Assembly (NCBI GenBank): GCA_022448955.1
Contig: JAKVCU010000053.1
Span: 1-64,000, forward strand
Direction of reading: 5' to 3'
From: Saprospiraceae bacterium
GTDB lineage: Bacteria > Bacteroidota > Bacteroidia > Chitinophagales > Saprospiraceae
Length of the DNA: 64,000 bases
Of the stretch, positions 1-64,000 are shown piece after piece (the stretch's first letter is position 1; every line of letters starts with the position of its first letter). Made by a program: the position numbers and the translations under genes. The notes beneath the pieces are model-generated. The model searched no databases, was not told the DNA's origin, and worked only from the letters and a program-made list of their open reading frames with translations.

Positions 1-74
1 TTTCCTATCGTCAGTTACTTATAATTTTCGAAGGGACAATTTTATTATACAAGCAATTTTGACTAGCCGCTTAA
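1..74 (-). repeat. Dispersed intergenic repeat, copy 1 (cut by window edge)
   Basis: This is the reverse-complement orientation of a family seen six times in the window. It contains the block TCAGTTACTTATAATTTTCG, then a TTTATTATAC block, and ends in GACTAGCCGCTTAA. Read on the minus strand it matches copy 4 (45015) and copy 6 (60527) over long stretches. It lies about 200 bp upstream of the outer-membrane barrel gene at 271. The left part of the element lies outside the window. Positions 75-270 hold nothing I recognise. Confidence 0.75.
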
Positions 75-270
75 ATAATAGATCAAAAATAATGATCAGC
101 AATGATTGAGAATGTTTTTTAGTAAATCAAGGCTCCGAAAGCTGAGCTATGCCTTAGTATGGTGATGATTTCGGAAACGAAAAGTTGCTGAAAAAGATAC
201 CGTCATTTTTTGTTAATTATTTTGAGCTGTTACTTAAATAAAAGTATATCTAATAAATCACCCGTACGTT

Positions 271-2706
271 ATGAAATTTATCTTTTTATTTTTATTCTCA
301 TTTGTTGCCTTTAGCATGCTTGCGCAAAATGCTAGTATCAAAGGTCAATTACAAGACGAAAATAAGGAAGCAGTGGTATTTGCCAATGTCGCCTTATACA
401 ATGGAGCCGATAGTAGCCTTGTGAAAGTTGAACCGAGCGACGATTCTGGTATCTTCAATATCAAGGGCTTAGTAGCAGGCAATTATTACCTAGTAGCAAC
501 CTATGTTGGTGTAGCTGATTTAAGAAAATCAGACATCAATCTTGCTGCTGATCAAGCACTTGATTTAGGAATTATCAGTTTTGCTCCTTCTGCAATCGAG
601 TTAGAAGAAGCAACAGTTACGGCTTCTCGTGTAATGGTCGAAGTAAAACCAGATCGTACAGTATTTAATGTTGATGGAACAATCAATAGCGTTGGTTCGG
701 ATGCTATTGAATTACTGCGTAAAGCACCTGGGGTTTTGGTGGATAACAACAATAATCTTTCTGTTCTTGGTCGTTCTGGTGTAATGATCTACGTAGATGG
801 AAAACGCCTTCCATTAGCAGGAGATGACTTAGCAAATTATCTACAAAATTTACCAGCAGAACAAATCGATCGTATTGATATTATCACGAATCCAGGCGCA
901 CGTTATGAGGCGGAAGGAAATGCAGGTATTATAGATATTCGTTTGAAAAAAGATAAACGTTTTGGCTCTAACGGATCATTAAGTACAACTGCGACACAAG
1001 GCCGTTACTTTAGAGGTAATACGAATTTAAGTGGAAACTATCGTAATAAGTTATTGAATGCTTTTGCTACAGCAGGATTTGCAGATGGAACGAACTATAA
1101 CGACATGAATTTTAATAGCTTACAAAATAACTTAAGCCTTGATGAGATCAACCTCAATCAAAATAAATGGCAAAATTATAACTATCGTTTAGGTACAGAC
1201 TTCTTCTTGGGCGAAAGAAATACGATTGGTTTCTTAGTATCAGGGAACCAAACAAATGGTGAAAGCTTAACGAATAACAATATTCAAATTGCTCAAGCGG
1301 CTATACCTACTCAAATTGATAGTGTGTTATTTGCTAGAAGTACTGCGGATGATACACGTATTCAAAATACAGTTAATTTAAACTATCGTTACACAGGTGA
1401 TAAAGGAAGAAGCTTTAATATTGACTTGGATTATGGTCGTTATGAAAATCGTAGTGATCGTTTTCAAGATAATGAATACTTCAATGAAGAACTAACGGAT
1501 GTATTGACACAAGTCGTAAATGGTTTTGAAACGCCAACAGATATTGATATCTATACTTTCAAAGCGGATTATGAAGAAGAAATCTGGGGGGGTAAATTAG
1601 GCGTTGGTACTAAATTGAGTCGTGTCGTTTCAGATAATACCTTCTTAGTATTTGATATTGAAAATGGTGTTTCCACCCGCAATGATCGATCTTCTAATAT
1701 TTTCGATTATGAGGAAAATGTTTACGCAGGATATATCAACTTTGCTCGTCCCTTGGGCCAAAAATGGAATTTCTCTGCAGGTTTACGTGCAGAACAAACA
1801 GACGCCACTGGCAATTTGCAGGCATTTTTACAAGAGCTCATGGAAGATCCCGTTGATTTTAACTATCTAAGTTGGTTCCCAAGTATTGGTTTTACTTATC
1901 AAATGGGGCCACAAGATGTGTTATCTATCAATTATGGTCGTCGTATTAATCGTCCCGATTATAATGTCTTAAATCCATTTAATAACCAGTTGAGCCAATT
2001 ATCTTTTGAGAAAGGAAATCCATTCCTAAGTCCTGAGATAGTGAATAACTTTGAGATTGGTTATGTACTAGGATACCGTTATAACTTCAAACTGGCGCAC
2101 AGTATCACTACGGATCAAATTACACGCTTGATTGCACCTGATGAAGATGATCCTAGAGCGAGTTTTATTTCATGGGACAATTTATCGGAGCAACAGGTGA
2201 CTAGCTTTAACTTCAGTGCTCCTGTTCAGATCAATAAATGGTGGTTTGCTTACATGAATGCTACAGCCTCTTACACCGATAATCAAGCAGATTATGGCGA
2301 TGGAGCCGTAGTCGATGTCCAAGCATTCTCTTATAATTTCTTTGTACAAAATACCTTCACTTTGCCTTGGGGCTTAAAAGGCGAAATTTCTGGCTGGTAT
2401 TCTGGTCCAGGAGTTTGGGGTGGTGTGTTTGAATATGACCCAACATGGAGTTTAAATGCAGGTTTACAACGTAAGTTCTTGAATGATCAATTAAACGTTC
2501 GTTTGAATGTTAATGATATTTTCTATAAGAGTGGTTGGGCTGGTGTATCCGAATTTAATGGACTGGTTTCAGCGGGTAGTGGCAATTGGGATAGTCGCCA
2601 AGTGAGCTTAAGTTTAAGCTATAGCTTTGGTAACCAAAACGTAAAATCTAGAAAACGTAAAACTGGCCTAGAAGAAGAGGCTGGCCGTGTAGGTGGCGGT
2701 AACTAG
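271..2706 (+). CDS. TonB-dependent-receptor-like outer membrane beta-barrel protein
   Basis: 811 residues. An N-terminal signal peptide (about residues 1-18, ending SMLAQN) is followed by a carboxypeptidase-regulatory-like beta-sandwich (about 22-105; KGQLQDENKEAVVFANVAL). Next comes a plug domain (about 120-215, with LLRKAPGVLVDNN and VMIYVDGKRLPL) and a long aromatic-rich barrel to the C-terminus. This is the Bacteroidota layout of outer membrane beta-barrel family proteins related to TonB receptors. No TonB box is evident and no SusD partner lies next to it, so the substrate is unknown. The last residues are Arg/Gly-rich rather than a classical terminal aromatic. It is monocistronic, with a hairpin terminator after the stop. 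The domain family is secure; whether it acts as an active transporter is inference. Confidence 0.88.
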   Translation: MKFIFLFLFSFVAFSMLAQNASIKGQLQDENKEAVVFANVALYNGADSSLVKVEPSDDSGIFNIKGLVAGNYYLVATYVGVADLRKSDINLAADQALDLGIISFAPSAIELEEATVTASRVMVEVKPDRTVFNVDGTINSVGSDAIELLRKAPGVLVDNNNNLSVLGRSGVMIYVDGKRLPLAGDDLANYLQNLPAEQIDRIDIITNPGARYEAEGNAGIIDIRLKKDKRFGSNGSLSTTATQGRYFRGNTNLSGNYRNKLLNAFATAGFADGTNYNDMNFNSLQNNLSLDEINLNQNKWQNYNYRLGTDFFLGERNTIGFLVSGNQTNGESLTNNNIQIAQAAIPTQIDSVLFARSTADDTRIQNTVNLNYRYTGDKGRSFNIDLDYGRYENRSDRFQDNEYFNEELTDVLTQVVNGFETPTDIDIYTFKADYEEEIWGGKLGVGTKLSRVVSDNTFLVFDIENGVSTRNDRSSNIFDYEENVYAGYINFARPLGQKWNFSAGLRAEQTDATGNLQAFLQELMEDPVDFNYLSWFPSIGFTYQMGPQDVLSINYGRRINRPDYNVLNPFNNQLSQLSFEKGNPFLSPEIVNNFEIGYVLGYRYNFKLAHSITTDQITRLIAPDEDDPRASFISWDNLSEQQVTSFNFSAPVQINKWWFAYMNATASYTDNQADYGDGAVVDVQAFSYNFFVQNTFTLPWGLKGEISGWYSGPGVWGGVFEYDPTWSLNAGLQRKFLNDQLNVRLNVNDIFYKSGWAGVSEFNGLVSAGSGNWDSRQVSLSLSYSFGNQNVKSRKRKTGLEEEAGRVGGGN

Positions 2707-2775
2707 GGATGCTTGTTTTTAAATGTCTGATTGACAATTCATTAAAGTGTTTTTTACATCTACTCATTTGAAATA

Positions 2776-2833
2776 AATACTTACTAGCTTTATTCTTGGT
2801 TCACATGATGTCTAAAGCTAGTAGGTATTTTTT
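2776..2833 (+). terminator. Rho-independent terminator of the barrel gene
   Basis: A long stem pairs AATACTTACTAGCTTTA with TAAAGCTAGTAGGTATT (one mismatch in 17), has a loop of about 20 nt, and is followed by a T run. It lies 70 bp past the stop codon at 2706. The rest of the gap to 3140 shows nothing recognisable. Confidence 0.75.
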
Positions 2834-3140
2834 ATCTAATTAGCTTGTACTCTATTTAGGCTGCAAGCATTTTATATGGTATCCATATCATTGCCTTGTA
2901 GCCCTCAAGTTAGTTATACTCATTGATAGAAAGTAAATATATACAATTAAAGACTACCATCTCGTAGGGCTACTCTACATCCTTTTTTTGTTTGTAAAAC
3001 CATTCCTGAAAGTTCATCCATTTTCCTTTATTTACCTTCGTTTTATCAGATCGAGTTATTTTCAAATTTGTAAGTAGTAGTTTCTTACTGATAATGTCTT
3101 CAAAATTGCTTATTTTCAGTAGACCAAAACAAAACGAAAA

Positions 3141-4400
3141 ATGGATAAAAGAACTTTTCTAAAGCATTTTAGTTTAGGTGGATTAGCTGTAACGCCTTTT
3201 TTTCAACAGATAGAAGAATTAGTCGGTAGCGTATCTCACCTTTCAACAGAAGAAGTGGCAAAAGATGAAGCTTTCTGGGCCAATATTAGAGCAGGTTATC
3301 GCATCAAACCTGATTATATCAATTTGGAAAACGGCTATTATTGCATTTTACCACAAGAAACCTTAGAAAATCACATCCACCATATTAGAGAAGTTAATTA
3401 TCAAGGCTCATGGTATATGCGGACTAATCAATGGAATAACAAAGACCGGATGTCTGCCCAATTGGCAGAGCTGCTGGATTGTAATGCAGAAGAAGTAGCT
3501 ATAACCAGAAATACGACAGAATCATTAGATACGATCATCGGAGGCTACCCTTGGCAAGAAGGGGATGAAGCTGTTTGGGCAGCGCAAGATTATGGCGCCA
3601 TGCGACATATGTTTGAACAGGTAGAAAAACGATTTGGTGTAGTGAATAAGGTCATCTCTATCCCAAATCATCCTAAGTCGGATGAAGAAATCGTTCAGCT
3701 TTATGCAAATGCAATTACCTCAAAAACCAAATTATTGATGGTTTGCCATATGATCAATATCACAGGACATATCTTGCCTATTCGAAAAATTTGTGATATG
3801 GCACATAGCAAAGGGGTAGAGGTAATGGTCGATGGGGCACATGCAGTGGCACATATCCAATTTTCGATGAAAGACTTGAATTGTGATTATTACGGAAGTA
3901 GTTTGCATAAATGGTTGAGTGTGCCTTTGGGGGCAGGACTACTGTACGTCAAAAAAGATAAAATAGCTAAAATTTGGCCACGCTTTGCAGATTGGAACAA
4001 AAAAGACGATGATATCAGACGCTTGAATCACACGGGAACACATCCTGTACATACCGATTTAGCTGTAGGCAATGCGATCGAATATTATTATCGATTAGGG
4101 CCAGAACGTAAAGAGGCAAGGTTAAGGTATCTACAAAGGTATTGGTCTGATCAAGTACGAGATTTGCCACATATTATCTTAAATACGCCGATAGAAAAGC
4201 ATCGTTCCTGTGGTATTGCCAATGTTGGGATTAAGGATATGAAACCAGCAGATTTGGCGAAAGCCTTATTGGAAAAATACAATATCTGGACAGTAGCCAT
4301 TGATACAGCTGGGGTGCATGGTTGTCGAATAACACCCAATATTTACACCAGCACAAGAGAGTTGGATGCATTTGTAAAAGCACTCAAAGAGATGGGATAG
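3141..4400 (+). CDS. Aminotransferase class V-fold PLP-dependent enzyme, exported-type leader
   Basis: 419 residues of the class V aminotransferase fold (isopenicillin-N-epimerase/cysteine-desulfurase-like). The N-terminus MDKRTFLKHFSLGGLAV resembles the RRTFLK leaders of Tat-exported proteins, but the twin arginine is Lys-Arg, so export is uncertain. The PLP-binding features are DGAHAVAHIQ followed by YYGSSLHKW, where Lys of about residue 257 would form the Schiff base. It lacks the C-terminal catalytic-Cys loop of SufS, so it is unlikely to be a desulfurase. It stands alone between two large exported-protein genes, so context does not reveal a substrate. Family assignment is firm; the reaction is unknown. 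Confidence 0.85.
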   Translation: MDKRTFLKHFSLGGLAVTPFFQQIEELVGSVSHLSTEEVAKDEAFWANIRAGYRIKPDYINLENGYYCILPQETLENHIHHIREVNYQGSWYMRTNQWNNKDRMSAQLAELLDCNAEEVAITRNTTESLDTIIGGYPWQEGDEAVWAAQDYGAMRHMFEQVEKRFGVVNKVISIPNHPKSDEEIVQLYANAITSKTKLLMVCHMINITGHILPIRKICDMAHSKGVEVMVDGAHAVAHIQFSMKDLNCDYYGSSLHKWLSVPLGAGLLYVKKDKIAKIWPRFADWNKKDDDIRRLNHTGTHPVHTDLAVGNAIEYYYRLGPERKEARLRYLQRYWSDQVRDLPHIILNTPIEKHRSCGIANVGIKDMKPADLAKALLEKYNIWTVAIDTAGVHGCRITPNIYTSTRELDAFVKALKEMG

Positions 4401-4490
4401 AGCAGAACAAATTGCTAACGTGTTTTAAAGCTCTATTAAACTTATAAATAAATTACCTAAGTCTTTAGGGAATGCTTACCTTCGGCATAA

Positions 4491-4510
4491 AGGCATAGTT
4501 CTCTATGCCT
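4491..4510. repeat. Short perfect inverted repeat
   Basis: AGGCATAG and CTATGCCT are 8-bp perfect arms around a 4-nt loop, about 90 bp past the aminotransferase stop. No T run follows, so it is not a classic terminator. It lies just left of repeat copy 2. Confidence 0.5.
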
Positions 4511-4562
4511 ATCCATCTATTACCGGTCAAAAGAAATCATAAAGAATAATTACAAGACGCTC

Positions 4563-4734
4563 AAGTAGTTAAGCAAGAACCTGCCTGCCAGCAGGAATTG
4601 GTATAATAAAAGTCAGCCAAAGGCTGACAGCTTTGGCGTTCCTTCAAGGACCATGTGTAACTTCCCTATTATCAGTTTCTTATGATTTTCGAAGGGGCCA
4701 TCTTATTATACAGGCAATTTTGAATAGCCGCTTA
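4563..4734 (-). repeat. Dispersed intergenic repeat, copy 2
   Basis: This is the family in reverse orientation. It contains, in plus-strand order, AAGTAGTTAAG, the CCTGCCAGCAGG hairpin, GGTATAATAAAA, a perfect GTCAGCC-AAA-GGCTGAC hairpin (4612-4628), GTGTAACTTCCCTATTATCAG and ATAGCCGCTTA. It fills the gap upstream of the giant PKD gene at 4825. The ORF track entry at 4633-4821 falls largely inside it and is not a gene. Confidence 0.8.
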
Positions 4735-4763
4735 TTCGAAGGAGTCTACAGTTACAGGCCTTG

Positions 4764-4784
4764 CAATTTTGATATTCAAAATTG
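4764..4784. promoter_or_regulatory. 21-bp inverted repeat upstream of the giant PKD gene
   Basis: CAATTTTGA-TAT-TCAAAATTG has 9-bp perfect arms and a 3-nt centre, and lies 40 bp before the start codon at 4825. It could be an operator or a hairpin in the 5' leader. No regulator is known, so the role is inference. Confidence 0.45.
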
Positions 4785-4824
4785 TCTAGCTAATGTATTT
4801 TTATCCCAAAATTCGCTGTGAACA

Positions 4825-7800
4825 ATGAGACACTTACTCTTCCTATGGGCAATTATTATCACCCCTATTTTATTAAAATCACAATGTGATGCCGACTTCG
4901 ATTTGCCAAATGGACCATATTGTGGTGGTGAAACCATAGTACTGGCCATTAATAATCCAACTAATGGATACAATTATCAATGGCAAGCTGATGGTCAGAA
5001 TTTGAGCATTGGAAATACCATTTTTTATACGGTTCCTTTCTTTTCTACGAATCAAAATGTAACGATTACTGTTTTTGGTTTGAACCAAGATTCTGGGGTG
5101 CAGGAATGTGCGGACGCGGCATCTATTACGGCCTTAGCAGCAGTAGATCCTATTTTGATGGATATTGGTTTTGATCCAGTGGCAGGGGAGGTTCCTTTTA
5201 CTAACTGTGGGGCTACTCCTTCTGAACCAGACTATTTACTAGAGGTGAGTAATAATTCGACGCCAAGTAACTTGATTCAAACTTGGACACTAGAATGGGG
5301 CGATGGCGATACGGAATCAGGTAATGGTGAGCCACCTGCTACTTTAGATCACCTATATCAGCAGACAGGTACCTTTAATTTAGTATTTACCATTATCGCG
5401 ACTAACGGATGTGAGAGTACATTTGAACAAGAAGTTTTTAATGGTAGTAACCCCGCGGTAGGTTTGGAAAACCCTGGTGGAACAGTAAATATTTGTGCAC
5501 CAGAGCAAATCTCTTTCCCAATTACAGGCACAACCGATAATGCCCCCGGTACAGAATATACCATTTTTGTGAACGGAGAACAGGTAGCTTTTTTTAACCA
5601 CCCACCACCTGCTACCTTTGATTATACCTTTAATGAATCCTCTTGTGGTCAAACGACTACAGATGGTACTTTCAATAACTCTATCGATGTAAGAATTGAG
5701 GCGAGTAATCCTTGTTTTACTTCTGCTTCTATTGTACAGCCTATCACCGTAGGTACGCCACCTACCACTAGCTTTTCAGGAAATCTAGGCACAAGTGGTT
5801 GTTTGGATGATACCTTTATTTTCACTAATACAACAGTGGGGGCTACTTTTGTGAGTAACCAAATGTGTAACGAAGCGGTGAGTTTAGATTGGACGATTAC
5901 CCCTAATACTTTTCAATTGATATCTGGTGAATTATCCGGTAATAATTTAAATGCAGCAAATGAGTTAGAGATTATTTTTGATGCAGTAGGAACATATACA
6001 GTGACTTTAACGGCAGGAAATAATTGTGGAGAGGATACTTTCTCTCAACAAATTACCATCTCTCCAGAGACGGTTGCCGATGCTATACCTGATAATTTTG
6101 ATCCTTGTGTGCCTACTTCGATTACTTATAATGACCAGTCCTTAAATGCTGTTTTTCATTGTTGGGATATTGCTCCAAGTACAGGTTGGAGTGTTGATGA
6201 TCCTAAAGTGCCAAACCCTACATTTACCTTTTTTCAAGCGGGAGAATACATCATTAGTCTTACTGTAGATGGCTGTGGAGAAGATGTGTGGATGGATACA
6301 GTTGTTGTAGCAGATTTGCCAGATGTTGATTTGGCTGCTATTGCAGATGTTTGTGGGGAAACGACTTTTACATTTGCTCCAACCATCAGTGAGAATGGCT
6401 GTGCCATAGAATCATGCGAATGGACTTTCACAAATAGTGCTGGACAAGAAATATTTCCAAATACAAACGACTGTGGACCTTTCGATTTATTATTTGATGT
6501 GCCAGATACCTACTTCGTCAATTTAGATGTAACCAATTGTTGTGGAACTACTACCGTTCAAGATACTTTTATTGTTTTTGCATCACCTATGGCAAGTGCT
6601 AACTTTAATTTAGACACGGATTGTGTGCCAAGCATATTGTCGATTGATAATCAATCCAATAATTTCTCATCATTTGGACCTTGGACGGTTACCCCTTCGG
6701 CAGGCTTTGCCTTTATCGGTGGAACGGATGCAAATAGCTTTGATCCTATTTTTCAATTTTTTGAAGCAGGTACCTATACTATTTCGCTAGAGATATTTAA
6801 TGAGGACTGTAGCGAGATGGATACATGGGAGACAACAATTTCAGTGAATGCTCCTCCAAGTGTAGATTTGACAGAAGTCCCTCCTGCAACAGATTGTGGA
6901 AGTATTTCATTTACCCCGAATGCTAATATTGAAGATGGTGGCTGTGCTGCAAGTTGCGAATGGACAATAAGCACGATCACAGGCACGGTTATTCAAACTT
7001 TTAACGTCTGTGACCCTCCTCAAGTAGATATCAATGATCCAGGGGGATATGTACTGACTTTAGCAACGACAAATTGCTGTGAGACTGTTACCATTGCGGA
7101 TACTTTTTTTGTGAGTGAATTCCCTATCGCCGAAGCCGACGCAGATTTAGTAGGTGAATTTGGTTGTGCACCAAGTGTGATTTGCTTTACCAATAATTCA
7201 AGTTTTAACGAAAGTAATCAGTGGACAATTACACCCAATACCGGTATCAACTTCGTTAATGGAACCAATGAAAACTCAGATAACCCTTGTATCGAATTTA
7301 CCGAAAGGGGAACTTATGATGTACAGCTGATGATTTCGAATAGCTGTGATATGTCCGTTTGGGATACTACAATTATCATTTTTGAAAGCCCTTCTGCCAT
7401 TATTGACCCTATTGATGATGGCTGTGATGAATTGACGTTTACACCAAATGGGATGATTGATGATGGTGGCTGTGCTGTGAGTTGTGAATGGACTTTGCAA
7501 CTAGAAGGTATGGAAGTGCAAACGTTCTCCACTTGCACGCCACCTGAGCTTACGCTAAATGACGCGGGCAATTATACCATGGAATTGACGTTGACGAATT
7601 GCTGTGATGTCGTGACCATAACGGAAGATTTCTTTATTCAAGCATCTGAGTCTGTAGATGCAGGGCCAGATACCAGCCTTTGTGCAGGTGATCCTTGTTT
7701 GCCACTTTCTACGGATGGGACTTGGACCGATCCTGATGGGAATGTGATTACAGAGTTTTGCCCTGAAACTGCAGGAACTTTTGAATTAACCTTCACTCTG

Positions 7801-10800
7801 ACAACTGGATTGTGCTCGGGCAGTGACGTGATTGAATTAATTGTACACCCTTTACCTGTAGTGACGATTACCAATAATCCATTAATAAATGAATTATGTA
7901 CAAATGACGCGCCTATACAATACACTGCAGAACCTCTTGGTGGGACTTGGAGTAGTTCAGGTATTGGCCTTTCGGCAAATGGAGCACTAGACCCATTTGT
8001 AGCAGGAGTAGGGATAGATACGATTACTTATACTTATACAGAACCTAGTACGGGCTGTACTAATTTTGCAGAATTTGAGGTGACGATTGAAGGCCCACAA
8101 TTACAAAGTATTCCTGATACCACGCTGTGTGAATCGGATCAAAATATTGACCTAGAAGCTCTATATGGAATCATTGAAACAGGAGGTTCAGGTACTTGGG
8201 ATGGTCCTGGAATTATAGATGCCGACAATGGTATTTTTAATAGCATATTGGCTGGATCAATGGGGAGTGATACTACTTTTCAATTGACTTATACTTTTGA
8301 AACTGATTTTGGTTGTGAAAGTGGGGATTCCATTGATATCCAAATTATCCAAGGTGTGCAGGCAGATGCGGGGCCTGATTTGATGGTTTGTATCTCAGAT
8401 AGTACACTGCAACTTAGTGCAAATCTTTCTGGTATATGGTCAGGTGAAGGAGTTGTAAATAGTGGTGGATTAGTGGATTTGATGGCAACAGGAGCAGGAG
8501 TTTTTGATTTCTACTACATTGTATTTGAAGGAGAGTCTTGTGAAACGACGGATACAGTTAGTGTGAATATCATTGATATGAATAGTGTAGAAGCAGGAGA
8601 AGATTTATACTTATGTGAAACGGAAGGAATAACCACTCTAACTGGTTTTTCTTTGCCTGCTGATGCTTCTGGACAATGGTCAGGCATTTCCTTTTTAGAT
8701 GATGTAAATGGAACATTTGATGTACAAATGCTCGATCCTGGGCAATACACTTTATTCTATACTGCAACTTCTAATATCTTGAATACTTGTTTGGGAGTTG
8801 ATAGTATGCAGTTAATTGTAGATACATTGCCTATTCCAAGCTTTGAAATTGAAGGTATCCCTTGTATCGGAGAAGAAGTGACCTTTGTGAATACAACAAC
8901 GGGAGCAAATCAATATGAATGGACAGTGAATAACGTTTTTGCAGGTGATGATCCAGATTTGGTACTTGATTTTCCAATTGCTGGAGCGTATATTATTGAA
9001 TTGACCGTATTTACGATCAATCCTACTAATAGTTTTGATATTCTTTGCGAGACTACTATTACAGAGGTCTTAAATATTTCTGAACCACCACTTTTTGTAG
9101 GTTTTGATGCTACACCTATTGAAGGATGTGCTGACTTGGAAGTTCTACTTTCTAACCAAAGTATTGGTGAAAATTTAGCGTTTATCTGGTGGTTGGATAA
9201 CGATACACTAGATATTCCTTCAGATAGTATTATTACTCTTGGACAAGGTTTTGCAGATACTTTATATACGATTAGGTTGGAGGTAAATAACAATTGTGGA
9301 GGAGAGGTAGCAAGTCAAGAATTTTTAGTATATCCAAGGCCAATTCCAATTTTTGCTACCGTTCAGGATACTTTCTGTTCTGGCGAAAGTATTATTATTG
9401 GCAATGCGAGTTTGGGTAATCCAGATAGTTATACCTGGTGTGTTGATGGAGTGGTGGTTGGAACTGGGCCAATCGCGCCAGAGATTATTATTCAAAGTGA
9501 TTCTACCAGTACCCATTTTATTAGTCTGAAAGTAGAGAATGAATGTGATATGGATACCCTCATGCAAGAGGTTATTATTCAACCAACAGATGTAAATGCC
9601 TTCTTTAGTATTTCGGACGATGAGGTTTGTGTAGGTGATACGATCTTTATTACTAATTTTTCGACCTTCAATGTTGATGTCTCTTATGACTTTGGGAACG
9701 AGGAAGATTTTTCTAATGATGCCAATACTTTTGTCGTATATGATTCTGCTGGGACTTATACAATTACGCAACAGGCATTTGGTTGTGGGTTTGATGAATT
9801 CAGTGTTATGGTAATAGTAAATCCAGCGCCTGTTCCAGCCTTTATGATTGATCCATTGTATTGTGAAGGTACAAGTATTGAACCTGAGAATATGACTGTC
9901 GCTACTGGTTTTGCTTGGTACTTGAATGATAGTTTGATTTCATCGGAAGGAATGCCATTGATTGAGGATTTACTGCCCGGAAATTACACTTTGGCTTTAA
10001 TCGCAGAATCTAATGTTGGATGTACGGCAATTCGAGAGGAAGCCTTCATGGTGCTTCCTGCTCCTAGTCCTGCTTTTTCATTCTCAGATACGGTATGTAG
10101 CCAACAGAGTATGGAATTCTTCAATGAAACAAATGGCAATATTCAAGATTGCTTATGGGACTTTGGTGATGGCAATACTTCTATCGATTGTAATCCAATG
10201 CATACTTATGAGGCAGCAGGTGATTACATTGTTTGCTTGCAAATTACAGATATTAATGGTTGTCGAAATACCACTTGTCAGATCATCAACGTAAGGGCGA
10301 CGCCAGTCGCCAACTTTGATTATGAAGTGATGGATGATTGTGCACCAAGTGAGGTGACTTTTATCAATCTATCGGATTCTGCGAATGCCTTTGCGTGGGA
10401 TTTTGGGGATGACAGTCTGAGCCTTTCGGCAAATCCTACTCATGTGTATGCAGGGGCAGGAGCGTATGTCATAGAGCTCTTAGCATTTAACGACAGTGTT
10501 TGTGTATCGTCTTTCACTCAAACGATTACAATCACCCCTACGCCTGTGGCGGATTTCACTGTAGATAATTTCTCCATTTGTGCACCAGACGATATTCAGT
10601 TTACGAATACTTCTAGTGGAAATATTACCTCATTTGCATGGGATTTTGGCGACAGCCTCGTTTCCTTTGAGGAAAATCCAATGCATTTTTATGATACGCC
10701 TGGAACATATACGGTCACGCTTATCGTAAATACAGGTGAATGTAAAGACACGATACAACAAGAAGTAGAAGCATTTGAACCTGTTTTGGCGACAGCTACA

Positions 10801-12030
10801 CCAACATCTATTGAGTGTTTTGGAGAAACGAACGGAACCATTTCAATAGAAGTATTTAATGGTACAGCACCATTTGAATATAATTGGTCAGATGGAGGTC
10901 AAGAAGAAGATCGTGTGGATTTAGCGGCAGGAATTTATACCCTAACCATCACAGATTTTAACGGATGTACTTGGGTAGAATCCATTGAGATTATTCAACC
11001 AGATTCGAATATAGCGATTGATGTTATTGACTCTATTCCAGCTACTTGTTTTGGTGATGCAGATGCATTAGTGACCGTTGCTGCTTCAGGAGGAACAGCA
11101 GCTTACAGCTACGAATGGAGTAATGGTGTGCAAGATTCTACGATTTTAAATGTAGCAGCAGGCATCTTTACGCTTACGGTGACAGATGCCAATAACTGTG
11201 AAGCAGTCTTTGAAGTAGAAGCTTTAGAAAATCAAGACCTAAGTATTTTAGATACAGCAATCAATATTAGCTGTTATGATGAAATGGATGGGCAAGTAAG
11301 AATTGATTCTGCTTTTGGTGGAGTGCAGCCTTATGCCTTAAGTTTAGATGGGCCTGGTGGCTATAATGTAGACTTTTTCTTGAATGGAAATACGGGGCAA
11401 TTATTTAGTCAGTTAGATCCAGGGACTTATCAATTAAGTCTAATGGATGCAGAGGGGTGTACTTTAGAAAGTGAATATACGATCATCGAACCATCGGAAA
11501 TTTTTGTGGATATTCTTCAGGAAGATACGCTTTTGATTAGAGGAACTCGTTTTCAGTTAGATTTAGCGTATAATGTATCCCAACCAATTTTTACTTGGAC
11601 ACCAGCGGATAGTTTAAGTTGCAATGGTTGTGATAATCCGATTGCCAGACCATTTGTTTCGACTACTTATACTGTTACCATGGTTGATGAAAATGGCTGT
11701 GTTGCAACAGATGACATCTTTTTAGAAATTGAGAAAGTATATCAAGTTTATGTGCCAAATGTTTTCTCGCCAAATGGGGATGGCAATAATGACCAGGTAA
11801 CTGTATTTGGAGATGTAACTGTAAAAGAGGTAAAATCCTTTAAGATTTTTGACCGTTGGGGAGCTATGGTATTTGAGAATAATGACTTTCTTCCAAATTT
11901 ATTAATTGAAGGATGGGATGGCCGCCATTTAGGACAGCGAAATACCAATGTCTTTGTATACACTGCTGAAGTAGAGTTTATTGACGGAGAGGTGCGTTTC
12001 TTTAAGGGCGATATTTTGCTGATGCGCTAA
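4825..12030 (+). CDS. Giant PKD/SprB-repeat surface protein with T9SS type B sorting domain
   Basis: 2401 residues, probably a cell-surface adhesin or gliding-associated cargo. A signal peptide (MRHLLFLWAIIITPILLKSQ) is followed by many Ig-like/PKD modules. Around residues 420-940 two module types alternate three times: a CVPS...WTITP type near residues 422, 595 and 778, and a Cys-rich CEWT...TNCC type near 508, 688 and 865. Canonical PKD motifs (WDFGDG, WDFGDD, WDFGDS) occur near 1779, 1859 and 1939. SprB-like repeats (ECFGETNG, TCFGDADA, SCYDEMDG) lie near 1991, 2071 and 2148. The last 95 residues (YVPNVFSPNGDGNNDQ, FDRWG, GWDG, GDILLMR) are the gliding-motility-associated C-terminal domain, which directs type IX secretion. 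A run of cysteines suggests extracellular disulfides. Confidence 0.93.
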   Translation: MRHLLFLWAIIITPILLKSQCDADFDLPNGPYCGGETIVLAINNPTNGYNYQWQADGQNLSIGNTIFYTVPFFSTNQNVTITVFGLNQDSGVQECADAASITALAAVDPILMDIGFDPVAGEVPFTNCGATPSEPDYLLEVSNNSTPSNLIQTWTLEWGDGDTESGNGEPPATLDHLYQQTGTFNLVFTIIATNGCESTFEQEVFNGSNPAVGLENPGGTVNICAPEQISFPITGTTDNAPGTEYTIFVNGEQVAFFNHPPPATFDYTFNESSCGQTTTDGTFNNSIDVRIEASNPCFTSASIVQPITVGTPPTTSFSGNLGTSGCLDDTFIFTNTTVGATFVSNQMCNEAVSLDWTITPNTFQLISGELSGNNLNAANELEIIFDAVGTYTVTLTAGNNCGEDTFSQQITISPETVADAIPDNFDPCVPTSITYNDQSLNAVFHCWDIAPSTGWSVDDPKVPNPTFTFFQAGEYIISLTVDGCGEDVWMDTVVVADLPDVDLAAIADVCGETTFTFAPTISENGCAIESCEWTFTNSAGQEIFPNTNDCGPFDLLFDVPDTYFVNLDVTNCCGTTTVQDTFIVFASPMASANFNLDTDCVPSILSIDNQSNNFSSFGPWTVTPSAGFAFIGGTDANSFDPIFQFFEAGTYTISLEIFNEDCSEMDTWETTISVNAPPSVDLTEVPPATDCGSISFTPNANIEDGGCAASCEWTISTITGTVIQTFNVCDPPQVDINDPGGYVLTLATTNCCETVTIADTFFVSEFPIAEADADLVGEFGCAPSVICFTNNSSFNESNQWTITPNTGINFVNGTNENSDNPCIEFTERGTYDVQLMISNSCDMSVWDTTIIIFESPSAIIDPIDDGCDELTFTPNGMIDDGGCAVSCEWTLQLEGMEVQTFSTCTPPELTLNDAGNYTMELTLTNCCDVVTITEDFFIQASESVDAGPDTSLCAGDPCLPLSTDGTWTDPDGNVITEFCPETAGTFELTFTLTTGLCSGSDVIELIVHPLPVVTITNNPLINELCTNDAPIQYTAEPLGGTWSSSGIGLSANGALDPFVAGVGIDTITYTYTEPSTGCTNFAEFEVTIEGPQLQSIPDTTLCESDQNIDLEALYGIIETGGSGTWDGPGIIDADNGIFNSILAGSMGSDTTFQLTYTFETDFGCESGDSIDIQIIQGVQADAGPDLMVCISDSTLQLSANLSGIWSGEGVVNSGGLVDLMATGAGVFDFYYIVFEGESCETTDTVSVNIIDMNSVEAGEDLYLCETEGITTLTGFSLPADASGQWSGISFLDDVNGTFDVQMLDPGQYTLFYTATSNILNTCLGVDSMQLIVDTLPIPSFEIEGIPCIGEEVTFVNTTTGANQYEWTVNNVFAGDDPDLVLDFPIAGAYIIELTVFTINPTNSFDILCETTITEVLNISEPPLFVGFDATPIEGCADLEVLLSNQSIGENLAFIWWLDNDTLDIPSDSIITLGQGFADTLYTIRLEVNNNCGGEVASQEFLVYPRPIPIFATVQDTFCSGESIIIGNASLGNPDSYTWCVDGVVVGTGPIAPEIIIQSDSTSTHFISLKVENECDMDTLMQEVIIQPTDVNAFFSISDDEVCVGDTIFITNFSTFNVDVSYDFGNEEDFSNDANTFVVYDSAGTYTITQQAFGCGFDEFSVMVIVNPAPVPAFMIDPLYCEGTSIEPENMTVATGFAWYLNDSLISSEGMPLIEDLLPGNYTLALIAESNVGCTAIREEAFMVLPAPSPAFSFSDTVCSQQSMEFFNETNGNIQDCLWDFGDGNTSIDCNPMHTYEAAGDYIVCLQITDINGCRNTTCQIINVRATPVANFDYEVMDDCAPSEVTFINLSDSANAFAWDFGDDSLSLSANPTHVYAGAGAYVIELLAFNDSVCVSSFTQTITITPTPVADFTVDNFSICAPDDIQFTNTSSGNITSFAWDFGDSLVSFEENPMHFYDTPGTYTVTLIVNTGECKDTIQQEVEAFEPVLATATPTSIECFGETNGTISIEVFNGTAPFEYNWSDGGQEEDRVDLAAGIYTLTITDFNGCTWVESIEIIQPDSNIAIDVIDSIPATCFGDADALVTVAASGGTAAYSYEWSNGVQDSTILNVAAGIFTLTVTDANNCEAVFEVEALENQDLSILDTAINISCYDEMDGQVRIDSAFGGVQPYALSLDGPGGYNVDFFLNGNTGQLFSQLDPGTYQLSLMDAEGCTLESEYTIIEPSEIFVDILQEDTLLIRGTRFQLDLAYNVSQPIFTWTPADSLSCNGCDNPIARPFVSTTYTVTMVDENGCVATDDIFLEIEKVYQVYVPNVFSPNGDGNNDQVTVFGDVTVKEVKSFKIFDRWGAMVFENNDFLPNLLIEGWDGRHLGQRNTNVFVYTAEVEFIDGEVRFFKGDILLMR

Positions 12031-12150
12031 TTTTTGGGACGTAGAGTTATTAGAGGAGCAGAGATCGAAGAGCATTAATAAACTGGTTTAAGGATACTTT
12101 GCCAAACTATGTGTAAATTACTGAACTTTTGAACATGTAAATTATGCATA

Positions 12151-13023
12151 GTGGCACTTACAGAAATTTGGACAGGATCAGCGCATTATCTTTGTGATAC
12201 AGAATTGGCACAAGCATTCCATATGGCTAGAGTCTTGGGGATGCCATTATTGATTGAAGGAGAGCCAGGGACTGGGAAAACAGAATTGCCTATTCAATAT
12301 GCAGAAAATCGAGACCTACCTTTATTTGTCTATCCTGTAGGGAGTAAGAGTACCGTTGAGCAATTTGTGGCCAAGTTTGATCACGTGAAATACTTGAGAG
12401 ATTCTCAAGTAGAAGTATTGAATGCACAACGTGCAGAAAAAGGTTTAGAACCTTTAAAAAGTGGCGGAAGAAGCACTGAGCAGTTGGATGATTATATCAT
12501 TCTTGGCCCTGGGGCACAAGCATTTAGCCATCCGCATTCTGTATTGTTGATTGATGAAATCGATAAAGCCCCTCGTGAATTTCCTAATGATTTATTATTT
12601 GCGTTAAGCCATAGAAAGTTTGTCTTGCCTGAATCAGGCCGAGAAATTGCCGTAAGTGAGGAAGAAATGCCTGCTATTGTAATCACAAGTAATCGAGAGC
12701 AAGAACTACCTACCGCTTTCAAAGGGCGTTGTATTTATCACTATATTTCATTCCCCGAGCCAGATTTGATGCGTGATATCCTAGCAAAGCATTTTACGGA
12801 AGTAGAAGAAGAAGTGATTCAAAAAGCAATGGACTTATTTTACCAAATGCGAAAACTAGGTCTAGAAAGAGCACCTTCTACAAGGGAATTGTTGAATTGG
12901 TTAAAATACCTCCATCGTTTTCCAAAGGAAAAAGCATTGTCAAAAATTGACGAAAAAGAAGGACTCGGTGCATTAATCAAGACACAAGCCGATTTAAAGA
13001 AAGTGATACAAAGAATGCGATAG
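12151..13023 (+). CDS. MoxR-type AAA+ ATPase
   Basis: 290 residues. Walker A is GEPGTGKTE (about residues 33-41), Walker B is VLLIDEIDKA (about 130-139), and a sensor/arginine-finger region (VITSNREQELPTAFKGR) follows near 177-193. This is the MoxR/CoxD-like branch of AAA+ ATPases, which act as chaperones for metal insertion or complex remodelling together with VWA proteins. The start is GTG: the in-frame codons upstream run into a TGA at 12130 and contain no ATG, and the nearby ATG at 12144 is in another frame. The next gene begins on the base after this stop, so the pair is translationally coupled. The client protein is not identifiable from the window. Confidence 0.87.
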   Translation: MALTEIWTGSAHYLCDTELAQAFHMARVLGMPLLIEGEPGTGKTELPIQYAENRDLPLFVYPVGSKSTVEQFVAKFDHVKYLRDSQVEVLNAQRAEKGLEPLKSGGRSTEQLDDYIILGPGAQAFSHPHSVLLIDEIDKAPREFPNDLLFALSHRKFVLPESGREIAVSEEEMPAIVITSNREQELPTAFKGRCIYHYISFPEPDLMRDILAKHFTEVEEEVIQKAMDLFYQMRKLGLERAPSTRELLNWLKYLHRFPKEKALSKIDEKEGLGALIKTQADLKKVIQRMR

Positions 13024-14352
13024 ATGTTTGAAAGTCTTCCACATACTTTTCGAGAATATAACTTGAAGGCAGATGTGCGTACGCTCATCATGCTTCGTAA
13101 GAGTTTTGATCGTGGGTTGATCAGAACACTAGGGGATATTTATCTGGTATTAAAAGGCTTAATTACCAACTCGCCCAAAGAGTATGGCCCGTTTACGCAG
13201 GCTTTCTATCAATATTTTTTAGATATTTCGATTAAGAAAGGGGAGATGTTGGATAGCGCCATCCTTCGCTCAGAAACTTTCAAAAATTGGAAAGAAAAAT
13301 ACTTAGAAGACTGGAATGAAGAAGAGCCAGAGTCTAAAGCTTTGATTGATCAATTTCTGCAAGAAGTACACCTAAGCTCTTATGATATCAAGAAAATATT
13401 AGACGGCAAAGAGGTGCTTAGCCAAGATGATCCCAACCGAAAAGATAGTCTGAGCGATGAAGCTGATCCGAATGAAACCAACTTAGATACTGCTATTGAT
13501 TATAGCGATGTACCACTAGAGGAACTTCTGGAGCGGATGAAGCAAGTTGCTCAACAGCAGCTACGCCGTCATGCTGGAGGAAATCATTGGATAGGGCAGG
13601 GGGGGAATTCGCCTTACGGCAATAATGGTGCAGCCAAAGGTGGTGTACGAGTCGGCGGTAGCGGTGGTGGAAAAATGGCTAGGAAGGTCATCGGTGATCG
13701 CAATTTTTATCCTGTAGATCGGAAATTACGCCTTCAAGATAATAATGTAGATGTCGCCTTAGCTTATCTAAAAGGGATTGAAGATGAAACGGCTTATCGC
13801 CAGTTAGATATTCCAATGACGATCAAACAAGGTGTGAAGGAAGGAGGCTTGTTTTTACCCTACGAAAAAGAGAAAATCGAGCAAAAAGTCCAAGTAATTT
13901 TAATGATCGATAATGGGGGATGGTCGATGTCTCCGTACATCAAGCCAGTAACGAAGTTATTTTCAAAAATGAAAAGACGCTTCGCACACGATCTAAAGAC
14001 TTACTATTACCATAATACGATCTATGGAGGTGCTTATAAAGATGCTCAACGATTGCAGTTTATTTCTATTGATCGGATCTTAAAGGAAGACAAGAATTAC
14101 AGCATTTTTGTCATTGGAGATGCAGATATGGCATCCTACGAATTGAGCGAAGAGAGTATCCAGAATTGGCAAGCCCTCCAAGAAAAATACCCTAGAATGG
14201 TATGGCTCAATCCTGTAGAAGAACGCTTCTGGCCAAGTTCTTACACCATTAATGTATTACGACAAGTAATTCCTATGTATCCACTGACGCCAGAAGGTAT
14301 AGAAAGAGCTGTCCTCCACATGAACCAAAAACGACAGTTCCAAAAGACCTAG
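13024..14352 (+). CDS. VWA-domain protein, CoxE-like partner of the MoxR ATPase
   Basis: 442 residues. The N-terminal half is helical and charged, the middle has a Gly-rich linker (about 190-225), and the C-terminal half is a von Willebrand A-type fold (VQVILMIDNGGWSMSPYI near residue 290). The usual metal-binding DxSxS motif appears only as DNGGWSMS, so metal coordination may be altered. The N-terminus MFESLPHTFREYNLKADVRTLIML and the adjacent ATPase match CoxE-like/MoxR-VWA pairs. It starts directly after the ATPase stop with zero spacing. A structural or chaperone role with the ATPase is inferred from such pairs; the client is unknown. Positions 14353-14506 hold nothing recognisable. Confidence 0.82.
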   Translation: MFESLPHTFREYNLKADVRTLIMLRKSFDRGLIRTLGDIYLVLKGLITNSPKEYGPFTQAFYQYFLDISIKKGEMLDSAILRSETFKNWKEKYLEDWNEEEPESKALIDQFLQEVHLSSYDIKKILDGKEVLSQDDPNRKDSLSDEADPNETNLDTAIDYSDVPLEELLERMKQVAQQQLRRHAGGNHWIGQGGNSPYGNNGAAKGGVRVGGSGGGKMARKVIGDRNFYPVDRKLRLQDNNVDVALAYLKGIEDETAYRQLDIPMTIKQGVKEGGLFLPYEKEKIEQKVQVILMIDNGGWSMSPYIKPVTKLFSKMKRRFAHDLKTYYYHNTIYGGAYKDAQRLQFISIDRILKEDKNYSIFVIGDADMASYELSEESIQNWQALQEKYPRMVWLNPVEERFWPSSYTINVLRQVIPMYPLTPEGIERAVLHMNQKRQFQKT

Positions 14353-14506
14353 TAAAAACGCCAAACTCACCTCTGGACAATTTTACAAGAGTCCTTTCCT
14401 TCGCCAATAATTTAATCGTATCTAAGTTCTTATGATTGTAGGGTGTACTAAAGAGTAGGCGCGAGCTGCTGAGTAGCCTTATGCTTCAATCCCACCAAGG
14501 CTATGT

Positions 14507-15853
14507 CTAGCTTTTTAAGATGGATTTCATCCATCCGACTGTTTCTGTAATGATGGACGGGTTGAAGTTTTGACGCATATAAGCATCATCAAATCTTCCG
14601 CTATCGCGTAAACTGACATAAGCTTTCATCGAAGGCACAATAGCAAATCCATGCTCTGTACGACTTAAGATTTTCCAAAGACCTTTGCCTGGATACATCG
14701 AATTGACCAGCTCTGCTGTTGTCTTTGCCCATTCTTCATCTACAGCATTCAAATCGCACTCGCCATGTAGCGCTAAGACATAGCAATTTGCCTTTTGGAA
14801 GGCAGTGGTGATGTTCGTTTCATTGATTTCTTGCATGAAGGAATAATGTCTTCCGATCATTCTATCACCATCTCTCTGTGGTAAACCTGTAGGCATTAAT
14901 GCTTTGTAGGTAGGATTTTTTTCTAGTTCTTTTGGGGGCATTTTCTTCACTAAATAATCATATAATAAAGGCCCTCTTGTACGCACGTTTTCTTCAACTG
15001 TCACGTAATCTGTGCCAGAAATGACTTCTTGTTTTCTTAGTACTTTAAGGAGGTATTCATACCATGTCGTAGCCACACTACCGTAGTTGATAATTCCTCT
15101 AACTGGAACTTCAGCTGCAATTAAAGGAGCGGTAACGCCACCTAAAGAATGACCAAATAAGAATATATTCTCAGGGTCTATTTCCGGTATTTTCTTCAAA
15201 TCTTTTAGCGCTTTTTTAAAGGCAGCCACTTCGTAGTGAAAACCTATATCCTCACAATTGGGCAAACCTTGGCAATCACCAATACCTGGTTTTTCCACTC
15301 TAAAAACGGCAAAGCCATTTTCCATCCAACCATTGACTAATCTTTTTATGGGTTCTGTATCAGAGTAATAAAAATCAATGGAGCTACAGCTAAATCCCTG
15401 TAGAAAAAATATTACTGGAGGGTTTTCTACGCCTTTCGGCAAATGTAGAATAGAGCGTAGCTTTCCTTGATCATATTCTACCGCACCATATTTCACTATT
15501 CCAAACTTCGACTCTTCCAAAGGTTTCCCCTGAACTAAACCTTTTAATAGTATCTCAGTCTCACCACGTCTAACCTTCACTTCAATGGCCTGCCCTGCGC
15601 GCCAAGTACTAGTTTTAGCCTCTAAAGCCTGTACGTCATTAGTAGTTTCGCCATCAACAGAAAGTAAGATATCTCCATCTTCTATGGTTAAAATACTAGC
15701 GGTACTATTGGGTGAAATATCTTGAATGAGGATGCCATTATTATCTTCAGTGGCAGCGATTCTAGCTCCTAGCTCACCCTTTCGTTCCAGATTCTGGCCA
15801 AAGCTATAGGTGGAAATCGCGATACAAATGATTAAAAAGAATAACTTTTTCAT
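14507..15853 (-). CDS. Secreted alpha/beta hydrolase with N-terminal PDZ domain
   Basis: 448 residues. The signal peptide is MKKLFFLIICIAISTYSFGQ. A PDZ-like domain covers about residues 28-100 (GILIQDISPNSTASILTIEDGD, then IEVKVRRGE). An alpha/beta hydrolase domain follows with nucleophile motif FGHSLGG (Ser near 231), a likely acid in HGECDLNAVDEEW (near 362) and a His in TEHGFAI (near 400). It resembles dienelactone-hydrolase/prolyl-oligopeptidase-like enzymes of the cell envelope. The PDZ-hydrolase fusion is found in Bacteroidota, but the substrate is unknown to me. The gene is divergent from modB with a 51-bp gap. Confidence 0.82.
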   Translation of the reverse strand: MKKLFFLIICIAISTYSFGQNLERKGELGARIAATEDNNGILIQDISPNSTASILTIEDGDILLSVDGETTNDVQALEAKTSTWRAGQAIEVKVRRGETEILLKGLVQGKPLEESKFGIVKYGAVEYDQGKLRSILHLPKGVENPPVIFFLQGFSCSSIDFYYSDTEPIKRLVNGWMENGFAVFRVEKPGIGDCQGLPNCEDIGFHYEVAAFKKALKDLKKIPEIDPENIFLFGHSLGGVTAPLIAAEVPVRGIINYGSVATTWYEYLLKVLRKQEVISGTDYVTVEENVRTRGPLLYDYLVKKMPPKELEKNPTYKALMPTGLPQRDGDRMIGRHYSFMQEINETNITTAFQKANCYVLALHGECDLNAVDEEWAKTTAELVNSMYPGKGLWKILSRTEHGFAIVPSMKAYVSLRDSGRFDDAYMRQNFNPSIITETVGWMKSILKS

Positions 15854-15904
15854 TTCTTTTGTGGTTATTGATGGTGAATATCTGTTTGAATTTATCCATT
15901 TCTT

Positions 15905-16579
15905 ATGGAAATAGCATTGTCCCCATTATGGTTATCTTTTCAATTAGCGTTGATAACGTCCATTTTGTTATTCATTATTGGGGTACCTATTGCTTATGCC
16001 TTATCTCAAAGCCGTTCTAGGTATAAATTTTTGTGGGAAGCCATATTTAGTCTTCCTTTAGTCTTACCGCCATCTGTTTTGGGTTTTTATCTCTTATTAG
16101 TATTTTCTCCAAATTCGGGTTTAGGTTTGTTTTTGAAAGATGTTTTCCAGATACAATTGGTTTTCACCTTTTCAGGTTTACTTATTGGTTCTGTGATTTA
16201 TAGTTTCCCTTTTATGGTTCAGCCAGTTCAGGCCGCCATGGAAAATCTGCCAAAGTCTTATAACGAAGCTGCACAAACTATGGGGAAAACTAGGTGGGAA
16301 ATATTGCGATTTATCATTCTACCCAATATCCAACCCGCATTATTATCTGGCTTGGTGCTTAGTTTTGCTCACACAATTGGGGAGTTTGGAGTGGTTTTGA
16401 TGTTGGGGGGGAACATTCCAGGGGTGACTCGAGTAGCTTCTTTAGCGGTATTTGATGAGGTAGAATCTTTAAATTATTCTGCGGCACATTTTTATTCTTT
16501 TATTTTACTGATCAGTTCATTTGTCATCATAGCACTTACTTATTGGTTAAATAAGAAAGCAAAATTGATTAGGCTATGA
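15905..16579 (+). CDS. modB: Molybdate ABC transporter permease ModB
   Basis: 224 residues with about five transmembrane helices. The binding-protein-dependent transport EAA loop is clear (YNEAAQTMGKTRWEILRFIILP), and the GEFGVVLMLGGNIPG signature is typical of ModB. It forms the inner-membrane channel for molybdate or tungstate with ModC. Its stop overlaps the modC start (ATGA at 16576), indicating coupled translation. No ModA periplasmic binding protein is next to it in this window, which is unusual for this transporter. Confidence 0.9.
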   Translation: MEIALSPLWLSFQLALITSILLFIIGVPIAYALSQSRSRYKFLWEAIFSLPLVLPPSVLGFYLLLVFSPNSGLGLFLKDVFQIQLVFTFSGLLIGSVIYSFPFMVQPVQAAMENLPKSYNEAAQTMGKTRWEILRFIILPNIQPALLSGLVLSFAHTIGEFGVVLMLGGNIPGVTRVASLAVFDEVESLNYSAAHFYSFILLISSFVIIALTYWLNKKAKLIRL

Positions 16580-17322
16580 TAGAGGTGAAGGTACAAAAGC
16601 GCTTGATGACCTCAGATGGCGAGCGAGATTTGAAGGTCGATTTTTGGCTTTCGCCAAATCAGATTACAGCTATCTGTGGTAAATCAGGTGTGGGGAAAAC
16701 GACACTTCTGCGCCTTATAGCAGGTTTAGATAAAGCCGATAAAGGACGGATTAAAGTCGGAGCTGATACTTGGTTTGACGAAAGTCAAAATATACAGCTT
16801 AAAGCGCAGGAGCGTAGAGTAGGGTTTCTATTTCAAGATTTTGCCCTTTTCCCTAATATGACGGTGCGTGAAAATCTCAGCTTTGCATTACAATCTAAAG
16901 AAGATAGCTACCTTATTGATCAATTATTAGAAGAAACTGGGCTACAAAAACTGCAAGATCGTTATCCTAGGCAGCTGTCTGGAGGACAGCAGCAAAGAAC
17001 AGCCTTAGCAAGAGCATTGGTGCAAAAGCCAGCTGTATTGTTATTGGACGAACCTTTATCTGCATTAGATATAGAAACACGCCTAAAGCTCCAAAAACTA
17101 TTACAACAGCTACAAGTCAAGTATGAAATGACTGTCCTCATGGTCAGTCATGACATCCTAGAAATTGCTCGCTTAGCCCATCAAATTATCAAGATCGATA
17201 ATTTTGAAGCGCAAGTTTATGACCAAGTGCAGGATGCCTTTCCTATGGAAGTTATCCAATCTCAAATCCATGCACTAGAAGCTATTTATCAGAGCAAGAA
17301 AACAAACCCTAGACCAAGGTAA
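16576..17322 (+). CDS. modC: Molybdate ABC transporter ATP-binding protein ModC (short form)
   Basis: 248 residues. Walker A is GKSGVGKTT, the signature is LSGGQQQR, Walker B is VLLLDEP, and the switch His lies in VSHDILE. It powers ModB. Classical ModC is about 350 residues with a C-terminal molybdate-binding TOBE/MOP domain; here the protein ends after the ATPase domain, so direct anion feedback through that domain is absent. The last 34 bp overlap the 3' end of the convergent porin gene. Molybdate rather than another anion is inferred from the ModB partner. Confidence 0.87.
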   Translation: MIEVKVQKRLMTSDGERDLKVDFWLSPNQITAICGKSGVGKTTLLRLIAGLDKADKGRIKVGADTWFDESQNIQLKAQERRVGFLFQDFALFPNMTVRENLSFALQSKEDSYLIDQLLEETGLQKLQDRYPRQLSGGQQQRTALARALVQKPAVLLLDEPLSALDIETRLKLQKLLQQLQVKYEMTVLMVSHDILEIARLAHQIIKIDNFEAQVYDQVQDAFPMEVIQSQIHALEAIYQSKKTNPRPR

Positions 17323-18578
17323 TCTCCTCTTTTGATGGAGCCAACACCACCTTGGAAGAAATAGTTATTACCACCAAATCCATCTCCAGATGATCCTGAA
17401 CTACCACTGCGGTCAATGTAAGCCAAACTTAAATATACGCTGGGGCTGAAGTAATAATTTAAGGTCAATTCAAAATAGCGATCTTCTCCTGATAAGGCCC
17501 CCAAATTCCTTGCCCTTTCTTGTCCATCATCAGTGGTTTCCCCATTAAAAAAGACATAAGTGACAACAGGCTCAAGGTTTCTTGCTCCCATAGGAATATT
17601 ATAACTTAAGCGGATGTAGCCAGTTTGAGAGGACGCTTCTCCGATATTTGCTGAGGATCTGTAAAGCGTCATCCACTCGCCACCTAAATTAAATCCACCC
17701 CAGTTGGCTAAAAAATCAACACCATACGATCTGCTGACATCCCAGCTGGCCATTTTGCCATTTTCACTACCTGAAAATGCTAAAGTCAAGCCATTACGTT
17801 TGCCAAAATAATTGTGTTTATGGCCGTTGTTATACTGAGCAAACTCCGGTTCTCCAAAATGAAAAGCAACTCGATAAGTTAACAATGGACTTTGGGCAAT
17901 GCCTGCTGAATTTCCTCCAAGGCTTGGAAAAGAAGGATTAAATAGACCTAAATTGTAGTCTATTGCAAATTTCCCATTTTCCTCATTTTTATATTGCCCA
18001 CCTGCATTAAATCCAACGGCTCTTCCAGGCCCCGTTCCGACAGTATGACGTCTAATATAATTCTGTGACCAAGCTTTTTCGAATGAGCCAATCCGAAAAG
18101 CAGAATTATTGCTCGATCGCCCTAGCATAGGCGTCATATAACCAAAAGTAAGATGCAGAAGATCATTGTCCTGATAGGCTTTCCAACCCACTTTAGCTGT
18201 CCATAATCGAAAAATTGGAGAACCCCCATTATTTCCAATACCTACGGTCCCTGCCAATAAGTCTTTTCCAATAAAATCAAAAGCACCTAAGAGTACATAG
18301 GAAAATTGGTTAAAGGCTTTTCCTTTAAAACCAAGATTCATCCTTCGCATCATAAAATTAAGTCGGTTATCTACTGCTTCGTAATTCTGCCTGTCTATAT
18401 TGTAGACTTCATAATCCAATGTATAAGTGGCCCATGCCTGAAAATTGACGATGGGTGTAATGGTGATATTTGTTTTGTCAAACGTGTTTTCTTGCGCATA
18501 ACTATTGATCGTATTTAATACGAATACGACGAATAATAGCAGTGTGATTTTCTGTGAAATATTGAGACGAATATGCAT
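17289..18578 (-). CDS. Porin, phosphate-selective OprO/OprP-like
   Basis: 429 residues. A signal peptide (ending NTINSYAQ) is followed by alternating amphipathic strands rich in aromatic residues: a barrel with RRMNLGFKGKAFNQFSYVLLGAFD near the start, GGEWMTLYR in the middle, and YYFSPSVYLSLAYIDRS with a terminal GLGFVFLL. The layout fits the OprO/OprP-type porin family of Bacteroidota, but that match is by eye only. The 3' end overlaps modC by 34 bp on the opposite strand. Passage of oxyanions such as phosphate or molybdate would fit both family and location, but this is inference. Confidence 0.72.
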   Translation of the reverse strand: MHIRLNISQKITLLLFVVFVLNTINSYAQENTFDKTNITITPIVNFQAWATYTLDYEVYNIDRQNYEAVDNRLNFMMRRMNLGFKGKAFNQFSYVLLGAFDFIGKDLLAGTVGIGNNGGSPIFRLWTAKVGWKAYQDNDLLHLTFGYMTPMLGRSSNNSAFRIGSFEKAWSQNYIRRHTVGTGPGRAVGFNAGGQYKNEENGKFAIDYNLGLFNPSFPSLGGNSAGIAQSPLLTYRVAFHFGEPEFAQYNNGHKHNYFGKRNGLTLAFSGSENGKMASWDVSRSYGVDFLANWGGFNLGGEWMTLYRSSANIGEASSQTGYIRLSYNIPMGARNLEPVVTYVFFNGETTDDGQERARNLGALSGEDRYFELTLNYYFSPSVYLSLAYIDRSGSSGSSGDGFGGNNYFFQGGVGSIKRGDYLGLGFVFLL

Positions 18579-18611
18579 GACTAGATTTTTTCGCTAAACT
18601 ATAAAAGTTTA

Positions 18612-18637
18612 ACATAAAGTTGCCGGCAATGTTATGT
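18612..18637. promoter_or_regulatory. 26-bp imperfect palindrome in the divergent porin/hpd region
   Basis: ACATAAAGTTGCC and GGCAATGTTATGT pair at 11 of 13 positions around a perfect TTGCCGGCAA core. It lies 34 bp upstream of the porin start and about 105 bp upstream of hpd. Size and symmetry fit a dimeric repressor or activator site. The regulator is unknown. Confidence 0.5.
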
Positions 18638-18672
18638 AAACAAACCAAAATTATTTTCTCCTTCTTCAAGGC

Positions 18673-18703
18673 TTGAAAAAAACGTAGAATTACAATATAT
18701 TTG
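18673..18703 (+). promoter_or_regulatory. Bacteroidota-type promoter of hpd
   Basis: TTG at 18673-18675, a 20-nt spacer, then TATATTTG at 18696-18703. This matches the Bacteroidota primary-sigma consensus TTG-N19-21-TAnnTTTG. It would give a leader of roughly 30 nt before the ATG at 18742. Confidence 0.65.
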
Positions 18704-18741
18704 CCTAAGCAATAATTGTTGTACTAATTAAATTAAAAACC

Positions 18742-19875
18742 ATGCCATCACCTACAATAGAACTTCCAAAATTATACGAAGCTGCAGCGGATTTCATGCC
18801 AATCAATGGTACAGATTATGTAGAACTTTACGTTAGTAATGCCAAACAAGCCGCTCATTATTATCAAACGGCCTTTGGTTTTCAGCCATTAGCATTTGCT
18901 GGATTAGAAACGGGGCTAACGGATAGGGAATCTTTTGTCTTAGTTCAGGATAAGATTCGTATTGTCTTGACAGCACCTATGTATAGAGGATCATCAATTG
19001 GAAAGCATGTGGATGATCATGGCGATGGTATAAAAGTGATTGCTTTATGGGTAGATGATGCTACAAAGGCATACGAAGAAGCAGTAAAGCGTGGTGCAAA
19101 ATCATATATGGAGCCACAAACGGAGGAAGATAGCGAAGGAAAGGTAGTTCGTTCGGGTATCCATACGTACGGGGAAACTGTGCATGTTTTTGTTGAAAGA
19201 AAGCAATATAAAGGTATATTCCTGCCAGGTTTTAAAGCTTGGAATCCAAGCTATCGCCCCACAACAGTTGGCTTGAAATATGTTGATCACATGGTTGGTA
19301 ATGTCGAACTTGGGGCCATGAATAAATGGGTTGAGTTCTATGAGAAAGTGATGGGATTTGTTAATATTCTTACTTTTGATGATAATGATATTTCGACTGA
19401 ATATACCGCTTTAATGAGTAAGGTGGTGAGCAACGGTAACGGCCGTATCAAGTTTCCTATTAATGAACCGGCAGACGGGGTGAAAAAGTCACAAGTAGAA
19501 GAATACCTTGATTTTTATGGGGGTGCTGGCGTTCAACATATTGCGGTAGCAACAGATGATATCGTTTCTACTGTTACACAATTGCAAAGCAGAGGGGTAG
19601 ACTTCTTAAAAGTGCCTACCACCTATTATGATGTATTGGAAGAACGTGTTGGGAAGATAGAGGAAGATATCGACTCTTTAAGAGATTTAGGCATTTTAGT
19701 AGATCGTGATGATGAAGGTTACTTATTACAAATATTCACGAAGCCAATACAGTCTCGCCCAACTATGTTTTTTGAAATTATTCAGCGAAAAGGGGCACAA
19801 TCTTTTGGTAAAGGTAACTTCAAAGCCTTATTCGAAGCAATCGAAAGAGAGCAAGAATTGAGGGGGACACTCTAA
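18742..19875 (+). CDS. hpd: 4-Hydroxyphenylpyruvate dioxygenase
   Basis: 377 residues, the usual length. It converts 4-hydroxyphenylpyruvate to homogentisate in tyrosine breakdown, using non-haem Fe(II). Two VOC-type halves are present: an N-terminal one (GTDYVELYVSNAKQAAHYYQTAFGF) and a catalytic C-terminal one. The iron ligands are visible as His in DHMVGNVE (about 182), His in GVQHIAVATDD (about 265) and Glu in MFFEIIQRKG (about 344). No homogentisate dioxygenase or fumarylacetoacetase neighbour lies here, so the pathway genes must be elsewhere. It has its own predicted promoter and is transcribed away from the porin. Confidence 0.96.
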   Translation: MPSPTIELPKLYEAAADFMPINGTDYVELYVSNAKQAAHYYQTAFGFQPLAFAGLETGLTDRESFVLVQDKIRIVLTAPMYRGSSIGKHVDDHGDGIKVIALWVDDATKAYEEAVKRGAKSYMEPQTEEDSEGKVVRSGIHTYGETVHVFVERKQYKGIFLPGFKAWNPSYRPTTVGLKYVDHMVGNVELGAMNKWVEFYEKVMGFVNILTFDDNDISTEYTALMSKVVSNGNGRIKFPINEPADGVKKSQVEEYLDFYGGAGVQHIAVATDDIVSTVTQLQSRGVDFLKVPTTYYDVLEERVGKIEEDIDSLRDLGILVDRDDEGYLLQIFTKPIQSRPTMFFEIIQRKGAQSFGKGNFKALFEAIEREQELRGTL

Positions 19876-20010
19876 AGGTGTTTCTGGTTAATTTTATGGA
19901 TATGGTCGACCGAATTGATCAATAGTAGAGCAATAAAATCGTATGATCAAGGCGCTATGATGAAGATAGTTGCTTATTTCTATTTTTAGATAGTACTTTT
20001 GTGAAGACTA

Positions 20011-20066
20011 ATTTTATTATACCAATTCCAGCCTGCTGGCAGGCACGGGTTCGGGTAAACTACTTA
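20011..20066 (+). repeat. Dispersed intergenic repeat, copy 3 (partial)
   Basis: Only the right-hand modules are present: ATTTTATTATACCAATTCC, the CCTGCTGGCAGG hairpin, and CACGGGTTCGGGTAAACTACTTA. It ends 5 bp before the start codon at 20072, so it supplies the leader of the next gene. Confidence 0.75.
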
Positions 20067-20071
20067 GAGCT

Positions 20072-21187
20072 ATGATCATTAATCGATCCAATATTGACGT
20101 CCAAAAATGGGATGATCAAATTCAAGTTAATATCCCTAATCATATCTTCTGGGGAAATAAAGTAAAGGGTGCTTTTACGCTATTAGGAACTATTATTCTT
20201 TTAGGAATGGCTAATCTATTACTAGAAGAGGATGGATGGCGTAATTTTAATTTGGAAGCAAGCATCATTTCTATAAGTATACTGCTATTTGGATTGAATG
20301 GACTTAGGCAGGTGCTGCAAAGTTTTTATGGCGCTCGAAAGATTACTTTTGATGATAAATATCTTAGAGTGAAAAATACTTTATTCGGTATCGGAAGACA
20401 AAAGCGATATCGTTTAACGAAAGTGAAAGATGTAGAAATAAAGCCTTTACCAACGAATGAATTATTCGCCTTATTTGGTGGTGCAGCATTCTTTCTTTTA
20501 AAATTTAAGTATGGAAGGCGGACGGTTGACTTAGCGGTAGTGAAAGAAGGAGGAAAGGAGTTGTTGTTAAGTAAATTACCTGAATGGATTCAAGAAGTTA
20601 CGGCTCCAATACCAACTGAAGTAAAAGAAAGTCAAAAACTTTATCCCAAAGAGAAAAGAGCCATCGTAGAGCAAACTATAGATGGCATGAAAATTCGTAT
20701 TCCTGCGAAGAAGCATTGGGGAATCATTACATTTTTGACTTTTTGGATGATCCCATGGGCTTTCGGCGAATACTATGTAGCACGTCTTCTTTTCCTTTCT
20801 AGTATAGATTGGTTTGCAAAACCCTTATTGACTGCTTGGTTATTGTTCTGGACAGCAGGAGGAATTTCTATATTGCTAAGTATTTTATGGCAGTTATTTG
20901 GCAAAGAGGAAATCTTGATGGAAGGCTATTTTACGAAAGTAGAAAATACCATATTCGGAAGGGGCTTAAAAAGACAATATGAAACAAATCGTCTAAAGGA
21001 AATTAAATTCCAAGCACCTATTCCTAATCTTCTAAATAAACAAATTCCCTTCTTGGGCGGGAAGGTTCAAATGAATTATGGCGAAAAAACAATAAGAATA
21101 CTTCGAGAAATCAATGAAATAGAAGCACAAGAAATCTTAGCCCAAATGAAAAGCTATCCAAAGTTTTCAGCAGAGCAATTTATCTAG
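20072..21187 (+). CDS. Membrane protein made of two tandem TM-hairpin plus PH-like units
   Basis: 371 residues of unknown function. Each half has a two-helix membrane hairpin followed by a soluble beta-rich segment. In the first, VKGAFTLLGTIILLGMANLLL and ASIISISILLFGLNGL precede ITFDDKYLRVKNTLFGIGRQKRYRLTKVKDVEI. In the second, WGIITFLTFWMIPWAFGEYYV and PLLTAWLLFWTAGGISILLSIL precede ILMEGYFTKVENTIFGRGLKRQYETNRLKEIKF. The matching phrases (VKNTLFGIGRQKRY / VENTIFGRGLKRQY) show an internal duplication. The soluble parts look like bacterial PH-type domains. It is probably an inner-membrane protein. Repeat copy 3 abuts its start. Confidence 0.7.
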   Translation: MIINRSNIDVQKWDDQIQVNIPNHIFWGNKVKGAFTLLGTIILLGMANLLLEEDGWRNFNLEASIISISILLFGLNGLRQVLQSFYGARKITFDDKYLRVKNTLFGIGRQKRYRLTKVKDVEIKPLPTNELFALFGGAAFFLLKFKYGRRTVDLAVVKEGGKELLLSKLPEWIQEVTAPIPTEVKESQKLYPKEKRAIVEQTIDGMKIRIPAKKHWGIITFLTFWMIPWAFGEYYVARLLFLSSIDWFAKPLLTAWLLFWTAGGISILLSILWQLFGKEEILMEGYFTKVENTIFGRGLKRQYETNRLKEIKFQAPIPNLLNKQIPFLGGKVQMNYGEKTIRILREINEIEAQEILAQMKSYPKFSAEQFI

Positions 21188-21323
21188 AACCATCTCGAAG
21201 GATAAGTTGTACCATTGTCCAGATTTAGGAATAAACAAACATCTTTTTCATCAAATTGTGAATCGTTGATGCCATAGATTTGGTATTTTAGAGTAATTAC
21301 TAAAATGTATCAACTCAAAGAGC

Positions 21324-23852
21324 ATGAAGTACCTCAATGGCTTAATCCTATTGTGCTTGCTATGGAGCTGCAGTGAAGAAAAGGACTTGCTCCATGTCCC
21401 TTCGCCTGATTGGCGAGATCAAATTATCTATTTTGCTATGACGGATCGCTTTGCTGATGGCAATACCGCCAATAATGACCAAGGGCAAGGCGAGTATGAT
21501 CCGACCAAAGACCAATACTTTCAAGGAGGAGATATTGCAGGTGTAGAGCAAAACCTTGACTATATTGAAAAGCTAGGGGCTACAGCTATCTGGCTAACGC
21601 CACCCAATCTCAACCAATGGTGGAATCCGGATACCAACTTCACCGGTTATCATGGGTATTGGGCTGCTGATTTTATGGCAACCGATCCACATTTTGGAAG
21701 CTTAGAAGAATATCAGTCTCTTTCAAGAGCGATTCATGGAAGAGACATGTATTTAGTGCAAGATGTAGTCGTGAATCACACTGGAGATTACTTCCGGTAT
21801 AAAGGAGCTTATGATCCTGAAAATCCTACTCAGTATTACACGAAAGTGGGGGCACCAACTCAGGCACCATTTGATCAAAATGATCCCAATGATCCAGAAC
21901 ATTTAAAAAGTGCGATTTATCACTTTACGCCAATGATTGATAATTTTAATGATCTACATCAAAAGCATAATTATCAGATGAGTGGATTGGATGATTTGAA
22001 TACAGAGAATCCAATTGTTCGTGAAAAATTGATAGAGTCCTTCCAGTTTTGGATAAAAGAAGCAGGTGTAGATGGCTATCGTTTTGATACGCCTTTATAT
22101 GTGCCGAATGATTTCTGGCGAAACTTTTTATACGATGGTACGGGCGATTGGCAAGGGATAGAACCATTTGCGCAAAGCATAGGAAAAGATGCCTTCTATA
22201 CCTTTGGTGAAACATGGGTAAGTTCCGCTCCATTTGGAGATAAGGCAGAAAAATACGCTTCCCAGTTTATAGGGACGCCAGAAAAACCAGAGATGGATGC
22301 TGTGCTCAACTTCCCTTTACAACAAACGATCGATAGGGTCTTTGCAGGGGGACAACCAACGGCTCAAATGACTTATCGCTTGAAGACATTAAAGGAGTAC
22401 TTCCCTGATCCAGCCATGTTGGTTAATTTTATTGATAATCATGATATGTCTCGTTTTCGTACTAAAGCAACAGAAGAGGCCACACTACAAGCATTACTAT
22501 TTTTGATGAGTGTGCCAGGCGTACCTTGCATTTATTATGGAACAGAACAAGGCGTAATAGAAACTAGACCAGCTCTGTTTGATAAAATGGATGAACATTC
22601 TTCTACTTTCCAATCTTTAAAGCGTCTGATTGAGTTGAGAAAGAATCATCATCTTACTCGCCATGGAAATGTGGAAGTGCTAGCAGATAGTGATTCTTGC
22701 CCTGGACTACTGTTGTATAAAATTAGCTTCCCGGAGGAGGAAAGCCTGTATTTTGCCTTTAATACAAGGGAGGAAACTATTGTTGCAGGGGGGATTGATC
22801 TAGGACAACCTGCTAGTAAAGTATTGCCTGTATTAGAATTGAATAGCCCTTGGGAAATGGAATTGGGCAAAGGAATTGATTTTCTGAAAATGGATGCTAG
22901 AAGTGCTGTAGCCTTTCAAGTAAGTCAAGACGGAAAAAGCCAAAAAGAGCTACGCCCTCTTCCACTGAGAACAAGCATAGAAGAACCGATAACACAAAGT
23001 ATATATCAGTTTGATATCATGGCCAAAGACGGACTAGACAGTATGTTTGCCATCTTGAATAATCGTTGGTCAACTAAACAATCAGTGAGCAATGGTACTT
23101 TATCATTAAACTTAAAGAATCTTCCTAATGGTAAGCATCAAATAGAGATGTTGGAATATCGAAATGGAAAAGCACGATTTGGAGATGTTATATCATTTGA
23201 ATTAAGGTTGCCAAAGCAGCAGCTCCTTTCGAAAGAAGACCCTATTGGAGATGACAATGGGCCAGAAGGAAAGTATTTATATCCAACAGATGCTACCTTT
23301 AGTCATCAAATGGATTTGGCTTCAGCTAGTGTCTCTGTAAGGGGGAATAATATAGAGATCAAAGTGAAAATGGTAGAGCCGCTTTCTACCGTATGGAGTC
23401 CTTTAAATGGATTTGATCATCTAGAATTAAATATTTTATTAGCTATTCCTGGACAGAAGGGTATGAATAAAATTCCTAGATTAGATGCTCAGATGCCAGA
23501 GGGTGTTGAATGGAATTATCAAGCGACAATCAATGGATGGAATGGGATGATGCTCAAAGCGGTGGATGGTGCAGAACAGATTAGTTCGCAAAAGCCTAGA
23601 ATAGAGGTAGATGCAGAGGTCCAGACGATCAGTATGACCTTCCCAGCATCTATCATTGGTGAGCCAAAAAGTTTGGATGGAATGAGCATCTTAATTACCA
23701 CTTGGGATGGTGGAGGTGAAGGGGGCTTAAGACCATTAGAGCTTCAGCCGCAAGGCTTTACCTTTGGCGGTGGAAGTCAAGATGATCCGAAAATAATGGA
23801 TCAGATTTGGATACCTGAAATACAGATGAATGAAAAAAGATTAAACAGATGA
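21324..23852 (+). CDS. Alpha-amylase family (GH13) lipoprotein with C-terminal binding module
   Basis: 842 residues. The lipobox LLWSC near residue 16 makes it a lipoprotein, probably surface- or periplasm-facing. The GH13 barrel starts at WRDQIIYFAMTDRFADG. Catalytic residues are visible: nucleophile Asp in GYRFD (about 254), acid/base Glu in FGETW (about 295) and transition-state Asp in FIDNHD (about 373); VVNHTGD is conserved region I. The last 200 residues contain GDDNGPEGKYLYPTDATF, which resembles the glucodextranase/amylopullulanase-type C-terminal beta-sandwich. It likely hydrolyses alpha-glucans. It overlaps the next gene by 4 bp and thus forms an operon with it. Confidence 0.9.
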   Translation: MKYLNGLILLCLLWSCSEEKDLLHVPSPDWRDQIIYFAMTDRFADGNTANNDQGQGEYDPTKDQYFQGGDIAGVEQNLDYIEKLGATAIWLTPPNLNQWWNPDTNFTGYHGYWAADFMATDPHFGSLEEYQSLSRAIHGRDMYLVQDVVVNHTGDYFRYKGAYDPENPTQYYTKVGAPTQAPFDQNDPNDPEHLKSAIYHFTPMIDNFNDLHQKHNYQMSGLDDLNTENPIVREKLIESFQFWIKEAGVDGYRFDTPLYVPNDFWRNFLYDGTGDWQGIEPFAQSIGKDAFYTFGETWVSSAPFGDKAEKYASQFIGTPEKPEMDAVLNFPLQQTIDRVFAGGQPTAQMTYRLKTLKEYFPDPAMLVNFIDNHDMSRFRTKATEEATLQALLFLMSVPGVPCIYYGTEQGVIETRPALFDKMDEHSSTFQSLKRLIELRKNHHLTRHGNVEVLADSDSCPGLLLYKISFPEEESLYFAFNTREETIVAGGIDLGQPASKVLPVLELNSPWEMELGKGIDFLKMDARSAVAFQVSQDGKSQKELRPLPLRTSIEEPITQSIYQFDIMAKDGLDSMFAILNNRWSTKQSVSNGTLSLNLKNLPNGKHQIEMLEYRNGKARFGDVISFELRLPKQQLLSKEDPIGDDNGPEGKYLYPTDATFSHQMDLASASVSVRGNNIEIKVKMVEPLSTVWSPLNGFDHLELNILLAIPGQKGMNKIPRLDAQMPEGVEWNYQATINGWNGMMLKAVDGAEQISSQKPRIEVDAEVQTISMTFPASIIGEPKSLDGMSILITTWDGGGEGGLRPLELQPQGFTFGGGSQDDPKIMDQIWIPEIQMNEKRLNR

Positions 23853-24778
23853 ATAACTTTTTCTTTTTATTACTGCTTTTGGCAGCTTGTCAGCAAACAG
23901 AGACTGTCAAAGTACAAGAAAAGCAAACGCCTGAAAGATGGATGCTTTTTTATTTAGGAGGCCAATCGAATATGGATGGTTATGGATACAATAAAGACCT
24001 TCCAGAGGATTTAAATCAGACGATCGATGATGTCTATATTTTTGAAGGCAATCAAGTATCTGACAATACGCCAGATGGTGGCCTAGGGATTTGGAGCCCA
24101 CTAAAACCTGGCTATGGCGCAGATTTTAGATCAGATGGCAACCAGAATTTTTATTCTGAAAGATTTGGGCCAGAGCTAAGCTTTGGAAGGCGAATGAAAG
24201 CATTATTTCCGGGGCAAAAGATTGCAATTATTAAATATGCCCGTGGCGGTTCTTCTATTGCAGATACGGAAAGTTATGGTACTTGGACACCCGAATTTGA
24301 CGAGGGGCAAGGCTTGAATCAATACGATGCTTACTTAACGACCTTACGTACGGCTTTCGCCAAATCAGATATCAATGAGGATGGAAGAGAAGACGTATTA
24401 GTACCCTTTGGCATTGCTTGGATGCAAGGCGAATCAGATGCTGTTCAAACACCAGCAATCGCAATGGCTTATGAGGCGAATTTAAAACAACTGATCGATT
24501 TAATGAGAGCAAGCCTTAGAGAGGATGATTTACCTGTAGCTATTGGTAAAATAAAAGATTCTGGTATGGACGAAGATGGACTACTAATGGATCATTTAGC
24601 GATTGTGCATCAAGCACAAGCCAATTTCTGTGAAAAAGATGCTAAGGCTACACTAGTCAAAAGTACAGAAAATTATTCCTTTTTATCAGATCCATGGCAT
24701 TACACGAGTCCAGATTATATTGATTTGGGGCAGCAATTTGCGGAAGCTTTGGCTGCTTTGATAAAAAATGGTAAATAG
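23849..24778 (+). CDS. SASA-type carbohydrate esterase lipoprotein (sialate O-acetylesterase-like)
   Basis: 309 residues. The lipobox LLAAC near residue 14 indicates a lipoprotein. The esterase block GGQSNMDGYG (Ser near 41) is the nucleophile motif of the SASA/CE6-like SGNH family. IAWMQGESDA and DPWHYTS near the C-terminus supply the remaining catalytic region (Asp and His). It probably removes acetyl groups from a glycan. The start overlaps the GH13 stop (ATGA), so both are co-translated and likely act on the same substrate outside the inner membrane. The exact substrate is not readable. Confidence 0.85.
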   Translation: MNNFFFLLLLLAACQQTETVKVQEKQTPERWMLFYLGGQSNMDGYGYNKDLPEDLNQTIDDVYIFEGNQVSDNTPDGGLGIWSPLKPGYGADFRSDGNQNFYSERFGPELSFGRRMKALFPGQKIAIIKYARGGSSIADTESYGTWTPEFDEGQGLNQYDAYLTTLRTAFAKSDINEDGREDVLVPFGIAWMQGESDAVQTPAIAMAYEANLKQLIDLMRASLREDDLPVAIGKIKDSGMDEDGLLMDHLAIVHQAQANFCEKDAKATLVKSTENYSFLSDPWHYTSPDYIDLGQQFAEALAALIKNGK

Positions 24779-25221
24779 TACTTTTTAATCCCCATGAGTA
24801 GACAGTTATTTGACGAGCAGCAAAGCTTTTCAAACCTCAACTAATCTTTTGTGTGGCTTCTGGTTCTTTCTGGACAGCCATACGAGTATATTCATCTCTA
24901 CTTGACAATTTTTTTCAATAGTAAAAGGCTCAGTAGGCTGTAATTTAGGTTTATTGGAATTTTGAAGCAGCTAATTTTTGCTCAGCTTAAGGCGCGGCTG
25001 AGCCTAATAGCCATAGCTATTAAGGCAAGTACACAACGCAGATCTGAGTAAAAAGTCGCCTTCAAAATGCGAAGTACCTTAGCAAACTGCTAAGGTCGTC
25101 ATAACATCAATTAAATAAATGCTTCCCTTTTAACCTTTCTTAACTTAAGTCAATGCATTCGATTTAAAGTGCCGCTACCTTTGCAATCAAAGAAATCACC
25201 CGACACAATAATGAAAACAAT
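24779..25221. other. Non-coding gap with a double hairpin
   Basis: This 443-bp gap has no supported gene. At 24980-25003 GCTCAGC pairs with GCTGAGC, and at 25004-25026 CCTAATAGC faces GCTATTAAGG with one bulge. No T run follows either hairpin. It might be a transcript end for the esterase gene or an old repeat; I cannot decide. The rest shows only AT-rich sequence until the promoter box at 25176. Confidence 0.4.
25176..25183 (+). promoter_or_regulatory. Probable -7 box of the oxidoreductase gene
   Basis: TACCTTTG matches TAnnTTTG and lies 38 bp before the ATG at 25222. No convincing TTG is found at the -33 distance, so this is a half-match only. Confidence 0.4.
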
Positions 25222-26193
25222 ATGAAAGCAATAGTTTATCAAGAGTATGGTGCACCAGAGGTGCTTAAAATGACAGAAATTGATCAGCCAACACCAAAGG
25301 CTAATGAAGTGATGATTCGAATATATGCTACTACTGTTACAGCAGGCGATTGGCGATTGCGTAAAGCGGATCCCTTTATGGTGCGATTATTTTTTGGACT
25401 TTTTAAGCCCAAGTATCAAGTTTTAGGTCACGAACTAGCTGGAGAAGTAGTTGCTGTAGGCGATGCAGTGAAGAAATTTAGAGTAGGTGATCAAGTATTT
25501 GGTTCTACGAAGACAGATACGGGGACTTACGCAGAGTATTATTGTATTTCAGAAGATATGCCACTGGTGCATCTGCCGAAAGGCTGGAATTATGAGGAAG
25601 CTGCTTCAATTCCTGTGGGAGCGCAAACGGCATTACATTTCTTAAAGCAAGCAAATATCCAGAATGGCCAGAAAGTTTTGATTCATGGAGCTTCTGGTTC
25701 CGTAGGCACGGCAGCTGTTCAATTGGCCAAGTGCTTCGGCGCAGAAGTGACAGGCGTATGTAGCACCGGAAATGTAGAAATGGTAAAGTCTTTAGGTGCA
25801 TCTCATGTGATTGACTATAAAAAAGAAGACTTTGCGAAGGTAGCGGAAGCATATGATGTCATTTTTAGTACCGTTGGAAAAACGAACTATGCTGCTAGCA
25901 AACATTTGATTAAACCAGGGGGTTATTTCTTGGCCTGCGATGCTTCGGCTAAAGACTATGGGGTGATTGTAAGGCAAGCTTTTGGAAAACTCTTTGGTAT
26001 TCAACCTGTACATCAGGTGATTGGTGGTTTGGCTGCTGAAAGTAAAGATGATTTAAATACGATAAAAGATATAATAGAGGAAGGTAAATTTAGAGCCGTG
26101 ATTGACCGTGTTTATCCAATAGAGAATATAGTAGATGCACATGCCTATGTCGAAAAAGGGCATAAAAAAGGCAATGTAGTCCTTGCAGTATGA
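25222..26193 (+). CDS. Zinc-independent medium-chain dehydrogenase/quinone-oxidoreductase-like protein
   Basis: 323 residues of the MDR superfamily. The GroES-like N-terminal domain carries LGHELAGEVVAVGDAVKKFRVGDQVFG. The Rossmann domain has HGASGSVGTAAVQLAKCFGAEVTGV, the NADPH-binding glycine motif of quinone-oxidoreductase members. The usual catalytic zinc ligands are not all present, which favours an NADPH-dependent quinone/enone reductase. The N-terminus MKAIVYQEYGAPEVLKMTEI is the standard start for this group. It is monocistronic, with its own -7 box and terminator. The substrate cannot be inferred. Confidence 0.88.
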   Translation: MKAIVYQEYGAPEVLKMTEIDQPTPKANEVMIRIYATTVTAGDWRLRKADPFMVRLFFGLFKPKYQVLGHELAGEVVAVGDAVKKFRVGDQVFGSTKTDTGTYAEYYCISEDMPLVHLPKGWNYEEAASIPVGAQTALHFLKQANIQNGQKVLIHGASGSVGTAAVQLAKCFGAEVTGVCSTGNVEMVKSLGASHVIDYKKEDFAKVAEAYDVIFSTVGKTNYAASKHLIKPGGYFLACDASAKDYGVIVRQAFGKLFGIQPVHQVIGGLAAESKDDLNTIKDIIEEGKFRAVIDRVYPIENIVDAHAYVEKGHKKGNVVLAV

Positions 26194-26246
26194 GCTAATT
26201 TATTTCATTTATAAAGGGGGAAACCCTTTATCCTGCTGTTCATAAT

Positions 26247-26277
26247 GGGGTAGAACCAATGGGACTACCCCTTTTTT
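26247..26277 (+). terminator. Rho-independent terminator between oxidoreductase and alkC
   Basis: GGGGTAG and CTACCCC form a 7-bp stem around an 11-nt loop, followed by TTTTTT. It ends at the stop codon of the convergent alkC gene. A second hairpin (ATAAAGGG/CCCTTTAT) lies just before it at 26211-26231. Confidence 0.75.
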
Positions 26278-27391
26278 ATATCATGAGAGTAAATGAAATT
26301 TTCTCTGATTCTTCTCCATTTACAATAATGGTAATTTGGTGTTCGCCTGCATGGTATTTACGAGTAGTAATGGGTTTGAAGTGCTGTTTTTTCTTAATAA
26401 TTGTAGTAGACTTTGGTTGGTATTGTTTCTCACCAATTTGGAAGACCTTTCTGGACAAGCTTCCATTCGCTTTTTTATAGTACACACCATATTCCAAGCG
26501 AACTTTTAATGCTTTTTCACTGGTATTTTCTAATTGAAAAGAGAATACCTGATCTTCGCCCAGTTGAATAACCGCTTTCTCTACTTTAAAATTAGAAATT
26601 TTTAAATCATCACTTGAAGCATAACCAAAAAGTGCTAGCGCTTCTTTATGCCCTTGTTTTAGTAGGCCTCGCAATGCATGTTTGATAAGTTTATCGGTTG
26701 CCTTTGTTTTTCCAAACCATTTTTTAGCGATAGCGATGACGATATCAGGATGATCTTTGGATATATCATTAAGGTTATTAGCTACACTTCTTCTTACATA
26801 TTCGCTTTCATCATCTTTTAAATTTTCGAGGATAGGCAAAATGGGTTTTGGATCTTTTTTTAATGCCTTTAAAGCTATACCCCAAGGTAAACGTGGACGG
26901 CAACCCTCTGATGATAATCGTCGTACATTAGGATTAGGGTGTTTGCTCCATGCTAGCATTTGCGCAAGCGTAGCTTCTTGTTGCGCTACAATAAAGGGCC
27001 TTACGGCAAATTCTGCACTAGTAAATTGGGTAGTCATTTCAATACCATTGAAAACGCTTGCCAATTCTTCTCCTTGTCCATATTGCTCTATATAATCAGC
27101 AAAGAACATGTATTCAAAGCTCTGTTCCGTATCTAATTGCGGAGCTATAATGTCGATAAGCTTGGAGAGTTGCTGTATGGCTTTCGCCAAATCCTTCTCT
27201 AGGAATTGATGAAGAACCTTGGTGGTGTGCTTCATCCTTTCTTTCAGTTCTTTTCCCTCCCATTCCTTATTGAAGATTAGATCAAAAAATTGCTGACGGT
27301 CAAATGGTGGCACTACTTTTTCCAATGCATCACAAAAGCTATTGTAAAAAGTGGCATTATACATGTTTTTGAGAAGGAAGGACTCACTCAT
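26276..27391 (-). CDS. alkC: AlkC-type alkylpurine DNA glycosylase with Ig-like C-terminal domain
   Basis: 371 residues from the preferred start. It is built of HEAT-like repeats typical of the AlkC/AlkD family, with the diagnostic SAEFAVRPFI, WSKHPNPNVRRLSSEGCRPRLPWG and YVRRSVANNLNDISKDHPD. The last 100 residues form a beta-rich domain (FKVEKAVIQLGEDQVFSFQLENTS) matching the Ig-like domain that distinguishes AlkC from AlkD. It excises N3-alkylated adenine without base flipping. The ORF track begins 23 codons earlier at 27460, but MSESFLLKNMYNATFYNSF is a more natural N-terminus. It is convergent with the oxidoreductase. Confidence 0.86.
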   Translation of the reverse strand: MSESFLLKNMYNATFYNSFCDALEKVVPPFDRQQFFDLIFNKEWEGKELKERMKHTTKVLHQFLEKDLAKAIQQLSKLIDIIAPQLDTEQSFEYMFFADYIEQYGQGEELASVFNGIEMTTQFTSAEFAVRPFIVAQQEATLAQMLAWSKHPNPNVRRLSSEGCRPRLPWGIALKALKKDPKPILPILENLKDDESEYVRRSVANNLNDISKDHPDIVIAIAKKWFGKTKATDKLIKHALRGLLKQGHKEALALFGYASSDDLKISNFKVEKAVIQLGEDQVFSFQLENTSEKALKVRLEYGVYYKKANGSLSRKVFQIGEKQYQPKSTTIIKKKQHFKPITTRKYHAGEHQITIIVNGEESEKISFTLMI

Positions 27392-27515
27392 GAGGCTTTG
27401 TTGTTCGTTTTCTGAGAGCTGATTACTACGGCAAAGATAGAACTTTTTTGTTTGAAACAAAATGATTTAATTGGCGAGCAGTATAATCCTCCTAAACTTA
27501 TCTTAACCAACAACT

Positions 27516-28448
27516 CTACTTCGAAGAAGTACTAAAGAAGCTTGGTAGTTGGCGCAGTGCTGCTAACTCACGATAATTGGTTCTAGCTTCTTTTGCAGGG
27601 TAGCCAAAATAAACCTTTCCGCCTTCTAAATCTTTAGATACCCCTGATTTTGCAAGAATAACGGTTTTATTACCAATTTTTAAGCGTTGTGCAATTCCAA
27701 CTTGACCATAGAGTACAACATCATCTCCAATGATAGTTTTGCCACCTACACCTACTTGTGCGGCAAAGAGGCAATTCTTACCAATAACTGCACCATGGCC
27801 AATGTGAATTTGGCAGTCAAATTTAGTGCCTGCACCAATAATCGTATCCCCTGATACGCCTTTATTGATTGTACAGCCCGCACCGATTTCTACATTGTCT
27901 TCAATCACGACACGGCCACCTGAGCGCCATTTTTCATAGCTGGTCTCATGCTTTTTGTAATAGAAAGCATCCGTTCCGATAATAGTACCTGATTGGATGG
28001 TGACATGATTCCCAATAATACTGTGCTCATGAATAGTCACATTGGCTTGGATATGGCAATGTTTACCAATTTTCACATGATGCCCGATCACTACATTTGG
28101 TTCGATTACTGCCGTAGGATGGATTTGAGCTGTATCGCTTACTGTGCTGGTTAAAGGTATTAAAGGACGATGCTCTAAAACGAGATTGTTGTATGCACGA
28201 AAGGGATCATCGACAACAAGTAGTGCCTTCCCTTTTGGACATTCTACCTTTTCATTTAAGATGATAATACTTGCTGCAGAATGGAGCGATTTGTTAAAGT
28301 ATTTTTTGACATCTACAAAAGTGATATCCCCTTTTTCTACTTTGTGAATTTCATTGATTCCAGTAGCTTCCAAGGTCTCATCTCCGATGAGCTCGGCATT
28401 CAATTGTGCCGCTAATGCTTGAATAGATATGGCTTGAGCAAACTTCAT
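27516..28448 (-). CDS. lpxD: UDP-3-O-acylglucosamine N-acyltransferase LpxD
   Basis: 310 residues, slightly shorter than the 340-residue enterobacterial enzyme. An N-terminal uridine-binding domain (about 1-100; INEIHKVEKGDITFVDVKKYF) is followed by left-handed beta-helix hexapeptide repeats (VVIGHHVKIGKHCHIQANVTI and on). The catalytic His region is QIHIGHGAVIG, near residue 220. It adds the second acyl chain in lipid A synthesis. Some Bacteroidota carry two LpxD-like genes; this could be the second copy, and no other lpx gene is adjacent. It is divergent from the small cold-shock-like gene. Confidence 0.88.
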   Translation of the reverse strand: MKFAQAISIQALAAQLNAELIGDETLEATGINEIHKVEKGDITFVDVKKYFNKSLHSAASIIILNEKVECPKGKALLVVDDPFRAYNNLVLEHRPLIPLTSTVSDTAQIHPTAVIEPNVVIGHHVKIGKHCHIQANVTIHEHSIIGNHVTIQSGTIIGTDAFYYKKHETSYEKWRSGGRVVIEDNVEIGAGCTINKGVSGDTIIGAGTKFDCQIHIGHGAVIGKNCLFAAQVGVGGKTIIGDDVVLYGQVGIAQRLKIGNKTVILAKSGVSKDLEGGKVYFGYPAKEARTNYRELAALRQLPSFFSTSSK

Positions 28449-28517
28449 GTAATTTTATTGGTTTATTTGAAGGTGCAAAATAAGATTTTAGCTGCTAGTT
28501 TTTTTGAATATATACAG

Positions 28518-28718
28518 ATGAAAAAAAAAGGAATTGTACAATTTTACATAAAGAAACGAGGTTTTGGCTATATCAGGGCGCTAAACAATCGAGAAGAGTT
28601 CTATATCCAACAGAAACACCTTTTATCTGAAATTGAAAAAGGAGACTTGGTTGAATTTGAAGTAAAAGAAAATAAGCAAGGACTGTATGCTGCAGCGGTG
28701 CAAAAAATTAAGCTATAA
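28518..28718 (+). CDS. Small cold-shock-domain-like protein
   Basis: 66 residues. I start it at ATG 28518 (MKKKGIVQFYIKKRGFGYI); the ORF track begins at TTG 28419, which would overlap lpxD on the other strand. The opening GIVQFYIKKRGFGYI resembles the RNP1-type strand of cold-shock/OB-fold nucleic-acid binders, and EEFYIQQKHL followed by GDLVEFEVKENKQGLYAAAVQKI fits the remaining strands. It is diverged from canonical CspA. Likely an RNA- or ssDNA-binding protein. Confidence 0.7.
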   Translation: MKKKGIVQFYIKKRGFGYIRALNNREEFYIQQKHLLSEIEKGDLVEFEVKENKQGLYAAAVQKIKL

Positions 28719-28945
28719 TTGACATGAAAACTTCCTTATCTTTCATTGTTCGTCCTTTTGTTTGTGTTACTTTCAAAAGAGTAAAATAATAGCCATTATT
28801 CTTCCTTAAGAAATACAACTCCCTGTTTTCATTCTTTAAATTTGTAAAGGGTTTAATGTCAAACTGGCATTCACACTTGTTCATTTAATGGTTAATCGTA
28901 TAGTGGTGAATAGCAAAAGGTTTTCTATCTAAGATTTATGGTCGA

Positions 28946-28973
28946 CCAAAAACGATTAACCAAAAACGATTAA
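28946..28973. promoter_or_regulatory. Tandem 14-bp direct repeat upstream of the lamin-tail protein gene
   Basis: CCAAAAACGATTAA occurs twice back to back, 53 bp before the start codon at 29027. An inverted GGTTAATCGT, complementary to ACGATTAACC in the repeat, lies at 28890-28899. The cluster of three related half-sites suggests binding sites for a regulator. The remainder of the 308-bp gap (28719-29026) has nothing recognisable. Confidence 0.5.
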
Positions 28974-29026
28974 GCTGTTAAGGGTTTGTCATTAACTCAT
29001 TATAAGCGTCAAAATCTACATCCAAA

Positions 29027-32000
29027 ATGAAGGCAATATTACCGATTCTCTTCTTGAATCTGTTTTTGTATACATCTAGTCTGGCACAATATACTGGAGG
29101 AGCTCCTTTCGCTCCAGAACGAGGTGGTATCATAATCAACGAAGTTTCGCAAGGACCCACAGGTGGCTTTAGTGAGTATATTGAATATATAGTGGTAGGG
29201 GCACCAGCTGATCCTACTGCGCCAGTGGATATCACTGGTTGGATTACCGACGATAATAATTTTCCCGCAAGCGGAGAAGGAAATGCTGCTGGCCATATCT
29301 CCTTTGGTGAATGTTATAATGCGATTCCCCCAGGATCAATTATCGTCGTTTATAATAATGAATCACCAAATCCTTTACTCCCAACAGCTGATCCGCAAGA
29401 TGCAAATGGTGACGGCGTATACATTATTCCACATAATGATTCCTGTATGGATGCCTGTCCTAGCAATCCGACAAGCTCTAATGGCCAGTTTTGTCCATGT
29501 ACTAACCCCAGCAGTAATCCTCTAGGCTGGGAGCATGGCTTAAGAAACGGAGGTGATGTCGTTCAAGTAAGAGATGCTTGTGAGACGGTCGTTCATGTTA
29601 TTCACTGGGGAAATGTAGCGCTGACGAGCGATATTTCTTCTTCTCCCGTAGATGTTGAAATCAATGGTTCGCAATCAGGTAGAGTCATTGTAATGACTAA
29701 TGAAACAGATAACAATTGGAATAATCTAACCAATTATGAAAATCCAATGACACCTGATGGAGAATCTCCAGGTGAGCCCAATAGTTCTTTTAATGCTAAT
29801 CTGATTAGCGCAATAGCAAATGGCACATTTCAGTATAATGGAGTAATTTCTGACTGTAGAGATACAGATGCAGGTGATTTGCTTGTACCTGTGGATGCTA
29901 CTTCTGATTCGCCTATTTCGTTATGTGAAGGGGATGACCTTGCTGCCTTTACGGCAAATTATGATCAGCCAGATGAATTTGAACCAGATGCAGTTGGGTT
30001 TTTATTTGAATACGCCTTTATCTTGGCATTGCAAGATGGTACCATCATCGATTTTAATACTACAGGTAATTTTGATTTTAGTAACGTAGCTGTTGGAAAT
30101 TATATCATTTACGGTTTTTCTTATATCCAGACAAATGGATCTGTTTCTATTACACAGTTCTTAGATGCTGTATCTACTATTCAAGATATTTTAGATTTTA
30201 CGACCTGTGGCTATAATGGCGATTTGACTAATCTTGATCCTAATGGAATCACAATGGAGGTGAATATTACTAGTTCCACTCAAATCTTCCCCGTAAATCA
30301 ACCTATAGAACTCTGCTCTGATAATGAGAACAATATTTTGACAGTTGACTTGACCACCCAAGAGCAAGTATTGACCAATGGAGAAGGAGGCCAAATCAAT
30401 TGGTATCAAGACCCTAATGGAAATATATCTATCGATAATCCAAATAGTTTTGAAACAGGAACGACTGCTGTTTACGCTTCTTCTGGGGCAGGGGATTGCG
30501 AGTCCGATTTAGTGGAAATATTAATTATTGTTCACCCTTTTTTTTCTATTGATTTCAACCAAAGTAGCCCAGTGGATTGCGAAGGCAATAGTACGGCTTC
30601 AGTAGAAGTGTTATTTGACAATGGAAACCCAGTAAATTCCACCTATGACTGGAATATTGACGAATTTGACGGAAGTCCAAACTTAATTGATGTGCCTGCA
30701 GGGACCTACTCGGTGACAGTGATTGACGAAAATGCTTGTGCTAGAACGAATAGTATAATCATCACAGAACCAGAAGAACTAACAATTAGCTGTGCTGAAT
30801 TAACACCTGTTTCCACCTTTGGAGGAAATGATGGGGTAGCTGAAATTACGCATCTAGGCGGAACGCCTATTTATAATTTTGTATGGCAACCTGCTATTAG
30901 TGGTTTTGATATGGCGAATACAGAAGGTTCATTTCAGATTCCTAATCTGGTTGCAGGCGATTATGCCGTGACAGTAATCGATGCTAACGCTTGCGAAGCT
31001 ACATGTTCATTTACTATTACAGCGCCAGACTGCAGTTTTGAACTGAATAGTACAAGTGAAAACATGAGTTGCTTTGGAGAGCAAGACGGTCAGATTAGCC
31101 TTGAAATAATTGGAGGGATTTTGCCCATTGATATTTTATGGTCAACAGGAGAGAATAGCCTTGTTTTACAGGACTTATCGATGGGTAATTATTCAGTGAC
31201 CATTACAGATGGGGAAGGATGCTCCGTAGAGCAATCATTTGATATAATTGAACCAGGGGAACTAGTAGCTGATGTGGTGCCACTAGAACCTACTTGTTTT
31301 AATACGGCAGACGGCCAGATAACGATCAATTCAATCGAGGGAGGAACAGCACCTTATTTAATATACAACAATAATGTTTTCCTCTCGGAAACGGATGGGA
31401 TGACCTACATCATCGGCAATTTACCTTCAGGTGATTATCAATTAAGTATTGAGGATCAAAATGGCTGTTCTACAGATCAAAACCTAACTATCGCTGAGGT
31501 TCCTATTTTGAGTCTGACGCTTGGAGCGGATAAAAATGTAGGCTTAGGCCAAAATATTCAGCTTGATCCAATACTGAATTTTACGCCAAACGCCTTTGAG
31601 TGGATGCCTCCTTTATATTTGAATGATCCGACATTAATAAGGCCTGTAGCTACCCCAGAAGAGGACATCACTTATGTGTTTTTTGCTGCTTTCAGCCCAG
31701 ATTGTTTTGTGATGGATAGTATTAACATTCGAGTTGATAAAACGAAGAAGGTGTATATTCCAAACGCTTTTAGTCCAAATGACGATGGTTTTAATGACCG
31801 ATTTACGGTTTACAGCGATATCAGTATTCGTCGTATCAATAAGATGCAGATTTTTGATCGCTGGGGCGAAATGGTTTTTGAAAAGGAGGATTTCTTACCT
31901 AATGCAGAGTCCGAAGGTTGGAATGGCAAGTATAGAGGTAAAATACTTCATTCAGGACTTTACGTCTATGTTGTTGAGTTTGAGTTTGTAGATGGAAAGA

Positions 32001-32038
32001 CACAAGTTTTTTCAGGAGACCTACTCTTATTGAAGTAA
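29027..32038 (+). CDS. Lamin-tail/SprB-repeat surface protein with T9SS type B sorting domain
   Basis: 1003 residues. After the signal peptide (ILFLNLFLYTSSLAQ) comes a lamin-tail-like domain (about 26-190; GGIIINEVSQGPTGGFSEYIEYIVVG, DITGWITDDNN). The middle has beta modules, and SprB-like repeats start near residues 513, 588, 676 and 754 (for instance MSCFGEQDGQISLEIIGG). The C-terminal 95 residues (YIPNAFSPNDDGFNDRF, IFDRWGEMVF, GWNGKYRG, GDLLLLK) are the gliding-motility-associated sorting domain. The tail is strongly similar to that of the 2401-residue protein. It is exported by the T9SS and is probably adhesive. No SprP/PorP partner is adjacent, although many type B cargo genes have one. 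Confidence 0.92.
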   Translation: MKAILPILFLNLFLYTSSLAQYTGGAPFAPERGGIIINEVSQGPTGGFSEYIEYIVVGAPADPTAPVDITGWITDDNNFPASGEGNAAGHISFGECYNAIPPGSIIVVYNNESPNPLLPTADPQDANGDGVYIIPHNDSCMDACPSNPTSSNGQFCPCTNPSSNPLGWEHGLRNGGDVVQVRDACETVVHVIHWGNVALTSDISSSPVDVEINGSQSGRVIVMTNETDNNWNNLTNYENPMTPDGESPGEPNSSFNANLISAIANGTFQYNGVISDCRDTDAGDLLVPVDATSDSPISLCEGDDLAAFTANYDQPDEFEPDAVGFLFEYAFILALQDGTIIDFNTTGNFDFSNVAVGNYIIYGFSYIQTNGSVSITQFLDAVSTIQDILDFTTCGYNGDLTNLDPNGITMEVNITSSTQIFPVNQPIELCSDNENNILTVDLTTQEQVLTNGEGGQINWYQDPNGNISIDNPNSFETGTTAVYASSGAGDCESDLVEILIIVHPFFSIDFNQSSPVDCEGNSTASVEVLFDNGNPVNSTYDWNIDEFDGSPNLIDVPAGTYSVTVIDENACARTNSIIITEPEELTISCAELTPVSTFGGNDGVAEITHLGGTPIYNFVWQPAISGFDMANTEGSFQIPNLVAGDYAVTVIDANACEATCSFTITAPDCSFELNSTSENMSCFGEQDGQISLEIIGGILPIDILWSTGENSLVLQDLSMGNYSVTITDGEGCSVEQSFDIIEPGELVADVVPLEPTCFNTADGQITINSIEGGTAPYLIYNNNVFLSETDGMTYIIGNLPSGDYQLSIEDQNGCSTDQNLTIAEVPILSLTLGADKNVGLGQNIQLDPILNFTPNAFEWMPPLYLNDPTLIRPVATPEEDITYVFFAAFSPDCFVMDSINIRVDKTKKVYIPNAFSPNDDGFNDRFTVYSDISIRRINKMQIFDRWGEMVFEKEDFLPNAESEGWNGKYRGKILHSGLYVYVVEFEFVDGKTQVFSGDLLLLK

Positions 32039-32465
32039 ATTTGAATAAGACTCTTCAACTTTCCTGTAAGGCATACTTTGAATATAAAGAAGTGATATAA
32101 TAATCTATTCTGTAGTATTTTATCAGAAGTGTTTCAATCCTATTGGACTGTGTCTGAGATTTAGATAAATAATAAGTAGAATCATTTCTACCTCAGTGTA
32201 TTGGGATGTTTTTTGGTAAAACAATAGGCTTATTCCGTCTTTTTTGCAGGAATGACGAAAAAATGAAAGTTCAATAAACTTTGTTTATACTTTTTTGTAT
32301 AAATTGCAGTGTTTTTTGATTAGGCAAAGACTAAAAAGGGTATAAACAGGGAATTAGAGTTTTACCACATGTCATTTTTTTATTAAAAGTCTTAGTCTAA
32401 CTCAATGCACAAACAGTTTTATTTACTGGAAAGAAATAAAGAGACAGACTAAATAAGTAACATAG
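32039..32465. other. Non-coding gap upstream of the suf operon with an inverted repeat
   Basis: This 427-bp gap has no supported gene. TTTATAC-TTTTTT-GTATAAA (32284-32303) is a 7-bp perfect inverted repeat about 160 bp before sufB. I see no good match to the IscR/SufR operator and no clean TAnnTTTG box, so the suf promoter is not located with confidence. The start codon at 32466 follows an AAATAAGTAACATAG leader. Confidence 0.4.
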
Positions 32466-33911
32466 ATGAGTGATTCAATGCAAACGCTCGAAGCACACAC
32501 GCGGAGCGATTATAAATATGGGTTTACGAGTAATATTGACTCAGAAACCCTTCCAAAAGGATTAACAGAAGATACCGTTCGTGCAATTTCTGCGAAAAAA
32601 AATGAACCTGAATTCTTGCTCGAATGGCGTTTAAAAGCATTCAAACAATGGCAAGAAATGACAGAGCCAACTTGGCCAAATGTTGATTACCCACCTATCG
32701 ATTATCAAGATATTATCTACTATGCAGCACCAAAGAAAAAGCCAGAACTGAAAAGTTTGGATGAAGTAGACCCAGAGTTGCTTCGTACATTCGAAAAGTT
32801 AGGTATTCCTCTAGACGAGCAGAAAATGCTTGCTGGTGTAGCGGTAGATGCTGTTATTGATAGTGTTTCTGTGAAGACGACCTACAAAGAAAAACTAGCT
32901 GAGCTAGGTATTGTATTCAGCTCCTTCAGCGAAGCAGTACACGAGCATCCTGAGTTAATCAAGAAGTACCTAGGGAGTGTCGTTCCTGCTTCTGATAACT
33001 ATTTCACGGCACTAAATTCAGCTGTATTTAGTGATGGTTCGTTTGTATATATTCCTAAAGGTGTACGTTGTCCAATGGAGTTATCGACCTATTTCCGTAT
33101 CAATGAGCGTAATACTGGTCAGTTCGAGCGTACATTGATCGTAGCAGAGGAAGGTAGTTATGTTTCGTATCTAGAAGGTTGTACGGCACCTATGCGTGAC
33201 GAAAATCAGCTGCATGCAGCTGTTGTGGAGTTAATCGCTCTAGACGATGCAGAGATCAAGTACTCTACAGTACAAAACTGGTACCCAGGTGATAAAGATG
33301 GGAAAGGAGGAATTTACAACTTCGTAACGAAGCGTGGTCTGTGTGAAGGTAAAAACTCTAAAATCAGTTGGACTCAGGTAGAAACGGGTTCTGCCATTAC
33401 TTGGAAATACCCAAGCTGTGTACTAAAAGGAGATAACTCTATCGGTGAATTCTACTCCGTGGCTGTTACCAACAACCGCCAACAGGCAGATACAGGTACA
33501 AAGATGATTCACTTAGGTAAAAATACTAGAAGTACCATTATCTCAAAAGGTATTTCTGCTGGATATAGCGACAACTCTTATCGTGGATTAGTAAAAATTG
33601 GTAAGAAGGCTGAAAATGCACACAATTTCTCTGTCTGTGATTCCTTATTGATGGGTGACAAATGTGGTGCACATACCTTCCCTTACCTAGAGGTGGAAAA
33701 TAGTACAGCAAAAGTAGAGCACGAAGCAACGACTTCAAAAATTGGTGAAGATCAATTGTTCTACCTTATGCAACGTGGATTGAGTGAAGAAGATGCGGTC
33801 AATATGATCGTAAACGGTTATTGTAAAGAGGTATTCAATGAGCTGCCAATGGAGTTTGCTGTAGAAGCACAGAAATTATTGGCTATTAGCTTAGAGGGTA
33901 GTGTTGGATAG
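32466..33911 (+). CDS. sufB: Fe-S cluster assembly scaffold SufB
   Basis: 481 residues, typical for SufB. It is the scaffold of the SufBCD complex on which Fe-S clusters are built in the cytoplasm. Diagnostic segments are [62 protein letters not shown] and the C-terminal [26 protein letters not shown]. It is the first gene of a six-gene operon with a downstream regulator. The N-terminal 60 residues are variable in the family. A frequent arrangement has sufA or iscR in front; here neither precedes it. Confidence 0.97.
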
Positions 33912-33966
33912 CATGAAGTGTGTAGCCTTCATCCATTAATTAAAAAACGGGTTAAACTAAACAGTA

Positions 33967-34728
33967 ATGTTAAATATCAAAGACTTACAAGTCTCTATCG
34001 AAGATAAACAAATATTGAAGGGTATCAACTTGGATATCAAACCAGGTGAGGTACATGCTATCATGGGACCAAATGGTTCTGGTAAGAGTACACTGGCTAA
34101 CGTATTAGCAGGTCGTGAAGAGTATGAAGTAACTGGTGGTTCAGTAACTTTCGAAGGAGAAGATTTATTAGAACTAGAAGTAGATGAGCGTGCACGTGCA
34201 GGTATCTTCCTAGCATTCCAATATCCTGTAGAAATTCCAGGAGTTAGTACTTCTAACTTCTTAAAAAGTACAGTAAATGCAGTACGCTTGGAGCGCGGTC
34301 AAGAGGAATTGAATGCTGCACAAATGCTTAAGTATATTCGTGAAAAATTGGATATGGTGGGCATGGATCCAAAATTCTTGAAGCGTTCTTTAAATGAAGG
34401 TTTCTCAGGAGGAGAGAAAAAGCGTAATGAAATGCTTCAAATGGCATTGTTAGAGCCTAAATTGGCAGTTCTAGATGAAACAGATTCTGGTTTAGATATC
34501 GATGCATTACGTATCGTTGCAGATGCTGTAAATAAATTGCGTAGTGAAAATCGCTCTTTTGTTATCGTAACACACTATCAAAGATTATTGAATTACATCG
34601 TTCCTGATTACGTACATGTATTATACAATGGTCGTATCGTAAAATCAGGCGATAAATCACTGTCTTTACAATTGGAAGAAAAGGGCTACGACTGGATTAA
34701 AGAAGAAGTAGCCGCGATTGAAGGATAA
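33967..34728 (+). CDS. sufC: Fe-S cluster assembly ATPase SufC
   Basis: 253 residues. It is the ABC-type ATPase of the SufBCD complex. Walker A is GPNGSGKST, followed by the Q-loop [11 protein letters not shown] and the SufC-type signature [22 protein letters not shown]; Walker B is [12 protein letters not shown] and the switch His lies in VTHYQRLL. The DETDSGLD form, rather than DEP, is a SufC hallmark. It sits 55 bp after sufB and 141 bp before sufD. Soluble cytoplasmic protein. Confidence 0.97.
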
Positions 34729-34869
34729 GATTTTGTTAATAGTGTAATCGTTATTAGTTAACGGTAAAATAGTTAAAGTCAAATTCTGCACAATTTTTGT
34801 AAGTGATGAATTTTTATAGCAGTATACTATTACCCTTGACCATTAACTATTAACCAACAACCAATCAGA

Positions 34870-36207
34870 ATGACAACCATAACTCAAGATAGATTTGCAG
34901 AAGCAAAAGCTCAGTTTCAGCAGTTGTTCGAAAAAGACGTACAGCAGCTGAATGGCCAAGCCGAACAGCCGCTTCATCAACTTCGCCTGCAAGCTATTCA
35001 GCGTTTGCCGGACTTAAATTTTCCGACACGTAGAGATGAAGATTTTAAGTATACCAACTTCAATCGTGCTTTAAATCTAAGCTATCAACAAGGAGCAAAT
35101 GTAATGATTGATTCTGCTAACATCGACGCCTATCGATTGAATGATATTGCGCCTATCCAGTTAGTATTTATCAATGGAGAATGGAATGCAGCATTGTCAA
35201 AAATGGATAAGCTTCCAGAAGGTTTGACCATTACTTCCATTGCAGAAGCTTTACAGAACGATGCTTATAAAGCATGGATCGAAGCACAATACAATAAAGA
35301 AACGGAAGGTAATGCGGCCTTTACCGCTTTGAATTTGGCTTTCGCCAAAGATGGTGTGTTTGTGCATGTAAATAAGGGAGTTGTAATTGAAAGCTCTATT
35401 CAATTACTACACTTGGCAATTGTAGACGATCAAGCTATGGTCATTTCACCGCAGTTGTTCGTACAGGCAGAAACGAGCGCACAAGTGAGCTTTATTGAAA
35501 CTCATGACGCGGCTAAAGGTCATCAAGGAGCATATCTTTCCAATGGTATTGCACGCTTTGCGCTTGACGCAAATGCACATGTTTCACACTACCGTATTCA
35601 GAATGATAGCCAAGAAGCGTTCAAATTAACAAATATTGATATTGTTCAAGAGCGAGATAGTGTTTTCAGAGGTTATACCATCGATTTGGGTGGACGTATT
35701 GTAAGAAATAATCTTGGTGCAGAGCAAACAGGCGTAGGTGCAGATACTAATATGTTTGGTGTGTATCTAGGAAAAGGTGATCAGCATATTGATAACCAAA
35801 GCTTCATGGATCATGCATCCGCCCATTGTACAAGCAATGAATTATACAAAGGTATTTTGACTGATAAAGCAAGAGGGGTATTCAATGGAAAAGTGATGGT
35901 GCGTAAAGATGCACAGAAGATCAATGCTTTTCAGCAAAATAGCAGTTTAGTATTATCCAAAACAGCGATCATGGATACAAAACCTCAGCTAGAAATTTAT
36001 GCTGATGATGTGAGATGTAGCCATGGTGCAACGATTGGACAGTTGGACGAAGATTCGGTTTTTTACCTGCGCTCACGTGGTTTGAATGATGCTGCTGCTC
36101 GCGCTTTGCTGCAACATGCATTCATTTTAGAAGTATTGGAAAATATAGATTCAGAAGACTTACAAGATCATATTGAAGGATTGATTAAGGCAAAATTTGC
36201 AGAATGA
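34870..36207 (+). CDS. sufD: Fe-S cluster assembly protein SufD
   Basis: 445 residues. It is the SufB paralogue that pairs with SufB in the SufBC2D complex and helps iron entry. The N-terminal helical part contains LPDLNFPTRRDEDFKYTN. The beta-helix core has LGGRIVRNNLGAEQTG and FMDHASAHCTSNELYKGIL, and the family signature DVRCSHGATIGQLDEDSVFYLRSRGL is near the end. In-operon position after sufC is standard. The 141-bp gap before it is the largest inside the operon but contains no gene or obvious terminator. Confidence 0.96.
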   Translation: MTTITQDRFAEAKAQFQQLFEKDVQQLNGQAEQPLHQLRLQAIQRLPDLNFPTRRDEDFKYTNFNRALNLSYQQGANVMIDSANIDAYRLNDIAPIQLVFINGEWNAALSKMDKLPEGLTITSIAEALQNDAYKAWIEAQYNKETEGNAAFTALNLAFAKDGVFVHVNKGVVIESSIQLLHLAIVDDQAMVISPQLFVQAETSAQVSFIETHDAAKGHQGAYLSNGIARFALDANAHVSHYRIQNDSQEAFKLTNIDIVQERDSVFRGYTIDLGGRIVRNNLGAEQTGVGADTNMFGVYLGKGDQHIDNQSFMDHASAHCTSNELYKGILTDKARGVFNGKVMVRKDAQKINAFQQNSSLVLSKTAIMDTKPQLEIYADDVRCSHGATIGQLDEDSVFYLRSRGLNDAAARALLQHAFILEVLENIDSEDLQDHIEGLIKAKFAE

Positions 36208-36281
36208 TTATGTAGTTAGGCTAGAAAATAGCTGTTGTTTCCGATTACACTCTTAGCTAATATAATATGAACCAATAAAAA

Positions 36282-37529
36282 ATGGCTGATACCATTACTA
36301 AAAATAAAGTTGGATTCGATATAGAAAAGGTACGCAAGGAATTTCCTCTGCTTTCGCGAGAAATGAATGGAAAACCCTTGGTATTTTTGGATAGTGCTGC
36401 TTCGAGCCAAAAGCCACAAGTACTATTGGATTCGATTGAGCATTACTATAAGCATTTGCATTCAAATGTACATAGAGGAGTGTATCAATTGAGCCAAGAA
36501 GCGACGAATGCGCATGAGCATGGTCGTAAGCAAATTCAGCAGTTCATTAATGCAGCTTCTGATAAAGAGATCATTTTTGTTAGAGGAACTACAGAAGGGA
36601 TTAACTTAGTAGCGTCCTCTTATGGCAGAAAGTTTTTGAAAGAAGGCGATGAAGTGCTCGTTTCAGCGATGGAGCACCACTCTAATATTGTACCTTGGCA
36701 ATTGGCATGTGAGCAAGCGGGGGCGCATCTAAAAGTAATTCCGATCAATGATAAAGGTGAATTATTGATGGATGAGCTGGATGAGCTGCTTACGGAACGT
36801 ACAAAGATTGTTTCTCTAGTACATGTTTCTAATGCCTTGGGTACGATCAATCCAGTCAAAGAAGTGATTGCTAAAGCACATGCAAAAGGCATTCCAGTGT
36901 TGGTGGATGGCGCACAGGCTATCCCGCATATGAAGATTGATGTGCAAGAGTTGGATGCTGATTTTTATGTTTTTTCAGGGCATAAAATGTTTGGTCCAAC
37001 AGGTATTGGTATCCTTTATGGTAAAGAAAAGTGGTTAAATGAAATGCCGCCTTACCACGGTGGTGGGGAAATGATCAAAACCGTAACTTTTGAAAAAACG
37101 ACTTACAATGAGTTGCCTTTCAAATTTGAAGCAGGAACACCTGATATCGAAGGCTCGATTGGAATTGGTGTGGCAGCAGAATATATTCAGCAAATTGGTC
37201 AGGAGGCCATAGCTCAATATGAGCATGAGTTACTAGAATATGCTACAGCTCAGCTGAGTCAAATTGAAGGGATCCGATTTGTAGGAACAGCTGACAATAA
37301 AGCAAGTGTGATTTCTTTTCTTATCGATGGAACACATCCATATGACGTAGGAACCATTTTGGATAAACTGGGAATAGCCGTACGTACAGGACACCATTGT
37401 ACACAACCATTGATGGATCGTTTTGATATTCCTGGTACGGTGAGAGCATCCTTTGCATTTTATAACAATAAAGAAGATATCGATCGCTTAGTTGAAGGTG
37501 TGAAGAAAGCAGCGAGTATGTTAAGATAA
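36282..37529 (+). CDS. sufS: Cysteine desulfurase SufS
   Basis: 415 residues, class V PLP enzyme of the SufS/CsdA group. It removes sulfur from cysteine and passes it to SufE. The N-terminus has FDIEKVRKEFPLLSREMNGKPLVFLDSAASSQKP. The PLP lysine lies in FSGHKMFGPTGIG (about 235), and the catalytic Cys in AVRTGHHCTQPLMDRF (about 373). The short Cys loop marks it as the SufS rather than IscS/NifS type. sufE follows after 9 bp, matching the functional pair. Confidence 0.96.
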   Translation: MADTITKNKVGFDIEKVRKEFPLLSREMNGKPLVFLDSAASSQKPQVLLDSIEHYYKHLHSNVHRGVYQLSQEATNAHEHGRKQIQQFINAASDKEIIFVRGTTEGINLVASSYGRKFLKEGDEVLVSAMEHHSNIVPWQLACEQAGAHLKVIPINDKGELLMDELDELLTERTKIVSLVHVSNALGTINPVKEVIAKAHAKGIPVLVDGAQAIPHMKIDVQELDADFYVFSGHKMFGPTGIGILYGKEKWLNEMPPYHGGGEMIKTVTFEKTTYNELPFKFEAGTPDIEGSIGIGVAAEYIQQIGQEAIAQYEHELLEYATAQLSQIEGIRFVGTADNKASVISFLIDGTHPYDVGTILDKLGIAVRTGHHCTQPLMDRFDIPGTVRASFAFYNNKEDIDRLVEGVKKAASMLR

Positions 37530-37538
37530 AAAGGAAAG

Positions 37539-37958
37539 ATGACGATTAACGAAATACAGGACGAAATTATTGACGACTTTTCCATGTTTGGAGACTGGAT
37601 GGAAAAGTATGAATATATCATCGATTTGGGTAAAACCTTACCTATTATTGATGAACAGTATAAAGATGAAGATCACTTGATTAAAGGCTGCCAAAGTAAG
37701 GTTTGGCTACACGCTGATAAGCAAGGGAATAAAGTGGTATTCACAGCGGACAGTGATGCGATTATTACGAAGGGTATTATTTCCTTGTTGGTAAAAGTAC
37801 TTTCTGAGCAAAACCCAGAAGCTGTCAAAGATGCTGATCTTTATTTTATCGATAAAATTGGCCTAAAAGAGCACCTTTCACCAACTCGTTCGAACGGATT
37901 GGTGAGCATGGTTAAGCAAATGAAATTGTATGGCCTTGCATTGACACAGGCCCAATAA
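37539..37958 (+). CDS. sufE: Sulfur acceptor SufE
   Basis: 139 residues. It accepts persulfide sulfur from SufS and passes it to SufB. The hallmarks are the N-terminal EIIDDFSMFGDWMEKYEYIIDLGKTLP and the active-site cysteine in LIKGCQSKVWL (about residue 51). It lies directly downstream of sufS and 12 bp before the DUF59 gene. Nothing unusual was seen. Confidence 0.96.
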   Translation: MTINEIQDEIIDDFSMFGDWMEKYEYIIDLGKTLPIIDEQYKDEDHLIKGCQSKVWLHADKQGNKVVFTADSDAIITKGIISLLVKVLSEQNPEAVKDADLYFIDKIGLKEHLSPTRSNGLVSMVKQMKLYGLALTQAQ

Positions 37959-37970
37959 TTTTTGATTATC

Positions 37971-38285
37971 ATGAGAGATTTAAAAGCCATAGAAGAAAAG
38001 GTTATTGAAGCCATCAAAACAGTTTATGATCCAGAAATTCCAGTTGATATCTATGAATTGGGGTTGATCTATGAAATCAAAGTTCATGAAAATGGGCTGG
38101 TTTTTGTAAAAATGACTTTGACCACACCAATGTGCCCAGTAGCCGATTCACTACCTATGGAAGTTCAGGAAAAAATCATAGCAGTAGAAGGAGTAAGCGA
38201 TGTAGATTTGCGCCTTGTATTTGATCCACAATGGAATAAAGAGATGATGAGTGAGGAAGCGCAATTCGCATTAGATATGTTTTAG
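37971..38285 (+). CDS. sufT: DUF59/SufT-like Fe-S assembly protein
   Basis: 104 residues from ATG 37971; the ORF track starts at a TTG three codons upstream, which I reject. It is a MIP18/PaaD-type DUF59 protein with KTVYDPEIPVDIYELGLIYEIKV and the conserved Cys region MTLTTPMCPVADSLP. Such proteins help mature Fe-S proteins and are regular members of suf operons in Bacteroidota. Spacing of 12 bp after sufE supports co-transcription. Confidence 0.92.
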   Translation: MRDLKAIEEKVIEAIKTVYDPEIPVDIYELGLIYEIKVHENGLVFVKMTLTTPMCPVADSLPMEVQEKIIAVEGVSDVDLRLVFDPQWNKEMMSEEAQFALDMF

Positions 38286-38362
38286 CATAGCATTCGCCGA
38301 AAGGCAAACATAAAAGAGCTAAAACCTAAGTTTTTCAATTAAAATATAATCATTAGTCGCAT

Positions 38363-38845
38363 ATGAAGATATCTGCACAAGATGAATATGGTTTACGTAT
38401 TTTACTTCGCCTAGCAGAAAATGGTAATGAAGAAGGTCTGAGTATTGCTCAGTTGAGTGAAGTAGAGGGACTTTCCGCTTCCTATGCTGCCAAATTAACG
38501 CGCATTCTGCGCATGGCAGGACTGATTCAAAGTACAAGAGGTCAAAAAGGAGGTTACATACTTTCCAAACCTGCTGACGAAATTTCAGTTAAAGAAGTAC
38601 TCTATGCTTTGGATGGAACCCTATATGATCCCTCCTTTTGTGATGCTCACTCTGGCTCCGTAAAGTTCTGTACGAATTCAGTAGATTGTTCTGTAAGGTC
38701 TTTATGGAAAATAGTGCAAATCTCTGTGGATCGAGTTTTAGAGCAAGTGACACTAGCTGATTTATTGTCTACAGAAATAGACTCTACGAATGCCTTACAG
38801 CAAATTTTAGAAGAAACCACTGCTTATCTTTACAAAACAACTTAG
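38363..38845 (+). CDS. Rrf2/IscR-family Fe-S regulator
   Basis: 160 residues. An Rrf2 winged-helix domain begins MKISAQDEYGLRILLRLAE, with recognition region LSASYAAKLTRILRMAGLIQSTRGQKGGYILSKP. Three cysteines follow in SFCDAHSGSVKFC and NSVDCSVRSLW, spaced C-x9-C-x5-C against C-x5-C-x5-C in E. coli IscR, so cluster binding is plausible but the first ligand spacing is longer. It lies 77 bp after the DUF59 gene on the same strand, at the end rather than the head of the suf operon. It likely senses Fe-S status and controls the operon; this is inference. Confidence 0.9.
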   Translation: MKISAQDEYGLRILLRLAENGNEEGLSIAQLSEVEGLSASYAAKLTRILRMAGLIQSTRGQKGGYILSKPADEISVKEVLYALDGTLYDPSFCDAHSGSVKFCTNSVDCSVRSLWKIVQISVDRVLEQVTLADLLSTEIDSTNALQQILEETTAYLYKTT

Positions 38846-39061
38846 TTTTGAGGGTATGAAGAGAAGATGGGCGAAGCATCTGCTGTGTGATTTTAGAGAG
38901 GGTGTGAAAGTGTGACCGTGAAATCTGGGGACCCAGAGGCTCGTTATGTAAAAATGAGAAGAGGTGAACCTGCGCGCAAAACGCATAAACTCACCCCTTC
39001 ACAAAGTCTCAGAGTCATCCCCTCAAAGTCTTACCCCTAACAGAGTCAAAAAGTCCAAGCC
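38846..39061. other. Convergent gap rich in inverted repeats
   Basis: The left part is purine-rich on the plus strand and the right part is pyrimidine-rich. TTTGAGGG (38847-38854) is complementary to CCCTCAAA (39020-39027). Related phrases such as AAAGTCTC, AAAGTCTTA and CAAAAAGTCC recur in the right part. It could be a degenerate bidirectional termination region or a decayed repeat. No gene is supported. Confidence 0.35.
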
Positions 39062-42000
39062 CTACTTCTTAATCACTTTCAATAAGTGATCGATGCTATC
39101 ATGCTTGAAGCGAACAAAATAAGTACCTGAAGGATAAGCCACTAAAGAAAGCTGACCTGTATAGGTATCATCATATTTTGTTAATTGATTAGCCTGAATT
39201 AGCTTTCCTTCTATATTAAGAATTTCAACTTTCAAAAACGTACCTTGGTTTTGGATTCCTTTCACATCAACTCTAAACACACCATCTGTAGGGTTGGGAA
39301 ATAGTTCGATAATTTGTCCAAACACAAGTTTATTATTGTTAGAAACGAAATCTACAGTGACTTCTATTTCTTTTCTACACCCAATGGAATCTGTTACAAT
39401 AATAGTGTAGTCACCTGCACTCAAACCTTCGAAAGTTCCTTCCTCTTGGAATATTTGTCCACCATCAATGCTATATTGAAATGGAGGATTACCCCCAGCG
39501 ACAGCGACTATAATAGAACCCGTCATGGTGCCGACTTCCATTTCAGGACTTACTTCCGCCATCAGATCAATAGCACAAGAGGTAATCACTACTAATTCTT
39601 CATAGTCACAGCCTGCATCATCTTGAATCAATATATTGTATTCGCCTGCCGGTAAGCCATCGAATAAACCATTTGCTTGGAAGCTTTGGCCACCATCGAT
39701 ACTAAATTGGAATGGTCCAACCCCACCATCTGTATTAATCATGATCGTAGCATCAGATGCGCCATCTTCGCTTTCTGGAGAAGTACTCACGCTTCCGCTT
39801 AAAGTACAATCAAAGGTAGCACAGAAGTCATTAGACTCTGAATCAGCGAATTCGCCAGTACTACTTAATAATGGTAAACCATCAGCATCTTCAATTTGAT
39901 AATTCCCTTCACCAAACCCACAGCAAATTCCATCACCGTAGCTGTCGAAGATAGTAAAGGTATAGCACCCTTCTGGATCTAAACAAAACTCCTCAGTATA
40001 TTGAGTCTCGGTCTCTGTGTATGGTCCACCGCTGAATAAAATGTTACCCGCATCATCCGTAACTTCCCAAGTCGTTTCACTAGGATAGTCATCGGTTAAT
40101 AGCTCTAAGAATACAGAGACACCTTCAGGTGTAGCGGTGAAGTCTCTCGTGAAGGTGTCATTATCAGCAATTTCATCTGCTTCACCATCTGGATTAGAAG
40201 TAGTTGCTACGATTACATTAGTTCCATTTACTAAACCAATTAACTGTAAATTAAAACTACCCGTTTCGCCAGGAGCGATAGTAGGCCCGCTATATTGAAT
40301 TGGAGATAGTGCAACATCATTTAATTCAACATTGATTGTAACCTCTGTTACTGCTTCTGTACCAAAGTTGCTAAATGTAATTTCTACATCAATGGTATCA
40401 TTGCAGATCGTTCCGTTAAGGCCATTGATGGCAATAACACCAACATCTTTTCTTGGTAATTTTGAGACACGTGCAAATAAGGTATCATTAAATGGTGCTT
40501 GATCATCTGCTAAATCCGTGAAAACTCTGAATTCATACTCACCAACAACAGAAAGATCAACAGTTGGCATAAATATGTGATTGTATGTGCTATCAGGGGC
40601 TAGCTCAAAGTTAATAGTATCAATAATAGGGGTACCATTTTCAAATATGTATCCAACATTAAATACAGATGGTGTATCAATACCAAAGTTTTTAATCTGG
40701 ATTTCAACGGTTTCTGATGCCGTTAAACTTGGAGAATTTTGAGGCGTTACCAAAGCGGTTGCACCTAAATCAATAGTATCACGGCCTAGATTGAAAGAGA
40801 AAATTCGTGTTTTCCATCCGTTTGCTCCCGCATATTCGCCAGTGAACCAAAACGTACGGTCGTCAGAAGGGTCAATAGCCATCTTAGCGTAATCACCAAA
40901 GCGAGAACCACCAACATTACCTTCACCAGCCACAGCAATGTATTCTTCAACTGTCATTTCACCTAAAGGATCACCTGCACGGCGACCTGTAAATCGTAGA
41001 CCAGGGAACTCATCCAAACCAGATACGGAGTATCCCAATGCAATATTTCCATTGCCATCCATAGCAATTCCTCCCATGAAGCGGTGTAAACCATCATCTG
41101 GAGCATAAGTACCCTCTTGGTAAACCGTCCAATCGCTGCCGTTCACACGCCTCAACTCCATCCAACGGATACCTGATAATTCATTACCATCAGCATCCGT
41201 GATAAAGTTTAATACGATAGACTCGTGCGAGCCAAAGTTACGGTAGTGAGATTGATTCATGATCACTTCTGGTAAACCATCAATACCATTACCGTTGGGC
41301 TGTGGAATACATGCAAAACCGAAGCCCGGAGCCGCGCAAGGGTTGGTATCGAAAGGAGCTGTAGGGATATCTATATTGGTAACAACAGTATTATTAGGAT
41401 CATCCCAATCAATACTCACTGTCCACATTTCTAATTGATCCTCATCTACTTGACCCCATGCATCGTCATTTAAACCCAGAATGATGGGGTCGTCTGTTGC
41501 TGGAGCCATTGACCCTGACCAATCAACGGGCGTAGCAACCTGAAAGCCTGGACCAGAGCCCACTCCCGGCAGTTCGATACGTTGAATAGGAACAATATCA
41601 TCTCCATTTAATATTCCTTCCCTGTTGATCAGGTACAAGGGTAAAGTACCAGGGCCCTGTTCGTTAGTTGTAACAACAAAGGCATTTGGCCAAAGCGAAT
41701 ACTTTGGATAGTCTGGGAAGCTTGGAGTTCCAAAATTATAAGCAGTCCAAGTTCCGAGTGGATCGTCAGTATCAGAAATTGCAAATAATAGCTGATTGCC
41801 ACTAGGGAACTCAGTGAAAATCCATCGATCAAATTCTTGATCGTATAATACAATTGGATCACCTGCAGAAGAGAATCCAATACTTGTCCAGATCGTGTTA
41901 AATGCAATGGGTTCACTTAATTCGTTGCCTTCCTTATCATGAACTAAGAAGTAGGAAGCATTTAGAACTTGAACATAATATTTACTTCCAATATCACCAT

Positions 42001-42511
42001 CTGGATCAGGGGGCGTTGCACCTGCAATGTCTTGACCGATACCATCTTTATTGACGATGGGCTCTACCATTAAACCGGTGTTACGGGAGCTAAACTGTCT
42101 GACGGGATCTTGTCCTATTGGCTTTGCATGGGGCGCTTCTTGACTAGGAGCACGACGATTAGCGAAGTTGGGAATTTCTCTACGTTTATCTTTTGCCGTT
42201 TTTCTCTTTTCATTAGTTGCAGCAGGCATCTTAATAAGGTTACGAACGGGAGGAGTCGTTCCAATTTTTTCTGCATAAGTAAGCTGCACAGAGCTAGCTT
42301 CAGGCTGATTTTGCTGCGCTAAAAGAGGGTTGCCTAGGAGAAGGCTACAAAAAAGTAAGGCCAATATAGCAGAAAGATTAGCTTTTCGATTTCGTCTTTT
42401 TTTAGTAAAGCGGAGCGATTCATTTAAAGCTGACTCCGCTAATAAAAGACCATCAAAAAATCGAAAACTGAATTTTTGTGTAATACTTGATCTCCAAATG
42501 TTGTTCTTCAT
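39062..42511 (-). CDS. Large T9SS type A secreted protein with extended signal peptide
   Basis: 1149 residues from the preferred start MKNNIWRSSITQKF; the ORF track extends 15 codons further, to 42556. The hydrophobic signal core (ANLSAILALLFCSLLLGNPLLAQ) begins only about 45 residues in, after a basic stretch FTKKRRNRK. The mature part has a large beta-rich domain (DGDIGSKYYVQVLNASYFLV and on) and CARDB-like modules. A DSYGDGICCGFGEGNY domain lies near residue 860, followed by two SprB-like repeats (FQFSIDGGQSFQ, FQYSIDGGQIFQ). The C-terminus LFPNPTDGVFRVDV...YPSGTYFVRF...LLKVIKK is a T9SS type A sorting domain. It is probably a surface or released protein; the enzymatic role, if any, is unknown. 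Confidence 0.88.
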   Translation of the reverse strand: MKNNIWRSSITQKFSFRFFDGLLLAESALNESLRFTKKRRNRKANLSAILALLFCSLLLGNPLLAQQNQPEASSVQLTYAEKIGTTPPVRNLIKMPAATNEKRKTAKDKRREIPNFANRRAPSQEAPHAKPIGQDPVRQFSSRNTGLMVEPIVNKDGIGQDIAGATPPDPDGDIGSKYYVQVLNASYFLVHDKEGNELSEPIAFNTIWTSIGFSSAGDPIVLYDQEFDRWIFTEFPSGNQLLFAISDTDDPLGTWTAYNFGTPSFPDYPKYSLWPNAFVVTTNEQGPGTLPLYLINREGILNGDDIVPIQRIELPGVGSGPGFQVATPVDWSGSMAPATDDPIILGLNDDAWGQVDEDQLEMWTVSIDWDDPNNTVVTNIDIPTAPFDTNPCAAPGFGFACIPQPNGNGIDGLPEVIMNQSHYRNFGSHESIVLNFITDADGNELSGIRWMELRRVNGSDWTVYQEGTYAPDDGLHRFMGGIAMDGNGNIALGYSVSGLDEFPGLRFTGRRAGDPLGEMTVEEYIAVAGEGNVGGSRFGDYAKMAIDPSDDRTFWFTGEYAGANGWKTRIFSFNLGRDTIDLGATALVTPQNSPSLTASETVEIQIKNFGIDTPSVFNVGYIFENGTPIIDTINFELAPDSTYNHIFMPTVDLSVVGEYEFRVFTDLADDQAPFNDTLFARVSKLPRKDVGVIAINGLNGTICNDTIDVEITFSNFGTEAVTEVTINVELNDVALSPIQYSGPTIAPGETGSFNLQLIGLVNGTNVIVATTSNPDGEADEIADNDTFTRDFTATPEGVSVFLELLTDDYPSETTWEVTDDAGNILFSGGPYTETETQYTEEFCLDPEGCYTFTIFDSYGDGICCGFGEGNYQIEDADGLPLLSSTGEFADSESNDFCATFDCTLSGSVSTSPESEDGASDATIMINTDGGVGPFQFSIDGGQSFQANGLFDGLPAGEYNILIQDDAGCDYEELVVITSCAIDLMAEVSPEMEVGTMTGSIIVAVAGGNPPFQYSIDGGQIFQEEGTFEGLSAGDYTIIVTDSIGCRKEIEVTVDFVSNNNKLVFGQIIELFPNPTDGVFRVDVKGIQNQGTFLKVEILNIEGKLIQANQLTKYDDTYTGQLSLVAYPSGTYFVRFKHDSIDHLLKVIKK

Positions 42512-42581
42512 AAAAATTCCAAATTTAAAGGCGTTAAATGACGAATTCTTAAGCATTATGCTTTGTCAAATACTGATTGGT

Positions 42582-42614
42582 GTAATCTATTCATAGGTTG
42601 TAGAAATAGATTAC
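42582..42614. promoter_or_regulatory. Perfect 10-bp-arm inverted repeat upstream of the T9SS type A gene
   Basis: GTAATCTATT (42582-42591) and AATAGATTAC (42605-42614) are separated by 13 nt. It lies about 70-100 bp upstream of the chosen start. It could be an operator or a leader hairpin. The rest of the 42557-42992 gap is AT-rich and holds nothing else I recognise. Confidence 0.5.
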
Positions 42615-42992
42615 AGCTTCATGTAAAGTAGAACTATGGTTACTTTATACCGCATAAATTAGGCAGTAATGTATTTGTTAGTTTATGGTTTGTAGATTTG
42701 TGTCAAAATAGTTATTCCAATAATTGTCGAGGTCTTAATGGTATAATTGCTAATAGAGGTATATCTGAAACAAGCAATTACTTAACAATTAACTATTTGG
42801 ACAAAGAATTCATGCGCTCACCAATTCTCTTAGTAGGAAGTAAAACTGACGGGTGTTAACTTTAGTTCAAAAATACAACTATCTCATTATTCCATTAGTA
42901 ATAAGCATATGAAGCGCAATCCGTTTGACAAAGGATAGCCATAAAATTAGACATACTAACCTCAAACTGTCCACTTTTGCACTATTATGGAT

Positions 42993-43826
42993 TTATTCTA
43001 CCAAACGAATGCCATGGTTCTCTATGATGATAAGACGTTGTTTGTAAAGAGAGCCTACTGCTTTTTTAAATGTTTTTTTACTCATTTGGAAAACCTCCAT
43101 AATTTCTGCAGGTTCGCTCTTATCATTTAGTCGAATGTAGCCATTATTCCACTTTAGTTTTTCCAAAATCTTTTCTGCATTGGGCTCTACTTTGGCATAG
43201 CCAATGGCTTGAAGGCTGAGGTCGATTTTGTTGTCCTCTCTTATTTTTTTGATAAACCCTTTGGATTTTGTTCCCATAGCTAGCTTACGGAAAACTTCAT
43301 TCTTATAAATGAGCCCAATATGCTGTTGATTGATAATTGCAGTGTGTCCAAGAGGGGTGGTTTCACCTATAAGCAAATCAACTTCCTGTCCTTCTTTTAC
43401 AGAAAGGGTATCATTGCTTAGGTATTTTTTGTATTTGCTAGTGCCAACTAATCGATCAGTTTCTTCATCCAAATACATATAGATCATATACTTTTCACCT
43501 ACTTTCATACGTCCCTTTTGTTCTCTAAAGGGAACAAAAAGCTGTTTCTCTAAGCCCCAATCCATAAAAGCACCAACATGATTGACGTCACTTACTTTTA
43601 AAGCAGCGAAGCCATTGAGCATTACTTTTGGCGTAAGCGTAGTAGCTACAGGGCGTTCTTCGCTATCCAAGTATACAAACACCTCAATATCATCATCAAT
43701 TTGGATGTCTGCTGGAACGTACTTATTGGGAAGTAAGACTTCTTCACCTTCATTATCCATTAAGTACATTCCATGTGGAGATTCTCTAAAAACCTCCAGT
43801 TTATTCATTTTTCCGAGTTCAATCAT
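42993..43826 (-). CDS. cvfB: CvfB-like S1 RNA-binding protein
   Basis: 277 residues. The order is three S1-like OB domains followed by a C-terminal winged-helix, as in CvfB/YitL. Seen are GMYLMDNEGEEVLLPNKYVP, VNHVGAFMDWGLEKQLFVPFREQKGRMKVGEKYMIYMYLDE, IGLIYKNEVF, KGFIKKIREDNKIDLSLQ, and NDKSEPAEIMEVFQMSKKTFKKAVGSLYKQRLI. CvfB-type proteins bind RNA and affect gene expression. Met7 (43808) is an alternative start: the predicted promoter box ends at 43831, so a transcript would barely include the Met1 codon. Confidence 0.93.
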   Translation of the reverse strand: MIELGKMNKLEVFRESPHGMYLMDNEGEEVLLPNKYVPADIQIDDDIEVFVYLDSEERPVATTLTPKVMLNGFAALKVSDVNHVGAFMDWGLEKQLFVPFREQKGRMKVGEKYMIYMYLDEETDRLVGTSKYKKYLSNDTLSVKEGQEVDLLIGETTPLGHTAIINQQHIGLIYKNEVFRKLAMGTKSKGFIKKIREDNKIDLSLQAIGYAKVEPNAEKILEKLKWNNGYIRLNDKSEPAEIMEVFQMSKKTFKKAVGSLYKQRLIIIENHGIRLVE

Positions 43827-43830
43827 ACTA

Positions 43831-43860
43831 CAAATATAGTCTTATTGTACGGATTGCAAA
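43831..43860 (-). promoter_or_regulatory. Bacteroidota-type promoter of cvfB
   Basis: On the minus strand, TTTG (43857-43860), an 18-nt spacer and TATATTTG (43831-43838). The -33 part lies within the last codons of the upstream TPR gene. The box ends only 5 bp before the first Met codon, which suggests either a leaderless transcript or initiation at Met7. Confidence 0.55.
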
Positions 43861-44870
43861 TTCTGTAAAGCTTGCTGTGCACGTTCATAGTCTGGTGCCA
43901 TTCTCAATGCCTGCTCGTAATCTTTCTTAGCGCCTTCTTTATCTCCTAGCATTTCAGCGGCTACTCCTCTAAAATAGTAAGCACGGATAAATGTTGGAGA
44001 AGTTTTGATGGCTATATTTAGATGGTCATATCCTTTCTGGATAGAATCCAAATCAAGGTACAACAATCCCATGTTAAAGTAAGCATCTTCGTATTGAGGA
44101 GCAATTTCTGTAATTTTTCTGAAGGTTTCAACAGCAGCATTCAAATCACCCTCATTCGATTGATATCCTGCCTTAGCATGTAAAGCCTCAATGTTGTTTG
44201 GACTAACTCTTATGGCGTTATCAAAAAATTTGCTAGCAAGCGGGTTGTTCATTTGGTTATACAATTGACCTAGTTTTATCCATGCATCCACTAATTCAGG
44301 ATTGATAGACACTGCCTCTTGAAAAGAATTGATAGCTCGAGAGGTATCTCCTAACTCTGAGAAATTAACGCCAAACATAAAGTAAGCTTCTGCATTTTGA
44401 GGGTCAAGCTTTAGCACTTGATCAATTGTCTTCATAGATTCATCATGCTTTCGCAAAATATGCTGAAATTCAGAATATTTTAATAATGTAGGAATACGCT
44501 CTGGAAAGAGATCAGCAGCCATTTCCATAGTTTTTAACGCTAGACGAGAGTTGAAGTAATCTAAATATACATCTGCAAGTAAATGATAATAATCAGCTTG
44601 TAACGAATCGATGCCAATCGCTATTTGTAAATCTTGGATGGCTTCGTCATAACCATCATTTTCATAATAAACGTTTGCTCTTTGATAGTACAGCCCTGCA
44701 TCTTGCGGATTCTGTACAATTTTTACATTTAAACCATCTATAACAGGGTTGATATTCATAGTTGGCTTGATAGGACGTTTTTCTTCTTCCTTTGCTTGTT
44801 CACCTCCACAAGAGAAAGAAAAAATAGTAAATAGTGCAACGATTAGTAGCGTCCAAAATTTATTTTGCAT
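43842..44870 (-). CDS. TPR-repeat lipoprotein
   Basis: 342 residues starting MQNKFWTLLIVALFTIFSFSCGGEQ, with lipobox FSFSC; the ORF track start 9 codons upstream is less likely. About eight tetratricopeptide repeats follow (for example AEAYFMFGVNFSELGDTSRAINSFQEAVSINPELVDAW and IRAYYFRGVAAEMLGDKEGAKKDYEQALRMAPDY). The TPR solenoid would mediate protein-protein contacts at the inner or outer membrane facing the periplasm. cvfB lies 15 bp downstream. A -7 box TAATTTTG lies at 44895-44902 on the minus strand, 24 bp before the start. The partner is unknown. Confidence 0.85.
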   Translation of the reverse strand: MQNKFWTLLIVALFTIFSFSCGGEQAKEEEKRPIKPTMNINPVIDGLNVKIVQNPQDAGLYYQRANVYYENDGYDEAIQDLQIAIGIDSLQADYYHLLADVYLDYFNSRLALKTMEMAADLFPERIPTLLKYSEFQHILRKHDESMKTIDQVLKLDPQNAEAYFMFGVNFSELGDTSRAINSFQEAVSINPELVDAWIKLGQLYNQMNNPLASKFFDNAIRVSPNNIEALHAKAGYQSNEGDLNAAVETFRKITEIAPQYEDAYFNMGLLYLDLDSIQKGYDHLNIAIKTSPTFIRAYYFRGVAAEMLGDKEGAKKDYEQALRMAPDYERAQQALQNLQSVQ

Positions 44871-45014
44871 AATTAGTGGTTGATTTATTGACTGCAAAAT
44901 TACAGTTTTTGTGATTTTTATCTACTAATAAACGATATTCTAGCCGACCATTGTTCAATAAGATATAAAGCAGTCTTTATACAAGGATTCTAATACTTAA
45001 CTTTTTTCTATTTC

Positions 45015-45214
45015 TTAAGCGGCTAGTCAAAATTGCTTGTATAATAAATTCCTGCCAGCTGGCAGGCACGGCGTTAGCTCAAAAATAGTAAGTAACTGAC
45101 GAGAGGAAAGTTACGCACGATTTTAGAAGGGACGTTAAAGCCTGTCAGCCTCTGGCTGAAATTTATTATACCAAATTCAGCCAGAGGCTGACAGGTTCTA
45201 GCCTAACTACTTAA
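45015..45214 (+). repeat. Dispersed intergenic repeat, copy 4 (full length)
   Basis: The longest copy, about 200 bp. In order it has TTAAGCGGCTAGTCAAAATTG, a perfect 16-bp palindrome CCTGCCAGCTGGCAGG (45051-45066), the AGTAACTGACGAGAG block, and a 20-bp-arm hairpin CCTGTCAGCCTCTGGCTGAA / TTCAGCCAGAGGCTGACAGG (45141-45195) enclosing ATTTATTATACC. It closes with CTAACTACTTAA. It ends 10 bp before the ATG at 45225, so the whole leader of that gene is repeat. Confidence 0.85.
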
Positions 45215-45224
45215 ACAATTGGCG

Positions 45225-46826
45225 ATGAAATTGTCCAGTACTTATCTTTTAGCATTCTTTAGTATCCTACCATCTTTTTTGCTTTCGCAAAATTGGCAGG
45301 TAAGGGCACAAATAAAAGGTACACAAAACGAAACCTCCAGTGCACTACTATTTACTGAAATAGGCGAACAATTGATTGGAGGAGCATTTAGCGATGGTAT
45401 TCAATATGATGAATTGGTAATTAATGCTTTAGGAGAAGATGATGTCTATCTTTTTTGTTTAGACAATAATGGCGATTTGAAATGGTCTTTTTCAGGAGGA
45501 AGTATCATTGATGATGAGCTCGTAGCTATTGCAAAAGATAACTTAGGTAATACTTACGTTTGCGGAAGCTACTGGATTGAAGGAGTGTTTGGCGATTTCA
45601 CGCTAGTGAATAATACAGGAGGGAAAGCCATCTTTTTAATAAAACTGGATGAGAGTGGACAAGTGGTGTGGGGTAGGAGTATAGAAGGAAGTGGTTTGAA
45701 AGAAGCTAAGGATGTCATAGTTGATGAAGATAACAATATTTACTTAGTGGGGTATTTCAGTGATGAATTATTTTTAACAATGGAGACTTCCATTACCTCA
45801 ATTGGTGATACAGATGCCTTTTTTACGAAGTGGGATTCCGATGGTCATCTGATATGGACTAATCAAGCAGGTGAAACAGTAGATACAAGGGCAAGAAAGT
45901 TAAGCTTATTACCCAATGGAGATATGATAAGCTCAGGAATTTTTGATGGTATTATGAGTATTGGGGATACTTCAATTGTTGCAGGAGCAAATGATTGGGA
46001 CGTATTTACACTTAGGTTAGAAGAAGCCACTGGCGATTTAGTTTGGCTAAGGAGGGCAGGAAGTGTTTTTGATCAATTGGTGAATGGATTAGATACAGAT
46101 TGGAATGGCGATATTTATTTATCAGGTTCATTAGTTGGAGTAATGCCATTTTCAGAGACGATTAGCATTGAAAGCAGTACTGGCAATCCTGATATTTTTC
46201 TAGCAAAGTATGACCAAGATGGTAACGCTCAATGGGCAAAAGTGGCAGGGGGCAATTTAACGCAAGATGTGATGGATATAAATGTGAGCGAAGAAGAGGT
46301 GGCTATTTGTGGTTTTAGTCAAGGTTCTTTTATGATTGATAATTTTATCTTTTCTACAATGGGTAATCTGGCAGGTTTTGCTGCTGGCTTTGACCTAGAT
46401 GGTAATTTTGAATGGGGACAAACGTTTAGTAGCAATACTAATGTCTTTGCTGACCAGGTAACACATGCACCAGATGGCACTGCTTTAGTTAGTGGAAGTT
46501 TTCAGAATACCTTGAATATAGGGAATGATATTATTGCAGAAGAGGACTTTGATGTTTTTGTAGCAAGTAGAGGGATAGTGGCTAGTTCTAGTCTATTGGA
46601 TGAAGAAAAAGTATTTACCATTTTTCCTAATCCAACAACTGGTCAAGTAAATGTACTTGTTGATGCTAATAATTGGGAACTACAAATTTGGGACGCAATG
46701 GGGAGATTAATAAAAACTGTTTTTGGTGAAGCTGTTATTGATTTGAACTCCCTAGAATCAGGATGTTATTTTATCAAAGTACAAGCGGAAGAAAATATAG
46801 CTGTTCAGAAGCTCATCATAGAATAA
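45225..46826 (+). CDS. SBBP-type beta-propeller protein with T9SS type A sorting domain
   Basis: 533 residues from ATG 45225 (MKLSSTYLLAFFSILPSFLLSQ, signal peptide); the track's TTG start is rejected. The body consists of repeated units such as GGSIIDDELVAIAKDNLGNTYVCGSYW and GSGLKEAKDVIVDEDNNIYLVGYF, the seven-bladed SBBP-like propeller found in secreted proteins of gliding bacteria. The C-terminus IFPNPTTGQVNVLVD...WDAMGRLI...ESGCYFIKV...QKLIIE is a type A sorting domain. It is exported by the T9SS; the function is unknown. The 3' end touches the candidate small RNA on the other strand. Confidence 0.87.
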   Translation: MKLSSTYLLAFFSILPSFLLSQNWQVRAQIKGTQNETSSALLFTEIGEQLIGGAFSDGIQYDELVINALGEDDVYLFCLDNNGDLKWSFSGGSIIDDELVAIAKDNLGNTYVCGSYWIEGVFGDFTLVNNTGGKAIFLIKLDESGQVVWGRSIEGSGLKEAKDVIVDEDNNIYLVGYFSDELFLTMETSITSIGDTDAFFTKWDSDGHLIWTNQAGETVDTRARKLSLLPNGDMISSGIFDGIMSIGDTSIVAGANDWDVFTLRLEEATGDLVWLRRAGSVFDQLVNGLDTDWNGDIYLSGSLVGVMPFSETISIESSTGNPDIFLAKYDQDGNAQWAKVAGGNLTQDVMDINVSEEEVAICGFSQGSFMIDNFIFSTMGNLAGFAAGFDLDGNFEWGQTFSSNTNVFADQVTHAPDGTALVSGSFQNTLNIGNDIIAEEDFDVFVASRGIVASSSLLDEEKVFTIFPNPTTGQVNVLVDANNWELQIWDAMGRLIKTVFGEAVIDLNSLESGCYFIKVQAEENIAVQKLIIE

Positions 46827-46857
46827 AAAAGAGGCAGCGCTACCACAGCACTACCTC
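46825..46857 (-). terminator. Rho-independent terminator on the minus strand
   Basis: Read on the minus strand, GAGGTAGTGCT pairs with AGCGCTGCCTC (11 pairs, two of them G-U) around a 5-nt loop, followed directly by TTTTTT. On the plus strand the same sequence has two A-C mismatches and no T run, so the element is clearly oriented leftward although no leftward protein gene precedes it. Confidence 0.7.
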
Positions 46858-46908
46858 AGCCCTAACCAAATAAAACCAAATTATAAATCTTTATAGCGAG
46901 TAATTGAT
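46825..46908 (-). ncRNA. Candidate small RNA, about 85 nt
   Basis: A Bacteroidota-type promoter (46915-46945) and a strong oriented terminator (46825-46857) bracket about 85 nt with no usable reading frame. The transcript would begin near 46908 and end in the hairpin plus U run. It lies in the gap between two plus-strand genes and overlaps only the stop codon of the upstream gene. I do not recognise a known RNA family. The transcription start is an estimate. Confidence 0.5.
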
Positions 46909-46914
46909 TTAACA

Positions 46915-46945
46915 CAAATATAAGGACTTTGTGTAAAAAATACAA
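46915..46945 (-). promoter_or_regulatory. Promoter for the candidate small RNA
   Basis: On the minus strand, TTG (46943-46945), a 20-nt spacer and TATATTTG (46915-46922), a full match to the Bacteroidota consensus and the same spacing as the hpd promoter. Confidence 0.6.
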
Positions 46946-46970
46946 TTACAAATATTTCAAAAAAAACACT

Positions 46971-47203
46971 CCTTTGTTAGAAATGTTTAGTAAAAGTAGA
47001 TTTTTTTTTAAAAAAAATCTACTTCGCTTATTTTTAGCATTTATTCTATGTAGCTTCCTACTCCCACTTAGCCAATATTTTTAATGATTTTTCTTTTTGA
47101 AGAAATTTTATTTCTTTGGATATTCTTCTAGCAGAATTATTTTTCATTTTTAGTAACAGCATTTTTTTAAAAAAAATCTCGTCTCAAATATAATTTTTAG
47201 ATT
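46971..47203. other. Very AT-rich leader region with A/T palindrome
   Basis: AAGTAGATTTTTTTTT is followed by AAAAAAAATCTACTT, forming an A/T-only palindrome near 46995-47026, and a second T7A8 block lies near 47163. These are probably curved DNA or a transcription pause or end site. No gene is supported. No clear promoter box for the peptidase gene at 47204 was found. Confidence 0.35.
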
Positions 47204-48592
47204 ATGTACCGATTTGCACTGTTATTTATATGCCTTCTTTTTACAACTAACCACCTTTTAGTTGCACAAACAGATGAAGACGCCTTCTTCATCAAAGAAA
47301 TTTATAATACAGCACTTACAAAAGGGAAAGCTTATGAATGGCTATATCATTTATCCGAAAATATTGGTGGCCGATTAGCAGGCTCGCCGCAAGCAGCAGC
47401 AGCTGTTGAATATACCAAGCAATTAATGGATACACTCGGTATGGACGAGGTAAGCTTACAAGAATGCATGGTGCCACATTGGGAAAGAGGAGAAAAAGAA
47501 GTGGTACGAATCGTTAACTCTTACCAAATAGGAAGTCTTGAGCTCAAAGCACTTTCTTTAGGCAATTCTATTGGTACTGGAGATAATGGTCTCACAGCAG
47601 AGGTGATTGAGGTGCAGACTTTGGATGAGTTGGATAGCTTGGGGTTTGATAAAGTAAATGGCAAAATTGTATTCTTCAATCGTCCGCTTGACCCTACAAA
47701 ACTAAATACGTTTAGTGCCTATGGCGGTGCAGCTGATCAAAGAGTTTTTGGCGCAAGCCGAGCGGCTAAATATGGAGGTGTAGCAGCATTAGTAAGATCT
47801 TTGACGACAAGAAATGACAATGTCCCACATACAGGGGTAATGATTTATGAAGAAGGAATTCCTCAAGTTCCTGCGATCGCTATCAGCACCAATGATGCCA
47901 ATCTATTGAGTCGATTATTAAAGAAGGAGCCTGTTAATGTCTACATGAGCAATACTTCTCGCAATCTTTCCAAAAAGAAATCCTATAATGTCATTGGAGA
48001 AATCAAAGGCAGTGAGTTTCCTAATGAGATAATTCTGGTAGGTGGTCATCTGGATTCTTGGGATGTAGGTGGTGGTGCACATGATGATGGTGCGGGTTGT
48101 GTGCATGCTTTGGATGTTATTCAAGTTTTAAAAAGATTGAATTATAAACCAAAACGTACGATTAGATGTGTGATGTTTATGAATGAGGAGAATGGACAGG
48201 CAGGTGCTATAGCCTACAGAGATGAATCAGATGCTAAAGGGGAATTCCACATGGCTGCTATTGAATCAGATAGGGGAGGATTTACACCAAGAGGGTTTAC
48301 TTGCGATGCCGATAAAGAAATTTTCGAAGAAAAGTTCCGTAAGATTACGGACTGGCTTCCACTTTTACAACCTTATGGTTTGGACCTAAAAAAAGGAGGC
48401 TCTGGAGCTGATATTGCTAGGCTAAAACCACAAAAGGGACTATTATTTGGCTTTGAACCCGATACTCAGCGTTATTTTGATTATCACCATACTGATATTG
48501 ATCGAATAGATGCCGTCAATAAAAGAGAATTACAATTGGGAGTAGCTGCAATTGCGAGCTTGATTTATCTACTAGATCAATATGGAATTTAG
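47204..48592 (+). CDS. M28 family metallopeptidase (carboxypeptidase Q-like)
   Basis: 462 residues. The signal peptide ends NHLLVAQ. A PA-type insert domain lies around residues 120-250. The M28 zinc site is complete: GGHLDSWDVGGGAHDDGAG (His, Asp), FMNEENGQAGA (Glu-Glu), ESDRGGF (Asp) and DYHHTDIDRID (His). It hydrolyses peptides in the periplasm or outside the cell, and the architecture resembles plasma glutamate carboxypeptidase/aminopeptidase. It lacks a T9SS tail, so a periplasmic site is more likely. hpt follows 39 bp after its stop. Confidence 0.92.
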   Translation: MYRFALLFICLLFTTNHLLVAQTDEDAFFIKEIYNTALTKGKAYEWLYHLSENIGGRLAGSPQAAAAVEYTKQLMDTLGMDEVSLQECMVPHWERGEKEVVRIVNSYQIGSLELKALSLGNSIGTGDNGLTAEVIEVQTLDELDSLGFDKVNGKIVFFNRPLDPTKLNTFSAYGGAADQRVFGASRAAKYGGVAALVRSLTTRNDNVPHTGVMIYEEGIPQVPAIAISTNDANLLSRLLKKEPVNVYMSNTSRNLSKKKSYNVIGEIKGSEFPNEIILVGGHLDSWDVGGGAHDDGAGCVHALDVIQVLKRLNYKPKRTIRCVMFMNEENGQAGAIAYRDESDAKGEFHMAAIESDRGGFTPRGFTCDADKEIFEEKFRKITDWLPLLQPYGLDLKKGGSGADIARLKPQKGLLFGFEPDTQRYFDYHHTDIDRIDAVNKRELQLGVAAIASLIYLLDQYGI

Positions 48593-48602
48593 ATTTTCTC
48601 GA

Positions 48603-48610
48603 TACCTTTG
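48603..48610 (+). promoter_or_regulatory. Probable -7 box of hpt
   Basis: TACCTTTG matches TAnnTTTG, 21 bp upstream of the ATG at 48632 and 10 bp past the peptidase stop. No good -33 element was seen. It argues for the ATG rather than the TTG at 48608, which overlaps the box. Confidence 0.45.
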
Positions 48611-48631
48611 CGGCAAATCAAACAATCCGAT

Positions 48632-49174
48632 ATGTCAGATTCACTTATTCAGGTCAATGGTTTGCGGTTTAAATCATACTTGACAGAAGAAAAAGTGCTC
48701 GAAAGGGTAACAGAACTAGGAAAAGAGATCAGTGAAAAATATAAAGGGCAAAAACCTCTATTTTTAGGTGTATTAAATGGCGCCTTTATTTTTGCTGCTG
48801 ATTTGGTCCGTGCTTGTAATATCGAATGTGAAATTTCTTTTATTAAATTGTCTTCTTATGAAGGACTTGAGTCAAGTGGCTCACTACAAACACATATTGG
48901 CTTGACAGAAAATGTGGAAGATAGAGTCGTCATATTAGTAGAAGATATTGTAGATACAGGACGAACTATGCATCAATTTTTACCAGATCTCCAAAAATTG
49001 AATCCTGCTAAAATCGTATTAGTGACTTTATTTCTTAAAAGAGATGCTCTCCAGCATGAAGTACCAATGGACTATATTGGATTTAGTATTCCTTCAGACT
49101 TTATTATTGGTTATGGCCTTGATTATGATGGCTGTGGACGAAATTTAAAAGGTATTTATCAACTAGCGAAATAA
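48632..49174 (+). CDS. hpt: Hypoxanthine phosphoribosyltransferase
   Basis: 180 residues from ATG 48632; the track's TTG start is inside the promoter box. It salvages hypoxanthine or guanine using PRPP. The PRPP-binding motif is VVILVEDIVDTGRTM, with the flexible-loop SYEG region upstream and the C-terminal DFIIGYGLDYDG typical of HPRT. The stop overlaps the next start by one base (TAATG), so the downstream gene is translationally coupled. Confidence 0.95.
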   Translation: MSDSLIQVNGLRFKSYLTEEKVLERVTELGKEISEKYKGQKPLFLGVLNGAFIFAADLVRACNIECEISFIKLSSYEGLESSGSLQTHIGLTENVEDRVVILVEDIVDTGRTMHQFLPDLQKLNPAKIVLVTLFLKRDALQHEVPMDYIGFSIPSDFIIGYGLDYDGCGRNLKGIYQLAK

Positions 49175-49968
49175 TGAACTATCAAAAAATTTGTGAACAG
49201 GCCATTCCTGTAATTAAAAATGCAGGGCAGTTTATCCGGGAACAACTGGGCAATGTGAAATCGGGAGAGATTGAGGTAAAAGCGCTGAATAGCCTTGTTT
49301 CGTATGTTGATAAAAGTGCAGAGGAGCGACTGGTGAAAGGATTGTCAAAAATATTACCAGAAGCTGTCTTCCTAACAGAAGAAAAAACGATAGAAGCAAA
49401 AGAGGGTTCTTATCGTTGGATTATCGATCCATTAGATGGAACAACTAACTTTTTGCATCAGTTGCCAGTATTTTCAGTAAGTGTTGCCCTTCAATATAAC
49501 AATCAATTGGTCGTTGGCATTGTGTTTGAAATTAACCAAGATGAATGTTTTTATGCTTGGCAAGATGGTGGTGCTTATCTAAACGGCCAAAGAATATGCG
49601 TAAGTTCTACTCAAACTCTAAGTAATGCTTTGATAGCCACTGGTTTCCCATATTATGATTATGATCGGATGGCCAACTATATTGACGTATTAAAATACTT
49701 TATGCAACATACACGTGGTATAAGACGCTTAGGCTCAGCAGCAGTAGACTTGGCTTATGTTGCTTGTGGTCGGTTTGATGCATTTTATGAGTATAGCCTG
49801 AATGCTTGGGATATTGCAGCAGGTACTGTGATAGTGAGAGAAGCAGGTGGACAAGTGGCTGATTTTCAAGGCCAAAGTAATTATTTATTTGGTAGAGAGC
49901 TGATGGCTAGTAACAATGCCCTATTTGAAGTAATGAAAAAGTTAATGCTGTCGAGTTTTTACAAATAA
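49174..49968 (+). CDS. Inositol monophosphatase family phosphatase
   Basis: 264 residues. The metal-binding motifs are FLTEEKT (Glu), WIIDPLDGTTNFLH (Asp-x2-Asp-Gly) and NAWDIAAGTVIVREAGG. The family includes SuhB, CysQ and related Mg2+-dependent, Li+-sensitive phosphatases. The sequence fits the IMPase/SuhB branch; the true substrate may be inositol-1-phosphate or another sugar phosphate. It is co-translated with hpt (TAATG overlap) and ends in a strong hairpin terminator. Confidence 0.92.
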   Translation: MNYQKICEQAIPVIKNAGQFIREQLGNVKSGEIEVKALNSLVSYVDKSAEERLVKGLSKILPEAVFLTEEKTIEAKEGSYRWIIDPLDGTTNFLHQLPVFSVSVALQYNNQLVVGIVFEINQDECFYAWQDGGAYLNGQRICVSSTQTLSNALIATGFPYYDYDRMANYIDVLKYFMQHTRGIRRLGSAAVDLAYVACGRFDAFYEYSLNAWDIAAGTVIVREAGGQVADFQGQSNYLFGRELMASNNALFEVMKKLMLSSFYK

Positions 49969-50000
49969 GAACTTTTTGAAACCAAAAAGTTCTTATTTTA
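49964..50000 (+). terminator. Rho-independent terminator of hpt-IMPase operon
   Basis: AATAAGAACTTTTTG and CAAAAAGTTCTTATT form a perfect 15-bp stem with a 4-nt loop, followed by a short T-rich tail. The left arm includes the stop codon. The rest of the gap to 50195 is AT-rich and holds nothing else recognisable. Confidence 0.8.
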
Positions 50001-50195
50001 TGCTAAAAAAAGAAAAGCTAGCCTTTTTTTTACCCACCTTTTTATCTTTGAACTGCAACTGTTTACCATTATAAGTTTCACATCATTTTTTTAGGAATTA
50101 ATTTTAGTATCACAATATTTTTAAATCTACCAAGTACTATCAAGTAAGGCGTATAGCCCATTTTGCTAGTACTTGGTACTGAAATTTATTGTTCT

Positions 50196-50660
50196 ATGAA
50201 AACAATTATGGCTATCTTAATGGTATCATCTCTTATGTGTGGGAAATCACAGAATTATTTTGATCATCTGAAGGAAAATTATCCTGTATATGGTTTTACA
50301 CTGATTTCGGGCTATGCAGATGGAGCTGCGGATGTCTTGCAATTTAAATACAGCAAATCCATTTTCCCGCAAAACGGATCAAGTAAGCAGTTCTGGGACC
50401 CTAAGATGAGTTGGAGAAATAAATATCTTAGTGGTAATCCAAATCTAGGACCAAAATTTATGGGTAGTAAAAACTTTTTTGTTCCATTAACAGATGGTTG
50501 GCATTTATCAAAATCTATTCGGAATTATACCTGGACCGGCGCAATATTAAGTTACAAACAACCCAAAAAGAAGTGGTATAAATTAGTTGATTTTGTATTG
50601 ATTAGTATAACAAGAACAGCTGGTTGGCATTTAGCCAACGAAACATTAATTAGATACTAA
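50196..50660 (+). CDS. Conserved-looking small exported protein of unknown function
   Basis: 154 residues from ATG 50196; the track's TTG start is rejected. A short signal-like N-terminus (MKTIMAILMVSSLMCGKSQN) includes SSLMC, which might act as a lipobox. The body is rich in Trp, Tyr and Phe: QFWDPKMSWRNKYLSGNPNLGPKFMGSKNFFVPLTDGWHL and then TRTAGWHLANETLIRY. I have the impression of similar FWDP..SW.NKY...LTD.WH proteins in other Bacteroidota, but I know no function and no domain name. It is monocistronic and followed by repeat copy 5. Confidence 0.7.
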   Translation: MKTIMAILMVSSLMCGKSQNYFDHLKENYPVYGFTLISGYADGAADVLQFKYSKSIFPQNGSSKQFWDPKMSWRNKYLSGNPNLGPKFMGSKNFFVPLTDGWHLSKSIRNYTWTGAILSYKQPKKKWYKLVDFVLISITRTAGWHLANETLIRY

Positions 50661-50667
50661 AGGTCAA

Positions 50668-50830
50668 GTGCCTAGACAAAATGGTTCCTTCTAAAATTAT
50701 AAGTAACTGACGAGAGAAAAGTTACGCATGATTTTTGAGCGTACGTAAACCTGCCAGCCTTTGGCTGAAATTACATTGTACCAATTCTAGCCTGCCTTCA
50801 GGCACGGTTTCGGGCAAGCTGTACTAAATT
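50668..50830 (+). repeat. Dispersed intergenic repeat, copy 5
   Basis: It contains CCTAGACAAAATGG, AAAATTATAAGTAACTGACGAGAG, GTTACGCATGATTTTTGAGCG, the CAGCC-TTT-GGCTG hairpin, ATTGTACCAATTCTAGCC, CCTGCCTTCAGGCACGGTTTCGGGCAAGC. Compared with copy 1 it lacks about 15 bp near the left end. It lies 170 bp upstream of the LruC lipoprotein gene. The remaining gap sequence to 51002 holds nothing recognisable. Confidence 0.82.
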
Positions 50831-51002
50831 AATTTAAATTTTACCCTCCCCCCTGTCAGTAGCGTATTTGGCAGAAAATATATTGATTTAATAGCGGAAT
50901 GTGTGTGATTAGGCTTTCACATGCCTAGGAGTCTATGCTCCATTATTAGCTCACTGATCAAGTATTTTTTACCCTATCAATAATGGTTCAAAATAAAAAA
51001 TC

Positions 51003-53300
51003 ATGAAAAAAATTGTCGTAATATTGATGGTTGGGCTAGTTGTTATTTCTTGCAAATTTGAAATCCCAGAAAGTAGTCAACCAACAGAATATCCAACATT
51101 TTCAGAAATTCAAGTAAGCGAAAGCTTCGACTTTTCAAATGCGAGCAAAACAGATTTTACAATCTCATCAGAGGAAAACGCTATCATCTATATTTATACT
51201 TCAGATCCAGCTGAAGGCGGAGAGTTAATGTATAAAGCAATGATCAAGGATGCTTCATCAATTAACCAATCCATTAATATTCCAGTTCATTTGGATGCCG
51301 TCTGGATAAGGGCGATTGGTGAAAATGGGTCTTATGAAGAGGCAGAGGTCGAATTGAACCAAGGAGGTGGCCAAATTCTTGCCTTTTATGGGGGAGGAAG
51401 TAATAATAGTGGAGGGGGATCCCCTAATTTATCGAATGATCAAGAGACTTGCGCAAATTGTGATATGTACCTAACAAGCTCGTCATCGAGTAATATTACT
51501 ATTAATGGGAATAGTAATGTAAATACTATTTGTATTGCATCAGGTGAAAGCTTTTCTGGAAAGATTAATTTGAATAAGCCAGGTGTAGAAATTCGGGTAT
51601 GTGGTCAAGGAACTTTTACTAATAATGGCATTTCTATGAATGCGGCTAACTCCGTTTTAATCGTCAATGGTACGATCGTTGCAACGAGGATTAATATGAA
51701 TCAAAATACCTGCCAGTCAATTGTTAATAGTAATGGAATATTAAATATCACGAATAATTTTAATTTTCAAGGGGATGTAGAAAACTATGGGACATTAACA
51801 ATAGATGGGAATACTGCACTCAACGGAAATAGCTCTACACTAAAAAATACCAATACCTTTAATATAAGTGGTAAAATGGATATCAATAGTAACAGCATAT
51901 TTAATAATTATGGTACGACTACACTGAACAATACATTACACCTTAATCAAGGCGTTGGAAATAATTATGGGACACTGAATGTTGGAAAAAAATTGATTCT
52001 GAATAATTCCTTCTACAATCATACTGGGGCTATCACAACTGTTTCTGAGAATTGTCAGATTAATGGTGGAGGAGAATTGACCAATCAGTGCTCTATGACG
52101 ATTGGGACTGATTTTGATGTGAATAACTATTTGTACAATTATGGACATATTCAGATAACAGATGAAACTACAGTAAATGGGGGAGGTGTTGTCACATTAG
52201 ATGGAGGGCTACTAGAAACCAATGATATTGATATCAATGGTTTGGTATTAGGAACGGCAACTGGAAGAGTAGATGTTGCTCAGACTACGAAAATTAATGG
52301 TTCAGTTGCTGGTGACATTACTTTTTGTGATCAGACTGGAATTGAAACCTTGAATGGTAGTATTGCTGGTTCGGTAACTCAGGATTGTAATGCTGCTTAT
52401 CCAACAGTAGCCTGTGATAGCAGTGATAATGATGGTGATGGTGTAAATAATGGAGGAGACGACTTCCCTGATATTCCAGATCAGACATTTTCTTCTTATT
52501 ATCCGGCGGAAAATATTTTTGGAACATTATTATTTGAGGATTTATTCCCAAATAAAGGAGATTATGATTTTAATGACTTGGTGGTACAGTATCAATTCGA
52601 AACGATCACTAATGCTAGTAATCAAGTCGTTCAGCTGAAAGCTAGGTTTTATGTTCAGGCGATTGGTGCAGCAAATGCAAATGGTTTTGGATTTTCTTTG
52701 GCGAATGTTTCACCAGATCAAGTTTATAGTGTAAGTGGATTGCCATTCAATACGGCCAGCTCAAGCTCAGCTTATATTAATAGTAATGGAACTGAGGGCA
52801 ATCAAAATTCAGCAACCTTTATTGTTTTTGACAATGTTCATGATTTTATGGGGCTCGCACCAGGTGCTCGTTACAATGTATATGATTATCAAACAACAGC
52901 TGGTAACCCCGGTATGGTAGAATTAACAATTACCTTTACCCAAGCATTAAATACTATCGGCGTTGCTCCTTTTAATCCATTTATCTATGTTGGACAAAAT
53001 AGGGGTAAAGAGATTCATCTGAAAGGATATTTACCAACAGATCTAGTAGATAACTCTTTTTTCAACACCGGTGACGATAATTCAAGCTTTGGTAGTGGAG
53101 CTACTTATCAGACAAATAGTTTCCATCCTTGGGGGTTGGATGTCCCAATAGAAATTCAACACATGGAAGAGGGCTTGGACTTTGTTACTGGATATACATC
53201 CTTTTTGGAATATGCGGAGTCTAATGGGGATAATAATATAGATTGGTATACAAATCCAAGCAAACGAAATGGTTCAGTTCTAAGACCTTCTGCCCAATAA
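51003..53300 (+). CDS. LruC-domain surface lipoprotein with beta-solenoid repeats
   Basis: 765 residues. The lipobox VISC near residue 17 marks a lipoprotein. An N-terminal beta domain (about 30-130) is followed by a Gly/Ser-rich linker and a long stretch of short Asn/Gly/Thr-rich repeats (NYGTLTIDGN, NYGTTTLNNT, NYGTLNVGKK; about 155-455) that looks like a parallel beta-solenoid. A DNDGDGVNNGGDDFPD calcium-type loop (about 476) precedes the LruC domain (LFEDLFPNKGDYDFNDLVVQYQF and on to the C-terminus). LruC proteins are outer-membrane lipoproteins of Bacteroidota and Leptospira with unclear function. It ends at a strong terminator. Confidence 0.87.
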   Translation: MKKIVVILMVGLVVISCKFEIPESSQPTEYPTFSEIQVSESFDFSNASKTDFTISSEENAIIYIYTSDPAEGGELMYKAMIKDASSINQSINIPVHLDAVWIRAIGENGSYEEAEVELNQGGGQILAFYGGGSNNSGGGSPNLSNDQETCANCDMYLTSSSSSNITINGNSNVNTICIASGESFSGKINLNKPGVEIRVCGQGTFTNNGISMNAANSVLIVNGTIVATRINMNQNTCQSIVNSNGILNITNNFNFQGDVENYGTLTIDGNTALNGNSSTLKNTNTFNISGKMDINSNSIFNNYGTTTLNNTLHLNQGVGNNYGTLNVGKKLILNNSFYNHTGAITTVSENCQINGGGELTNQCSMTIGTDFDVNNYLYNYGHIQITDETTVNGGGVVTLDGGLLETNDIDINGLVLGTATGRVDVAQTTKINGSVAGDITFCDQTGIETLNGSIAGSVTQDCNAAYPTVACDSSDNDGDGVNNGGDDFPDIPDQTFSSYYPAENIFGTLLFEDLFPNKGDYDFNDLVVQYQFETITNASNQVVQLKARFYVQAIGAANANGFGFSLANVSPDQVYSVSGLPFNTASSSSAYINSNGTEGNQNSATFIVFDNVHDFMGLAPGARYNVYDYQTTAGNPGMVELTITFTQALNTIGVAPFNPFIYVGQNRGKEIHLKGYLPTDLVDNSFFNTGDDNSSFGSGATYQTNSFHPWGLDVPIEIQHMEEGLDFVTGYTSFLEYAESNGDNNIDWYTNPSKRNGSVLRPSAQ

Positions 53301-53314
53301 TTAAAATAAATATG

Positions 53315-53340
53315 AAGCTGAGCATTTGCTCAGCTTTTTT
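53315..53340 (+). terminator. Rho-independent terminator between LruC gene and crcB
   Basis: AAGCTGAGC and GCTCAGCTT form a perfect 9-bp stem with loop ATTT, followed by TTTTTT. The T run reaches the stop codon of the convergent crcB gene. The stem is symmetrical, so it may work in both directions. Confidence 0.85.
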
Positions 53341-53701
53341 ATACTGCTATTTTTAAACCAATAAAAATACCAATCAAACCAATTAAGAGACTCCCTGCAA
53401 TATTTAGGAGGGCATTGACATGTTGACCAGTCTGAAACAACAATAAAGTCTCAGCAGAAAAAGTAGAGAATGTACTAAATCCACCACAAAAACCAGTCGT
53501 CAGTAAAAGTCTCCACATCGTAGAAGGTGGAGCTTTGAGCATAATCCCCATGAGATAGCCCAAAATTATGCAGCTAGTAGCATTGGCCACAAGAGTCGCC
53601 CATGGAAAAGAAGAATTTGATGATTCAACCATCTGGCTTACGCCAAACCTACAAATACTCCCTAAACCTCCTCCTATAAAAACCCAAAGATAAGCGATCA
53701 T
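53339..53701 (-). CDS. crcB: Fluoride channel CrcB/Fluc
   Basis: 120 residues with four transmembrane segments. It exports fluoride as a dual-topology dimer. Family marks are GGGLGSICRFGVS, the pore Asn region VANATSCIILGYLMG, and GFCGGFSTFSTFSAE with the Phe-box phenylalanines. It begins directly at the end of the WecA-type gene (zero gap), so the two are co-transcribed. No fluoride riboswitch was recognised near it. Confidence 0.93.
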   Translation of the reverse strand: MIAYLWVFIGGGLGSICRFGVSQMVESSNSSFPWATLVANATSCIILGYLMGIMLKAPPSTMWRLLLTTGFCGGFSTFSTFSAETLLLFQTGQHVNALLNIAGSLLIGLIGIFIGLKIAV

Positions 53702-54766
53702 TTATGAAGATAATTGCTGTTTATAATCATTAGCTCTTAAATGTAGATAGTAGGTGAGTAATGTAGCAATACATATGATTGACATTAGTAATATGTGTAG
53801 CTCCAATTGCTCATGCATAGAGAACACAAAAACGATAAAACAAACATTTACGAATACAAGAACAGCAGTTGCTTGCATATGTGTATATCCTGCATCAATT
53901 AATAAATGATGAATATGTCTTCTATCTGGCTTAAAAGGAGAGCTTCCTCTCAAAGCACGCGTAGTAAATACTCGAATAGTATCAAATAAAGGAAGAATCA
54001 TTACTCCAATAGCAACGGCTGGAATAGAGTCAAATTTATATTTTGCACCAGCTTCCAAATTGTAATTGTAATCAATAAACTCTATGATAAGAATAGCTGA
54101 AACAATCCCGATTAATAGGGAGCCTGTATCCCCCATAAATATCTTTGCTGGTGTATAATTATACTTCAAAAAAGCAACCACTGCACCCACCGTAGCGAAG
54201 GCTACTATCGCAAATTCAATTCGATCTACCATAAGAAACCAAGTTCCCAAGGTGGCAGCGATAAGCGCACCAATACTTCCTGCCAAACCATTAATACCAT
54301 CAATTAAATTGAATGCATTAATGATTACCATAATAGTGAAAATGGAAAATAAAATAGAAAAACCTTGGCCAAATTCATTATTAATCCCCATAAAACCATA
54401 AAAGCCTTTAAGCGCAATATCTGATTTGAAGACTAAAATGGTCGCAGCCAAGATTTGACCCACTAATTTTTTGTAAGGAGACATTGGAGCTAGGTCGTCC
54501 TTCGCCCCAATCAAGAAAATAATGATGAAGGCACATAGTATATATTGTAGGTTACCAAAAGTTTGGAAAGGAGTCCATAGTACGATAGAAAATATAGCAC
54601 CAGCAAAAATTGCAATGCCACCAAGTGATGGCGTACTTACTTTATGGGAGCTTCTTTCATTTGGTTCATCAAATAAGCGCTTTTGCCTTGCTAAGCTTAT
54701 AATAGAAGGAATAGCGAAATAGGTCAATGTAAAAGCCGTCAGAAAGCTTAAAATTAAAACATACAT
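53702..54766 (-). CDS. wecA: Polyprenyl-phosphate sugar-1-phosphate transferase (WecA/TagO/MraY family)
   Basis: 354 residues with about ten transmembrane helices. It moves a sugar-1-phosphate (often GlcNAc-1-P) from a UDP-sugar onto undecaprenyl phosphate to start O-antigen or other glycan synthesis. Motifs are LIGAKDDLAPMSPYKK, NAFNLIDGINGLAG, KIFMGDTGSLLIG and the loop DRRHIHHLLIDAGYTH, whose HIHH element sets this branch apart from MraY. It starts the two-gene unit with crcB. The exact sugar is unknown, so the symbol is tentative. Positions 54767-54925 hold nothing recognisable. Confidence 0.88.
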   Translation of the reverse strand: MYVLILSFLTAFTLTYFAIPSIISLARQKRLFDEPNERSSHKVSTPSLGGIAIFAGAIFSIVLWTPFQTFGNLQYILCAFIIIFLIGAKDDLAPMSPYKKLVGQILAATILVFKSDIALKGFYGFMGINNEFGQGFSILFSIFTIMVIINAFNLIDGINGLAGSIGALIAATLGTWFLMVDRIEFAIVAFATVGAVVAFLKYNYTPAKIFMGDTGSLLIGIVSAILIIEFIDYNYNLEAGAKYKFDSIPAVAIGVMILPLFDTIRVFTTRALRGSSPFKPDRRHIHHLLIDAGYTHMQATAVLVFVNVCFIVFVFSMHEQLELHILLMSIICIATLLTYYLHLRANDYKQQLSS

Positions 54767-54925
54767 TCTTTTGAAATGTTTTGGCAGATAATGTATTCAC
54801 TTGGCTGATCGATCACTTACCTGCATGGTATTTGTAAGGGAACAGACTTTTGGGTGTGTTTGGGTTGAATGGTCATTTTATTGAATCAAAAAATAAGCTT
54901 TAAGCTGCTAAAATGCAAATTTTTT

Positions 54926-56647
54926 TTAAAAAGTAGCGTCATCAATATTATTAAGCCATGTTTTGATCTCCGTTACAACAGATTCTACACAACTATCATC
55001 AAAAGGCGATATCAAATCAGCTAATTGCACAAGTTCAAGAAAAGATTTACTCCCACCTGCCTTACACAGTCGAATATAATCGTCCCATGCTTTGTGATGA
55101 TCTTCACTATCTTTTTTCCAAAATTGAAAAGCACAGATTTGTGCAAGCGTATAATCAATGTAATAAAACGGTGCAAAAAATAGGTGGCTTTGCCTTTGCC
55201 AATAAGCTCCACTTTCTAGGAAGCTGTTTTCGCCATATTGGCGATGGGGCAAATATTTCTTTTCAATTGATCGCCATGCAGTATTTCGTTCTTTGGGCGA
55301 CACATTGGGGTTTTGGTAGATGTAATGTTGAAATTCATCAATAGCAACACCATAAGGGAGGAATTTTAAAGAATTGGCTAAATGAGCAAATTTATATTTA
55401 TTCGTGTCTTGCTTGAAGAATAGTTTCATCCAAGGCCATGTAAAAAATTCCATGCTCATAGAATGAATTTCACATGCCTCATAGGTAGGCCACTGGTATT
55501 CATTCAAACCTATATTTCGACTAGAATATACTTGAAACGCATGCCCCGCCTCATGCGTCAATACATCAATATCTGCACTTGTTCCATTGAAGTTGGAAAA
55601 AATATAAGGTGCTTTATACTTGCCAATATAGGTGCAATACCCTCCTGTTGCCTTACCATCTTGTGCTACCAAGTTCATCAGATGATTATCCTGCATGAAA
55701 TGAAAAAACTCTGCGGTTTCTTTGGACAGCTCTTCATACATCTTAGTGGCTTGCGCAATGATCCATCCTGCTTCTCCTTGTGGAGCAGGATTACCTGATG
55801 CAAAGCGAAAGTCTTCATCATAATACATCAAATGATCTAAGCCTAATCTCTTGGCTTGTCTTTGGTATAATTGTGTGGTAATAGGTACAATGAACTCTTG
55901 GATCTGCTTTCTGAAGTTCGCCACCATCTCTGGTGTGTAATCAGAACGCTTCATCCGTGCATAACCTAATTCTATATAATTTTCATAACCTAGTTTCTGC
56001 GCCATTGCGTGACGTTTTTGCACTAGTTGATGGAAGATTTCTTCTATTTGTGTCGCATTTTTCTCAAAAAAACTCCACTTGGTTTCCGTTGCCGCCTTTC
56101 TCAACTCACGATCAGAGTGCGTTTCCATTGGATGAATGGAAGAAAGGTTATATTCTTCACCTTGAAACTCAATTTTTGCAGCAGCTTTCAGTTTGGTGTA
56201 TTCGCTACTCAGACGATTCTCCTCTTGCATATCTTCCAAAATCTCTGGCTTGAATGTCTTCAAACTCAGTGTCGCAAGGACAAATAGCTGACGGCCCCAA
56301 GCTTCTTCCAGTTCCTTTCGAAATGGAGACGCTAAGAGTAGCTCATAAAAACGGTTGTTGACGGCCTCATAATAAGGAATGTTTTGATCAAAAAAATTAT
56401 TCTCTGCTTCATAAAATTCATCCTTCGTATTCACCGTATGACGAATATGGCAGATATTATACATAGACATAAAATCAGTGCGCATACTATTGATACGCAT
56501 AAGAAGTTGGTTTTGATCTTTGAAAGATGGGGCACATTCAAACTGTTCAAGCAGTACATTCATCTCTTTAGTGAATGATTCCATCTCTGGACGAAGGTAT
56601 TCAAATGATTCAAATGGCATGGAGTGACTAGTTTTGGATTCTATCAA
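54926..56647 (-). CDS. M3 family oligoendopeptidase
   Basis: 573 residues. The zinc site is DIDVLTHEAGHAFQVYSSRN (HExxH near 366), with the third ligand in YEACEIHSMSMEFFTWPW. The N-terminal helical region and the C-terminal CLAGGSK-like part (RLCKAGGSKSFLELVQLADL) match PepF-type cytosolic oligoendopeptidases, which degrade peptides of up to about 20 residues. Met10 (56620, MPFESFEYLRPEMESF) is an equally plausible start. It is monocistronic and divergent from uppS with a 235-bp gap. Confidence 0.92.
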   Translation of the reverse strand: MIESKTSHSMPFESFEYLRPEMESFTKEMNVLLEQFECAPSFKDQNQLLMRINSMRTDFMSMYNICHIRHTVNTKDEFYEAENNFFDQNIPYYEAVNNRFYELLLASPFRKELEEAWGRQLFVLATLSLKTFKPEILEDMQEENRLSSEYTKLKAAAKIEFQGEEYNLSSIHPMETHSDRELRKAATETKWSFFEKNATQIEEIFHQLVQKRHAMAQKLGYENYIELGYARMKRSDYTPEMVANFRKQIQEFIVPITTQLYQRQAKRLGLDHLMYYDEDFRFASGNPAPQGEAGWIIAQATKMYEELSKETAEFFHFMQDNHLMNLVAQDGKATGGYCTYIGKYKAPYIFSNFNGTSADIDVLTHEAGHAFQVYSSRNIGLNEYQWPTYEACEIHSMSMEFFTWPWMKLFFKQDTNKYKFAHLANSLKFLPYGVAIDEFQHYIYQNPNVSPKERNTAWRSIEKKYLPHRQYGENSFLESGAYWQRQSHLFFAPFYYIDYTLAQICAFQFWKKDSEDHHKAWDDYIRLCKAGGSKSFLELVQLADLISPFDDSCVESVVTEIKTWLNNIDDATF

Positions 56648-56882
56648 TTTTTTACAAAGTTAGGTAGCCTTTTTGACCTTTTCAACAGATTATAATGATA
56701 AAGATGAGATAAATAAGCGATAATGAGTGTAGCCAAGAAGAAGATATTCGTTTCTTTTCTTAATTTTGTGGCGCTTTTGATTATGCAGCTAACTTTATTA
56801 TACTAATTTGATGTAATTCAAAGCATAAAATAGAAGGGTCCTGAATATTCTTGCCTACCAAAATATAGTGGTGGGTAGAAAG

Positions 56883-57638
56883 ATGAAGCAAAAAGAAATG
56901 GAGCTGAAATCACAAATTAATTTAGATAAACTCCCCCGTCACATTGCCATTATCATGGACGGCAATGGTCGTTGGGCCAAACAGCATGGAAAGCCACGTG
57001 TTTTTGGACACCAAAATGGTGTCAAATCAGTTCGTGAAACAACAGAAGCGGCAGCTGAACTGGGAGTTGATTATTTAACTTTATATGCTTTTTCAACAGA
57101 AAATTGGAATCGCCCTAAGTTAGAAGTAAATGCACTAATGTCTTTACTCGTGGAGACATTAAACAAAGAAATTAAAACCTTAAATAAGAATAATATCCGT
57201 CTACAAGCGATTGGTGATATCTCGAAACTGCCAAAAAAAACTTACAAGGCATTATTAGAAGGTATTGAAAATACCAAGAATAATACGCGAATGACCTTAA
57301 TCTTAGCATTGAACTACAGCGCTAGGTGGGAAATTCTTCAAGCAGCAAAAGGTATTGCAGAAAAAGCAAAAACAGAGAATCTTAAAATTGAGGATGTTAA
57401 TGAAGAGGTTTTTGCCAATTTTCTTAGTACGAAAGGGGTGCCTGATCCAGAATTATTGATTCGAACAAGTGGAGAAACGAGGATTAGCAATTTCTTACTT
57501 TGGCAAATTGCCTACACAGAATTACTCTTTGTTCCTACATTTTGGCCAGATTTTAGAAAACCTGACCTCTATAAAGCTATTATCGATTATCAAAATAGGG
57601 AACGTCGTTTCGGAAAAATAAGTGAACAGTTAGTTTAA
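56883..57638 (+). CDS. uppS: Isoprenyl (undecaprenyl diphosphate) transferase UppS
   Basis: 251 residues from ATG 56883; the track's GTG start five codons upstream is possible but less likely. It makes the C55 lipid carrier for peptidoglycan and surface glycans. Seen are PRHIAIIMDGNGRWAKQHGK (catalytic Asp), YLTLYAFSTENWNRP, and PDPELLIRTSGETRISNFLLWQIAYTELLF (diphosphate-binding Arg residues). A TAATTTTG box at 56761 lies 115 bp upstream but lacks a -33 element. bamA follows after 117 bp, the common Bacteroidota order. Confidence 0.95.
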   Translation: MKQKEMELKSQINLDKLPRHIAIIMDGNGRWAKQHGKPRVFGHQNGVKSVRETTEAAAELGVDYLTLYAFSTENWNRPKLEVNALMSLLVETLNKEIKTLNKNNIRLQAIGDISKLPKKTYKALLEGIENTKNNTRMTLILALNYSARWEILQAAKGIAEKAKTENLKIEDVNEEVFANFLSTKGVPDPELLIRTSGETRISNFLLWQIAYTELLFVPTFWPDFRKPDLYKAIIDYQNRERRFGKISEQLV

Positions 57639-57755
57639 CACTTTTCTGTCGACTTCTAATACAACCAACTACTTATTAAACGGCTCTTTGAGCAAGAATA
57701 CTAAACTTTTTTGCCAATTTTCTTCAAAACGGATACTATACAATCACAAATACAA

Positions 57756-60278
57756 ATGAGATTAATCGTTCTTTTTAGTTGTTGTTTGCTACTTAGTGTA
57801 TTTTCTTTTGCACAAGAATCAGACAGTATTGGCGTGTTCGAATACGCACAACCCAAAGATTATGAAATCGGGGGAATCAAAGTTTTAGGTGCTAATTATA
57901 GTGATGATAACGCCATAATTGGGGTTTCAGGCTTAAAAGTTGGTGATAAAATCCGTATTCCCGGCCCAGATATCCAAAAAGCCATCAAGGTATTGTGGAG
58001 ATTACGCCTTTTTACAGACGTTCAATTAATTATGGAGAAAACAATTGGTGATGTTGTTTTCTTAGAACTCAAAGTGCAAGAACGTCCTCGACTTGCTCGT
58101 CACTCCTACCAAGGTGTAAAAAAATCTTATCATGATGATTTGAACGAAGCCATCGATAAATATTTGCTTAAAGGAGGGATCGTTACAGAGAATATCAAAG
58201 TCAATGCAGCGGAAGAAATTAAAGCGTTCTTCGTTGAAAAAGGATATCTAGATACCAAAGTTAAAGTGGATGAAATAAAAGATACTATCCGACAGAATTC
58301 TGTACGTTTAGTATTTGACGTTGATCGAGGTACAAAAGTGAAAATCCAAGATATCGTTTTTACAGGAAACAAGAATGTGAAAGCAAGAAAGCTTCGCAAA
58401 CAAATGGATAATACGAAGCGTAAACGTAAAATATTTACCTCGTCTAAACTAATCCAAAAGGACTACCAAGAAGATAAAAAAAATATCATCAATTATTACA
58501 ACACCCTTGGCTTTAGAGATGCACGCGTTTTAAGTGATAGTATCTGGAGAGAAGAAGATGGTGATATGATGATCCAGCTAAACGTGGAGGAAGGGGAGCG
58601 CTATTTCTTTAGAAATATCGCTTGGAAAGGTAACTCCATATATGACACACAAACCCTGACAGACGTATTAGGAATCATAGCAGGGGATGTTTATAACCAA
58701 GAATTGCTTGAAACACGCCTCCGCTTTAGTCAAGATGGTCGTGATGTGAGTACTCTTTATATGGATAACGGATATCTATTCTTCCAAGTAGATCCCATCG
58801 AGGTAGCGATTGATGAAGATTCCATTGACCTAGAGATTAGAATCTTTGAAGGACCTCAGGCTTCCATCGACAAAGTAGTCATTAAAGGTAATGATCGGAC
58901 GCATGAGCACGTCGTAAGACGAGAACTGCGTACTCGACCTGCTGCAAAGTTTAGCCGTTCTGATATTATTCGTTCTCAGCGTGAAATTATTAATCTAGGA
59001 TACTTTAATCCAGAATCTTTAGGTATTAATACTCCAGTGAACCCACAGCGTGGTTCTGTGGATATTGAATATGCCGTGGAAGAAAAACCTTCCGATCAGC
59101 TAGAATTATCAGCTGGCTGGGGAGGAAATCGTCGGGTGATTGGTACACTTGGGGTTTCCTTTAATAACTTTTCGTTGAGGAATATATTCAATAAATCAGC
59201 TTGGCACCCACTACCACAAGGGGATGGCCAGCGCTTGTCCTTAAGAGCACAGACCAATGGTGATTTCTTCCAGTCTTATAATGTTTCTTTTACAGAGCCT
59301 TGGTTAGGAGGGAAAAAACCTAATTCATTCACGGTTTCTGGATTTTATAACCGCTTTGCATTCGGGCAGAGAGGAACAACTACTTACCAAAGCTTCAATA
59401 TCATTCAAGGTTCTGTTAGTTTAGGTACTCGTCTGAAGTGGCCTGATGATAACTTTATATCTAGTACTGCTATTAATATCCAGACGCTATCTTTGAACAA
59501 TTGGGCTAGAGGATTATTCCAAGACAGTGATGGAAACCTAGTTTCAGTGGGTAATTACAATAACTTCAGTATAAAACAAACGATCGCCCGCACAACAATC
59601 AATGACCCAATCTTCCCTAAGAATGGTTCTAGGATTTCCCTTTCTGTACAGCTCACTCCACCTTATTCATGGTTTAATAACAAAAACTATGAAGATCTGC
59701 CTGCCTCAGAGCGTTTCCGCTGGCTAGAATATCACAAATGGCGCTTCGATGCAGAATGGTATACACCTATTGCAGGCGACTTAATATTAAAAGCCCAAGC
59801 CAAGATCGGTATGTTAGGCTTTTACAATAGAGGAATTGGAACATCGCCTTTTGAACGTTTTCAGTTAGGAGGCGACGGTATAAATAATCAGCAATTTGGT
59901 TTTGCAGGGGTAGATATTATCTCCTTAAGGGGGTATGATGTGTCAGATTTAGAAGCCAATATTGACCCACGAACAGGCGGTCAATCTTCTACACCGGTGT
60001 TTGATAAATTTACTGTTGAATTACGGTACCCTCTTTCTTTAAATCCAAGTTCAACCATCTATGTGCTCGCCTTTGCACAAGGGGGTAATGCTTGGAGAAG
60101 CTTCCGTGATTTTAATCCATTTGACCTCAAACGTTCTGTAGGAATTGGCTTAAGAGTATTCCTCCCTATGTTTGGAGTACTTGGATTCGATTATGGTATC
60201 GGTTTTGATAAACCAGGTGACCTGCCAATAAAAGAACTGGGTAGATTTAATATCGTTCTTGGATTCGAACCAGAATAA
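57756..60278 (+). CDS. bamA: Outer membrane protein assembly factor BamA
   Basis: 840 residues from ATG 57756 (MRLIVLFSCCLLLSVFSFAQ, signal peptide); the track's TTG start is rejected. About five POTRA domains occupy residues 25-410 (for example VKIQDIVFTGNKNVKARKLRKQM and ASIDKVVIKGNDRTHEHVVRRELRTRPAAKFSRSDI). A 16-strand Omp85 barrel follows, with LSAGWGGNRRVIGTLGVSFNNFSLRN, SLRGYDVSDLEANIDP (the conserved RGY lid-lock region) and terminal FNIVLGFEPE. It inserts beta-barrels into the outer membrane. It sits after uppS; the ompH/skp genes that often follow in Bacteroidota are absent here. Confidence 0.96.
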   Translation: MRLIVLFSCCLLLSVFSFAQESDSIGVFEYAQPKDYEIGGIKVLGANYSDDNAIIGVSGLKVGDKIRIPGPDIQKAIKVLWRLRLFTDVQLIMEKTIGDVVFLELKVQERPRLARHSYQGVKKSYHDDLNEAIDKYLLKGGIVTENIKVNAAEEIKAFFVEKGYLDTKVKVDEIKDTIRQNSVRLVFDVDRGTKVKIQDIVFTGNKNVKARKLRKQMDNTKRKRKIFTSSKLIQKDYQEDKKNIINYYNTLGFRDARVLSDSIWREEDGDMMIQLNVEEGERYFFRNIAWKGNSIYDTQTLTDVLGIIAGDVYNQELLETRLRFSQDGRDVSTLYMDNGYLFFQVDPIEVAIDEDSIDLEIRIFEGPQASIDKVVIKGNDRTHEHVVRRELRTRPAAKFSRSDIIRSQREIINLGYFNPESLGINTPVNPQRGSVDIEYAVEEKPSDQLELSAGWGGNRRVIGTLGVSFNNFSLRNIFNKSAWHPLPQGDGQRLSLRAQTNGDFFQSYNVSFTEPWLGGKKPNSFTVSGFYNRFAFGQRGTTTYQSFNIIQGSVSLGTRLKWPDDNFISSTAINIQTLSLNNWARGLFQDSDGNLVSVGNYNNFSIKQTIARTTINDPIFPKNGSRISLSVQLTPPYSWFNNKNYEDLPASERFRWLEYHKWRFDAEWYTPIAGDLILKAQAKIGMLGFYNRGIGTSPFERFQLGGDGINNQQFGFAGVDIISLRGYDVSDLEANIDPRTGGQSSTPVFDKFTVELRYPLSLNPSSTIYVLAFAQGGNAWRSFRDFNPFDLKRSVGIGLRVFLPMFGVLGFDYGIGFDKPGDLPIKELGRFNIVLGFEPE

Positions 60279-60321
60279 AACCCGAGTAAACTAAAAAACA
60301 TAAGAAAAATTAAAGTATATA

Positions 60322-60350
60322 AGAGGCTTTCCTGCAAGGAAGCCTCTTTT
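60322..60350 (+). terminator. Rho-independent terminator of bamA
   Basis: AGAGGCTTTCCT pairs with AGGAAGCCTCT with a single-base bulge and a 3-nt loop, followed by TTTTCTTTT. It lies 44 bp after the bamA stop. Confidence 0.75.
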
Positions 60351-60526
60351 CTTTTATATTTGTATCGTAAAAGCCAACATATATTTGGCCTACCAGCTGG
60401 AGTTTCAACTTTTCTATTGAAATTGATCGCACGATTCAACAAACAACACTCATCCCTCTATACCTAATTGTATTTATGAACGCTCCCTCTCCTATTGTTG
60501 CAAATGATAAGGTTATAAAACTGAAA

Positions 60527-60705
60527 GCTTAGACAAGATTGCAGATACAATAAAATTGTTCATTCGAAAATTATAAGTAATTGACAAGAGTAAAGTTGCG
60601 CATGATTTTTGAACGAAAGTAAAAATCTTTCAGCCTGTGACTAAAATTTTATTGTACCAATTCCAGCCTGCTGGCAGGTACGGTTTCTGGCAAACTACTT
60701 AACAA
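60527..60705 (+). repeat. Dispersed intergenic repeat, copy 6
   Basis: In order: GCTTAGACAAGATTGCAGATACAATAAAATTG, TTCGAAAATTATAAGTAATTGACAAGAG, GCGCATGATTTTTGAACG, CAGCCTGTGACTAAAATTTTATTGTACCAATTCC, CCTGCTGGCAGG and GGCAAACTACTTAA. It lies 40 bp before the M43 protease gene. Positions 60351-60526 hold nothing recognisable. Confidence 0.82.
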
Positions 60706-60745
60706 CACCAAATTGCCAATTAGCAACTTAAAATATCCATTTTGT

Positions 60746-63700
60746 ATGAATGCTCTCAAAATTTTGATGATCTCCTTATTAATGATTTTTATATGGCAAT
60801 TGAATGCCCAAACACCTCATCGCTGCCATAGTGATGAAAAAATGCAGGCCTATTTTGGGATGAACCCAGATTTTGAATTATCCATTGAACAAGGGTTTAA
60901 AGATTTTAATGAAAATGGTCCTGTTCATAAGCTTTCTGTCAATATTATCACTATTCCTGTTCATGTGATTATCCTGCATCCTTCTGGACAAGCAGTAGGG
61001 ACTGGCAATAATCTATCTATGGATCATATCTTATCTCAAATTGATGTACTGAATGAAGATTTTCGTGCATTGAATGCAGATGTTTCAGGTGTTCCTAATG
61101 TCTTTAATGCAGGAGATTCCGAAATTGAATTTTGCCTAGCTAGTGTTGACCCTAATGGGAATCCCACAGATGGTGTTACTCGTTATGCTACTAACCAGTC
61201 GATGTCCAATAGTGAATTTAGCCTAAAACAAGCTACAGGATGGCCAAGGAGTGATTACCTCAACCTTTGGGTAGATCCTAATATTGGCCCTCTTGGGTGG
61301 GCTTATTTACCTTCTACCACAGGCCTACCTAATGCCGTGTTAGACGGGTGCGTTATCCGTACCAGCACTTTTGGAGGACCAGGCTATGCAACACTTAACC
61401 CCTATAACCTTGGACGTACAACAACCCATGAAGTAGGACACTACTTAGGTTTACGACATATATGGCGTAATGGAGGCTGTGGAGCGGATGATGGTATAGC
61501 TGATACGCCATTACAGGATAATGAAAACTTTGGTTGCCCCAATCATCCTAGTCCAAGTTGTGGTAATGGCGGTGATATGTTTATGAACTATATGGATTAT
61601 GTGAATGATAATTGTATGATCATGTTTAGTCCTGATCAAGGAGCTTACATGCGTCAAATTTTGAATACTTCTCGATCGAGCCTCTTAAATGCAGCATCTA
61701 TCAAATGTAGTATAGCTGTTCCAATGGTAGCAAGTATTTTGACGCAGTCAGATGCACTTTGCTTTGGCGAATCTAGTGGAAGCGTAACCGTTGATGTTAC
61801 AGGGGGGATTTCGCCTTATACTTATGCACTAAATAGTGGCCCTCCACAAAGCTCTCCCACTTTTCAGGCGCTACTTGCAGGTACTTATACGATCACTATT
61901 TTTGACTCGGCAGGGAGTCAAATTAATATCGATGTAATAATTTCAGAACCCCCTTTAATAACCGCATTTACTGATTTTCAAATCAATGTAAGCTGTTTTG
62001 GTGATGCGGATGGAAGTGTTACTTTGGATGCATTTGGTGGAATACCTTTCCCCGGTAATTTCTACCAGTATAGCTTAAATGGAAGCCCCTTTACGCCAGT
62101 AAATGTATTCACAGATTTGCCTAGTGGAACTTATGCCTATCAAGTACAAGATGCTAATGCTTGTTTGGTGACTGGTGAACTGACGATTGAAGAACCCGAC
62201 GAATTGGTTCTGGAGAACGATACCTTAAGTAACATTAACTGTTTTGATGAAGATAATGGTACGATTACACTGAGTGCAACTGGTGGAATACCAGATTACT
62301 CTTTCTCTTTAGATCAAATCGATTACCAAACTAATGCCACTTTTGATAGTCTTGGCCCTGGTGATTATACAGCCTATGTTCAAGACAATAACAATTGTAT
62401 TTCATCTTATAATTTCTCGATTACTGAGCCTGAAGCATTGAATCTGGATGTGAGCGATCAGATAGACTTAGATTGTGCAGGGGGGAATACTGGAGAAGTA
62501 GTTTTGTTAGCTGCAGGAGGCAGTCCCAATTACCAGTATTCTTCAGATGGAGTAGATTTCCAAGATAGCAATACCTTCTCTGATTTAAGTGCGGGTGATT
62601 ATCAATTTGTTGTAGAAGACAGTAATGCTTGCCAAACAACAGTAGATGTAACGATCGAAGAACCTAGTGCTATCGCAATTACAATAGATAGCCAAACAAA
62701 CTTGCTTTGTGCAGGCGATTCAAATGGGGCATTTAGCGTAAGCGCAAATGGTGGAACAGGCGATTTATCCTTTGCAATTAATGGAAACAGTAGCTCCAAT
62801 GGCAATTTTAGTGATTTAAGTGCAGGTGATTATATAGTAGAAGTCACAGATGCTAATGATTGTTCAAGTAGCATTGAAATAAGCATTACAGAACCGGAGG
62901 CATTGACTTTAGAGAATACAGCCCAAACGAATGTAGGTTGTAATGGTGATTCAGATGGAGCAGTAAGCCTTTCGGCAAATGGTGGCATAGCTGGCTATCA
63001 ATATGAATTAAATGGACAAAATAATACGGATGGATCTTTTGATGGCCTAAGTGCAGGAACTTATACGGCTATAGTGACGGATGCTAATGATTGCTCTACT
63101 TCTTTGCAGATAGATATTGAGCAACCTACTGAGCTTTCTCTTATGAGCACTATGCAAATCGATGTGAATTGTAATGGTAATGCAAATGGCATCATTAGCC
63201 TTTCGGCAAATGGAGGGGCAGGTAATTATGAATTTACACTGAGTGATCAAACGAACACTACAGGCCAGTTTGATGGCCTAAGTGCAGGCGATTACACAGC
63301 TAGTGTTGTAGATGCTAATAACTGCCAGTCTACGCTTGATTTTACGATTGAAGAACCTGCTGAACTTGCTGTTTCTACTTTAAGCCAAACAGATGTAAGT
63401 TGTAATGGCGAAAGTGATGGTATGATTATGGCTGTAAGTTCTGGTGGAACTGGGCCTATCACCTATACGTTGGGGAATGAAACCAACACAACAGGTGTTT
63501 TCGAAAATCTTAGTGTAGGAACTTATCAAATTGTGATAGAAGATGCCAATAACTGTACGGCTAGCGTACAGGCAAATATTGAAGAGCCAACTGTACTAAC
63601 AGGAATTATTATCAAATTAGATGATGTGAGTTGTAATGGAGAAGGCGATGGAAGTATCTCTCTAACGGCTGAAGGAGGCACACCTGGCTATCAATTTGAG

Positions 63701-64000
63701 ATGAATGGAGAAACAAATACGGATGGTTTCTTTGTTAATATGGATGTTGGTGATTACTCTATTCAAATTACAGATGCTAATGGTTGTGAAATAACTATTG
63801 ATCTAAGTATCGAAGAGCCAGAACCAGTACTTCTAGATGTTCAACAAACGGCACAAAATGGTTGTAATGGCGATGCCAATGCCGCAATTGTGGCAACGGC
63901 AACTGGCGGAAATGGCGTATTTACATATAGCTTGAATGGACAGTCTAACGATACGGGTACATTTGATGGCTTGACAGAGGGAACATACATGGTCATGGTT
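60746..64000 (+). CDS. M43-type metalloprotease with at least ten tandem SprB repeats (partial, runs off edge)
   Basis: 1085 codons are open to the window end, so the ORF track misses it. The signal peptide is MNALKILMISLLMIFIWQLNAQ. The protease domain contains FCLASVDPNGNPTDGVTRY and the zinc site TTTHEVGHYLGLRHIW (HExxHxxGxxH), and MNYMDYVNDNCMIMFSPDQ supplies the Met-turn. This is the pappalysin/cytophagalysin (M43) group. From about residue 330 SprB repeats follow with a period near 78 residues: SCFGDADGSVTLDAFGG, INCFDEDNGTITLSATGG, VGCNGDSDGAVSLSANGG and so on. The C-terminus, presumably a T9SS sorting domain, lies outside. It is probably a secreted or surface-bound protease. Repeat copy 6 lies directly upstream. 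Confidence 0.92.
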   Translation, partial: MNALKILMISLLMIFIWQLNAQTPHRCHSDEKMQAYFGMNPDFELSIEQGFKDFNENGPVHKLSVNIITIPVHVIILHPSGQAVGTGNNLSMDHILSQIDVLNEDFRALNADVSGVPNVFNAGDSEIEFCLASVDPNGNPTDGVTRYATNQSMSNSEFSLKQATGWPRSDYLNLWVDPNIGPLGWAYLPSTTGLPNAVLDGCVIRTSTFGGPGYATLNPYNLGRTTTHEVGHYLGLRHIWRNGGCGADDGIADTPLQDNENFGCPNHPSPSCGNGGDMFMNYMDYVNDNCMIMFSPDQGAYMRQILNTSRSSLLNAASIKCSIAVPMVASILTQSDALCFGESSGSVTVDVTGGISPYTYALNSGPPQSSPTFQALLAGTYTITIFDSAGSQINIDVIISEPPLITAFTDFQINVSCFGDADGSVTLDAFGGIPFPGNFYQYSLNGSPFTPVNVFTDLPSGTYAYQVQDANACLVTGELTIEEPDELVLENDTLSNINCFDEDNGTITLSATGGIPDYSFSLDQIDYQTNATFDSLGPGDYTAYVQDNNNCISSYNFSITEPEALNLDVSDQIDLDCAGGNTGEVVLLAAGGSPNYQYSSDGVDFQDSNTFSDLSAGDYQFVVEDSNACQTTVDVTIEEPSAIAITIDSQTNLLCAGDSNGAFSVSANGGTGDLSFAINGNSSSNGNFSDLSAGDYIVEVTDANDCSSSIEISITEPEALTLENTAQTNVGCNGDSDGAVSLSANGGIAGYQYELNGQNNTDGSFDGLSAGTYTAIVTDANDCSTSLQIDIEQPTELSLMSTMQIDVNCNGNANGIISLSANGGAGNYEFTLSDQTNTTGQFDGLSAGDYTASVVDANNCQSTLDFTIEEPAELAVSTLSQTDVSCNGESDGMIMAVSSGGTGPITYTLGNETNTTGVFENLSVGTYQIVIEDANNCTASVQANIEEPTVLTGIIIKLDDVSCNGEGDGSISLTAEGGTPGYQFEMNGETNTDGFFVNMDVGDYSIQITDANGCEITIDLSIEEPEPVLLDVQQTAQNGCNGDANAAIVATATGGNGVFTYSLNGQSNDTGTFDGLTEGTYMVMV

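Follow-up and report, generated by a model that had tools for sequence, protein, structure and literature searches.

We identified, on the minus strand of a contig from a Saprospiraceae bacterium, an element that is almost certainly a real small RNA (sRNA) gene, previously uncatalogued and conserved across the Saprospiraceae. The RNA is likely to act in trans, by base pairing, and to set carbon-source priority; this mechanism appears well supported by two independent signals, one upstream of the RNA (its promoter) and one downstream of it (its target sites). The locus lies in a stretch of 64,000 nucleotides that was analysed as a whole (the window) and comprises the following features.

46943..46945, minus strand: -33 element TTG, from sequence and a promoter scan
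46926..46948, minus strand: operator-like palindrome TAATTGTATTTTTTACACAAAGT, overlapping the -33 element and common to glycolysis and sugar genes
46915..46922, minus strand: -7 element TATATTTG; TAnnTTTG stands at the same place in many, not all, relatives
46826..46910, minus strand: predicted sRNA of ~85 nt, from promoter and terminator anatomy, family conservation and no Rfam match
46861..46882, minus strand: near-invariant single-stranded 22-nt core AAUUUGGUUUNAUUUGGUUAGG / AATTTGGTTTTATTTGGTTAGG, from alignments of relatives
46861..46871, minus strand: proposed seed ATTTGGTTAGG, the 3' half of the core, whose complement CCTAACCAAAT occurs just upstream of catabolic-gene start codons
46831..46857, minus strand: terminator stem-loop GAGGTAGTGCTG-TGG-TAGCGCTGCCTC, 12 pairs including two G-U, with covariation
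46825..46830, minus strand: U run TTTTTT of the terminator, directly after the stem
45219..46826, plus strand: convergent gene with a T9SS sorting tail, an incidental neighbour
47204..48592, plus strand: divergent M28 peptidase gene, a conserved neighbour (57 of 76 loci), given as context and lying outside the RNA

A first-pass annotation of the window had proposed a self-contained sRNA here, driven by a TTG-N20-TATATTTG promoter. This promoter is indeed present on the minus strand at 46945-46915, as a -33 TTG (46945-46943), a 20-nt spacer and the -7 element (46922-46915). The terminator stem starts 58 nt from the -7 box and its U run ends ~90 nt from it. With the start placed near 46910 from the -7 box and the 3' end placed at the U run, the predicted transcript is ~85 nt long, in agreement with the earlier estimate. 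The hairpin is properly paired on the minus strand only, as had been claimed: on the plus strand the 12-bp stem has A/C mismatches in place of its two G-U pairs and lacks a U run after it. Likewise, the open reading frames of the window include no minus-strand protein gene at the locus. The element is intergenic with its own predicted promoter and intrinsic terminator, and it carries a conserved unpaired candidate seed complementary to mRNA start regions, all features of a trans-encoded sRNA. Its RNA fold beats 200 of 200 shuffles (z -2.97). The promoter pattern alone is weak evidence in an AT-rich window (TTG-N19-21-TAnnTTTG occurs 9 times, versus 5.2 in shuffles); it is the conservation of the element, not the promoter pattern, that excludes chance.

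Other hairpins are found in the vicinity. An AT-rich one (AAGTAGATTTTTTTT/AAAAAAAATCTACTT) lies between the sRNA and the M28 gene at 46994-47024, where a GTAGATTTTTT-like stretch recurs in some relatives, and perfect short GC-rich hairpins (CCTGCCAGCTGGCAGG, and TCAGCCTCTGGCTGA twice) cluster upstream of the T9SS-tail gene at 45051-45066 (minus), 45145-45159 (plus) and 45177-45191 (minus).

A 171-base blastn query matched most genomes of the family strongly (2e-60 for the best relative, <1e-8 for many) and found no comparable match outside it. An alignment of 27 loci spans 72 columns, of which 29 are invariant, mainly those of AATTTGGTTT.ATTTGGTTAGG. A covariance model that was built from this alignment and covers the 3' 67 nt detected the element at a cut-off of E <= 0.001 in 177 of 298 Saprospiraceae genomes, usually in one copy per genome, and a scan of GTDB genomes for the core pattern also led to Saprospiraceae (Lewinella, Neolewinella, Phaeodactylibacter, Flavilitoribacter, Aureispira and many MAGs). 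No Rfam family reached its gathering score in the window; at relaxed thresholds only MasB appeared, far below its threshold.

Elsewhere in the order and class, the covariance model gave weak matches. We do not count these matches in other families, the order or the class as members, as they are mostly 3' ends of coding sequences with a similar leader and an unrelated terminator. Those at L082-L089, from other families or orders, come right after stop codons and combine a AATTTGGTT-like leader with an unrelated terminator; several follow genes whose ends resemble T9SS sorting tails, and the matches may reflect chance or a wider 3'-end motif. The UUUGGUUUUAUUUGGUUAGG core occurs a second time, together with unrelated terminator stems, at L091 2966-3040, L093 3056-3125, L095 3049-3117 (minus), L359 and L232. 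The L093 copy is in 3' UTR position after an alpha/beta-hydrolase (PHB-depolymerase-like) gene, and such copies are perhaps 3'-UTR-derived sRNAs with the same seed. Genomes with the main sRNA can also carry a paralogous element, in which TTGTTTTCATTTGGTTTTTTGGGGTT... precedes a GGCAA..TTGCC-type terminator (L090, L092, L094, L096).

The terminator is present in all aligned orthologues of both the 27- and the 80-sequence alignments. Among the 80 loci listed, a terminator-like hairpin starts after the core, with two loci running off contig ends. The exact core was the selection criterion for this set, so its invariance there is by construction, whereas the stem was free to vary. Across 69 distinct sequences, 98.4% of stem cells are paired and 5 of 10 pairs have changed on both sides; none of 500 shuffles reached any of the covariation measures, and neither did slid structures. 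The BLAST-selected set showed covariation as well. Two stem pairs alternate between U-G and U-A across genera, which means that pairing is preserved on the minus strand only. These results strongly support the self-contained sRNA of the first-pass annotation: the covariance search of relatives that it had suggested matched genomes in most of the family, with the 3' part kept and the stem covarying on the minus strand. Conservation of promoter and hairpin in relatives, on which it had made the proposal depend, held for the hairpin across the aligned orthologues and for the promoter at many, not all, loci. A candidate conserved 5' hairpin was rejected, being a weak tendency only (mean z -1.0; MFE <= -4 in 45 of 63, with 31.7 expected).

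It is highly improbable that the locus instead encodes a short peptide or forms the leader of a longer transcript. One frame is open in the window, from a GTG to a TAG inside the core, but of 63 loci only 22, 11 and 2 have a start codon in the respective three frames, and the single variable base of the core alters the amino acid and makes a stop in one relative. As no frame is consistently open from a start codon, a short coding RNA was rejected.

Genomic context also sets the RNA apart from its neighbours. The downstream genes vary, and the T9SS-tail gene is common only to the same genus, indicating that the RNA is an independent locus and no appendix of either flanking gene. On the other side, a phosphoribosyltransferase gene, apparently of the hypoxanthine type by our reading, often comes next after the M28 peptidase; genus g7 lacks the peptidase there and has the phosphoribosyltransferase gene next to the sRNA. 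The sRNA and the T9SS gene abut at their 3' ends (46826), and the first-pass annotation had envisaged action on that gene's end as well as in trans, while the M28 gene, as the conserved divergent neighbour, could equally be thought a cis target. However, the T9SS neighbour is confined to one genus, the RNA core is unchanged at the 19 of 76 loci without the M28 neighbour, and the M28 gene lies outside the predicted transcript. Cis-regulation of the T9SS or the M28 gene was rejected on this synteny, and we hold it to be very improbable; action in trans, by contrast, gained support from the statistics of complementary sites.

The core holds two TTTGGTT repeats 10 nt apart, and we sought the reverse complement of its 3' half (CCUAACCAAAU / CCTAACCAAAT) in 15 sRNA-bearing genomes. 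From roughly 85 matches outside the sRNA itself, 59 were read with a simple ORF finder, and 24 of these 59 lay within 50 nt upstream of, or touched, a sense-strand ATG (median ~10 nt), against 1 on the antisense strand (p 8e-7). In 12 family genomes without the sRNA, none of 18 matches was so placed (Fisher p 8e-4), and the reversed word in the sRNA-bearing genomes was so placed in 3 of 30 cases (p 0.006); one reversed-word control match (L423) also precedes an acyl-CoA dehydrogenase gene. The signal is one of placement alone, the genome-wide frequency of the 11-mer not exceeding that of the reversed word, and the words were chosen once the core and the operator had been seen. No extended pairing was found in the bases flanking the 11-mer, and we do not take duplex energies or the permuted-word count as evidence, since the loci concerned had been picked for containing the word.

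Of the 24 putative target genes, 17 belong to amino-acid, acyl-CoA or gluconeogenic metabolism. Those with a site in more than one genome encode 2-oxoacid dehydrogenase E1 (three genomes), acyl-CoA dehydrogenase (two), thiolase (two) and a Glu/Leu-type dehydrogenase (two); further targets are tryptophanase/tyrosine phenol-lyase, branched-chain aminotransferase, PEPCK, 3-hydroxybutyryl-CoA dehydrogenase, serine dehydratase, a methionine gamma-lyase-like protein, an alanine dehydrogenase/PNT-like protein and a B12/MeaB mutase protein. Several target genes have the site in one genome only, and some identities come from BLASTP similarity to a scanned homologue or from reading of the sequence. In the window's own genome, exact 11-mers stand 3 nt before thiolase and 12 nt before B12/MeaB mutase genes, and 10-mers stand 11 nt before a GlgE-like gene and 21 nt before glutamate dehydrogenase, the latter spacing being that of the glutamate dehydrogenase 11-mer site in G031. 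The bias of 9-mers in this genome is modest (11 sense versus 3 antisense, p 0.03).

Could the core be mainly a protein-binding site, its UUUGGUU repeats binding an RNA chaperone or titrating a translational regulator in a CsrB- or CrcZ-like way, and the start-codon sites not be pairing partners at all? An exact repeat with a fixed 10-nt spacing and near-complete invariance is more than one seed usually needs, and other transcripts carry the same core at their 3' ends next to unrelated stems. But a protein site held in common would recur near start codons as copies of the core; what stands there is its complement, and genomes that lack the sRNA show no such sites. We regard such a role as unlikely and favour pairing of the core with these sites.

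The promoter provides the other signal. It is overlapped by a palindrome, TTATTGTA-N5-TACACTAAGT, and in most loci ATTGTA-N5-TACAAT/ACACAA-AAGT stands just upstream of the -7 box. The exact 20-base pattern has three sites in the window's own genome, at the sRNA, a PfkB sugar kinase and a GH57/DUF3536 glycosidase. Allowing up to one mismatch to the 23-mer raises the number to seven distinct sites, which add GAPDH, pyruvate kinase, glpD/fructokinase and a nucleotidyltransferase. The site precedes GAPDH in four genomes, pyruvate kinase in three and glpD/fructokinase in two, and is also found at genes for a GlgE-like protein, a sugar MFS transporter and fructose-bisphosphatase. When up to two mismatches are allowed, the own genome has 21 sites versus 7 for the reversed pattern, and four relatives have 9 versus 2, 8 versus 2, 6 versus 2 and 4 versus 1; several of the sites with two mismatches are intragenic and appear fortuitous. 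The PfkB gene with the operator-like site starts at CTAACCAATGG (L108, near 1480-1500), and a partial seed complement overlaps its ATG.

The centre of the palindrome lies ~29 nt before the predicted start, over the -33 box, which is the usual place for a repressor. Its overlap with the -33 element suggests a repressor that would be released when sugars are present. In genus g7, the sRNA and its promoter are kept and the palindrome is absent. The GlgE-like gene (G000:C48:3596-3667; L182, L453) has both an operator-like site and an sRNA-complementary site, an arrangement that would be as in a feed-forward loop. A base-pairing sRNA with these very targets might still activate or stabilise them, or answer to a signal other than sugar, as sequence does not fix the direction of control or the inducer. 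Against activation, most sites fall 3-26 nt ahead of the ATG, a region in which pairing usually prevents initiation; against another signal, the promoter palindrome is common to glycolysis genes. We give this possibility a small share of our confidence, and retain sugar-linked repression as the preferred reading.

We therefore envisage a circuit in which the regulator of the sRNA promoter would also bind before glycolysis and sugar/glycogen genes, acting as a repressor over the -33 element that leaves when sugars are present. The ~85-nt RNA would expose its single-stranded core with two UUUGGUU repeats, followed by the terminator. Its AUUUGGUUAGG segment would pair with CCUAACCAAAU, mostly within ~30 nt upstream of the start codon, on mRNAs for amino-acid, branched-chain and acyl-CoA catabolism and for gluconeogenesis, and pairing would block ribosome loading on these mRNAs, leading to their repression. 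The first repeat (AAUUUGGUUU) may serve as an additional seed or as a chaperone site. What the sequences show is the gene itself, its strand and its conservation throughout the family, the operator-like site that it has in common with other genes, and the non-random positions of complementary sites in genomes with the sRNA; we infer that the RNA is transcribed, that it pairs with these mRNAs and represses instead of activating them, and that sugar induces it.

What is known of trans-acting sRNAs in Bacteroidota comes mainly from gut Bacteroides, and our literature search found no paper joining Saprospiraceae with small RNAs. The nearest functional parallel is Spot 42 (spf) of enterobacteria, alike in logic if the sugar-priority model is right. 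Beisel and Storz reportedly described it in 2011 as a sugar-linked sRNA that represses genes for secondary carbon sources through start-region pairing, with targets that are said to overlap the regulon of its own regulator in feed-forward fashion. Its sugar-coupled transcription may have a counterpart here, in view of the operator-like site common to glycolysis genes. Spot 42 nevertheless shows no sequence or structure match to the Saprospiraceae sRNA (Rfam), and it belongs to a different phylum and has a different regulator.

Closer in phylogeny is MasB (BTnc201, RF04177) of Bacteroides thetaiotaomicron, an RNA of ~100 nt with a U/G-rich linker before its terminator that belongs to the Cur carbohydrate regulon and represses mRNA by pairing in the 5' region; its known target is one TPR gene, and it is described as narrowly conserved (PMC10994844). 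The layout is similar and the match runs across the element, but scores of 19.2 bits (window) and 24.6 bits (L058) against a gathering score of 105 place the Saprospiraceae sRNA outside this family, and its promoter palindrome is not known to be linked to Cur. GibS and FopS of Bacteroides are intergenic sRNAs that use conserved seeds to pair with metabolic genes' translation initiation regions (PMC11697453). The seed occupies the 5' end in both, whereas the Saprospiraceae core abuts the terminator; FopS is multicopy, whereas the Saprospiraceae sRNA is mostly single-copy and has no Rfam match. Because GibS, FopS and MasB all act in this way, start-region repression by sRNAs does operate in Bacteroidota (PMC10994844, PMC11697453). 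The Neisseria sibling sRNAs NgncR_162/163 control genes of the TCA cycle and of amino-acid uptake and metabolism (PMC9973317), but they are a sibling pair, bind Hfq and come from a different phylum; the sequence comparison with them consists of the Rfam scan alone.

Taken as a whole, we lean slightly towards a picture in which a glycolysis regulator drives one family-wide RNA that represses amino-acid, branched-chain and fatty-acid catabolism together with gluconeogenesis. This would be a Spot 42-type circuit that evolved independently in Bacteroidota and whose core module was also copied into the 3' ends of other transcripts. The sRNA probably helps Saprospiraceae to use sugar first. The proposal offers a concrete, testable circuit for how these bacteria rank sugars versus amino acids and fats, and the covariance model would annotate one RNA gene in over half of Saprospiraceae genomes.
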